This document shows positions 1 to 33,778 of a stretch of DNA of 33,778 bases, in pieces (position 1 is the first letter of the stretch; each line of letters begins with the position of its first letter). Source of the stretch: Candidatus Doudnabacteria bacterium RIFCSPHIGHO2_02_FULL_43_13b (GTDB taxonomy: Bacteria > Patescibacteriota > Doudnabacteria > UBA920 > O2-02-FULL-48-8); NCBI GenBank assembly GCA_001777655.1, contig MFER01000012.1, positions 60,723 to 94,500 of the forward strand, read 5' to 3'. A program made the translations under genes and the position numbers. Under the pieces are notes generated by a model, which made no database searches, was not told the DNA's origin, and saw only the letters and a list, made by a program, of their open reading frames with translations.

Positions 1-1
1 C

Positions 2-3000
2 TTCTCCAATATTCAATCTGCTCCTGCCAATACGTTTGCTGATCTGCCGACAGGTGCCAATCTAGACAACGCGACCGAGCGCCATGGCGCCGGAGTGTTA
101 GTCAATGCTTCTGGTACTATCTGGAAGATGACAGCAACAGGAAGAATGGGCGTGCCTGATATGACCGTCTTTAATTCCTATGGTTGGAGTTTCGCGAAAG
201 TAATCGCAGCAAATAGCGCTGACACTGCTGCTGCCAACGAAGGCGTAGTAGCTGCCCGCGCGGGTTGTGCGCAAGCACCGACCCCAACAGGTAGCATCAA
301 CGTTACCTTAGCTGGCCCTGCCTCTACAACCTTGATCAACGACGAGTCACAAGCCGTTCTTGCAAACTTCGTGTTTACAGGATCAGGCATTGTAACCGCC
401 GTTACTATGCAGCGAACCGGCATTTCAGCTGATACTTCACTTTCAAACGTTTATCTGTTTGATGGCGATGTAAGAGTCACTGATGCCGCCTCTGTCACCT
501 CCGGAAGCATGATCAATTTCAGCAATTCAAGCGGTTTGTTTTCAGTAAGCGGCAGCAAGACTATTTCTGCCCGAGCTGATATGGCCGCTACTGCCGGTGA
601 AACTATTGGTGTTAGGCTGACTGCCGTGACTCTCTCGTCCGGTTCTGTTGGCGGGTTGCCAATATCTGGCAACAATCACACGATCGCCACAGCCACTTTG
701 GCAGGCGCTGACTTAAGCACTGCTCCTACCGGCTCTGGTGATACAGATCCAGGCACAGACATCAATGTCTGGCAGGGAACGATATCTGTTACCACCCGTG
801 ATGTCGTTCTGACCCGTTTGGCCCTGCGCCAAATCGGTTCCATACAATCAGTAGACATTAAGAATTTCCGATTGTTTGTTGATGGCGTGGAAGTAGCCTC
901 CCAAGTATCCTTGGATGCCAATGGTTACGTTACCTTCGTTCTAAGCAAAACTTTGGCTACCGGTTCCCGTGTGCTTAAAGTTATCGCTGACGTAATTGGC
1001 GGATCCGGACGTACAGTCCAGATGTCGCTGCGCGGCGCTTATGACGTCAAGGTTATCGACAGCCAATACAATGCCGCTCCAGTGGTTACGGCCACGGGCG
1101 ATGCCTTCCCATACGATCCAGCTGCCTTTACGGTAAACGCAGGCACTGTGACTGTGGTTAAGGCCTCAACCTCACAAGCAAACAACGTAACAGTTGGCGG
1201 ATCCGATGTCTCATTGGGCACCTGGACCGTCACGGTCTACGGTGAAGCAGTGAAGATCGAAACCCTGACTGTTGGTATTGATGTCAACGGCACTGATGCC
1301 GACAATACCTTCCGCAACGGCCGCGTGATGATTAATGGCGCGCAATATGGGTCAACCACCCATGTGGCTGCTGTTGACTCCGCTGCTACCGGACAGAGCT
1401 TCACGGTTAACTTCATGGTTAACCCAGGAAGCCCGGCCACCGTGGAATTCCGCTCCGACATCTTTGACAATGAAGACACCAACCAAGTCGCGCTCTTAAC
1501 CACGACAACCGTTCAGGCTACTTTGGTTGCAGGTTCAGGCAATGCCGTGCCACAAGTGTCTTTGGGCACCCTGGCTGTTCCTTCGGCGGAAGTCGATGCC
1601 AACAGCTTAACTATTGCTTCCGGTTCGATCGCCTTGGCTTCAACTCCAAGCTATCCTGCCCAGAGCACAGTTGCTCCTCAGAGCTCTTACAAGCTGGCCT
1701 CGTTTGACTTAACTGGCAATGCCACCGAAGCTGTGAACCTCAACACTATCGCCATCGGCTTTGCCGGTAACGGTACGTTTGATCCTTCAAGCGATCTTAG
1801 CAACGTATTTGTCAAATACGGCAGCAAGACCACTTCCATCAAAGGAACGGTTGCTGACGGTTCAATCACCTCGTTGGCCAATTCTTGGTCAATCAGCGAA
1901 ACGCTTCCGATAGATGGAAGCTTAACGGTTGAAGTTTGGGCCACCCTCGGCTCAAGCATTGCTGCCGCCGGCAGCGATGACACCATGATTACTTACATGC
2001 GTGTCACCGGTATTACCGCAGGATCCGGCACTACTGTCTATGCGGACGTTGACTCTGATACCGTTGCTACTGACAACGGCGCTACCGGACAAACCATCAC
2101 CATCGAAGATGGCACTCTGACAGTCTCTCTAGACGCGTCAGCCCCAGCATCTATTTTGGTTGATGATTCCGGCACAAAAGTCACCGGCGCTTGGAAGTTT
2201 GAATCACTCTATGACAGTTTTACTGTCACAGATATTATCTTCACAATTGCTAATGTTTCAGCTGTGAGTACCGTTACTCTTAAGAATGGTTCTACGGTAG
2301 TTGCTAGCAAACCCGCAGCCGCTACCACAACCTTCAACAATGTGTCAGTCCCTGTTGCTGCCAACAGCAATGCCGTGTTGACAGTTGAACTTACCATGGC
2401 AAGTGTTGGAGTAGGCGGGGGAACTTCTGCTTCATCGCTTTTGACTACCTTGACTTCTGCCACTCGCAGAAATTCACAAGGCACGTCAGCTGCGGTCACC
2501 GAAGCTTCAGCCGATCCCGCAGGCAATGTCATGTATGTTTACAAGGCAATTCCAACCATTACTTACGTGAGCTTGGCTGATACACTCTTGGCCGCAGGAA
2601 CCAGGGTGATTGCTAAGTTTACTGTGAACACCAATGGCACAGGAACTATTGCTTGGAAGCAGGCAATGGTAGAGATTACCATGTCAGGTGCTACAGGCCC
2701 AGCTTTATCTGCGTTCAGCATTTGGGATGTCACAGGCGGCGCTAACAATCAAGTTACAGCCGCTGAAACAATCCAAAATGCCGATAATAGCGGAACTGCT
2801 ACTACTTGCGATACCGAGGATGAGACTTGCGAATTGCTGATTCTAGTTGGCGTCACTATTGACGACAACGTCGAAGAAGCTATAAGTAGCTCTAAGACTT
2901 ACGAGATTCGCGCAACAGTCGGTGGAACTATCGGCACCGGAGACTTCGTCTCTGCAAGTATCGAGACCTATCTGGCTCACGCTGCAAATGACATTGCGGA

Positions 3001-3154
3001 TACTCGTGAGAACGATACTACAGTCAATGATACGGCGTTCCTCTGGAGTGATAGGTCTGCGTCAAGCCATGACACTGGCACAGCAGATTGGACAAACGAC
3101 AATCTGTTGAAGTTCTTGCCAACTGCCACATGGACTTTGCTACCTCCAACCTAA
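2..3154 (+). CDS. Large secreted surface protein, 5' end cut by window edge
   Basis: The ORF track begins at a GTG at 95, but the frame is open from base 2, so the gene starts outside the window. The visible N-terminal part (about 90 residues) carries a repeat (VLVNASGTIWKMT..GVPDMTVFNSYGWSFAKV) that also occurs four times in the 399-aa protein at 6857-8056. The text before it (FSNIQSAPANTFADL) looks like the tail of a preceding copy. The remaining ~950 residues are rich in Ser, Thr, Ala, Val and Gly with alternating hydrophobic residues, as in strings of Ig-like beta domains; few Cys (one pair in CDTEDETC). No C-terminal membrane anchor or LPxTG is seen. A strong terminator follows at 3316. 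The role as S-layer-like or adhesin protein is inferred; no named family is recognised. Confidence 0.85.
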   Translation, partial: FSNIQSAPANTFADLPTGANLDNATERHGAGVLVNASGTIWKMTATGRMGVPDMTVFNSYGWSFAKVIAANSADTAAANEGVVAARAGCAQAPTPTGSINVTLAGPASTTLINDESQAVLANFVFTGSGIVTAVTMQRTGISADTSLSNVYLFDGDVRVTDAASVTSGSMINFSNSSGLFSVSGSKTISARADMAATAGETIGVRLTAVTLSSGSVGGLPISGNNHTIATATLAGADLSTAPTGSGDTDPGTDINVWQGTISVTTRDVVLTRLALRQIGSIQSVDIKNFRLFVDGVEVASQVSLDANGYVTFVLSKTLATGSRVLKVIADVIGGSGRTVQMSLRGAYDVKVIDSQYNAAPVVTATGDAFPYDPAAFTVNAGTVTVVKASTSQANNVTVGGSDVSLGTWTVTVYGEAVKIETLTVGIDVNGTDADNTFRNGRVMINGAQYGSTTHVAAVDSAATGQSFTVNFMVNPGSPATVEFRSDIFDNEDTNQVALLTTTTVQATLVAGSGNAVPQVSLGTLAVPSAEVDANSLTIASGSIALASTPSYPAQSTVAPQSSYKLASFDLTGNATEAVNLNTIAIGFAGNGTFDPSSDLSNVFVKYGSKTTSIKGTVADGSITSLANSWSISETLPIDGSLTVEVWATLGSSIAAAGSDDTMITYMRVTGITAGSGTTVYADVDSDTVATDNGATGQTITIEDGTLTVSLDASAPASILVDDSGTKVTGAWKFESLYDSFTVTDIIFTIANVSAVSTVTLKNGSTVVASKPAAATTTFNNVSVPVAANSNAVLTVELTMASVGVGGGTSASSLLTTLTSATRRNSQGTSAAVTEASADPAGNVMYVYKAIPTITYVSLADTLLAAGTRVIAKFTVNTNGTGTIAWKQAMVEITMSGATGPALSAFSIWDVTGGANNQVTAAETIQNADNSGTATTCDTEDETCELLILVGVTIDDNVEEAISSSKTYEIRATVGGTIGTGDFVSASIETYLAHAANDIADTRENDTTVNDTAFLWSDRSASSHDTGTADWTNDNLLKFLPTATWTLLPPT

Positions 3155-3166
3155 TGTTGTAAGTTC

Positions 3167-3297
3167 GTCCCAGTAGTAGAAACTTCGTTTCACTACGGGA
3201 CAGGCAATTACGACCGTCTCGGCTATGCTCGAGGTCGTCTTGAGCAAAGTCGAAAGACGAGAATAATTGTCCTAGTAGTATCCCGCCTCGGGCGGGA
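3167..3297. repeat. Palindrome cluster downstream of the surface gene
   Basis: Two clear hairpins. At 3167-3201 GTCCC/GGGAC, GTAGT/ACTAC and GAAAC/GTTTC pair around a TTC loop with two bulged A. At 3281-3297 TCCCGCC and GGCGGGA pair around TCG. Between them GGCAATTA (3204) and TAATTGTCC can also pair. The GTAGTAGAAA..TTTCACTAC core matches the ends of the element at 16606-16740, so this is probably a relative or relic of that family. No gene is seen between 3155 and 3578. Confidence 0.6.
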
Positions 3298-3315
3298 ACT
3301 ACCGGGTAAACCTAA

Positions 3316-3342
3316 CCCCTCCACAGCCAGTGGAGGGGTTTT
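3316..3342 (+). terminator. Rho-independent terminator of the first surface gene
   Basis: Perfect 9-bp stem CCCCTCCAC/GTGGAGGGG around AGCCA, followed by TTTTGGTTT. It lies 160 bases after the stop codon, past the palindrome cluster. Confidence 0.85.
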
Positions 3343-3400
3343 GGTTTGGTATAATTTAGGGAAGCGTTATCCTGCGGTTGTTCCTCCCCTGGAACAGAAA

Positions 3401-3448
3401 TCCCCTCCCTCACCGGCCACCGGGGGCTGGAGGTTAGGAGGGGTAGAG
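3401..3448. repeat. Partial unit of the DUF559-flanking palindrome family
   Basis: TCCCCTCC at 3401 pairs with GGAGGGG near 3437-3443. The segment ends with GGGGTAGAG, the same right end as the complete units at 3454 and 3943. The middle differs (CCGGCCACCGGGGG), so it is a diverged or partial copy. Confidence 0.5.
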
Positions 3449-3453
3449 TAGTT

Positions 3454-3574
3454 CTACCACCCCGCCTTGCCTGACCCTTAAGTTCCCCTCCTATTCTAGG
3501 AGGGGAAGAACTGCAACCCAAACTAAAGCGCTAGGATTTCTCCCCTAGAATAGGGGAGATTAAGAGGGGTAGAG
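3454..3574. repeat. Inverted palindrome doublet, copy A (REPIN-like)
   Basis: Unit of about 121 bp with two hairpins. The first (3483-3507) has an 11-bp stem TTCCCCTCCTA/TAGGAGGGGAA with loop TTC; the second (3539-3559) has a 9-bp stem TCTCCCCTA/TAGGGGAGA with loop GAA. Loop and inner stem of one are the reverse complement of the other (CTATTCTAG versus CTAGAATAG), so the unit is itself an inverted pair. Ends are CTACCACCCC and GGGGTAGAG. A near copy follows the DUF559 gene. Confidence 0.85.
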
Positions 3575-3578
3575 ATAC

Positions 3579-3938
3579 ATGCCATATTTATATAACAGTC
3601 AACGATTGAAGCTTAGGCGCAAGAGCTTTCGTAATAATATGCCACAATCCGAGCAAGTACTCTGGTATTATTTGAAAGGCAAGAATCTTAAGGATTATAA
3701 GTTCCGGAGGCAATACAGCGTTGGGAAATATATACTCGACTTTTTCTGTCCTAAGCTAAGATTGGCTATAGAATTGGATGGTGATTCTCATTTTATTGAT
3801 GATAGGGCGAAAGTTTATGACAAAAACCGGCAGAAATTTTTATCTTCTCAAAATATTACAGTTATTCGATTTACTAATACAGAGATTTCAGAGAGCATAG
3901 ATGGTGTGATTGATAAAATTTCAAAGCATCTCCCTTGA
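3579..3938 (+). CDS. Stand-alone DUF559 endonuclease-like protein
   Basis: A 119-aa protein of normal length for the DUF559 family, which belongs to the PD-(D/E)XK/very-short-patch-repair-like nucleases. Visible family features: a PQSEQVLW segment (residues 22-29), KFRRQ (41-45), and the core YILDFFCPKLRLAIELDGDSH (51-71) that would supply D54, E65 and D67 plus H71; then VIRFTN near 95-100. The gene starts 5 bp after one palindrome doublet and stops 5 bp before another, so coding sequence and repeats form one compact cassette. No partner methylase or restriction gene is nearby. DNA cleavage is expected from the family; a role in spreading the flanking repeats is my inference. There is no clear Shine-Dalgarno; a TGGTATAAT extended -10 at 3347-3355 could drive it. 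Confidence 0.9.
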   Translation: MPYLYNSQRLKLRRKSFRNNMPQSEQVLWYYLKGKNLKDYKFRRQYSVGKYILDFFCPKLRLAIELDGDSHFIDDRAKVYDKNRQKFLSSQNITVIRFTNTEISESIDGVIDKISKHLP

Positions 3939-3942
3939 GTCT

Positions 3943-4062
3943 CTACCACCCCGCTTGACCTTATTCTCAAGTTCCCCTCCTATTCTAGGAGGGGAATAAC
4001 TGCAACCTAAACTAAAGCGCTAGGGTTTCTCCCCTAGAATAGGGGAGATTAAGAGGGGTAGA
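3943..4062. repeat. Inverted palindrome doublet, copy B
   Basis: Direct-orientation near copy of unit A: CTACCACCCCGC at the left, hairpins at 3972-3996 and 4028-4048 with the same stems, and AGGGGTAGA at the right. Only scattered substitutions and a few indels separate A and B. Confidence 0.85.
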
Positions 4063-4078
4063 TGATAGGGTCTTGTCT

Positions 4079-4140
4079 CTACCACCCCGCTTAGCCTAAT
4101 TCTCAAGCCCCTCCTATTCCAGGGGGGAATAGCTGCTGCT
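4079..4140. repeat. Partial palindrome unit, copy C
   Basis: Third copy of the left half: CTACCACCCCGC, then one hairpin with CCCCTCCTATTCCAGGGGGG, where substitutions weaken the stem. The right half is missing. Confidence 0.75.
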
Positions 4141-4146
4141 TAATGT

Positions 4147-4175
4147 TTGAAAGGCTTTGGTTTTTTTGCTAAAAT
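4147..4175 (+). promoter_or_regulatory. Sigma-70-type promoter for the TPR protein gene
   Basis: TTGAAA (4147-4152), 17-bp spacer, TAAAAT (4170-4175) preceded by TGC as an extended -10. It lies directly after the last palindrome copy and about 47 bp before the chosen start. Confidence 0.65.
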
Positions 4176-4222
4176 TTACAGGCAAAAGATTCCGGATCGT
4201 CCGGAATGACAAAGGAGATTCT

Positions 4223-4888
4223 ATGAACAAACAGCTTATATTCGGGATAATAATTTGTCTAATTTTAGTCGGGGCAATAGTGGGCTATTTGACTTGGCAA
4301 AACCAGAAACAAGAAGCAAATTTTATTGAGGAAGTGGACCGTAAGCTTAGTGATGAAGACCGAAAAATTTATGAGGACAGACTCATTGAAGCCAAAAAAT
4401 TTATCGCCGAAGCACAAGACAATCAGGCCAAATCCGATGCTTTGATTTACAAAGCAGTTCAGCTTTCTGGACTGGGCAAGTTGGCTTTTGCCCGCGATGT
4501 TTTTTTGCAAGCGGCAGATGTAAACCCGGAAAATTTTAATATTTATATCCATTTGCATCTAGTATATTTTGAGATGGAGGATTTTAAGAGCGCCGAAAGC
4601 AGTATCCGGGAATCACTGCGGCTGAATGCCAATAACCCGGATGCCTGGAAGAAATATATTCTTTTGGAAATTGAGAAATTTGATCGGCCAGAGTCGGAAA
4701 TCCGAGAGTTATACGGTCAAGCCGAAGGAGCAGTCAGAGAAAAAACGGATATTTATACGGATTACGCCAGGTATTTAGAAACAATTGGGGATAAAGCCGG
4801 AGCTATTCAACAATGGCAAAAAGCCGCGGAAAGCTACCCGGAAAATAAGGATCTTTATGAAGGAGAAATTGAACGGCTGAGTTCCTAG
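4223..4888 (+). CDS. Membrane-anchored TPR protein
   Basis: The track starts at a TTG (4157), but an ATG at 4223 has AAAGGAG seven bases upstream and gives a clean N-terminal membrane segment (FGIIICLILVGAIVGYLTW, about residues 6-25). The product is then 221 aa. The rest is helical and charged, with tetratricopeptide-like units: AVQLSGLGKLAFARDVFLQAADVNPEN, LHLVYFEMEDFKSAESSIRESLRLNAN and YARYLETIGDKAGAIQQWQKAAESYPEN. It would expose a protein-binding TPR solenoid outside the membrane. It has its own promoter and stands between the DUF559 cassette and two surface-protein genes, so a scaffold role at the cell surface is possible but unproven. Confidence 0.85.
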   Translation: MNKQLIFGIIICLILVGAIVGYLTWQNQKQEANFIEEVDRKLSDEDRKIYEDRLIEAKKFIAEAQDNQAKSDALIYKAVQLSGLGKLAFARDVFLQAADVNPENFNIYIHLHLVYFEMEDFKSAESSIRESLRLNANNPDAWKKYILLEIEKFDRPESEIRELYGQAEGAVREKTDIYTDYARYLETIGDKAGAIQQWQKAAESYPENKDLYEGEIERLSS

Positions 4889-4917
4889 TTCTATGTTTTC
4901 AAAAATATTCACATGTT

Positions 4918-4946
4918 TTGACTCTTTTTACCTTTTATGTTAGGAT
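4918..4946 (+). promoter_or_regulatory. Promoter for the 543-aa surface protein
   Basis: TTGACT (4918-4923), 17-bp spacer, TAGGAT (4941-4946) with TGT in front as extended -10. It would give a leader of about 200 nt before the ATG at 5152. Confidence 0.6.
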
Positions 4947-5031
4947 ATTTGTGGATTGTGGATAATTATTACGGATGAAAACAAGACAAAAACGTGAGAT
5001 ACCCCAAGCTCATTTAATTTTGGCAATTAAC

Positions 5032-5118
5032 CATGCCATTGTTTTGGCATGTTAATAAAATAAATAATCCCTAATTTTTTTAAGGTCGATTTAGGGAGAT
5101 ACCTAAAAACAAGCTACA
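5032..5118 (+). promoter_or_regulatory. Structured 5' leader of the 543-aa protein mRNA
   Basis: CATGCCA (5032-5038) pairs with TGGCATG (5045-5051). Further on TCCCTAA can pair with TTAGGGA, and an overlapping AGGT/ACCT pairing would exclude it. I do not recognise a riboswitch class. The structure may stabilise the message of an abundant surface protein or control it. Confidence 0.35.
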
Positions 5119-5151
5119 TAAGTAAATAAACAATTAACTAAACTAAAAAAT

Positions 5152-6783
5152 ATGACAAAATTAGTTTCTTTTTTAAGAACCCAACAACAGAAAATTTTGA
5201 TGGTTTCTGTTTTGGTGTTTGCGTTCGCGTTGGTGGCGACTTCGGCCTTGGCGGCGCTGACTTTCGGCGCTCTTACTCAGACTAGCGACGGCGCATTCAC
5301 TCTGACGGCGGTTGATGATACGTTATTAACCCTAACGTCAGGCTCGGATGCGGAAGACTTCACAGTTTCAGTTACTGGCGCTACTGACTCCAGCTTAATC
5401 CTTGCATCATCCGGAACCGAAGCTGACGCTCTGCAAATCACAGCTTCAGCCGGCGGCATAGACATTGCCGCAACTGGCGCGGCAGCCCAAGACATTGATG
5501 TTACTAATACTGGTGGTTCAGTAAATATTACAGCCACCGAAGCCGCTGCCGATGCTATTGTTTTGAGCGCTTCAACTGCTGCCGGTGGTATTGACATCAC
5601 ATCTAATGCTGATGTTGACATAACCACAACTGGCGCTGCTGGTGAGGACATCAGCCTAACAAACACTGGTGGTTCGATCATACTTAACGCCACGGAATCT
5701 GCCGTTGATTCAATCGTGATTGAATCAACTCTTGGTGGAATTGACATCTTGGCTTCTGGCGCAACCGCCGAAGACATCGATGTAATTAATACTGGTGGTT
5801 CAGTAAATATTACTGCCACCGAAGCCGCGGCCAACGCAATCGTTTTGAGTGCTTCAACTGCGGCTGGTGGTATAGACATCACATCTAATGCTGACATCGA
5901 CATCTCAACCACTGGTGAGGCTGGTGAAGACATCTCCATCACTAACACAGGCGGTTCAGTGAATATCGATGCAACTGAAGACGCGGCACTCGCTATTACC
6001 CTTACCTCCAATGGTGGCACTTCCGAAACCATCGTTGTCACCAACACTCTGGGTACTGCTGTTGGTGCTATTGCTTTAACCTCCAGTGCTGGCGGAATAA
6101 CCCTGACATCCAACTTGGCGACTGCTGATGGCATCAACCTGGTTGCCACTGGCGGCGGATTAGACTTAGATGCGACGTTAGGCGCCACTCTTGATGCTGT
6201 GACCTTCCTTTCCGTTGATGTTACGGGGGCAACAGCTGCTTCCAACATTTCAGTTGCGGCTAACGCTGATGCGGAAGACTTAACGATCGCAGTTACAGGT
6301 ACCGATGGAGATCTTATCCTGACCACAGGAGATGACTTCACTCTAACTGGCGCCGCAGGATCAATACTCTTGCTTGGTAACGCAACAGCCGGTATTCGTC
6401 TGTTTGAAGAAACCGAGACGATAACAGGCGTTCAAGCATTAGGTATTAACGAATCTGGTAAAACATTCTACATTTCAACTACTGGCGCTGCCTACACCCT
6501 TCCGGATGTAACTACAGCTAATGGTGTTAACTATAGGTTTGTGGTGTCTGTTGCATTCGGTACGGATGCAGTTATCACCGCCGCGGAGGAAGGTGCCATT
6601 GAAGGCAGTCTGATTGTTGAAGGCGCGGTTGTTGATTGCGACGACGAAGACAATATCACATTCGAAGATGGTGTGGAAGATTTGGGTGACTTTGTTGAAA
6701 TTCGTTCCGACGGTGTTCAGTGGTATATTGGCTCAAGCAACGGAGCGGCGGCCGTTTCGCTTACCTGTAACGATCCTGCCTAA
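5152..6783 (+). CDS. Secreted repetitive beta-rich surface protein
   Basis: A 543-aa protein with a signal peptide (KILMVSVLVFAFALVATSALA, about residues 14-34). Residues ~40-410 are built of short units of the type GEDISxTNTGGSVNIxATEsA and AGGIDITSNADVDI. Two long stretches about 95 residues apart are nearly the same at DNA level (the TACTGGTGGTTCAGTAAATA region near 5510 and again near 5795). The spacing suggests a beta-solenoid stalk. The C-terminal ~110 residues (GKTFYISTTGAAYTLPDV ... GDFVEIRSDGVQWYIGSS) form a separate domain with a Cys pair; it resembles C-terminal domains I associate with viral structural proteins, a resemblance from memory only. Start: ATG with no Shine-Dalgarno. 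Function as adhesin or coat protein is inferred. Confidence 0.85.
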   Translation: MTKLVSFLRTQQQKILMVSVLVFAFALVATSALAALTFGALTQTSDGAFTLTAVDDTLLTLTSGSDAEDFTVSVTGATDSSLILASSGTEADALQITASAGGIDIAATGAAAQDIDVTNTGGSVNITATEAAADAIVLSASTAAGGIDITSNADVDITTTGAAGEDISLTNTGGSIILNATESAVDSIVIESTLGGIDILASGATAEDIDVINTGGSVNITATEAAANAIVLSASTAAGGIDITSNADIDISTTGEAGEDISITNTGGSVNIDATEDAALAITLTSNGGTSETIVVTNTLGTAVGAIALTSSAGGITLTSNLATADGINLVATGGGLDLDATLGATLDAVTFLSVDVTGATAASNISVAANADAEDLTIAVTGTDGDLILTTGDDFTLTGAAGSILLLGNATAGIRLFEETETITGVQALGINESGKTFYISTTGAAYTLPDVTTANGVNYRFVVSVAFGTDAVITAAEEGAIEGSLIVEGAVVDCDDEDNITFEDGVEDLGDFVEIRSDGVQWYIGSSNGAAAVSLTCNDPA

Positions 6784-6799
6784 GCTTAACTAATCCTTA

Positions 6800-6841
6800 A
6801 CCCCGTTAGAGGTAATCTCTCTAACGGACCTCTAACGGGGT
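6800..6841. repeat. Perfect 14-bp inverted repeat between two surface genes
   Basis: ACCCCGTTAGAGGT (6800-6813) and its reverse complement (6828-6841) with TCTCTAACGG as a third half-copy in the loop. There is no T tract, so it is not a typical terminator. The CCCGTTAGA core equals the ends of the elements at 15940 and 17340. Confidence 0.7.
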
Positions 6842-6856
6842 AAATAATTAACTATT

Positions 6857-8056
6857 ATGCCTATGAAAAATACACTTAGGGCGAAGCTGATTGCACTGTC
6901 TACAGTGTTGGGATTAGGCATGAGCTTAGCCTTCGCAGGGACTGCATTTGGCGCTGCTCTGGAATGGACTGCTGACCAGCCCATCACATTCACTGATGGC
7001 ACGATCAACTTTGTCATCCAAAACGGCTCTTCGGCCACGACCCTGGTGGTCAACGCAACTACAGTTGTCGTGACTGTTCCTCTTAGCGACACCTTTACCG
7101 TGATCTCATCCAACAGGAGTTTGGCCACTACTGGAGAATCTGTTGACAGTGTTACAACTGCGACTTGTAATGGTGTGAATGCCCAAACCGTGGTTATTGC
7201 CGCTCCTGCTGGCGGTGCTGAGGTTATTACGATCACTCCTGGTTCTAGCGCTTGTTCTAGTGGCAGTGGCGGCGGCGGAGGCGGCGGTGGAGGCGGAGGA
7301 ACGCCACCACCACCCACACCACCAGTTTTGCCTCCCACGGCCAGCTCAGGACATCCCAATGGAACTTTGATTATAGATAATGGAACAGTTTATCTGATCA
7401 AAGATGGGACCCGATACGGATTCCGAGATGCGGCTGAATATCTCTCTCATGGTTACAGTTTTGGCCAAGCCGTAGCGGCTAATGCGCAAGACATGGCCTT
7501 GCCGCAATCAACTTTCGTCCAAAAAGCCTTGGAAGGAACTCTGGTCTTGGATCTTGCTGATAACCGGACAGTCTATATGGTTGGCACAGGAGCAACCAAA
7601 CGCGGATTTGTTTCCGCATCCGTATTTACAGCGTTAGGTTATAACTTTGCTAACTTGCCAAAAATCAACCTTTCAGATTATCCAAGCGGGGATCCGATTG
7701 GTGATGCCGCACTGGCTCACCCAGACGGCGCATTAGTTTTGGATGGTCAGACGGTTTGGTGGGTTCGCGGCAATACTCGCCAAGGATTTGAATCCATGGC
7801 AGTATTCAACACTTACGGATTTAATCTATCCAAAGTAGTCACCGCAAACGCGGCTGATAAAGCTTTGGCTGAAGGCGCTTTGGTGAAATTCCGCGATGGT
7901 ACATTGGTCTTAGATGGCGGAGTATATTACATCATTTCTGATGGCAAAAAAATGATGTTCTCTTCTGCCTCTGACTTAACTACCCGCGGATATAAAACTT
8001 CGAACGCCATCAATGTCAGCTTAAGCGCCTACGCATCAGGCGGCACTGTTCAATAA
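6857..8056 (+). CDS. Secreted protein with Gly/Pro linker and four surface repeats
   Basis: A 399-aa protein. Residues 1-33 are a signal peptide ending AFGA; a second ATG at 6863 would remove two residues. Residues 34-133 form a small beta domain with two Cys (C104, C133). Then come a Gly run (137-148) and a Pro-rich hinge (150-160), the latter hydrophilic and extended. Residues 166-218, 224-280, 288-341 and 346-396 are four copies of a repeat with pattern GxLvLDgxTVYxixdGxrrGFxSaxvFxxxGYxfsxvxxan. The same repeat begins the visible part of the protein at 2-3154, which suggests that both bind the same cell-surface component. A terminator follows at 8083. The repeat is recognisable within the window; I cannot name a characterised family. 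Confidence 0.87.
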   Translation: MPMKNTLRAKLIALSTVLGLGMSLAFAGTAFGAALEWTADQPITFTDGTINFVIQNGSSATTLVVNATTVVVTVPLSDTFTVISSNRSLATTGESVDSVTTATCNGVNAQTVVIAAPAGGAEVITITPGSSACSSGSGGGGGGGGGGGTPPPPTPPVLPPTASSGHPNGTLIIDNGTVYLIKDGTRYGFRDAAEYLSHGYSFGQAVAANAQDMALPQSTFVQKALEGTLVLDLADNRTVYMVGTGATKRGFVSASVFTALGYNFANLPKINLSDYPSGDPIGDAALAHPDGALVLDGQTVWWVRGNTRQGFESMAVFNTYGFNLSKVVTANAADKALAEGALVKFRDGTLVLDGGVYYIISDGKKMMFSSASDLTTRGYKTSNAINVSLSAYASGGTVQ

Positions 8057-8082
8057 GCTTCCATAAAACAAAAATTAATATT

Positions 8083-8118
8083 AAAACGCCTCCAATGTAG
8101 CGAGGCGTTTTAATTTTT
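8083..8118 (+). terminator. Terminator of the 399-aa surface protein gene
   Basis: Perfect 10-bp stem AAAACGCCTC/GAGGCGTTTT, loop CAATGTAGC, then AATTTTT. Confidence 0.9.
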
Positions 8119-8145
8119 GACGAATTGGCCAGTTTTTGCTATAAT
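8117..8145 (+). promoter_or_regulatory. Strong promoter before the broken four-helix gene
   Basis: TTGACG (8117-8122), 17-bp spacer, TATAAT (8140-8145) preceded by TGC. The -35 starts in the terminator tail of the previous gene. First gene downstream starts at 8181; pilB follows at 8642 and may share this transcript. Confidence 0.75.
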
Positions 8146-8180
8146 AAATGCAAGTTTTTAGTCATTTGAAATAAATACCA

Positions 8181-8582
8181 ATGATCAATGTTCAAAATTC
8201 AAACAAAGTTCAATTGAAAAATGATCAAAAGTCAAATAAAAAATTTGATCTCGAAGATTGATGCCTTAAATTTAGTCAAGACATTATCGATTTCTTAAGA
8301 AAATTAAATAGAGACCCAATAAGTACCCCGATGATTAGCCAGTTAATCAGATCCGCAACGAGTATTGGCGCAAATGTATGTGAAGCTAACGAAGCGAACT
8401 CGAAGAAAGATTTTATAAACAAAATTGCTATCGCCAAAAAAGAAGCCAGAGAAACTAGGTATTGGCTAAAGTTAATACTGTATATGTTTCCTACAGATAA
8501 GCCGATAATTGAAAAATTGTTACAAGAAGGCCAAGAATTAAATCTAATTCTTGCGGCCATTATTCGCAATTCTAAAAATTGA
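8181..8582 (+). pseudogene. Four-helix-bundle (23S IVP family) gene with in-frame TGA
   Basis: The ORF track shows only 83 residues from an ATG at 8331, but the same frame reads from an ATG at 8181 through a single TGA at 8259-8261. Around it the text is KKFDLED-stop-CLKFSQDIIDF, which lines up with KRYDLEERTAKFGEEVIKF of the intact homologue at 21095; TGA falls where that protein has Arg, as a CGA to TGA change would give. The rest is a good family member: SQLIRSATSIGANVCEANEA, SKKDFINKIAIAKKEARETRYWLK. Family members are small helical proteins first known from rRNA intervening sequences; their role is unclear. The 3' part could be translated from 8331 and would lack helix 1. AT-rich segments on both sides are roughly inverted copies. 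Confidence 0.75.
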
Positions 8583-8641
8583 GGTTTGATATTTATAATT
8601 TGTTTGAATATTGGATTTTGATAATTGAGATTTAATATAAT

Positions 8642-10393
8642 ATGGCTTTCGATCCCGAACAATTGAAAAAAGCTTTGATTGGCAAAAAAATTGTCACCGC
8701 CGCCAGTTGGACCGGGTTTTTAGACGAGGCCAAAAAGAAACGGGAAGCGGTCGAGGATTTACTCATTGATAAGAAAATTATTGATGAAGAAAAATTAACC
8801 CAGATTGCTTCAGCTTTTTTTGACGTGGAATATGTTGATTTGAAAAAGATGGGCCAGATTCCCAAAGAAGTTTTATTGTTGGTTCCAGAACCAATCGCCA
8901 GGCGGCACGAAGTGATCGCGTTTGGCAAAGAAAAAGACAAGTTGAATCTGGGGATGACAGACCCGAACGATTTGGAAACCCGGGACGCGATTAAGAAAAA
9001 AACTGACTTGCAAGTAATCCCTTTTTTGGTCAGTCGCAGTTCGTTGGAGCATGGGCTGAAACAATATCACACCAGCTTGGAAGCCGAATTTGCCAAAATT
9101 GTTTCCAAACAAGAAAAGGGCGAACTGACGGATTCCGCTTCGGTGACCGAGAAATTGAAGGAAATGGCCGAGGAAATCCCGGTAGTGCGCGTGGTGGACA
9201 CGCTTTTGGAGTACGCGATTTTCGAAAAAGCGTCGGATATTCACATCGAACCGCAAGAAAAAGAAGTCATGGTTCGTTACCGGATTGATGGCGTATTGCA
9301 TGATGTTATGACTCTGCCGAAAGTGATTCAACCGGCTTTGATTGCCAGAATTAAAGTCATCAGCAATCTTAGAATCGATGAGCACCGTTTGCCGCAAGAT
9401 GGGCGGTTCAAGGTTCAGAAAGACGAGTATAATATTTCTTTCCGCGTGTCCGTCATCCCGGTATTTGACGGGGAGAAAGTCGTCATGCGTCTGCTGGATG
9501 AATCAACGAAAGCGTTAACATTGGAAGAACTGGGGTTCATCCATCGAAACTACGAAGTGATTGTTCGTAATGTCAAAAAACCGCACGGCGCGCTTTTGGT
9601 CACCGGTCCCACCGGCAGCGGCAAATCAACCACGCTTTATACGATTCTTTCCATGCTCAACACCAAGGCCGTGAATATTTCGACGATCGAAGACCCGATC
9701 GAGTATCGGATCGAAGGGATCAACCAAATGCAGGTCAATCCTAAAATCGGTTTAACTTTTGCCATGGGTTTGCGCTCCCTCCTTCGTCAGGATCCCAACA
9801 TCATCATGATCGGAGAAATTCGGGATTCTGAAACCGCCGAAGAAGCGGTGCACGCAGGACTGACCGGCCACGTGGTGCTTTCCACCTTGCACACGAATAA
9901 TTCCGCCGGGGCGCTTCCCAGGCTTTTAGATATCGGAGTGGAGCCTTATTTGATTGCTTCAACGGTCAATGCCGTCGTCGGTCAGCGTTTGACCCGTCAA
10001 GTCTGTCAGGATTGCCGCGAAGAAATCAAAATCGAACCCGAATATGAGTCTGATTTAAAAAAAGAATATAACATCGATCATTTGCTGGAGGTCATGAAAC
10101 GGGAGAAATTTATCCCCCCCAAGACTAAAAGTTTGACGGAGCTGACTTTTTATCGCGGCGCCGGGTGTGATAAATGCGGCCATTCCGGCTATCGCGGACG
10201 GAAAGGCATATTTGAAGTGCTGGAAGTCAGTTTGTCCATTCAGGATTTGATCATGAAACGGGCGCCGACCAGTCAGATTCAGGACAAGGCGATTGAAGAA
10301 GGTATGATTATGATGTGGCAGGATGGATTTATCAAATGCATTCAAGGTAAAACCACGATTGAAGAGGTGGTGAGAGTAAGTAAGGACCAATAA
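8642..10393 (+). CDS. pilB: Type IV pilus assembly ATPase PilB
   Basis: The cytoplasmic hexameric ATPase that powers pilus extension. The 583-aa length is normal for PilB/GspE. Order: N-terminal MshEN-type domain (about 1-145), linker, then the ATPase core with Asp-box region DIHIEPQ (199-205), Walker A GPTGSGKST (322-330), Walker B IIMIGEIRD (387-395), His box GHVVLSTLHTN (409-419), and a zinc site of two CxxC pairs (C455/C458 and C509/C512). All key motifs are intact. The ATG follows a TATAAT directly, and no Shine-Dalgarno is seen. It opens the pilus locus, followed after 95 bp by pilC. The locus has no secretin gene, which suits a cell without a classical outer membrane. Confidence 0.97.
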   Translation: MAFDPEQLKKALIGKKIVTAASWTGFLDEAKKKREAVEDLLIDKKIIDEEKLTQIASAFFDVEYVDLKKMGQIPKEVLLLVPEPIARRHEVIAFGKEKDKLNLGMTDPNDLETRDAIKKKTDLQVIPFLVSRSSLEHGLKQYHTSLEAEFAKIVSKQEKGELTDSASVTEKLKEMAEEIPVVRVVDTLLEYAIFEKASDIHIEPQEKEVMVRYRIDGVLHDVMTLPKVIQPALIARIKVISNLRIDEHRLPQDGRFKVQKDEYNISFRVSVIPVFDGEKVVMRLLDESTKALTLEELGFIHRNYEVIVRNVKKPHGALLVTGPTGSGKSTTLYTILSMLNTKAVNISTIEDPIEYRIEGINQMQVNPKIGLTFAMGLRSLLRQDPNIIMIGEIRDSETAEEAVHAGLTGHVVLSTLHTNNSAGALPRLLDIGVEPYLIASTVNAVVGQRLTRQVCQDCREEIKIEPEYESDLKKEYNIDHLLEVMKREKFIPPKTKSLTELTFYRGAGCDKCGHSGYRGRKGIFEVLEVSLSIQDLIMKRAPTSQIQDKAIEEGMIMMWQDGFIKCIQGKTTIEEVVRVSKDQ

Positions 10394-10488
10394 AAATTCA
10401 AAAGGCAAAATGCAAAAATCAAAATTGCAATTTAAAAATAAAAAGTTTTTAATTTTAACTTTTGACTTTTAACTTCTGATTTATTTAT
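10394..10488. repeat. AT-rich imperfect inverted repeat between pilB and pilC
   Basis: Left AAAATTCAAAAGGCAAAATG and right TTTTAACTTTTGACTTTTAA are roughly complementary. Similar CAAAATTCAAAAATCAAAAG text occurs at 8188-8240 and inside the start of the prepilin gene at 12111, so it is a family of low-complexity repeats at gene borders. Confidence 0.45.
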
Positions 10489-11703
10489 ATGCCTGAGTAT
10501 AATTACATCGCCAGAAACCAAGCCGGGGCAGTTCAAAAAGATGTCATGTCTGCAATCAATGAACGGGCAGTGGTAGAAATATTGCGCGCCCAAGGCTTGA
10601 TTCCAACCTCGATTAAGCCAATCACGAAAAGCTTTGATCTGAAGGTTTTGACGGAATATTTCCGCCGGGTCAGGCTGTTGGATAAAATCACTTTTATTAA
10701 AAATTTGGGGGTAATGACCAAGGCCGGCTTACCATTGGCCCGTAGTCTGAAAATTTTATCCGTCCAAACGCCAAATCCGAAGTTTGCCAAGGTGGTTTCT
10801 GACATTGCTCGGACGGTTGAGGGCGGCACGGCCTTGGCTGATTCTTTGGCCAAATACCCGCATATTTTTTCCCCGATTTTCATCAGCATGGTTCGGGTCG
10901 GAGAAATGTCAGGCACACTCGACCAGAACCTAACTTATCTTGCTGATCAGATGCAGCGGGATTACGATTTAGTGTCGAAGGCCCGCGGCGCCATGACTTA
11001 TCCGATTATTGTTTTGGTCGCGTTGGGCATTGTTGGATTTTTGATGTTTACTTTTGTTTTACCCAAACTGACCGAAACCTTCAAAGATTTGAACGCGAAA
11101 TTGCCGCTCATGACTCGGATTGTCATCGGGGTGGTGGATTTGTTCGCACATTATGGAGTGATTGTTTTGCTATTAATAATTTTACTGCTGGCGATGTTCG
11201 TTTATTGGCGAACGACTGAAGCTGGAAAAAAAGTTCTACACAAAGTCGTTTTTTATCTGCCGGTTTTAAAAAATATCGTGATCAAGGTCAATTTAGCGCG
11301 ATTTACTCGAGTGCTTGCTTCTCTAATCAAAAGCGGCATGCCGATCGTGGAAGCGCTGGAAGTTTCCTCCCACGTGGTCGCCAATGTTTATTATCAAAAA
11401 ACTATCGCCGAAGCCTCGAATAAGGTAAAAATGGGATCGCCCCTAACCGCGGCGTTTGTGCGACAACCAAGATTATTTTCGAATTTGGTAATTCAAATGA
11501 TGGAGGTGGGCGAGGAATCAGGCACGACTGACGCGGTGTTGACCGAAGTGGCGAATTTTTATGAAGCGGAAGTTGACCAAACCATGAAAAATCTCTCGTC
11601 TATTCTGGAGCCGGTCATTATGATGGTTATCGGCGCGGTGGTCGGATTTTTGGCGATTGCCCTAATCTCTCCGATCTATAATTTAACCCAAAATATTGGA
11701 TAA
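10489..11703 (+). CDS. pilC: Type IV pilus inner-membrane platform protein PilC
   Basis: The membrane platform that couples PilB to pilin insertion. 404 aa is the usual length. Two T2SSF-type domains are visible: about 65-190 (FIKNLGVMTKAGLPLARSL ... FSPIFISMVRVGEMSGTL) and about 268-390 (FTRVLASLIKSGMPIVEAL ... FSNLVIQMMEVGEESGTT). Each is followed by a hydrophobic segment: about 172-194, 218-238 and 377-397. The duplicated GExSGT motif is characteristic. Start ATG has no Shine-Dalgarno. It is followed 3 bp later by a prepilin gene, so both are co-transcribed. No anomalies. Confidence 0.97.
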   Translation: MPEYNYIARNQAGAVQKDVMSAINERAVVEILRAQGLIPTSIKPITKSFDLKVLTEYFRRVRLLDKITFIKNLGVMTKAGLPLARSLKILSVQTPNPKFAKVVSDIARTVEGGTALADSLAKYPHIFSPIFISMVRVGEMSGTLDQNLTYLADQMQRDYDLVSKARGAMTYPIIVLVALGIVGFLMFTFVLPKLTETFKDLNAKLPLMTRIVIGVVDLFAHYGVIVLLLIILLLAMFVYWRTTEAGKKVLHKVVFYLPVLKNIVIKVNLARFTRVLASLIKSGMPIVEALEVSSHVVANVYYQKTIAEASNKVKMGSPLTAAFVRQPRLFSNLVIQMMEVGEESGTTDAVLTEVANFYEAEVDQTMKNLSSILEPVIMMVIGAVVGFLAIALISPIYNLTQNIG

Positions 11704-11706
11704 TTT

Positions 11707-12111
11707 ATGAAAAAGGGCAAAAAATTGTTACGCGAACAAAAAGGCTTGAGCCTGGTGGAGGTTGTTGTTAGTATGGGGGTGCTGGTGGCTTTGTTTGCCT
11801 TATATGCGGTTGCCTTAAATACTACCACGCTGACGAAAAAGCTCCGCTATCAGAATGTCGCTTATCATGTGGCCAACAAAAAAATCGAAGAATTGCGCGG
11901 CGTGGCTTTCGTTTCGCTTCCGCCTTCCGGCACGATCAGCGACTCTTTGCTTTCTCAAATTCCGGCCGGCTCCGGGAGTTTTACGGTTGTGGACTATTCT
12001 GAATTTTCGGGACTTAAGGAAATTACAGTTACCGTGACTTGGAACGAGGGCGCAATAGCGAAACAAGTGCTGGTCAAAACCCTGGCTGGCAGCGGAGGGA
12101 TAAACCCTTAA
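11707..12111 (+). CDS. Type IV prepilin-like protein (minor pilin, PilV/GspI-like)
   Basis: A 134-aa protein with a basic leader MKKGKKLLREQKG and a class III cleavage site KG|LSLVEVVVSMGVLVAL, where Glu at position 5 of the mature protein is present. The hydrophobic N-terminal helix is followed by a short beta-rich domain. NKKIEELRGV after the helix is typical of PilV/GspI-type minor pilins, which form the tip complex that starts pilus assembly. It starts 3 bp after pilC and its stop overlaps the next gene by one base (TAATG). Unlike the next two pilin-type genes, its leader shows no repeat-derived sequence. Confidence 0.88.
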   Translation: MKKGKKLLREQKGLSLVEVVVSMGVLVALFALYAVALNTTTLTKKLRYQNVAYHVANKKIEELRGVAFVSLPPSGTISDSLLSQIPAGSGSFTVVDYSEFSGLKEITVTVTWNEGAIAKQVLVKTLAGSGGINP

Positions 12112-12680
12112 TGAAAATTCAAAATTCAAAAATCAAAAGTCAAAATTTCGGGTTTACCCTGATTGAAATGATTATTGTGGTGTTTTTGGTAGGTTCGCTT
12201 TCATTGGTGGTCGCCAGTTTGTTCTTTGGTCAGGACAAAATTTATCATACTCAAATGATGGAATTGGGGGTTACCAATGACGCGCGCATGGCCCTGGACG
12301 ATATTGACGCTTTTGTTCGAATGACCGATGTGCTTGTTTCTTCCCAAGGCGGTTACACGCTTGGGGCGCAGACCCTGATTTTGCAAATTCCTTCCATTAA
12401 CGCTTCCAGTCAGATTATCCCCGCCACCTACGATTACGTGGTGTATAGTTTAAGCGGATCGAATCTTGATCGGATAATCATGCCGGATGATGCCAGCAGC
12501 AGAGTGAGTACGACGAAAAGAGTTGCCTCCCGTGTTAACGGTCTGGTGTTTACTTATGACAACGCCAACCCTAATCTAGTGAAGTATGTAACCACTAATA
12601 TCACGACGCAGGAGGCTTATCCAGGCGTGCCCAACAAGTCAATCACTCTTTCGTCCAAATCAAAATTAAGGAACAACTAA
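12111..12680 (+). CDS. Type IV prepilin-like protein (PilW/GspJ-like)
   Basis: The track starts at a TTG at 12039 inside the previous gene; the ATG at 12111 overlaps the upstream stop as TAATG and gives 189 aa with a proper leader. The leader MKIQNSKIKSQNFG is followed by FTLIEMIIVVFLVGSLSLVVASLFF; cleavage after G14 and Glu5 are clear. DNA of the leader (AAAATTCAAAATTCAAAAAT) is the same AT-rich repeat type found between genes here, so the leader seems to be made of repeat sequence. Mature part: DARMALDDIDAFVRMTDVL then beta-rich, as in PilW/GspJ minor pilins. Its end touches the next ATG by one base. Confidence 0.86.
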   Translation: MKIQNSKIKSQNFGFTLIEMIIVVFLVGSLSLVVASLFFGQDKIYHTQMMELGVTNDARMALDDIDAFVRMTDVLVSSQGGYTLGAQTLILQIPSINASSQIIPATYDYVVYSLSGSNLDRIIMPDDASSRVSTTKRVASRVNGLVFTYDNANPNLVKYVTTNITTQEAYPGVPNKSITLSSKSKLRNN

Positions 12681-14161
12681 TGAAAATTCCAAATAACAAA
12701 TTTCGAATTTTAAATTCTGAACAAGGCCTGCCCGCCACTGCACCTGCCCGACATGCTTCGCAAAGCGAGGCAGGCGGGCGCAGGGCGTTGCAGGCGGGCC
12801 AAATGATTATTACCGTCGTTATTTTTGCGTTGATTGCCATGGTCGCCATTTCTTCTTTGGTCGGCTATATCATGCTGCAAGTCCGCGCTCAGCGGCAGGC
12901 GGTTGGCCAAGTGATGGGGCTAAACATCGCCGAAGCAGCGATCGAAACGGCAGTTTGGAAATTAAACAACCAACCGGGATACGACGGGGAAATTGGAATA
13001 TCCTATGCCGGCGGGGTTTATAATGTGACTATCTCCAGTCTTTCCGGAAGCAGCAAATTGATCCGGGCTGATGTATATGTTCCAAACGCCTTGAATCCGC
13101 AAGCCAGGCGCTCGGTGCAGGTACAAGCCACCATAGGGATAACGACCATCGGATTTAATTACGGCGTGCAGGTGGGCAATGGCGGCTTGGAGATGAGCAA
13201 TAGCGCCAAGATTATCGGAAATGTTTACTCAAACAGCAATATAGTGGGGACTAATTCCGCTCGCATCCAAGGGACGGCGATTGCAGCCGGAACCAGCCGG
13301 ATTGACGGGATGGATGTGGACAACAATGCCCAGGCGCGCACTATCCGAGGGAGCTCTAATATTACCGGCAACGCGACTGTTTCCGCATTGCAGAGTTCCA
13401 CCGTGACCGGCAACGTGGTGGCTGACAGCATTTCCAGTTGCACCATCGGGGGGACTGCCATATATGACACCAGGAGCTCCTGTTCCGTCGGCGGGGCGAC
13501 CACTACGCCTAACCCGAACCCTTACCCGCAGGCCTCGGTTCTGCCATTGCCGATTTCCGAGGCGCAGATTGCGACTTGGGAAAACGAAGCGGCCGCCGGC
13601 GGGGCTGTCGGGAATCAGATTTTCAGCAGCGGGACAAGAAACTTAGGACCGAAAAAAATCAATGGGGATCTAATATTGAGCAACACAGCCGAATTGGTTG
13701 TAACCGGGACGTTATGGGTCACGGGCGAGGTTCGTCTGAGCAATAGCGCTATTCTAAGATTATCCTCTGGTTTCGGCTCCCAAAGCGGAGCGGTGGTTGC
13801 CGGGATAAATGAAGATTCATCAGCCGGTTATATTGAAATTTCCAACTCTGCCCAGGTATTGGGTTCTGGAACTACCGGGAGTTATATCCTCATGCTTTCC
13901 CAAAGGGAAGGAGTAGGATCCACCGCAATCAAACAGGACAATAACCCGGGCACGCCAATTTTACACGCTATTTTATACGCCGGGGAGGGGATGATAGAAA
14001 TAGCTAACAGCGCCGCGATGAAGGAAATTACGGCAGAGAAACTCAAAATCAGCAACTCCGCAACCGTCACTTACGAATCCGGATTAGCAGACGCGAATTT
14101 TTCCTCCGGCCCGAGCGGCGGCTGGGAGGTCTTAGACGGCACATGGCAATTATTACAATAA
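12680..14161 (+). CDS. PilX-like pilus protein with repetitive SNSA passenger
   Basis: A 493-aa protein. Residues 16-40 come from an inserted GC-rich palindrome (12725-12800). The hydrophobic helix QMIITVVIFALIAMVAISSLVGYIML (41-66) directly follows G40; a GQ(x)(x)I start is typical of PilX-like proteins, but the usual Glu5 is missing, so peptidase cleavage is uncertain. Then comes GLNIAEAAIETAVWKLN (80-96), a common PilX/PilV-type segment. From about 165 onward short motifs such as LEMSNSAKIIG, ILSNTAELVV, RLSNSAILRL, EISNSAQVLG and KISNSATVTY repeat, as in right-handed beta-helix or bactofilin-like folds. A beta-helix displayed at a pilus tip for adhesion is my inference. Overlaps the previous gene by one base. 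Confidence 0.8.
   Translation: MKIPNNKFRILNSEQGLPATAPARHASQSEAGGRRALQAGQMIITVVIFALIAMVAISSLVGYIMLQVRAQRQAVGQVMGLNIAEAAIETAVWKLNNQPGYDGEIGISYAGGVYNVTISSLSGSSKLIRADVYVPNALNPQARRSVQVQATIGITTIGFNYGVQVGNGGLEMSNSAKIIGNVYSNSNIVGTNSARIQGTAIAAGTSRIDGMDVDNNAQARTIRGSSNITGNATVSALQSSTVTGNVVADSISSCTIGGTAIYDTRSSCSVGGATTTPNPNPYPQASVLPLPISEAQIATWENEAAAGGAVGNQIFSSGTRNLGPKKINGDLILSNTAELVVTGTLWVTGEVRLSNSAILRLSSGFGSQSGAVVAGINEDSSAGYIEISNSAQVLGSGTTGSYILMLSQREGVGSTAIKQDNNPGTPILHAILYAGEGMIEIANSAAMKEITAEKLKISNSATVTYESGLADANFSSGPSGGWEVLDGTWQLLQ
12725..12800. repeat. GC-rich palindromic element inside the PilX-like gene
   Basis: 76 bp of imperfect palindrome between GGCCTGCCCGCC and GGCGGGCC, with CTTCGC/GCGAGG in the centre. 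It is clearly more GC-rich than the AT-rich flanks and is read in frame as residues 16-40. The terminal CCYGCCCGCC also occurs in holA (21773) and in the tRNA-Arg insert (20623). Confidence 0.75.
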
Positions 14162-14199
14162 CTTAAAATATGACTAAACTTGCCGTAAAAATGGGATTT

Positions 14200-14321
14200 A
14201 TCCTGCACCACTTTTCAGGTTTATGTCGAATCCCCAAGAGAATTTTAAAATAAACTGTCTATTATGCGAGAATTAAAAAAAAGAATCGGATTAGATAAAT
14301 CTGATAAAAGTGGTGCGGGAT
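14200..14321. mobile_element. MITE-like element whose right end encodes a prepilin leader
   Basis: Ends ATCCTGCACCACTTTT (14200-14215) and AAAAGTGGTGCGGGAT (14306-14321) are inverted copies with one mismatch. The 122-bp unit covers the intergenic space and the first 19 codons of the prepilin gene at 14264. The same ends occur at 19565-19667 and in shortened form at 22586-22627. No target duplication is evident. Confidence 0.72.
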
Positions 14322-14809
14322 TTACCTTAATTGAACTACTGATCACGCTGGCGATCATCGGGGTCTTGGCTACCATCGTATTTTTAAACGTAAAAAATTC
14401 TCGAGAGAACACTTATTATTCCCGCGCATCGTGGGAAACCACCGAGATCGCGAAGGCGTTGTGGATCTATTTGCAAGAATACGGTGATTATCCATCTGAC
14501 GCGAATCGCGGGCTACCGCCCGGCTTGGAAGTTTATTTGCCCGCGGGAAATTGGCCCGATGGTCCGTGGCCAGGAAGTGTTTATGATTGGGATAATTGGG
14601 ATGATCCTGATCAGCCCGGCAAAAAAATTTATCAGATCAGTCTTCGTTTCTGTCCAATCGGCGGTCCTTTAAGCGCTTGTAATTTTCCGAAAGCCAGCTG
14701 GGCGCAGAATTTTAACATTAATAGCGCGTTGTATTATTGTTTGTCAGGATCATGTCGTTCACATGTTGCCAGCCCCCCTAGTTATCCGGGCAAATGTATA
14801 AATTGTTGA
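14264..14809 (+). CDS. Type IV prepilin (GspG-like), Cys-rich
   Basis: A 181-aa prepilin. Leader of 19 residues ends ...DKSGAG and is followed by FTLIELLITLAIIGVLATIVFLN, with Glu5 and a perfect cleavage motif. The TTEIAKALWIYLQEYGDYPSD segment is typical of GspG/PilE-like pilins. The C-terminal third carries six Cys (FCP, SACN, YYCLSGSC, KCINC), which could form up to three disulfides; DsbA-, VKOR- and DoxX-like genes lie 3 kb downstream in the same direction. The leader is encoded by the right end of an inverted-repeat element, and G19 is the last full codon of it. Could be the major pilin, since it has the most complete pilin features of the locus; this is inferred. Confidence 0.9.
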   Translation: MRELKKRIGLDKSDKSGAGFTLIELLITLAIIGVLATIVFLNVKNSRENTYYSRASWETTEIAKALWIYLQEYGDYPSDANRGLPPGLEVYLPAGNWPDGPWPGSVYDWDNWDDPDQPGKKIYQISLRFCPIGGPLSACNFPKASWAQNFNINSALYYCLSGSCRSHVASPPSYPGKCINC

Positions 14810-14813
14810 GATG

Positions 14814-14822
14814 TGTTATAAT
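14814..14822 (+). promoter_or_regulatory. Extended -10 before pilM
   Basis: TGT plus TATAAT, ending 11 bp before the pilM ATG; no good -35 is seen. GAAGG eight bases before the ATG may act as a weak ribosome site. A separate start of transcription for pilMNO is plausible. Confidence 0.45.
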
Positions 14823-14833
14823 GAAGGTAAATA

Positions 14834-15928
14834 ATGTCAATATTTGGAAACAAAAAAATCAAAGTATTCGGCTTAGATATTTCTGATACGGCGATTAAAG
14901 TTATGGAGATTTCCAAGATCGGTGACAAGTTAGTGCCGAGTGCTTTTGCTAACGTACCATTGTCAGATAAGGTGATTAACAATCATATGATTATTAGCGA
15001 GGAGCGGCTGGCTGAGTACATTAGGCGGGCGATTGATAAGGCCGGTAAAGTTAATACTCGTTTCGTAGTCTGTTCTGTGCCGGAAGCTAAATCATTTGTC
15101 CGGGTGGTAACCTTGCCAAAGATGCCGGAAGACGAAATTGAGACTGCCATTCCTTATGAGTTGGAACAGGATATTCCCATCCCCATTGATCAGGTTTATT
15201 TGGACTGGCATATTTTAAAACAAACCGAAGAGAAAATGGAAATTTTGGTTACCGCTGCCCCCAAAGAATATATTGACGCATTAATCCAGACTTTAGAACT
15301 AGCTAAATTAACGCCCCTGGCCATGGAATTGGAATCACAGGCCACTGCCAGAGCGTTGATTGGATCTGAGGATATGAAAAAAACCCTTCTGATTGTGGAT
15401 TTAGCCACCCAGCAGACCAGTTTTATCATCGTTGATAAAGGGGGAATTGAGTATACTTCATCTGTGCCGATTGCCGGTAACGCCTTTACGGAAAGCATTG
15501 CCAGGAATTTAGGAATCAACAAGCCAGATGCTGAGAACGTTAAACGGGCGATGGGTTTAACTTCTGAATCTAAGCAAGGGAGCGTGCGAGATGCGATTTT
15601 GCCCATTTTGGATAGTATTATTGATGAAATAAAAAACGTGATTAAATTTTTTGAAAATCACGATATCGACAAAAGAACCATCGGCGATATCATTCTTTGT
15701 GGCGGGACCGCCCAGTTGTTGGGGGTGGCCGATTATGTTTCAACCAGAATTAATTTGGGTTCGACCAAATCCAACATCCGAGTAATTTTGGGTGATCCGT
15801 GGGCCAAAGTGAATGGCTATAATCACCCCAAAGCCGTTCAAATAAAAAAAGACGAGGTTTTAGGATACACGACGGTGATTGGTCTGGCTTTGCGCGATAT
15901 TGATTACCACCCGCGTTATCGTCTTTAA
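14834..15928 (+). CDS. pilM: Pilus assembly protein PilM
   Basis: An actin-like ATPase that sits on the cytoplasmic face and binds the N-terminus of PilN. 364 aa, the usual length. N-terminal FGLDISDTAIKVMEI is the family's first phosphate-binding strand (GLDIG/S type); KSFVRVVTLPKMPEDEIETAIPYELEQDIPI is the typical 1C subdomain text; LLIVDLATQQTSFIIVDKG and ILCGGTAQLLGVADYV are the second phosphate and adenosine motifs. Before the element insertion downstream, the pilN start would have stood 6 bp after the pilM stop. ATG start with GAAGG upstream. Confidence 0.96.
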   Translation: MSIFGNKKIKVFGLDISDTAIKVMEISKIGDKLVPSAFANVPLSDKVINNHMIISEERLAEYIRRAIDKAGKVNTRFVVCSVPEAKSFVRVVTLPKMPEDEIETAIPYELEQDIPIPIDQVYLDWHILKQTEEKMEILVTAAPKEYIDALIQTLELAKLTPLAMELESQATARALIGSEDMKKTLLIVDLATQQTSFIIVDKGGIEYTSSVPIAGNAFTESIARNLGINKPDAENVKRAMGLTSESKQGSVRDAILPILDSIIDEIKNVIKFFENHDIDKRTIGDIILCGGTAQLLGVADYVSTRINLGSTKSNIRVILGDPWAKVNGYNHPKAVQIKKDEVLGYTTVIGLALRDIDYHPRYRL

Positions 15929-15939
15929 TTTATTATGAA

Positions 15940-16041
15940 TCCCGTTAGAAATACTCATAAGCATCTTGTCAGGGAAAATAATATTCAACGGGAATAATAT
16001 AATTAAATCGCATAATTAACTAATCAAAATTTCTAACGGGA
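15940..16041. mobile_element. 102-bp MITE-like element between pilM and pilN
   Basis: Perfect 13-bp terminal inverted repeats TCCCGTTAGAAAT / ATTTCTAACGGGA. Flanks are TGAA on the left (15936-15939) and TGAA on the right (16042-16045), consistent with a 4-bp target duplication. Its last base A plus the right TGAA makes the pilN start ATGAA. No ORF inside. A near copy (about seven differences in 102) lies at 17340-17441. Confidence 0.88.
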
Positions 16042-16604
16042 TGAAAGTAATCAACCTTCTTCCTAAAAACGAACAAAAAGAAACTAAACTGCAGTTTTTT
16101 GCCCATTCCCAGTTGTCATTTTGGATTTGGACCATCATCAGTTTGACTATTTGTTTAATCCTGGTCTTGGCCGCCCGTTTCTATCTAAACAGCAGCCTAA
16201 CGGCCACTGCGAATGAAGTTGCCAATAAAAGAGAAATTTTAAAATCTTCAGACAACGAGTTATTAAAACAACAGGTTGAAGGTCTAAACCGAAAGATTGC
16301 AGGAATTAATAATTTGCAAAAAAATCATGTTTATTGGTCAACTGCATTAGCTGAATTGGCCCGGTTGTTTGCTTCTGATATCCAACTGGATTTTATCTTT
16401 GTTGATCGGCCAACCGGCAAGATTGAAGTGCAAGGAGTGGCAGCTAATCGAGACAGCGCCTTAAAATTTTGGGCAGACCTTCAAACTTCTTTATATTTTA
16501 AAGATATTAACTTTCCACTTTCTAACCTTGAACGCGCGACCAATGGCAGTTTTACTTTCACCTTTTTCGCCAGCATTGAGAATCTTAAACAACCACTTAA
16601 ATGA
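16041..16604 (+). CDS. pilN: Pilus assembly protein PilN
   Basis: Bitopic membrane protein that links PilM to PilO. 187 aa, normal size. The start MKVINLLPKNEQKE contains INLLP, the conserved PilM-binding motif. One membrane helix follows at about 29-51 (FWIWTIISLTICLILVLAARFYL), then a coiled-coil-like stretch and a small alpha/beta periplasmic-type domain with IQLDFIFVDRPTGKIEVQGVA. The start codon is composed of the last base of an inserted element and its target duplication, so the ATG is conserved although the sequence in front of it is new and has no Shine-Dalgarno. The stop TGA lies in the target site of the next element; originally it overlapped the pilO start as ATGA. Confidence 0.93.
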   Translation: MKVINLLPKNEQKETKLQFFAHSQLSFWIWTIISLTICLILVLAARFYLNSSLTATANEVANKREILKSSDNELLKQQVEGLNRKIAGINNLQKNHVYWSTALAELARLFASDIQLDFIFVDRPTGKIEVQGVAANRDSALKFWADLQTSLYFKDINFPLSNLERATNGSFTFTFFASIENLKQPLK

Positions 16605-16605
16605 G

Positions 16606-16740
16606 TCGGGTAGTAGAAATTTGATATCTCGCCTGCGGCGGGATAAAAAACTAGCGCAAATAACTTAATTTATAATAATAAGCAAACATATGTTAATAGA
16701 CCCTCGATTGTTAATCATTAATCAAATTTTCACTACCCGA
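16606..16740. mobile_element. 135-bp MITE-like element splitting the pilN stop / pilO start overlap
   Basis: 20-bp terminal inverted repeats (left TCGGGTAGTAGAAATTTGAT, right its complement with two mismatches). TGAG flanks both sides (16602-16605, 16741-16744). The left TGAG keeps the pilN stop, the right one with the element's final A gives the pilO ATG. A small GC hairpin (TCGCC TGC GGCGGGA) lies near the left end. No ORF inside. Confidence 0.88.
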
Positions 16741-17327
16741 TGAGAGCTTTGACGCAAAACATTATTATTCTAGTTTGTGGAATGGTAGTAAGTTTGTTAC
16801 TAGTGTTTTTTGGTATTCAACCAATCCTTGATAGTTTAAGCAACCTGCATGATGAAGTCAGGGCCCAGAAAACCGAAGTATTGACTTTAGATCAGCAAAT
16901 TCTTGCATTTAAGACCGCTCAGTCTGATTTATCGAAAGCGGAACGGAAAAGCGATATCGATCAGGCAATCGCTAAGCGCGAACAATTGGTGGAAGCAGTC
17001 AAGGATGTGGAAGCGGCAATTAGTCTGACTAACAGTCAACATACTCTCCAAATTTACGATCAGAATGAACCTGGATTTGCGAAAGAGGCCGCGGTTATTC
17101 CAAACCGCGTAGGTATTACTGAAATTCCTTATACCCTTAATGTTACTAATGATTTTGTGGGATTGTTAAATGTTCTCTCTTATCTGGAGCACTTACCCCA
17201 TTTTACTGAAGTTTCGAGGATTGATCTATCGTCCGAGACCATCCCGGCCGAAGGCGGCAGAGTTATTCGCACCGGTAAGGTTTTTGGCAGCATTAACGGA
17301 GTATTTTTTATGGAATCAGGACAATAA
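16740..17327 (+). CDS. pilO: Pilus assembly protein PilO
   Basis: Partner of PilN in the alignment complex on the outer face of the membrane. 195 aa with a short cytoplasmic tail, one membrane helix (IIILVCGMVVSLLLVFFGIQPIL, about 8-30), a coiled coil (LSNLHDEVRAQKTEVLTLDQQILAFKTAQSDL) and a ferredoxin-like domain (VGITEIPYTLNVTNDFVGLLNVLSYLEHLPHFTEVSRIDL), the usual PilO order. Placed after pilN as in other pilus loci. Its ATG arises at the edge of the inserted element at 16606-16740. A further element starts 12 bp after its stop. Confidence 0.92.
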   Translation: MRALTQNIIILVCGMVVSLLLVFFGIQPILDSLSNLHDEVRAQKTEVLTLDQQILAFKTAQSDLSKAERKSDIDQAIAKREQLVEAVKDVEAAISLTNSQHTLQIYDQNEPGFAKEAAVIPNRVGITEIPYTLNVTNDFVGLLNVLSYLEHLPHFTEVSRIDLSSETIPAEGGRVIRTGKVFGSINGVFFMESGQ

Positions 17328-17339
17328 AGATATTATGAA

Positions 17340-17441
17340 TCCCGTTAGAAATACTCATGAGCATCCTGTCAGTGAAATAATATTTAACGGGAATAATCTA
17401 ATTAAATCGCATAATTAACTAATCAAAATTTCTAAACGGGA
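17340..17441. mobile_element. 102-bp MITE-like element downstream of pilO
   Basis: Near copy of the element at 15940: same left end TCCCGTTAGAAAT, right end with one extra A (ATTTCTAAACGGGA), about seven differences overall. TGAA flanks both sides (17336-17339, 17442-17445). Again the final A and the duplication form the start codon of the next gene. Confidence 0.87.
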
Positions 17442-17713
17442 TGAAGCAGTTTAAATTCAAAAGTTTAAAAATCAAATCCATTTATGCCGAACGTCTTCTG
17501 GCGCTGATTTTTATTATTATTATTTTGTTGGAAGCGCAGCTGCTTTATAGTAAAGTTTATAAGATCTTAGGCACGGAGCCAGATATGGTCCCGGCCGGCA
17601 ACGTGGTCAGAGTAGATCTTTCTGATTACAACCAAACCTTGCAACTTTTGGATCAATTAAAGAGCTTCGTGCCCAAACCTTGGGGGCTGGTTGATCCTAA
17701 CCCGTTTCAATAA
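17441..17713 (+). CDS. Small single-pass membrane protein at the pilP position
   Basis: 90 aa: a basic N-terminus (MKQFKFKSLKIKSIYAER), one membrane helix (LLALIFIIIILLEAQLLYSKVY, about 19-40) and a short outside part with VVRVDLSDYNQTLQLLDQLKSF. It stands where many pilus loci have pilP, and is about half that length with no visible beta domain or lipobox, so I do not call it PilP. It may be a shortened accessory of the PilNO complex. Its start codon sits at the edge of the third element; the following gene starts 3 bp after its stop. Confidence 0.75.
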   Translation: MKQFKFKSLKIKSIYAERLLALIFIIIILLEAQLLYSKVYKILGTEPDMVPAGNVVRVDLSDYNQTLQLLDQLKSFVPKPWGLVDPNPFQ

Positions 17714-17716
17714 TTT

Positions 17717-18397
17717 ATGACCCAGGAGTATCTTACTAAAGAACAGCAGGTTCAAAAAAAAATTAAACTTATCGCAACGATTACTGCGGTTTTAATCGTT
17801 GTCGCGCTCGCAGGTTTTGGCGTGGTTAAGTTGGCGCAAAAAAGTCCTACTGCCGGCGGTCCGTCCCCAACACTGGATCAAATTAATGACACTGATCACG
17901 TATTGGGCAATCGTGACGCGAAAATTGTCTTGATCGAATATAGCGATTTTCAGTGTCCGGCTTGTCGGGCATATTCCGCCCAAGTCGAAAAATTGCATCA
18001 GGATTTTCCCACCGATTTGGTTATCGTCTACCGGCACTATCCGCTTTCCCAGCACAAAAATGCTATCCCAGCGGCGCAAGCTTCGGAAGCCGGCGGGGTC
18101 CAGGGGAAATTTTGGGCAATGGCCAAGTTGATATTTGACGATCAACCGACCTGGTCGGGAATGAGCACTCCCATTCCAAAGTTTGTGGAATATGCGGGGC
18201 AACTCGGACTTAATCTTCCTGCCTTTGAATCTGATCTGTATTCAGCTAGTCTTGCTTCCAAAATTAACAATGATAAAACAAGCGGGGACCAAGTTTCGTT
18301 AACTGGCACGCCAAGTTTCTATTTGAATGGTCAAAAAATCGGCAATCCTTCCACCTACCAGCAATTCTATGATTTGGTAAAAAATGCAGTCAAGTAA
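17717..18397 (+). CDS. Membrane-anchored DsbA-like thiol oxidoreductase
   Basis: 226 aa: an N-terminal membrane helix (about 18-40), then a thioredoxin-fold domain of the DsbA type. Active site CPAC is at C80-C83 in YSDFQCPACRAYSAQV, and the cis-Pro loop is LTGTPSFYLNG. VIVYRHYPLSQHKNAIPAAQASEAGG is characteristic of the DsbA_4/thioredoxin_4 group. It would put disulfides into exported proteins and be re-oxidised by the VKOR encoded next, whose gene overlaps it by 14 bp. Starts 3 bp after the pilus gene. Likely clients are the six-Cys pilin and the Cys pairs in the surface proteins (inference). Confidence 0.93.
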   Translation: MTQEYLTKEQQVQKKIKLIATITAVLIVVALAGFGVVKLAQKSPTAGGPSPTLDQINDTDHVLGNRDAKIVLIEYSDFQCPACRAYSAQVEKLHQDFPTDLVIVYRHYPLSQHKNAIPAAQASEAGGVQGKFWAMAKLIFDDQPTWSGMSTPIPKFVEYAGQLGLNLPAFESDLYSASLASKINNDKTSGDQVSLTGTPSFYLNGQKIGNPSTYQQFYDLVKNAVK

Positions 18398-18845
18398 GAA
18401 AAAGGTGTTGATTGTTTTAAGTTTGGTTTTGGCATTTATAGGATTTTTAGATGCCACTTACCTGACCGCGGTTCATTATACTGGTTCTAATTTAGTCTGT
18501 TATATCAGTACTGATTGTGATAGTGTTACTACCAGTAAATATGCCACGATTGGCTTTGTTCCGGTTTCTCTAATCGGGAGCGGTTATTATCTATTCGCGT
18601 TGGTCTTATTGCTTATTTATCTGATGGAAGGGTTTCGGAAAGTGCTTAGTTGGTTGCAATTGTTATTCGCCGTCGCCTTCCTATTCTCGTTATATTTTGT
18701 GTATCTACAACTGTTTGTTATTCACGCCCTTTGTTTTTATTGTGTAACCTCGGCAACAGTGACTACTTTATTATTAATTAGTTCCATAATATTAAAATTA
18801 CCGCCCAAGGCGGGGAAAGGAGAAAAAAATGACCAATTATTATAA
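18384..18845 (+). CDS. Vitamin K epoxide reductase (VKOR) family protein
   Basis: 153-aa polytopic membrane protein that passes electrons from DsbA to a quinone. Four hydrophobic segments are visible. The loop cysteines are C39 and C45 (LVCYISTDCDSV), the quinone-site pair is C117-C120 in HALCFYCVTSA, and SKYATIGFVPVSLIGSGYY matches the conserved VKOR S..a...G.P....G..Y text. All four active Cys are present. Overlaps the dsbA-like gene upstream by 14 bp and the DoxX-like gene downstream by 17 bp, so translation of the three is tightly linked. Confidence 0.94.
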   Translation: MQSSKKKVLIVLSLVLAFIGFLDATYLTAVHYTGSNLVCYISTDCDSVTTSKYATIGFVPVSLIGSGYYLFALVLLLIYLMEGFRKVLSWLQLLFAVAFLFSLYFVYLQLFVIHALCFYCVTSATVTTLLLISSIILKLPPKAGKGEKNDQLL

Positions 18846-19278
18846 ATGGTCAGTGTTTGTCTTAAGATTAACCACTGGATGGATGATGTTTTATGCTGGA
18901 ATTACCAAGATTTTGGATCCTAACTGGTCAGCGGCCGGGTATCTTACCCATGCCAAGAGTTTTCCGGGGTTGTTCGCTTGGTTCGCCCAACCTTCGATTT
19001 TGCCAGTTACGAACTTTGTGAACGAGTGGGGACTGACTTTGCTTGGGGTTTCTTTGATCTTAGGTATTGGGGTTAGATGGAGTGCGATTTTAGGAGCTTT
19101 TTTAATGTTGCTATATTATTTCCCGGTTCTAGACTTTCCGTATCCAAACGAACACTCATACATTATTGATGAGCACATTATTTATGCAGTTGTGTTGTTA
19201 GCTTTGGGTGCTTTGGGTGCGGGTAAGGTCATGGGGTTGGAGAGATGGGTTTGGAGTAAGGGCGCATTTAAGGAATAA
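18829..19278 (+). CDS. DoxX-like membrane protein
   Basis: 149 aa with about four membrane helices. The N-terminal RLTTGWMMFYAGITKILDPNW fits the DoxX/DoxD family pattern (RxxxGxxFxxaGxxKl), and WGLTLLGVSLILGIGVRWSAILGAFLMLLYYF is the family's second and third helix. Family members are linked with quinone-dependent redox reactions; here the overlap with VKOR suggests help in quinone or thiol electron flow (inference). It has a good ribosome site AAAGGAG in the end of the VKOR gene. A terminator ends the unit. Reads through to the pilus genes without another clear promoter. Confidence 0.88.
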   Translation: MTNYYKWSVFVLRLTTGWMMFYAGITKILDPNWSAAGYLTHAKSFPGLFAWFAQPSILPVTNFVNEWGLTLLGVSLILGIGVRWSAILGAFLMLLYYFPVLDFPYPNEHSYIIDEHIIYAVVLLALGALGAGKVMGLERWVWSKGAFKE

Positions 19279-19283
19279 AAAAG

Positions 19284-19305
19284 TCCGCCATCTTGGCGGA
19301 TTTTT
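19284..19305 (+). terminator. Terminator of the pilus/disulfide unit
   Basis: TCCGCC/GGCGGA stem around ATCTT, followed by TTTTT; five bases after the DoxX-like stop codon. Confidence 0.88.
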
Positions 19306-19319
19306 ATAATATAGTTCTT

Positions 19320-19395
19320 TGGTGGAGTGGCTGGGACTCGAACCCAGAACCAATTGCTTAAGAGGCAACTGCTCTACCAGTTGAGCTACCACTCC
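19320..19395 (-). tRNA. tRNA-Lys (CTT)
   Basis: Reverse-strand cloverleaf with acceptor GGAGTGG/CCACTCC, D-arm GCTC/GAGC, anticodon loop CTCTTAA (anticodon CTT), T-loop TTCGAGT, discriminator A and encoded CCA. All stems pair, with one G-T in the anticodon stem. Confidence 0.96.
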
Positions 19396-19465
19396 TCGTC
19401 GCAATCGGTCGACACTTCGCAATTTCGCTCCGCGAAATATGCTACGGTCGACATATTGCTCCTCT

Positions 19466-19510
19466 CAATTCAAAATGCGATAGATTGTTCTTATCCTGCA
19501 TTTTGAATTG
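19466..19510. repeat. Perfect 13-bp inverted repeat upstream of tRNA-Lys
   Basis: CAATTCAAAATGC (19466-19478) and GCATTTTGAATTG (19498-19510); GATA/TATC extends the stem past a two-base bulge. Just before it are a small hairpin (ATTTCGC/GCGAAAT, near 19422) and two copies of GGTCGACA. No gene is seen in 19396-19711. Confidence 0.75.
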
Positions 19511-19564
19511 TAATTCTGAAAGCTTAGTCATTTTACTCTTTTTTGGGAAATACTCAAGGGATAT

Positions 19565-19667
19565 ATCCAGCACCACTTTTGACGACAAAATAAATACTAG
19601 TCATTAAACCACTCTATAGATTAATCTAAAAATTAAATATTATTTCCAGACAAAAGTGGTGCTGGAT
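19565..19667. mobile_element. 103-bp MITE-like element, ATCCAGCACCACTTTTG family
   Basis: Perfect 17-bp terminal inverted repeats ATCCAGCACCACTTTTG / CAAAAGTGGTGCTGGAT. The interior is AT-rich with no ORF. It is the most intact copy of the family that also touches the prepilin at 14264 and the end of holA. No clear target duplication. Confidence 0.85.
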
Positions 19668-19701
19668 AAAAAGAAGACCCAATCGGACAAATTTGGGTCT
19701 T
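19668..19701 (-). terminator. Terminator of the 92-aa gene
   Basis: On the reverse strand AAGACCCAA/TTGGGTCTT with a 10-nt loop, then CTTTTTAT. It starts 10 bp after the stop codon. Confidence 0.88.
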
Positions 19702-19711
19702 GCCTCGTTGC

Positions 19712-19990
19712 TCAGCGTCTTGAGCGCATGAACAGATCGACTCGGTCCAAAATGCTCATGCTTGGCGCAATCGAACGAGCAAACGGAAGCTCTGCCAGTT
19801 TGAACGGCACATTGACTATGATCTCATCGGTATCTACGATCGAGGCACCGATGCCATCGTCGTCAACAATCCAGAATCTGGCGCGGCGTGGTTGCTCGAA
19901 GCGTTCGACTGTTGTGACGTTTCCTGTCTGGATGCCAGAAATCAGGATTTCAGTGCCCGGGGTCAGACGGAGCGCATCTTCGCGAGTCAT
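19712..19990 (-). CDS. Small uncharacterised protein, strong ribosome site
   Basis: 92 aa, not recognised. The start MTREDALRLTPGTEILISGIQTGNVTTVERF suggests a small beta-barrel such as an SH3-like fold, followed by ARFWIVDDDGIGASIVDTDEIIVNVPF and a charged tail DRVDLFMRSRR. No signal peptide or membrane segment. The gene is clearly real: an extended -10 (TGTTATAAT), a perfect AGGAGG eight nt before the ATG, and a terminator. The GC-rich codon use and strong Shine-Dalgarno differ from AT-rich neighbours and resemble the radical SAM and trpS genes. An antisense ORF (19656-20006) is its shadow. Confidence 0.8.
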   Translation of the reverse strand: MTREDALRLTPGTEILISGIQTGNVTTVERFEQPRRARFWIVDDDGIGASIVDTDEIIVNVPFKLAELPFARSIAPSMSILDRVDLFMRSRR

Positions 19991-19994
19991 AAGC

Positions 19995-20022
19995 CCTCCT
20001 GATTGATACCCCGATTATAACA
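19995..20022 (-). promoter_or_regulatory. Promoter and ribosome site of the 92-aa gene
   Basis: Reverse-strand TGTTATAAT (20014-20022) as extended -10 and AGGAGG (19995-20000) eight bases before the ATG. No convincing -35. Confidence 0.7.
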
Positions 20023-20035
20023 GTTTATGCGATTT

Positions 20036-20062
20036 AAGAAAACAGCCCATTTTAGGGCTGTT
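20036..20062 (-). terminator. Terminator of the RNHCP gene
   Basis: On the reverse strand AACAGCCC/GGGCTGTT with loop TAAAAT, followed by TTCTT. The RNHCP stop codon lies in the loop. Confidence 0.82.
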
Positions 20063-20351
20063 GGGAAAGTTCTAGAATTAGTTTAAAATTATCTTCTAAT
20101 ATGGCCTTATTTTTTCGAACCTTGTGACATTTCAGGCATTTATGGATGATTAGATATTCACCGTGGTTTTGTTCGACCCCAACAGGTTCCATGAGTCCTT
20201 GGCAGATTTCCGTCCGGTCGCCGGGGTTAACGTCGACATGCTTGCTATATAAACATTTGGGACAATGGTTGGTATAGCCACTACCCAATACTTGGTGGCC
20301 GCAATTTTCACATATAAAATCTTCGGTCTTTTTTTGAAAGAGCCTGCTCAT
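20052..20351 (-). CDS. RNHCP domain protein
   Basis: 99 aa. The text FICENCGHQV ... GYTNHCPKCLYSKHVDVNPGDR ... IIHKCLKCHKVRKNKAI is the RNHCP domain, a zinc-ribbon-like family named for this motif and of unknown function. Three Cys-pair motifs are visible: CENC (14-17), CPKC (30-33) and CLKC near 71-74. Full length for the family. Its ATG overlaps the stop of the upstream small membrane protein gene as ATGA, so the two are translated together. The transcript probably begins at the promoter in front of the tRNA-Arg pair, since there is no obvious promoter in between. Confidence 0.92.
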   Translation of the reverse strand: MSRLFQKKTEDFICENCGHQVLGSGYTNHCPKCLYSKHVDVNPGDRTEICQGLMEPVGVEQNHGEYLIIHKCLKCHKVRKNKAILEDNFKLILELSQQP

Positions 20352-20554
20352 CTACTTTTTAACCACAGACTCAAAAAGAGGAAGAGATACATAAGGACTC
20401 CTGCAACCACAATGAGAATAATTAGTGTCAGGATAAAGCCGATAATGCTTCGCCATAATTTTCTCTTCTTGGCCTTCATTGTATCAACAACCGCTTCCGA
20501 TATTGAAAAGCCTAGGAAGCCTAAAATTGTATCAATAATTGTATCGATGATCAT
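20348..20554 (-). CDS. Small membrane protein upstream of RNHCP
   Basis: The track starts at a GTG inside the tRNA 3' end (75 aa); an ATG at 20554 gives 68 aa and lies 13 bp after the tRNA. Visible: MIIDTIIDTILGFLGFSISEAVVDTM, a basic stretch KAKKRKLWRS, and one strong membrane segment IIGFILTLIILIVVAGVLMYLFLFLSLW. No family recognised. The overlap with the RNHCP gene (ATGA) suggests a shared role. No clear Shine-Dalgarno is present. Confidence 0.65.
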   Translation of the reverse strand: MIIDTIIDTILGFLGFSISEAVVDTMKAKKRKLWRSIIGFILTLIILIVVAGVLMYLFLFLSLWLKSR

Positions 20555-20622
20555 AGATTTAATTTTCTGGTGCACCCACCAGGAGTTGAACCTGGAACCT
20601 TGTGGTCCGAAGCCACACGCTC

Positions 20623-20750
20623 CCCGCCCGCCTGACTCGCTAAATTTTAAGTTGGTGACCCCGGTAGGATTTGAACCTACTACCTCCTGGTTCGAAGCCA
20701 GGCGCTCTATCCAAATGAGCTACGGAGTCTCGTCGGGCGAGTCGGGCGGG
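20623..20750 (-). repeat. Insert with complementary GC-rich arms, carrying a tRNA
   Basis: On the transcribed strand the insert begins CCCGCCCGACTCGC (20750-20737) and ends GCGAGT-CAGG-CGGGCGGG (20640-20623). The arms pair over 8 + 6 bp with a 4-nt CAGG bulge. The CCCGCCCGCC end equals that of palindromes in holA and in the PilX-like gene. No target duplication is evident. Confidence 0.8.
20653..20729 (-). tRNA. tRNA-Arg (TCG), complete, nested inside the other tRNA-Arg
   Basis: 77 nt with acceptor GACTCCG/CGGGGTC (one T-G pair), D-arm GCTC/GAGC, anticodon arm CCTGG-CTTCGAA-CCAGG (anticodon TCG), T-arm GTAGG/CCTAC with TTCAAAT, discriminator A and encoded CCA. All stems are sound. It differs from the outer tRNA in acceptor, anticodon-stem and T-stem sequences, so it is not a recent tandem copy. 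Confidence 0.94.
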
Positions 20751-20787
20751 TATCCAATTGAGCTATGGGTGCTCGTTTAGCCCAAAA

Positions 20788-20816
20788 ATCATAACATTTT
20801 TGCTAGTTGAAATCAA
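20788..20816 (-). promoter_or_regulatory. Promoter of the nested tRNA-Arg unit
   Basis: Reverse strand TTGATT (20816-20811), 17-bp spacer, TATGAT (20793-20788) with TGT in front. Transcription would begin about 8 nt before the outer tRNA's first base. It overlaps the divergent promoter of the HTH gene. Confidence 0.65.
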
Positions 20817-20835
20817 TGTCGCGGAGTGGTAAGCT
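20807..20835 (+). promoter_or_regulatory. Promoter of the excisionase-like gene, leaderless
   Basis: TTGAAA (20807-20812), 17-bp spacer, TAAGCT (20830-20835) with TGG as extended -10. The ATG at 20842 falls at the expected transcription start, so the mRNA is probably leaderless. Confidence 0.6.
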
Positions 20836-20841
20836 AAGGGC

Positions 20842-21054
20842 ATGAAGACCAGCGATGATAAGATCTTAAATGTTCCGGCATTGGCCAAATTCTTTGGGGT
20901 TTCTAACCAAACGATTTGGCGGTGGTGCAAAAGTGGGAAACTGCCGGCTTTTAAAATCGGGGCGCAGTGGAAAATTCGCCAATCTGACATTAACAAAATT
21001 ATCAGTCAGAAAATCGAGAAGAAAAAGAGGGATAATCAAGCGAAGCTGTTTTAA
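20842..21054 (+). CDS. Excisionase-like helix-turn-helix DNA-binding protein
   Basis: 70 aa. LNVPALAKFFGVSNQTIWRWCKSGKLPAFKIGAQWKIRQSDINKII is the winged-helix pattern of the Xis/MerR-like excisionase family (HTH_17), complete in itself, followed by a basic tail KIEKKKRDNQAKLF. Such proteins act as transcription regulators or recombination directionality factors. It stands divergently next to a tRNA-Arg, a class of gene often used as attachment site, but no integrase is in the window. Its promoter overlaps that of the tRNA unit, so it might repress both. Start without Shine-Dalgarno, likely leaderless. Confidence 0.87.
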   Translation: MKTSDDKILNVPALAKFFGVSNQTIWRWCKSGKLPAFKIGAQWKIRQSDINKIISQKIEKKKRDNQAKLF

Positions 21055-21070
21055 AAATTGATCTAATTAG

Positions 21071-21500
21071 TCTAATTGACCTAATTTCTAAATAATGAAC
21101 AATGATCAAACTCCAAACAAACGTTATGATCTAGAAGAAAGAACTGCAAAATTTGGTGAAGAGGTGATAAAATTTTGCAATGAGTTACCGAGAACTGATA
21201 TTACAAGGCCATTGATAAATCAATTAATTAAATGTGGAACTGCCGTAGGAGCAAATTATTGCGAGGCCGATGATGCTGAGAGTAAACTAGATTTCAAACA
21301 TAAAATAGGAATCTGCAAAAAAGAATCAAGAGAATGCAAACATTTTTTGCGAATGATCTGGGTGGCAGTCCCAGAAAAAAAAGAAGTGGCATTGAAACTA
21401 TGGAACGAGGCGAAAGAGCTAAATCTTATTTTCAATGCAATTAATAATAAGCTTAAATAGTTTGTTATTTAGAGTTTAGTAATTATTTAGGTCAATTAGA
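21071..21500. repeat. Inverted repeats bracketing the intact four-helix gene
   Basis: TCTAATTGACCTAA (21071-21084) and its perfect reverse complement TTAGGTCAATTAGA (21487-21500) flank the gene at 21095-21460. Nearby AATTAG-type text extends the similarity. The layout suggests the gene moves as a cassette. Confidence 0.6.
21095..21460 (+). CDS. Four-helix-bundle protein (23S rRNA intervening-sequence family)
   Basis: 121 aa, normal length. Typical family text: YDLEERTAKFGEEVIKFCNELP (helix 1), PLINQLIKCGTAVGANYCEADDAESKLDFKHKIGICKKESRECKHFLRMI (helices 2-3) and ELNLIFNAINNKL (helix 4). These proteins form pentameric or similar helical bundles; function is not established, though relatives occur in rRNA intervening sequences and near mobile elements. 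It is the intact relative of the broken gene at 8181-8582. Flanked by 14-bp inverted repeats. ATG without Shine-Dalgarno. Placed between the HTH gene and holA in the same direction. Confidence 0.93.
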   Translation: MNNDQTPNKRYDLEERTAKFGEEVIKFCNELPRTDITRPLINQLIKCGTAVGANYCEADDAESKLDFKHKIGICKKESRECKHFLRMIWVAVPEKKEVALKLWNEAKELNLIFNAINNKLK

Positions 21501-21529
21501 AATTAGAATAATTAGAAATTTTACCGTCT

Positions 21530-22603
21530 ATGGTTAACGTAAAGAATATTTACCTATTCTTCGGAGAAGACGATTTTTCGCTCAAACGGAAAATTGAGCT
21601 TTGGAAGGCCGAGTTCGCCAAAAAATACTCGCCACAAGCAGTGGTTTTTTTTGACGCGGCTGAATTTTCAGAGCTTGATCTGATTTCAAAACTAACAGCA
21701 GAACTTGCGCCATCCTTATTTTCGGCCAAAAAACTTTTGATCGTTCGTGACGGGTTGCCTAAAAAAACGGAACCCGCCCGCCTCGCAAGCGAGAGCGTTG
21801 CGGGCAGGCAAGAAAAATTGGCGGAATTTCTTTTAAAATTGCCACAAATCACGCCGAAGGATTTTTTTATAGTTTTTTGGCAAACATCCAAGATGGACGG
21901 CAGAGTAAAATTTTTTAAGCAATTTGTAAGCTTAGTCAATGTTACAGAATTTAACTTGCCGCATGGGCAAGCTTTAAATACTTGGATTAAAGCCACCAGC
22001 CAGACCCTGGACGTCCGGATTACTGACGAGGCCGTCGACCTTTTGGCCCAATACCTCGGCCGGGATTTGTTTGAAGAAAAAAAATTTGGCGGGAAAGTAG
22101 TGGATCGTAAAGAAGCCTATAATTTATGGCAAGTATATTCGGAATTATCCAAACTAGCCTCATCCACCACTGATCCGATTAGTCCTGATTTAGTCAAAAG
22201 TTTGGTCAAACCCAAGCTGCCCGATTCAGTGTTTAATCTCAGTGATAATCTAGCCTTGCACAACCAAGAGGCGGCTTTTCAATCCCTGGAAAATTATTTA
22301 GAAACAGCCACCGGTGATGAAAAATCAGCTTTTATTAAAATCACCGGGCTTTTGGCAGAACAGTTTCGGAGTTTGCTGCTCATTAATTTATTGCAAGCCA
22401 AACAGTTGACCAATGCTCAAATTGCAGAAAAATTAGGCTGGAGCAGCGGTCGGGTATTTATTTTAACCAAACATAGCAAGAACTTTTCGAAAGCAAGTCT
22501 GATCAAGCTCTTGGGGCAACTTCTGGTGGTTGATCAGAAAATAAAAAGCACAGACGCAAACCCTCGGTTGCTTTTAGATATGTTTATCCAGCACCAGTTT
22601 TAA
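21530..22603 (+). CDS. holA: DNA polymerase III delta subunit
   Basis: Clamp-loader subunit that opens the sliding clamp. 357 aa, within the family range. The N-terminal NIYLFFGEDDFSLKRKIELWKAEFAKKY is the delta start (YLFYGeD.f.....). The conserved PSLFSAKKLLIVRDGLPKK lies at 61-79, and the C-terminal collar domain holds FNLSDNLALHNQEAAFQSLENYL and IAEKLGWSSGRVFIL. Two oddities: residues 82-93 (PARLASESVAGR) are encoded by a GC-rich palindrome in a loop where homologues tolerate length change, and the last residues IQHQF plus stop lie inside an inverted repeat of the ATCCAGCACCA family. Neither should disturb the fold. Confidence 0.93.
   Translation: MVNVKNIYLFFGEDDFSLKRKIELWKAEFAKKYSPQAVVFFDAAEFSELDLISKLTAELAPSLFSAKKLLIVRDGLPKKTEPARLASESVAGRQEKLAEFLLKLPQITPKDFFIVFWQTSKMDGRVKFFKQFVSLVNVTEFNLPHGQALNTWIKATSQTLDVRITDEAVDLLAQYLGRDLFEEKKFGGKVVDRKEAYNLWQVYSELSKLASSTTDPISPDLVKSLVKPKLPDSVFNLSDNLALHNQEAAFQSLENYLETATGDEKSAFIKITGLLAEQFRSLLLINLLQAKQLTNAQIAEKLGWSSGRVFILTKHSKNFSKASLIKLLGQLLVVDQKIKSTDANPRLLLDMFIQHQF
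21773..21809. repeat. GC-rich palindromic element inside holA
   Basis: CCCGCCCGCC at the left and GCGGGCAGGC at the right, with CTCGC/GCGAG around AA between them. Read in frame as about 12 residues between IVRDGLPKK and EKLAEF. Composition differs sharply from the AT-rich flanks. Confidence 0.75.
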
Positions 22604-22627
22604 ATTTTGTCCAAACTGGTGCCGGAT
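22586..22627. repeat. Inverted repeat over the holA stop codon
   Basis: ATCCAGCACCAGTTT (22586-22600) and AAACTGGTGCCGGAT (22613-22627), one mismatch. Ends match the ATCCAGCACCACTTTT elements. GCTTTTTAC follows, so it may also serve as a terminator for holA. The rest of 22628-22710 holds no gene. Confidence 0.75.
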
Positions 22628-22710
22628 TTATTGCTTTTTACTAATTAAGCCTCCTTTGCGGCCGGCTCGCCTGGTTTTTTCTGGATGATTAGCAAAATTA
22701 GATGTTACGA

Positions 22711-22744
22711 GAAAAAAAGAAGCTCTAGAGAAAGCTCTAGAGCT
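22711..22744 (-). terminator. Terminator of the radical SAM gene
   Basis: Reverse-strand perfect stem AGCTCTAGAG/CTCTAGAGCT with loop CTTT and TCTTTTTTTC behind it. Confidence 0.92.
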
Positions 22745-22753
22745 GGGATTGTT

Positions 22754-24316
22754 TCAGAAGCCGCTTGCCATCTTCCACGATTTGTCGTCAGCCAATTCGT
22801 TGAGTTGCGTGTCCTTGGCTGAAAGTCTGAGGTTTTGCGGCAGCGGGAAGTGCTCAAAGCCGTAAAACTCTCGACGTAGCGGGAGGTATTCGGAGACATG
22901 GTCTAGTTTTACGCGGTTGATTCCACCCGACATCGGATGTTCGCCTCGAGCGACCGTTGTCAGAGAAAATCTGGCGTTACTGATAGCCATGCTCCGTTGT
23001 CTGTCGTAATGCCGGCCGGAGGGCACCAGCTTTCCGAGAGTGGCCCAGACTTGGGGTTTGGAGTAAAATTCCCGGTAGCAATACTGGAACATCTCCAGCT
23101 GCTGCTGGTCCGTGAGTTGCTCGTGCCGCCAGGTCGGTCTCGTGCCGTTGAACCGGTCAAGGTTCGTTTCCGTGATGACGTTGCCAGCGGACAACACCTC
23201 AGCGTAACGATCCGTGCCCGGGATGTGGGTCAGGATCCAAAACGACGCGGTTAGCGGGCCAACCCCTTTGAGCTGTTCCACGCCATCCTTGATGCTCTCC
23301 ACCGTGTCCTCCTCAAACCCGACGATGTTGGAGAAGTGCGCCGTAATGCCCGATGCCCGGAGCAGCTCCACAAGTTCCGTGTAACGCTTGGGATTGTTAT
23401 GCCCCTTGCGCCGTTTCTGCAGGACCTTGCGGTCGAATGATTCTGCTCCGAGGAACACCTCGTAGCAGCCAGCCAAACCTAGTAGCTCGATCAGCTTGGG
23501 TTGGTCCACTAGGTCCATATCGCATTGGACCATGAAAGGGATCGTCACCCCGGCCGCGATCATGGCTTCAAGCAACTCTTTGCGCTCACCGTACTTGTTG
23601 AAGTTGTCGCACGTGAACATAACGAGTTTCACGCCCGCGGTTTGCGCCGCAAGAAGAGTCTGAACCGTGACCGAAATCGGTTGCGATCGTTCCAGCCGGC
23701 CAAAGATTTCCTTCACTGAGCAGAAGTTGCAGGTTTTCGGGCAGCCGCGCGCGGGTGTGACCCCTTGCATGGCGCCCATATACCGTTTTTGTTCTTCAGC
23801 AGTGAGAGGTTCCTGGATCGGCGGGTTTAGTGATTCCGCCCATCGGCTTTCAGCCCCATATACCGGGGCGAGCATGCCGTTGGTAGCATCGAAGAGAATC
23901 TGTGGCCAAATGACCTCTGCTTCGGCCTGGCTGAAACTCACGCCCCTGCCCTGCAACATGGACGTGTCGCAGGTCATGGAGTGGGGGCCACCGATGATGG
24001 CCATGCCACCGTTTCGGACCGCGATCGCGGCCAAATCTGCTGCCCGGTGGATCTGTTGGGTTTGTGTTCCCACCGCCGCAAACAACAGATGCTCACCAGC
24101 CTCAGGCTTAAGCCTTGATTGGTAGTTGGTGTCAGTGTGGACGTATTCGTCGAACGTTTCGACATTGATCGGCACACCGTTTACGTAAGATGGAGTCAAA
24201 CCACGCAGATGCAGCCGCGTGGTATTGGGCATAAATCCCACCTTGTAGCGTTGTACGAACCCGTCAAGGTCGTACGGCGACGGTTTGATCATGACAATAC
24301 GCAACGCGCGCTTCAT
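22754..24316 (-). CDS. Radical SAM protein with N-terminal cobalamin-binding-type domain
   Basis: 520 aa. Residues ~1-145 resemble the B12-binding Rossmann domain seen in class B radical SAM enzymes (LLFAAVGTQTQQIHRAADLAAIAVRNGGMAIIGGPH), though no DxHxxG base-off motif is seen. The SAM/4Fe-4S motif is C192-x3-C196-x2-C199 in RGCPKTCNFCSV; downstream VMFTCDNFNK, VFLGAESFD and SNIVGFEEDT fit the TIM barrel. Substrate unknown; the class includes methyltransferases and ring-forming enzymes. GC-rich codon use and a strong GGGAGGA ribosome site nine bases before the ATG differ from the AT-rich neighbours and hint at transfer. 32 bp from the ZIP gene upstream, so it may be the last gene of that unit. 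Confidence 0.9.
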   Translation of the reverse strand: MKRALRIVMIKPSPYDLDGFVQRYKVGFMPNTTRLHLRGLTPSYVNGVPINVETFDEYVHTDTNYQSRLKPEAGEHLLFAAVGTQTQQIHRAADLAAIAVRNGGMAIIGGPHSMTCDTSMLQGRGVSFSQAEAEVIWPQILFDATNGMLAPVYGAESRWAESLNPPIQEPLTAEEQKRYMGAMQGVTPARGCPKTCNFCSVKEIFGRLERSQPISVTVQTLLAAQTAGVKLVMFTCDNFNKYGERKELLEAMIAAGVTIPFMVQCDMDLVDQPKLIELLGLAGCYEVFLGAESFDRKVLQKRRKGHNNPKRYTELVELLRASGITAHFSNIVGFEEDTVESIKDGVEQLKGVGPLTASFWILTHIPGTDRYAEVLSAGNVITETNLDRFNGTRPTWRHEQLTDQQQLEMFQYCYREFYSKPQVWATLGKLVPSGRHYDRQRSMAISNARFSLTTVARGEHPMSGGINRVKLDHVSEYLPLRREFYGFEHFPLPQNLRLSAKDTQLNELADDKSWKMASGF

Positions 24317-24348
24317 TGCAGTTCCTCCCTAGAGTTGTGGTTTACATG

Positions 24349-25092
24349 TTACTCTAACCACAAAAGAGCAAACATGATCGCAATTCCCAACAGCATGATT
24401 AGGAACTGAGACAATGCTTTCTCTTTTGATTTATGGATTTCGGGGATCAGATCCGCAACGGCGATATAAAGAAACGACCCAGTACCAATGGCGACCAAGA
24501 TAGGAGTAAAATTCTCAATCCGGCCAATACTTAAGGCGACAAAAACTCCCACCAACGCCATTAGAGCTGAGAGAAAATTGAAAAATAAAGCTTTCTTCCT
24601 GCTAAAACCGGCATAGATTAAGACGCCGAAGTCGCCAATTTCTTGCGGGATCTCATGAAGGATGACTGCCACCGTGGTGGCCAGTCCAACCCGCAAATCA
24701 ATTAAGTAAGCCCCACCAATAATTAATCCATCAATTAAATTATGCAGGCCGTCGCCAATTAAATTTAAAATCGCCACCGGGTGATAAGTCATCTTATTTT
24801 CTTCACTTTCGTTATGGTGGTGATGCCAATGGATGAATTTTTCGGTAACGAAAAACCCGACGACCGAGGCCAAAATAATTAAAGAGATGTTTAGGTTGAA
24901 GTTGTTGTTTTCGGCTAACTGGGGAAGCAAATGAATAAAGACGTCGCCTAATAGGGCACCGGCCGCGAAGCTAACCAGAAAATTCAAGAACGTTTTGCCC
25001 AAGCGGGAGTTTAGTGAAATAGCGAACAAACCAATTAGGGAAATTAGGCTGACAATGATAACGCTTAAAATAGCGAGGAATTCAGTGGTCAT
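24349..25092 (-). CDS. ZIP family divalent metal transporter
   Basis: 247 aa with about eight hydrophobic segments. The histidine loop HWHHHHNESEENK (about 89-101) binds metal; helix IV/V signatures GDGLHNLIDGLIIGGAYL and LHEIPQEIGDFGVLIYAGFS carry the His, Asp and Glu residues of the ZIP transport site. The bacterial relatives import Zn, Fe or other divalent ions. Located 24 bp after the helicase gene and 32 bp before the radical SAM gene on the reverse strand; the latter needs iron-sulfur and perhaps cobalt, which may be coincidence. No Shine-Dalgarno is evident. Confidence 0.95.
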   Translation of the reverse strand: MTTEFLAILSVIIVSLISLIGLFAISLNSRLGKTFLNFLVSFAAGALLGDVFIHLLPQLAENNNFNLNISLIILASVVGFFVTEKFIHWHHHHNESEENKMTYHPVAILNLIGDGLHNLIDGLIIGGAYLIDLRVGLATTVAVILHEIPQEIGDFGVLIYAGFSRKKALFFNFLSALMALVGVFVALSIGRIENFTPILVAIGTGSFLYIAVADLIPEIHKSKEKALSQFLIMLLGIAIMFALLWLE

Positions 25093-25116
25093 ATTTGGTC
25101 TTTACAGTTTAGCAAA

Positions 25117-26349
25117 TTAACGTCTTTTCATGAAATAGCCCTGTCCATCTGAGAATCTCCGCTTGTTTCTGGGGCGCTCGTGCCGTCGGTTTGGTGGGGA
25201 TACTTCTCGGACATTACTAGCTGATGGGGTCGCAGAAGTTCTTAAGGTTTGTCTGATTAATCGTTCGATACTTCGAACTTCTCCTCTCTGGTCAGGGGTG
25301 GCGAAGGAAATCGCGTGCCCTGATCTGCCCGCTCTGGCGGTTCGGCCGATACGATGAACATAATCTTCTGCCATGGCCGGCAAATCGTAGTTGACCACCA
25401 CTTCAATTCCGGAAACATCAATGCCTCGGGCGGCAATATCAGTGGCAACTAGTACGCGATATTTTCCGACCTTAAATCCTTCTAGCGCGTGCAATCTTTG
25501 ATTGAGAGAGCGGTTTGAATGAATTTCAGTGGCAGAGTGGCCCATGTCCCGGACTGACCTGGCGAGTTTTTGCGCGCCGTATTTGGTTCTGGTAAAAACC
25601 AAAACGCTGCCTTTGTATTCAGAAAGCACCGAACGCAATTGTGATAATTTTTCTCCTCGATCAACAAATACGACCTCTTGGGTTACCGTACTGACAGCTG
25701 TTCCTGATGGCGCAACTTCTACCCGCAGCGGCAGTGACATATAGGAATGGGCGATTTTGACAATTTCGTTCGGCATGGTTGCGGAAAACAACAAGGTTTG
25801 CCGTTTTGTCGGCACTCTGTCTAAGATTTTTTTAATCTGCGGCGCAAATCCCATATCCAGCATGCGGTCAGCTTCGTCCAAAACCAAAATGCCGACTCGG
25901 CTTAAATTTAATTTGGTGTTTTCCAAATGATCAATCATCCGGCCAGGCGTGGCAATGATAATGTGGGGATTCTGCCGCAGTGATTTGATTTGCCGATTTA
26001 TCGATTCTCCCCCAATTAGGATGGCAGTTTTTAACCCAACGGATGAGCCGATTTTTTTTAGGGTCTCATCAACCTGCACCGCCAGTTCTCGCGTAGGAAG
26101 AATGACCAATCCTTTGATTTGTCCGCTACTTTTGGCTATTCTTTGCAGCATGGGAATTCCAAACGCCAAAGTTTTACCAGTCCCGGTTTGGGCGATGCCG
26201 ATCAAATCCTTGCCCTCAATCGCAATCGGAATGGATTGCTGTTGGATGGGGGTAGGATGGATAAATTTTTGACGATCTAAAATTTCAAGCAACTTTGGCG
26301 CGATACCTAAGTTGTTGAATGTGCCTAAGGAAACATTGGAAGGATTCAT
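25117..26349 (-). CDS. DEAD-box RNA helicase (RhlE-like)
   Basis: 410 aa, ATP-dependent RNA unwinding. All core motifs are present: Q motif FIHPTPIQ (29-36), motif I AQTGTGKT (53-60), PTRELA, TPGR, DEAD in VLDEADRMLDMGF, SAT, then the second RecA domain with ARGIDV and HRIGRTAR. A short basic tail (RRHERPRNKRRFSDGQGYFMKRR) follows, the usual RNA-binding extension of RhlE-type proteins. It lies behind the cold-shock gene with a bidirectional terminator between them; both act on RNA structure, so shared cold response is reasonable. Confidence 0.96.
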   Translation of the reverse strand: MNPSNVSLGTFNNLGIAPKLLEILDRQKFIHPTPIQQQSIPIAIEGKDLIGIAQTGTGKTLAFGIPMLQRIAKSSGQIKGLVILPTRELAVQVDETLKKIGSSVGLKTAILIGGESINRQIKSLRQNPHIIIATPGRMIDHLENTKLNLSRVGILVLDEADRMLDMGFAPQIKKILDRVPTKRQTLLFSATMPNEIVKIAHSYMSLPLRVEVAPSGTAVSTVTQEVVFVDRGEKLSQLRSVLSEYKGSVLVFTRTKYGAQKLARSVRDMGHSATEIHSNRSLNQRLHALEGFKVGKYRVLVATDIAARGIDVSGIEVVVNYDLPAMAEDYVHRIGRTARAGRSGHAISFATPDQRGEVRSIERLIRQTLRTSATPSASNVREVSPPNRRHERPRNKRRFSDGQGYFMKRR

Positions 26350-26392
26350 GGATTGCTTGGAAAAAATAATTTTACCTTAAGTATCATAACAG

Positions 26393-26422
26393 AAAACCGC
26401 CGTTTTATAAAACGGCGGTTTT
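26393..26422 (-). terminator. Bidirectional-looking terminator after the cold-shock gene
   Basis: Perfect 14-bp stem AAAACCGCCGTTTT/AAAACGGCGGTTTT with a two-base loop; T runs on both strands. It ends the cold-shock transcript. Confidence 0.9.
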
Positions 26423-26436
26423 CTTTGCGAGAGATA

Positions 26437-26634
26437 TTACGCGCGCTTGACATTGATCGCGTTTGGTCCTTTTTGGGACTCCGCGATATCAAAGGTGACT
26501 TGATCGCCCTCTTTGAGTTCGTCAAATGTCACATCAACCAGCGAATTGCTGTGGAAAAATAAATCTTTTTCTTGACCTTCCACGGTAATAAATCCAAAAC
26601 CTTTGTCGGTTTTCTTCTTGATTACACCATTCAT
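26437..26634 (-). CDS. Cold-shock protein (CspA family)
   Basis: 65 aa, complete cold-shock domain that binds single-stranded RNA/DNA. RNP1 is KGFGFITV (11-18), RNP2 is DLFFHSN (24-30); GDQVTFDIAESQKGPNAINVKRA closes the barrel as in CspA homologues. Its own promoter lies at 26672-26699, leaving a 5' leader of about 30 nt, shorter than in E. coli cspA. A strong terminator follows, so it is probably a monocistronic, abundant message. Confidence 0.97.
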   Translation of the reverse strand: MNGVIKKKTDKGFGFITVEGQEKDLFFHSNSLVDVTFDELKEGDQVTFDIAESQKGPNAINVKRA

Positions 26635-26671
26635 AGACTTGGTTATTTAATGATTTTAGGTATTTGTAATT

Positions 26672-26699
26672 ATAATATTTAAGCTCGACGATTTCTCAA
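26672..26699 (-). promoter_or_regulatory. Promoter of the cold-shock gene
   Basis: Reverse strand TTGAGA (26699-26694), 16-bp spacer, TATTAT (26677-26672). A second candidate, TGCTATACT, lies upstream near 26717-26725. Confidence 0.5.
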
Positions 26700-26732
26700 A
26701 AAATAAATACACCCTAAGTATAGCACAATATT

Positions 26733-27890
26733 TTAAGCGCGTAAATGCCGGAATATTATAGCATTTTCATCCACTGCAATCACCGCTATTTTTACTGGCG
26801 ATGAACCACTCTCGAGTGATTGATCTTGTGCTAGTGCTGCTTCGTTTTTTGCTTGATCCAAAGCTATTCCCAAAAATTTTAACTTGTCGCAAACCCTGGC
26901 TCTGATGATAGAGGAGCGTTCTCCAATTGTCCCGGTAAAAACCAAACAATCTAACCCTCCCAAAACTGCGGTATAAGCTCCAATATATTTGACGATTCGG
27001 TAAACGAACGCTTCCACCGCGAGCTGATCGTTGGATTTTTCGGATCCCAACAACACGCGCAAATCAGAGCTGTGGTCAGATAAACCCAGCAAACCAGATT
27101 GTTGATACAGATAGCGCTCCAGTTTTTCCCAGTCAAGGCCTTTTTGTCTGCCTAAATAAATAATCGCGCCGGCGTCGATATCTCCCACTCGCGAGCTCAT
27201 CAATAATCCTTCCAAAGGCGAAAATCCCATGGAAGTGTCCAGACTTTTGCCATTTTTGAGAGCAGTGATGCTAGCACCGCTACCCAAATGGCAGATAATT
27301 GTTTTTTCCGGCATTTGGCCAAGCAGTCGGGGTAATTTTTCCGTTACTGATTCCAAAGACAAACCATGGTAGCCAAAGCGAAAAATTTCCAAAGCATCGG
27401 AGTCGGATTTGGGTAAACCATAATATTTAGCTGTTTTTGGCAACTTGGCGTGGAAATAACTGTCCGAGACACCCGTTAGTTGGGCGGCTGGCAGTATTTT
27501 TTTTATGTTTTCAATTGATAAAATCAGTCCTTGGCTGTGAATGGGATCATTTTTAGCAAGCGTATTCAAATGCTCTATAAAATCATGGTCAATCAGGCGA
27601 TCACGTTGGAAAAAAATTCCCGGACAAACCACGCGAATACCGACCGCGGCGATTTCCTCAATCGTTCGGAGCAGGTTGGCCGCCAGCACCTTGTTCAGAA
27701 AATGCTGAAGTAGAGCGTCGAACTCCGCCTTGGAGATCGTTAAATTTTCAACCTGATTTCCTAATCGGATCTGGGCAACAAATTGCTCTCCCGCTTCATA
27801 GTGTGCGTAGGCTAATTCTTTCTCGTTTGCGTATAACGAATATTTGCCAGAGGCACTGCCGGAATTGATAATTAAATATTTTTTTGCCAT
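26733..27890 (-). CDS. ackA: Acetate kinase, divergent
   Basis: Converts acetyl phosphate and ADP to acetate and ATP. The chosen ATG at 27890 (MAKKYLIINSG) gives 385 aa; the track adds MD. Family motifs: IINSGSASGKYSL at the N-terminus (usually NCGSSSLKF), IRVVCPG (for HRVVHGG), SDSYFH with the catalytic Asp, FRFGYHGLSLE (usually YGFHGTSH), CHLGSGAS, DTSMGFSPLEGLLMSSRVGDIDAG, FTGTIGERS and VDENAIIF. The catalytic Arg, Asp, His and Glu positions remain, but several flanking residues differ from classic AckA, so substrate preference could differ. Overlaps the end of the phosphoketolase gene by 19 bp, which argues strongly for the acetyl phosphate step. Confidence 0.92.
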   Translation of the reverse strand: MAKKYLIINSGSASGKYSLYANEKELAYAHYEAGEQFVAQIRLGNQVENLTISKAEFDALLQHFLNKVLAANLLRTIEEIAAVGIRVVCPGIFFQRDRLIDHDFIEHLNTLAKNDPIHSQGLILSIENIKKILPAAQLTGVSDSYFHAKLPKTAKYYGLPKSDSDALEIFRFGYHGLSLESVTEKLPRLLGQMPEKTIICHLGSGASITALKNGKSLDTSMGFSPLEGLLMSSRVGDIDAGAIIYLGRQKGLDWEKLERYLYQQSGLLGLSDHSSDLRVLLGSEKSNDQLAVEAFVYRIVKYIGAYTAVLGGLDCLVFTGTIGERSSIIRARVCDKLKFLGIALDQAKNEAALAQDQSLESGSSPVKIAVIAVDENAIIFRHLRA

Positions 27891-30244
27891 GTCCAATTTT
27901 CGATTTCTGGCGGGTCTACGCCATACTCCAAAATATAGGCGGAGTGCCCAGTTAATTTTTTCCGATACTTATCCTGCATTTGCTTGGCCTCTGCTGGTTT
28001 CAGGACGCCGTTTACTCCCATCTTTTCGAATATCTCAATCGCCAAATGGTAACGGCTGGTTTGGTTACGCACGTGCATGTCGAATGGTGTGGTTGTGGAG
28101 CCATGTTCGATGTAGCCATGAACGCTAAATCGGTTTTTGTTGTTGCCATAATCAAACAAAATTTGTTTGAGCGTTTGCGGATAACCATGAAAATTAAAAA
28201 TAACTGGTTTATCGTGCGTAAAAAAGTCCTCAAAGTCATGGAACGGCACGCGGCAACTCATATCGCCCAATCCAAGCGCGGACAGAGCCAACACGTTGAT
28301 AAAACGAATTTTAACTTGCGGGGTTTCTTGCTTGACGATGGTGATTGCCGCCAGCGCTTCTTTGGTTAGATAATCGCCAACAGCGGAAACCACCACATCC
28401 GGCTGGTCATCAGACGCAAATTCCCAAATCATCAACCCGCGTTTGAGTTCTTGCCGGGCTTGATCCACCGTCAGCCAACGCGGCTCCAAAGTTTTGCCCG
28501 CCACAATCACGTTTAAGGACCGAGTGGAATTTAAGCACTGTTCCAATACGACCAGCGTCGTATTGCCGTCCGGTGGAAAATAAATATTGATAAAACATCC
28601 CGGTTTTTGCAGCATGTCGTCGATAAATCCAGGATTTTGGTGCGAAAATCCATTGTGTTCTTGGCGCCAGCCCGAGGAAGTGAGGATATAGTTGATCGAA
28701 GGAAATAAACCGCGCCAGGGGACCGTTTCTGCCACTCCCAAAAATTTGGTATATTGGTCAGCCATGCTGGCAATAATTTGAACAAATGCTTCGTAGGAGG
28801 CAAAAACCGCGTGTCGCCCAGTCAGCACGTAGCCTTGCATTAGTCCTTGTAAGCTATGTTCGGAAAGCATTTCGATCACACGACCCGAATGCGCCAAATC
28901 TTTATCCCAAGGTTTCAGTGGCCAGGTAAACACGCGTTTGGTTGCGGCAAAAATTTGGTCTAATTTGTTGGAATAAGTTTCATCCGGCGAAAAAAATCTA
29001 AAATTGTTTGTTTTATCGTTAAGTCGAAAAATTTTTTCCAGATAAGCTCCGGTTCGCCGCATACTGCTCGAACCAATTACACCAGGGTACTGTACTGCTT
29101 CAGCAAATTCTTCAACCTTTGGTAAATTTAATGACTGAAAGACCGCCTCTCCGCCAAAAGCATGTTTGTTGTTGCCCATGCGCAGTTCTTCCGGTGGGAT
29201 AATAGTCTGAATTTGTTCGTTAAATCCCAAGCGCGGATCGAATAGCTCCTCAAATTTATAAGAACGGAGCCATTGCTCCAAAGCTTTGAGTTCCACCGGA
29301 TCGGTTTTAGCCGCCTGGGCAACAACTTGATGGGCCAGAAAATTTCCTTCAATCTTTTGTCCCTTCAATTCCTGAATGCCGGTCCAGCCTTTAAGTGTCC
29401 TTAGAATAATCATCGGGAATTTGACGGGCAAACTGCCTCCTGCTCGAACCGCCGATTGAATCGATTTAATTTTCTGATAGCAGTTTTCCAGAGTCGTTAA
29501 CATTGAATTATAAATTTGATCATCTTCTCCTTCCACGATATAAGGCTGGTAGCCAAAGCCTGTGAACAGCGCAGTTAATTCTTCATTGCTCATACGGCCG
29601 TATATGGTTGGGCCAGAGATTTTGTAACCGTTTAAATGTAAAATCGGCAGGACGGCGCCAGAGCCGATTGGGTCCAAAAATTTATTCAAATGCCAGGCAG
29701 TGGCCGTGGGGCCAGTTTCCGCCTCACCATCGCCGATTAAGCAGGCCACTATCAAATCCGGGTTATCCAAGGCCGCCCCATAAGACGTGGCGAGGGAATA
29801 TCCCAATTCGCCGCCTTCCAAAATTACGCCCGGCGTACCCGGGCTGCTGTGACTTGGAAATCCGTAAGGCCAACTGAAATTTTTGACGATGTAGCCAATA
29901 CCGGCTTCGGTTATTTGAGCGTCCGGATAATACTTGGCCAAAGTTCCTTCTAAAAATAAGTTCGATTGCAAACCGGGAAAACCATGGCCAGGGCCGAGCA
30001 CGAATAAAATTTCTTGCCGGTGTTTAATTATTAGGTAATTTAAATGAGCGTAAACAAAATTTATTCCCGGACAAGTACCCCAGTGCCCAAGCAGTCGCAA
30101 CTTGATATCGTCGAAATTTAGCGCTTGTTTGAGTAAAAAATTACTGCGCAAATAGATTTGCGCTACGGTCAAATAATTCGCCGCGCGGACGTATTGTTTA
30201 ATCGCTCCCAGGTCTGTTTTGGTTTGGGTTTCGTCAGATTTCAT
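27872..30244 (-). CDS. xfp: Xylulose-5-phosphate/fructose-6-phosphate phosphoketolase
   Basis: Thiamine-diphosphate enzyme that splits xylulose 5-P or fructose 6-P with phosphate into acetyl phosphate plus a shorter sugar phosphate. 790 aa, full length. Motifs: LGHWGTCPGINFVYAHLN, GPGHGFPGLQSNLFLEG, the TPP site GDGEAETGPTATAWHLNK, VIEMLSEHSLQGLMQGYVLTGRHAVFASYEAF and SSGWRQEHNGFSHQNPGFID. Acetyl phosphate then goes to the overlapping acetate kinase gene, giving one ATP by substrate-level phosphorylation; a typical fermentative shunt in cells with few pathways. The -10 sits so near the ATG that the mRNA should be leaderless or nearly so. Confidence 0.97.
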   Translation of the reverse strand: MKSDETQTKTDLGAIKQYVRAANYLTVAQIYLRSNFLLKQALNFDDIKLRLLGHWGTCPGINFVYAHLNYLIIKHRQEILFVLGPGHGFPGLQSNLFLEGTLAKYYPDAQITEAGIGYIVKNFSWPYGFPSHSSPGTPGVILEGGELGYSLATSYGAALDNPDLIVACLIGDGEAETGPTATAWHLNKFLDPIGSGAVLPILHLNGYKISGPTIYGRMSNEELTALFTGFGYQPYIVEGEDDQIYNSMLTTLENCYQKIKSIQSAVRAGGSLPVKFPMIILRTLKGWTGIQELKGQKIEGNFLAHQVVAQAAKTDPVELKALEQWLRSYKFEELFDPRLGFNEQIQTIIPPEELRMGNNKHAFGGEAVFQSLNLPKVEEFAEAVQYPGVIGSSSMRRTGAYLEKIFRLNDKTNNFRFFSPDETYSNKLDQIFAATKRVFTWPLKPWDKDLAHSGRVIEMLSEHSLQGLMQGYVLTGRHAVFASYEAFVQIIASMADQYTKFLGVAETVPWRGLFPSINYILTSSGWRQEHNGFSHQNPGFIDDMLQKPGCFINIYFPPDGNTTLVVLEQCLNSTRSLNVIVAGKTLEPRWLTVDQARQELKRGLMIWEFASDDQPDVVVSAVGDYLTKEALAAITIVKQETPQVKIRFINVLALSALGLGDMSCRVPFHDFEDFFTHDKPVIFNFHGYPQTLKQILFDYGNNKNRFSVHGYIEHGSTTTPFDMHVRNQTSRYHLAIEIFEKMGVNGVLKPAEAKQMQDKYRKKLTGHSAYILEYGVDPPEIENWTWQKNI

Positions 30245-30252
30245 AACAATTT

Positions 30253-30280
30253 AATTATACACCTTTTGTTCCAATCTGTA
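30253..30280 (-). promoter_or_regulatory. Promoter of xfp-ackA, near-leaderless
   Basis: Reverse strand TTACAG (30280-30275), 16-bp spacer, TATAAT (30258-30253) with TG just before it. The start codon lies nine bases past the -10. Confidence 0.6.
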
Positions 30281-30350
30281 ACCGAAAAAAATCGCCCAGA
30301 AGGCGGTTTATTTGTTAAGATCATGAGTGCTCCTGCTGATCTCCAAGCCC

Positions 30351-30379
30351 TTGACTTAATGCTTTGATTTGCTTACTCT
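30351..30379 (+). promoter_or_regulatory. Promoter of the trpS unit
   Basis: TTGACT (30351-30356), 17-bp spacer, TACTCT (30374-30379). A leader of about 97 nt follows, with some self-complementarity (AGTTTT/AAAACT). I see no T-box or Trp-rich leader peptide. No gene lies in 30245-30482. Confidence 0.5.
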
Positions 30380-30482
30380 GAAGAGTAATACTCGTCCTCT
30401 GGTAATGACAGTTTTCTGCAGATTGACAACCCTGCGGAGGATCATCGGAAACAGCAAAACTCAAACCAAGGAGTAGTTTGAC

Positions 30483-31499
30483 ATGACCCAGATGAAGACC
30501 GTCCTGTCCGGAATCCGCGCCACAGGAACGTCGCACCTCGGCAACTACATCGGCGCGATTGCGAGGTTCGCTCGCATGTCGCAAGATCCGCGATATCGTT
30601 GTCTGTTCTTCGTCGCGGACTTCCACACTCTCACCACGCTCAAAGAAGCGGAACAGATCAAAAAGCATCTGCCGAACATGGTGCTGGATTATCTGGCCGC
30701 CGGCGTGGATCTTTCACACTCGGCGATCTACGTCCAGTCGGACGTGCCGCAGGTCACCGAGCTGGCCTGGCTCCTTTCGTGCCTGACACCAGTCACCCAC
30801 CTGGAAGGTCTGCCGACCTACAAGGACAAAAGAGAAAAGCATCCGGAAGACATCAATGCTGGACTTTTCAACTATCCGGTCCTCATGGCCGCCGACATTC
30901 TTGGTCCCCGGGCTGATCTCGTGCCTGTCGGATCAGACCAAAAGCCCCACATTGAACTGACGCAATCGTTGGCGCGGAGGTTCAACAACCTCTACGGCCA
31001 CTACTTCCCAGTTCCAGGCGTATTGCCAGACATGGTTCTGGTTCCCGGCTTGTCGCCGATGGATGAGCGCGGTGGGTTTGCCAAGATGGGCAAAAGCGAC
31101 GGCAACACCATCAACTTGGGCGACACGCCGGAGCAAACCTGGGACAAAATTCGAGTCGCGCCGACGGATCCGCAACGAGTCCACCGGACAGACCCCGGTA
31201 ACCCGGATCACTGTTGCATCTTCGCCCTCCACCAATATGTGAGTACGCCGGAACAGCTGGCGTGGAGCAGGGAAGGGTGCATGTCGGCGGGAATTGGCTG
31301 CATGGACTGCAAGCGTGTCCTTGCCGACAACATCAACCACATGCTGGCCGAATTCCGCGAACGAAGGATGCAATTAGCCCAAAAACCAGACGTCATCCGA
31401 GATGTTCTGGTCGAGGGCAAACGGCAGGCCGAAGTGTTGTTCAATGAAACCATCGAACATGTGCGCGAGCGCATGGGAATCCGGAGATGGGGATCATGA
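30483..31499 (+). CDS. trpS: Tryptophanyl-tRNA synthetase
   Basis: Class I synthetase that charges tRNA-Trp. 338 aa, normal length. The HIGH-type motif is HLGN (18-21) in GIRATGTSHLGNYIG, the KMSKS-type motif is KMGKS (201-205); NYPVLMAADIL and PVGSDQKPHIELT are typical TrpRS/TyrRS text. CMSAGIGCMDCK near the C-terminal third is the cysteine cluster found in one TrpRS branch. Ribosome site AAGGAG nine bases before the ATG. Its stop overlaps the zinc-ribbon start (ATGA), and tRNA-Trp lies 1.7 kb downstream in the same unit. GC-rich compared with the pilus region. Confidence 0.96.
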   Translation: MTQMKTVLSGIRATGTSHLGNYIGAIARFARMSQDPRYRCLFFVADFHTLTTLKEAEQIKKHLPNMVLDYLAAGVDLSHSAIYVQSDVPQVTELAWLLSCLTPVTHLEGLPTYKDKREKHPEDINAGLFNYPVLMAADILGPRADLVPVGSDQKPHIELTQSLARRFNNLYGHYFPVPGVLPDMVLVPGLSPMDERGGFAKMGKSDGNTINLGDTPEQTWDKIRVAPTDPQRVHRTDPGNPDHCCIFALHQYVSTPEQLAWSREGCMSAGIGCMDCKRVLADNINHMLAEFRERRMQLAQKPDVIRDVLVEGKRQAEVLFNETIEHVRERMGIRRWGS

Positions 31500-31738
31500 C
31501 GTATATCCCAACGATCGAATCGATCAACGTCCTCTGCCCAAACTGCGGCATGATTTTCGGCAACATCCCGAAGGATGGCCCAATTCCTTGCCCCAGTTGC
31601 GGCAAAACGCAAGCCCGGCCGGTCATTCTGATCGGTCGAGACGAATACTCCTGCCTGGACTGCCGAACCAAGTTCGGCAGTCCGACCGCGGATGGGGCCA
31701 GATGCCCCGAATGCGGCCAGCAACCAGGTTTTAGCTAG
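31496..31738 (+). CDS. Small double zinc-ribbon protein
   Basis: 80 aa; the ATG at 31496 overlaps the trpS stop by four bases (ATGA), while the track uses a start nine bases earlier. Four CxxC knuckles: C14/C17, C32/C35, C53/C56 and C70/C73, so two zinc ribbons or rubredoxin-like sites in tandem (LCPNCGMIFG ... CPSCGK; YSCLDCRTKFG ... CPECGQ). No other domain. Between a synthetase and a PLP enzyme it may be a metal-binding partner or nucleic-acid binder; this is not determined. Next gene starts 13 bp after its stop. Confidence 0.85.
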   Translation: MTYIPTIESINVLCPNCGMIFGNIPKDGPIPCPSCGKTQARPVILIGRDEYSCLDCRTKFGSPTADGARCPECGQQPGFS

Positions 31739-31751
31739 AGTCAGGTGGCCC

Positions 31752-33146
31752 ATGAAAACGAAGACTAACTGGGCATGGCCGAAGCGGGGTGTTCCTATGG
31801 CAGAAATCCGCCAGGCTTGGAATGACGCCAAGCGGAAAAACATCGACTACCGGACAGATCCGGTGTTGGGTTTTCCTGGGACAACCCCGCTTCCCGAAGC
31901 CGTAGCAGCGACCCGAGCGATGATTCCGTTGCAGCCCAATGGAATTGGAATCTACACGACCGGGGAAAGAACAGAGATGGGGTTTGAAGGCACCCAGGCT
32001 CTAGAAAAGGATTTCGTTTTGAGGCTGGCGAACCTGCTGGGGTCTGCCAAACCTGAAACAGAAGTTGACGGTTACCTCTGCAACGGCGGCAATGAAGGTA
32101 ATGACCACGGCACCTGGTTGGGCCGCAATTGGCTGTTGGAACACGTGCGACCCAAAGCACCTGGAGGGCGGGGCATCGCTTTTATGACCTCATTCCTAAC
32201 TCATTACTCGGCTGAGAAACAATTCAACCGATTCTTGAAGCAGGAAGCTGGATTGATCAAAAAACCGGCTGATCGGAACATCCTGAAACTCCTGCCGACG
32301 AATGCGCAAGGCCAGTTGGACGCCCAGATTTTGAATCAGGCGATTCTTCAGCTTTACGCCGTTGGCTACCGTAGGTTCCTGATTGTACTGACGGTTGGCA
32401 CGATCAATGTTGGCAGCATCGATGCGGTCGAGCAGATCGACGGTCTACTCGACAATCTGAAGACGAAGCTGAACCCGAAAGGCCGATCGGGCCTGGGGTT
32501 TTATGTTCACGTCGACGGGGCGTTCGGCGGACTCGTGGCGCCGTTTGTTCTGCCGGAAGTGAAATTTGGGTTTCAGAACCGATCCGTCATGTCCATCTCG
32601 GTGGATATGCACAAAATGGGCAGCGTTCCGTATCCGGCTGGAGTGTTTCTGTGCCGGAAGGGATTGCTTCAACATACCATCACTGATGCCCCTTACCTGT
32701 TCGGGCATAAAGACAAAACCGTGCCCGGATCGCGGAGTGGGACTTCCGCTGTGGCGTGCTGGAGCGTGATGATGAAGCAAGGGCGTGAAGGGTTTAGAAA
32801 ACGAATCCAAAAATGCCTAAATCTGACCGAATGGTTGCGGCTAGGTCTAATCAACCTGGAAGCAACTCATGGCCGGATTCGCTTCTACCCGACCCAAATG
32901 GATATCCTCACCGTTAGACTGCCTCCCAGCCTTCGCCGGGCGATGGAGAGCAAGGACCGGTCTAGAAAACCCCTGTGGGAACGCTACTGCGTGGTCAGAA
33001 TCAAGCACTTCCCCAAGGACTTGACGCGGCCGGTTCTGCGGGGTAAGATGAAGGGCTCAGTTGTCTATCGGTTTCTCATCATGCCGCATGATACGGTCGA
33101 GAAAATCGACCAATTCCTCTGCGAGCTTGCTGAGAAAACGAAATAA
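31752..33146 (+). CDS. Group II PLP-dependent amino acid decarboxylase
   Basis: The track starts at 31692 inside the zinc-ribbon gene; the ATG at 31752 has AGGTGG nine bases upstream and gives 464 aa. Family features: GGNEGNDHGTWLGRN (about 112-126), the PLP-stacking His in THYSAEKQF (H151), the pyridine-N-binding Asp in HVDGAFGG (D255), and the Schiff-base Lys in SVDMHKMGSVPYPAG (K288). This matches the histidine/aromatic/glutamate decarboxylase family (PF00282). Substrate cannot be read from sequence; the company of TrpRS and tRNA-Trp makes tryptophan or a tryptophan product worth testing, without proof. A few family members are not decarboxylases. Confidence 0.9.
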   Translation: MKTKTNWAWPKRGVPMAEIRQAWNDAKRKNIDYRTDPVLGFPGTTPLPEAVAATRAMIPLQPNGIGIYTTGERTEMGFEGTQALEKDFVLRLANLLGSAKPETEVDGYLCNGGNEGNDHGTWLGRNWLLEHVRPKAPGGRGIAFMTSFLTHYSAEKQFNRFLKQEAGLIKKPADRNILKLLPTNAQGQLDAQILNQAILQLYAVGYRRFLIVLTVGTINVGSIDAVEQIDGLLDNLKTKLNPKGRSGLGFYVHVDGAFGGLVAPFVLPEVKFGFQNRSVMSISVDMHKMGSVPYPAGVFLCRKGLLQHTITDAPYLFGHKDKTVPGSRSGTSAVACWSVMMKQGREGFRKRIQKCLNLTEWLRLGLINLEATHGRIRFYPTQMDILTVRLPPSLRRAMESKDRSRKPLWERYCVVRIKHFPKDLTRPVLRGKMKGSVVYRFLIMPHDTVEKIDQFLCELAEKTK

Positions 33147-33167
33147 TTTCAAGGAGGTTTCTCCTGC

Positions 33168-33241
33168 ACCCGCGTGGTATAATGGCCGTGCCTCGGTCTC
33201 CAAAACCGATGACGGGGGTTCGATTCCCTCCGCGGGTGCCA
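33168..33241 (+). tRNA. tRNA-Trp (CCA)
   Basis: Acceptor ACCCGCG/CGCGGGT, anticodon arm TCGGT-CTCCAAA-ACCGA (anticodon CCA), T-loop TTCGATT, discriminator G73 as expected for bacterial tRNA-Trp, and encoded CCA. Lies 21 bp after the decarboxylase gene, following a small AGGAG/CTCCT hairpin, and in the same direction as trpS. Confidence 0.96.
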
Positions 33242-33249
33242 CTTTTCAC

Positions 33250-33288
33250 AGCGCGTTGACTTACTACAGTCACCGCGCTTTTTCTTTT
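33250..33288 (+). terminator. Terminator after tRNA-Trp
   Basis: AGCGCG/CGCGCT plus TGACT/AGTCA stem with one mismatch and loop TACTAC, then TTTTTCTTTT. It closes the trpS to tRNA-Trp unit. A second hairpin AGTATTCG/CGAATACT (33314-33335) lies just past the end of the convergent gene. Confidence 0.9.
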
Positions 33289-33339
33289 GCAAAAGAAAAA
33301 GGCACACGGATGAAGTATTCGTCTGTCCGAATACTACAG

Positions 33340-33778
33340 TTATCTGTGCGCCAGTAAAAGAAAAGCGTCGAACGGCCCGAGGCGGGAAGTGAAAAAATCC
33401 GCAACCCAGGGAGTGTGACAGTTGAAATACCCTGTCCCTGACCGATCTATGCTGTATTCGTTCTTGATTACGAACGTTAGCGGATCAACCGGGTTACCAT
33501 GATCTCCCGACAATTCACTGGCGACCCTCTGAGCAGGTGCCGCTGGATCCTTTCCGGGATACGGAAGAAGTCTTTCCCCAAAAAGCTTAAGCCAGGTCAG
33601 ATAGACCCGGGGATTTTGAGTTTTAGTGGCAGACCACTCGGTTCGGTGCTTCCTTAGAGCCAACTCCACCAATGTTCGATAGAGTCCAAGTTCCCGATAC
33701 GCTGGTGCGACGACGATGCCGTTCCGCCACAAGCAGGTTTCGCCAGTGGAAAATGTCTTGATCGTGCAAACCGCAAAA
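33340..33778 (-). CDS. GNAT-like acetyltransferase, cut by the right edge
   Basis: The track starts at a TTG (33732), but the frame is open to the window end, so the N-terminus is missing. GETCLWRNGIVVAPAYRELGLYRTLVELALRK has the layout of GNAT motif A (strand, VxPxYRxxGxxxxL, helix), although the usual Q/RxxGxG/A loop is degenerate (RELGLY). About 145 residues are visible. The C-terminal half (VYLTWLKLFGERLLPYPG ... VIKNEYSIDRSGTGYFN) is not recognised. GC-rich, like the neighbouring trpS unit, and convergent to it. Substrate unknown. Confidence 0.6.
   Translation of the reverse strand, partial: FAVCTIKTFSTGETCLWRNGIVVAPAYRELGLYRTLVELALRKHRTEWSATKTQNPRVYLTWLKLFGERLLPYPGKDPAAPAQRVASELSGDHGNPVDPLTFVIKNEYSIDRSGTGYFNCHTPWVADFFTSRLGPFDAFLLLAHR

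Follow-up and report, generated by a model that had tools for sequence, protein, structure and literature searches.

MITE-like palindromes with duplicated targets on gene starts in Patescibacteria

In Candidatus Doudnabacteria bacterium RIFCSPHIGHO2_02_FULL_43_13b, whose genome comprises 776.5 kb in 17 contigs, the genes pilN and pilO are separated by a palindrome that is bordered by the sequence ATGAG at each end. pilN has the tail AAATGA and pilO opens with ATGAGAGC. How did this palindrome come to lie between the two genes, and how do both of them remain intact? We addressed these questions in a window of 33,778 nucleotides, part of one contig, and in related genomes. Features of the locus are listed in Table 1; gene starts throughout are ORF calls.

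Table 1. Palindromic elements and genes around the pilN-pilO junction (positions in the window)
Feature	Position	Strand	Remarks
Left ATGAA copy of the family A element before pilN	15935..15939	+	Read directly
Family A element, 101 bp	15940..16040	+	TCCCGTTAGAAAT...ATTTCTAACGGG; pilN ATGAA begins at the next base
pilN	16041..16604	+	ORF ending TGA; Pfam PilN E=0.001, below curated cut-off
Left target copy ATGAG	16601..16605	+	Read directly; contains pilN TGA (16602-16604) and the former pilO start
Focal family B palindromic element, 134 bp	16606..16739	+	TIR TCGGGTAGTAGAAATTTGAT / ATCAAATTTTCACTACCCG(A)
Right target copy ATGAG	16740..16744	+	Its ATG is the pilO start
pilO	16740..17327	+	ORF from ATG; T2SSM-like E=1.4e-4, below curated cut-off
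Left ATGAA copy of the family A element after pilO	17335..17339	+	Read directly
Family A element	17340..17440	+	Right arm TTTCTAAACGGG; ORF 17441-17713 begins at the next base with ATGAA

A palindrome in the pilN-pilO overlap

A sequence-only reading of this DNA had proposed that the element splits an ATGA stop/start overlap while both codons are kept. The arrangement of the junction agrees with that proposal, with the pilN stop in the left copy of the repeat and the pilO start in the right copy. The duplication can be read either as four base pairs (TGAG, with terminal inverted repeats TCGGG...CCCGA) or as five (ATGAG). The inverted repeats pair with one conserved A.C mismatch and one G.T wobble. 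As RNA, the stretch folds with a z-score of -4.2 relative to shuffled sequence, and none of 200 shuffles folded as well; as single-stranded DNA the z-score is -2.15. The element is not a chance palindrome, because the genome holds 14 further related copies and relatives have element-free sites.

We compared the junction using pilO orthologues from 11 genomes of the same family. It reads ATGA in six of them (L049, L051, L053, L055, L057 and L058), GTGA in one (L050) and TAATG in another (L059), and the genes overlap by 17 nucleotides in two more (L052 and L054). Ten of the 11 relatives thus overlap without an element, as expected from the earlier proposal of an insertion, with target duplication, into a former overlap. 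Unrelated spacers were found in none of the 11. In the remaining genome (L056) the junction consists of ATGA, then TCCCGTTAG...TTAACGGG, then ATGAG, which is an independent element of a different family (A) at the same site. From these junctions, the overlap was probably ancestral and was entered twice, by families B and A. The junction between pilO and the next gene is also ATGA in several relatives.

It is plausible from the reading frames that direct ATGA coupling between pilN and pilO was lost at this copy, since the frame opened by the left ATG closes after seven codons (MSRVVEI, then a stop) and does not read through the element. The two ATGs could nonetheless be brought close to each other by a hairpin in which the element is looped out.

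Element families and their placement

Three families of similar build (A, B and C) are present in this genome. The pilN-pilO element belongs to family B, with arms around GGTAGTRRAAATTTGAT. A gene start lies within the duplicated flank in 14 of its 15 copies in this genome, and an ORF start does so in 24 of 30 copies when relatives are included (binomial p 4e-9, with the TATG words of starts and intergenic DNA as the reference). Family B occurs in both orientations relative to the gene. Its flanks differ between sites but agree on the two sides of a copy in either orientation, examples being TATG, CATT, TTGA and ATGAG. The focal TGAG/ATGAG duplication differs from the TATG that is usual in this family, and we count this, like the missing read-through frame of the focal copy, against our main reading. 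The arms covary around the conserved A.C mismatch (515 paired cells, compared with a shuffle maximum of 508). The closest copies are genomic neighbours: pairs less than 5 kb apart are 94% identical, and others 55%. In one region of 3.2 kb (contig C6, 58872-62094; L025 and L026) three family B elements on one strand are 97-98% identical, each on a gene start.

Copies of family A, TCCCGTTAGAAAT...ATTTCTAACGGG, measure about 100-120 bp and are dispersed across Patescibacteria. We scanned one genome per species with arms and spacing only, in a pattern without the target bases; this returned at least 118 stretches, nearly all of them, among the matches listed, from Patescibacteria. Also among the matches listed, an ORF begins at the base after the element in 100 of 123 copies, counting ORFs that span at least 50 codons or run off the contig (p 1e-28, with ATGAA words as the reference). 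By comparison, an arbitrary ATG within these loci begins an ORF of this kind 30% of the time. About 14-19% of copies among the matches listed are off called starts and weigh against our main reading; several of the 23 copies without an ORF at the next base are at contig edges or have starts shifted by two bases. Presence is patchy, with exact arms in six of 145 genomes sampled evenly from the phylum. The orientation of family A is fixed relative to the gene, as interior alignments gave 107 strong forward pairs and no reverse pair.

The flanking repeats of family A have the form ATGNR (ATGAA, ATGGA, ATGCG, ATGAG and ATGCA). Identical 5-mers flank 100 of the 113 sites with TG in both flanks, among the matches listed. 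Every one of the 100 identical repeats located at starts has a purine as its fifth base, compared with 56% at starts generally, and we found no further motif in the sequence context outside the 5-bp target. ATG itself is not required, as one copy (L167) lies in a split GTGA overlap and is flanked by GTGAA at either end.

The sequence-only reading had suggested a search for other ATGA overlaps parted in this way, and they do occur. Three family A copies split one in this genome (C13 near 3605, C16 at 29454 and C6 at 67399), as do 13 of the 100 start-sited copies across Patescibacteria among the matches listed, and relatives contain further examples beyond these 13. The split overlap is one instance of a wider tendency to lie on start codons, a point absent from the earlier reading; the elements before pilN and before the gene after pilO share it. 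Placement on start codons is far above the expectation from available words.

Family C, TCCCGCACCACTTTT, is mostly intergenic with TTTA/TAAA repeats, and no copy in this genome has a start codon in its duplicated flank. Generic scans of the genome for terminal inverted repeats plus direct repeats recovered start-sited ends that were essentially only A-like or B, where one scan was blind to family A (no +1 shift) and the other to family B (inner mismatch).

Several other arrangements were observed. Family A elements are in tandem or close together at four loci (L227, L231, L133 and L155), where a start codon again adjoins an end. At L158, L160, L247 and L255 the flanks are inverted (TTCA left, ATGAA right), perhaps by inversion between two copies. 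Within the window, a CCCCGTTAGAGGT palindrome at 6786-6850 is related to family A ends, and two further places in the genome contain it as a hairpin of 28-29 nt. The genome has about 17 family C palindromes (ATCCNGCACCACTTTT, with TTTA/TAAA flanks), including those near 14203-14318 and 19568-19664 of the window, and in four family C copies a gene stop codon is within or beside the flank. A repeated block at 3429-4127 carries CCCCTCCTATTCTAGGAGGGG palindromes and two 121-nt stretches that are 92% alike. AAAATTCAAAAATCAAAATT-like low-complexity repeats are found at several gene junctions (10389-10440, 12110-12147 and 12679-12716).

Hairpin structure and leader frame of family A

The arms pair in 42 family A copies that have a GC-rich second stem (K-type copies). 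This stem is GGACGC/GCGTCC, and GAACAC/GTGTTC and GATCGC/GCGATC forms with changes on both sides also occur. The alignment of the 42 copies contains 30 two-sided cells, compared with 7.3 after shuffling and a maximum of 21 after sliding. At pair 5-140 the left-repeat purine is matched to the start-codon U, as A-U in 26 copies and G.U in 16. This pair may account for the purine rule at the fifth base, and it would presumably act as single-stranded RNA or DNA.

At orthologous Kaiserbacteria-type starts, the element interior is 84-94% identical, compared with 52-62% at codon position 3 and approximately 70% in upstream DNA. Constraint is the simplest reading of this conservation, the alternative being repeated insertion or conversion. 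In other orthologous family A pairs the interiors have diverged, with arms and left copies retained. The interiors of family A copies have in many cases diverged too far to fit a recent burst, and orthologous starts retain their elements. Both facts count against our main reading, since many copies may be old, constrained and not now mobile.

In the frame that begins at the left ATG, the arms of family A are free of stops and, when the length is in register, the frame ends TAA-CGGG-ATG. K-type copies in register have 10 stops in 860 codons of this leader frame and 66/830 and 49/830 in the others (pooled, 10/860 against 115/1660), in counts uncorrected for shared ancestry, although pairwise identity of the interiors is only about 30%. 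Other in-register family A copies show 39/859 stops in the leader frame compared with 92/826 and 82/826. One might suppose that the elements are genes and that the leader encodes a conserved small protein (M-x-PVRN...), as 29 of 45 K-type copies have a left frame without a stop as far as the right end, where 20% is expected. However, identity in the middle is alike at the three codon positions (0.32, 0.28 and 0.30), indels of one nucleotide break the frame between orthologous copies, and out-of-register copies show no depletion of stops. Based on the codon-position pattern and the frame-breaking indels we rejected small-protein coding, which is very improbable. Amino acids show no conservation by codon position, so it is the open path that appears to be kept rather than a peptide.

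Origin and relation to known elements

We consider it probable that families A and B are mobile, MITE-like, non-autonomous palindromes that are found almost only with a duplicated target on a gene start and are tolerated by translation. They would form one group of Patescibacteria elements whose duplicated target is almost always on a start codon. At the focal locus, a 134-bp palindrome would have inserted into the ATGA overlap and duplicated it, so that each gene retained its codon. Such duplication of the start would make insertion tolerable, as the upstream gene retains its stop and the hairpin's foot supplies the downstream gene with a new start. The left start opens a short leader frame across the whole element to TAA-CGGG-ATG in many family A copies; a ribosome from the old start could melt the hairpin, terminate four bases short of the new one and then reinitiate. 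Transposition would account for the repeats as well as for the empty sites and the dispersal of copies. No transposase for these elements and no autonomous copy was found, which weighs against this reading; in the DNA searched for family A arms 220-3500 bp apart there were only two forms of 275 nt, neither with a long ORF.

The placement on starts could reflect targeting or selection, and each is possible. Insertion may occur at many short AT-rich sites, with survival only at gene boundaries, among which starts are the tolerated places. We regard this as possible but lean against it. The genome is about 83% coding (by a crude caller), and Shine-Dalgarno-like sequence is scarcer at element sites (6/113 compared with 99/660, p 0.004), as if insertions that severed the ribosome site were lost, which argues for some selection. 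Yet non-start intergenic words outnumber those at starts (ATGAA 303/146, ATGNR 1407/363, TATG 837/323) and few copies lie there, and the mostly intergenic family C indicates that intergenic insertion is tolerated. The occurrence of family C outside starts argues against selection alone. That the hairpins actively select start codons rather than a DNA word alone, and remain silent through start duplication and the family A leader frame, is a bolder proposal that we hold to be rather unlikely; under it, the G.U-tolerant pairing of the left flank with the start codon on the sense strand would point to recognition of a single-stranded nucleic acid.

A somewhat stronger competitor, although still short of an even chance in our view, is that these are domesticated 5' regulatory RNA hairpins, kept, regardless of origin, because a hairpin at the start codon controls translation. 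The fixed orientation of family A, its covarying second stem, the conservation of its interiors above that of third codon positions at certain orthologous starts, and the depletion of stops in the leader frame are all consistent with such a role. Family B, however, occurs in both orientations, the presence of elements is patchy and pilO lacks one in most relatives, while high identity at orthologous sites could also reflect repeated insertion or conversion. Rfam at the gathering score matched only three tRNAs in the window. A single-strand transposase (Y1, IS200/IS605 or RAYT-like) as the mover, with the right ATGNR a part of the element rather than a duplication, is improbable. Guide-based recognition would fit the conserved imperfect palindromes, the orientation of family A fixed relative to ATGNR and the link of the CACGAACAC subfamily to ATGCG (7/7 in the alignment). 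But family B has variable flanks that are alike on the two sides whichever orientation it takes, which a carried right end would not produce. We rejected a Y1/RAYT mobiliser since this genome has no Y1_Tnp and the Y1 genes of relatives are flanked by other palindromes.

The mobile, MITE-like reading can be set against known systems. MITEs are short and non-coding, with terminal inverted repeats, flanking direct repeats and many dispersed copies (PMC10969869). Families A and B likewise have terminal inverted repeats, variable target repeats (ATGAA/ATGGA/ATGCG/ATGAG in A, TATG/CATT/TTGA/ATGAG in B) and, at pilN/pilO, an empty site in relatives. They differ in lying on start codons, in outer bases of the inverted repeats that vary yet remain complementary, and in that no parent IS was found; the term 'start codon' occurs nowhere in the text of that review. 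Rickettsia palindromic elements are inserted in frame within ORFs and can be fused to the product (PMC10969869). These too are mobile palindromes compatible with translation, but our copies lie at ORF starts and duplicate the start codon, and an open in-frame fusion was seen in none of the 32 non-K family A copies of that register. REP/BIME sequences are small imperfect palindromes with compensatory stem changes, and REP ends can supply ORF stop codons (PMC3733652). Families A and B share the compensatory changes, but are larger and have matching, variable direct repeats, where IS200/IS605 and RAYT elements lack target duplication. The literature that we covered, with few subscription papers or preprints, contained neither start-codon-sited mobile palindromes nor MNPVRN. 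The elements are thus MITE-like in build and similar to Rickettsia palindromes in translational tolerance, and differ from both in location.

As a rule, mobile elements do no harm only when they lie at a distance from genes; here the sites occupied come down to a single functional position, the start codon, in bacteria with small genomes and mostly without Shine-Dalgarno-like sites. Gene callers may extend element-bearing genes by false N-termini (M-x-PVRN...). The elements also provide natural insertions for testing translational coupling and reinitiation. Targeted placement would imply some machinery that recognises translation starts at the DNA or RNA level, and selected placement would show how a dense genome can take up inserts within its operons.
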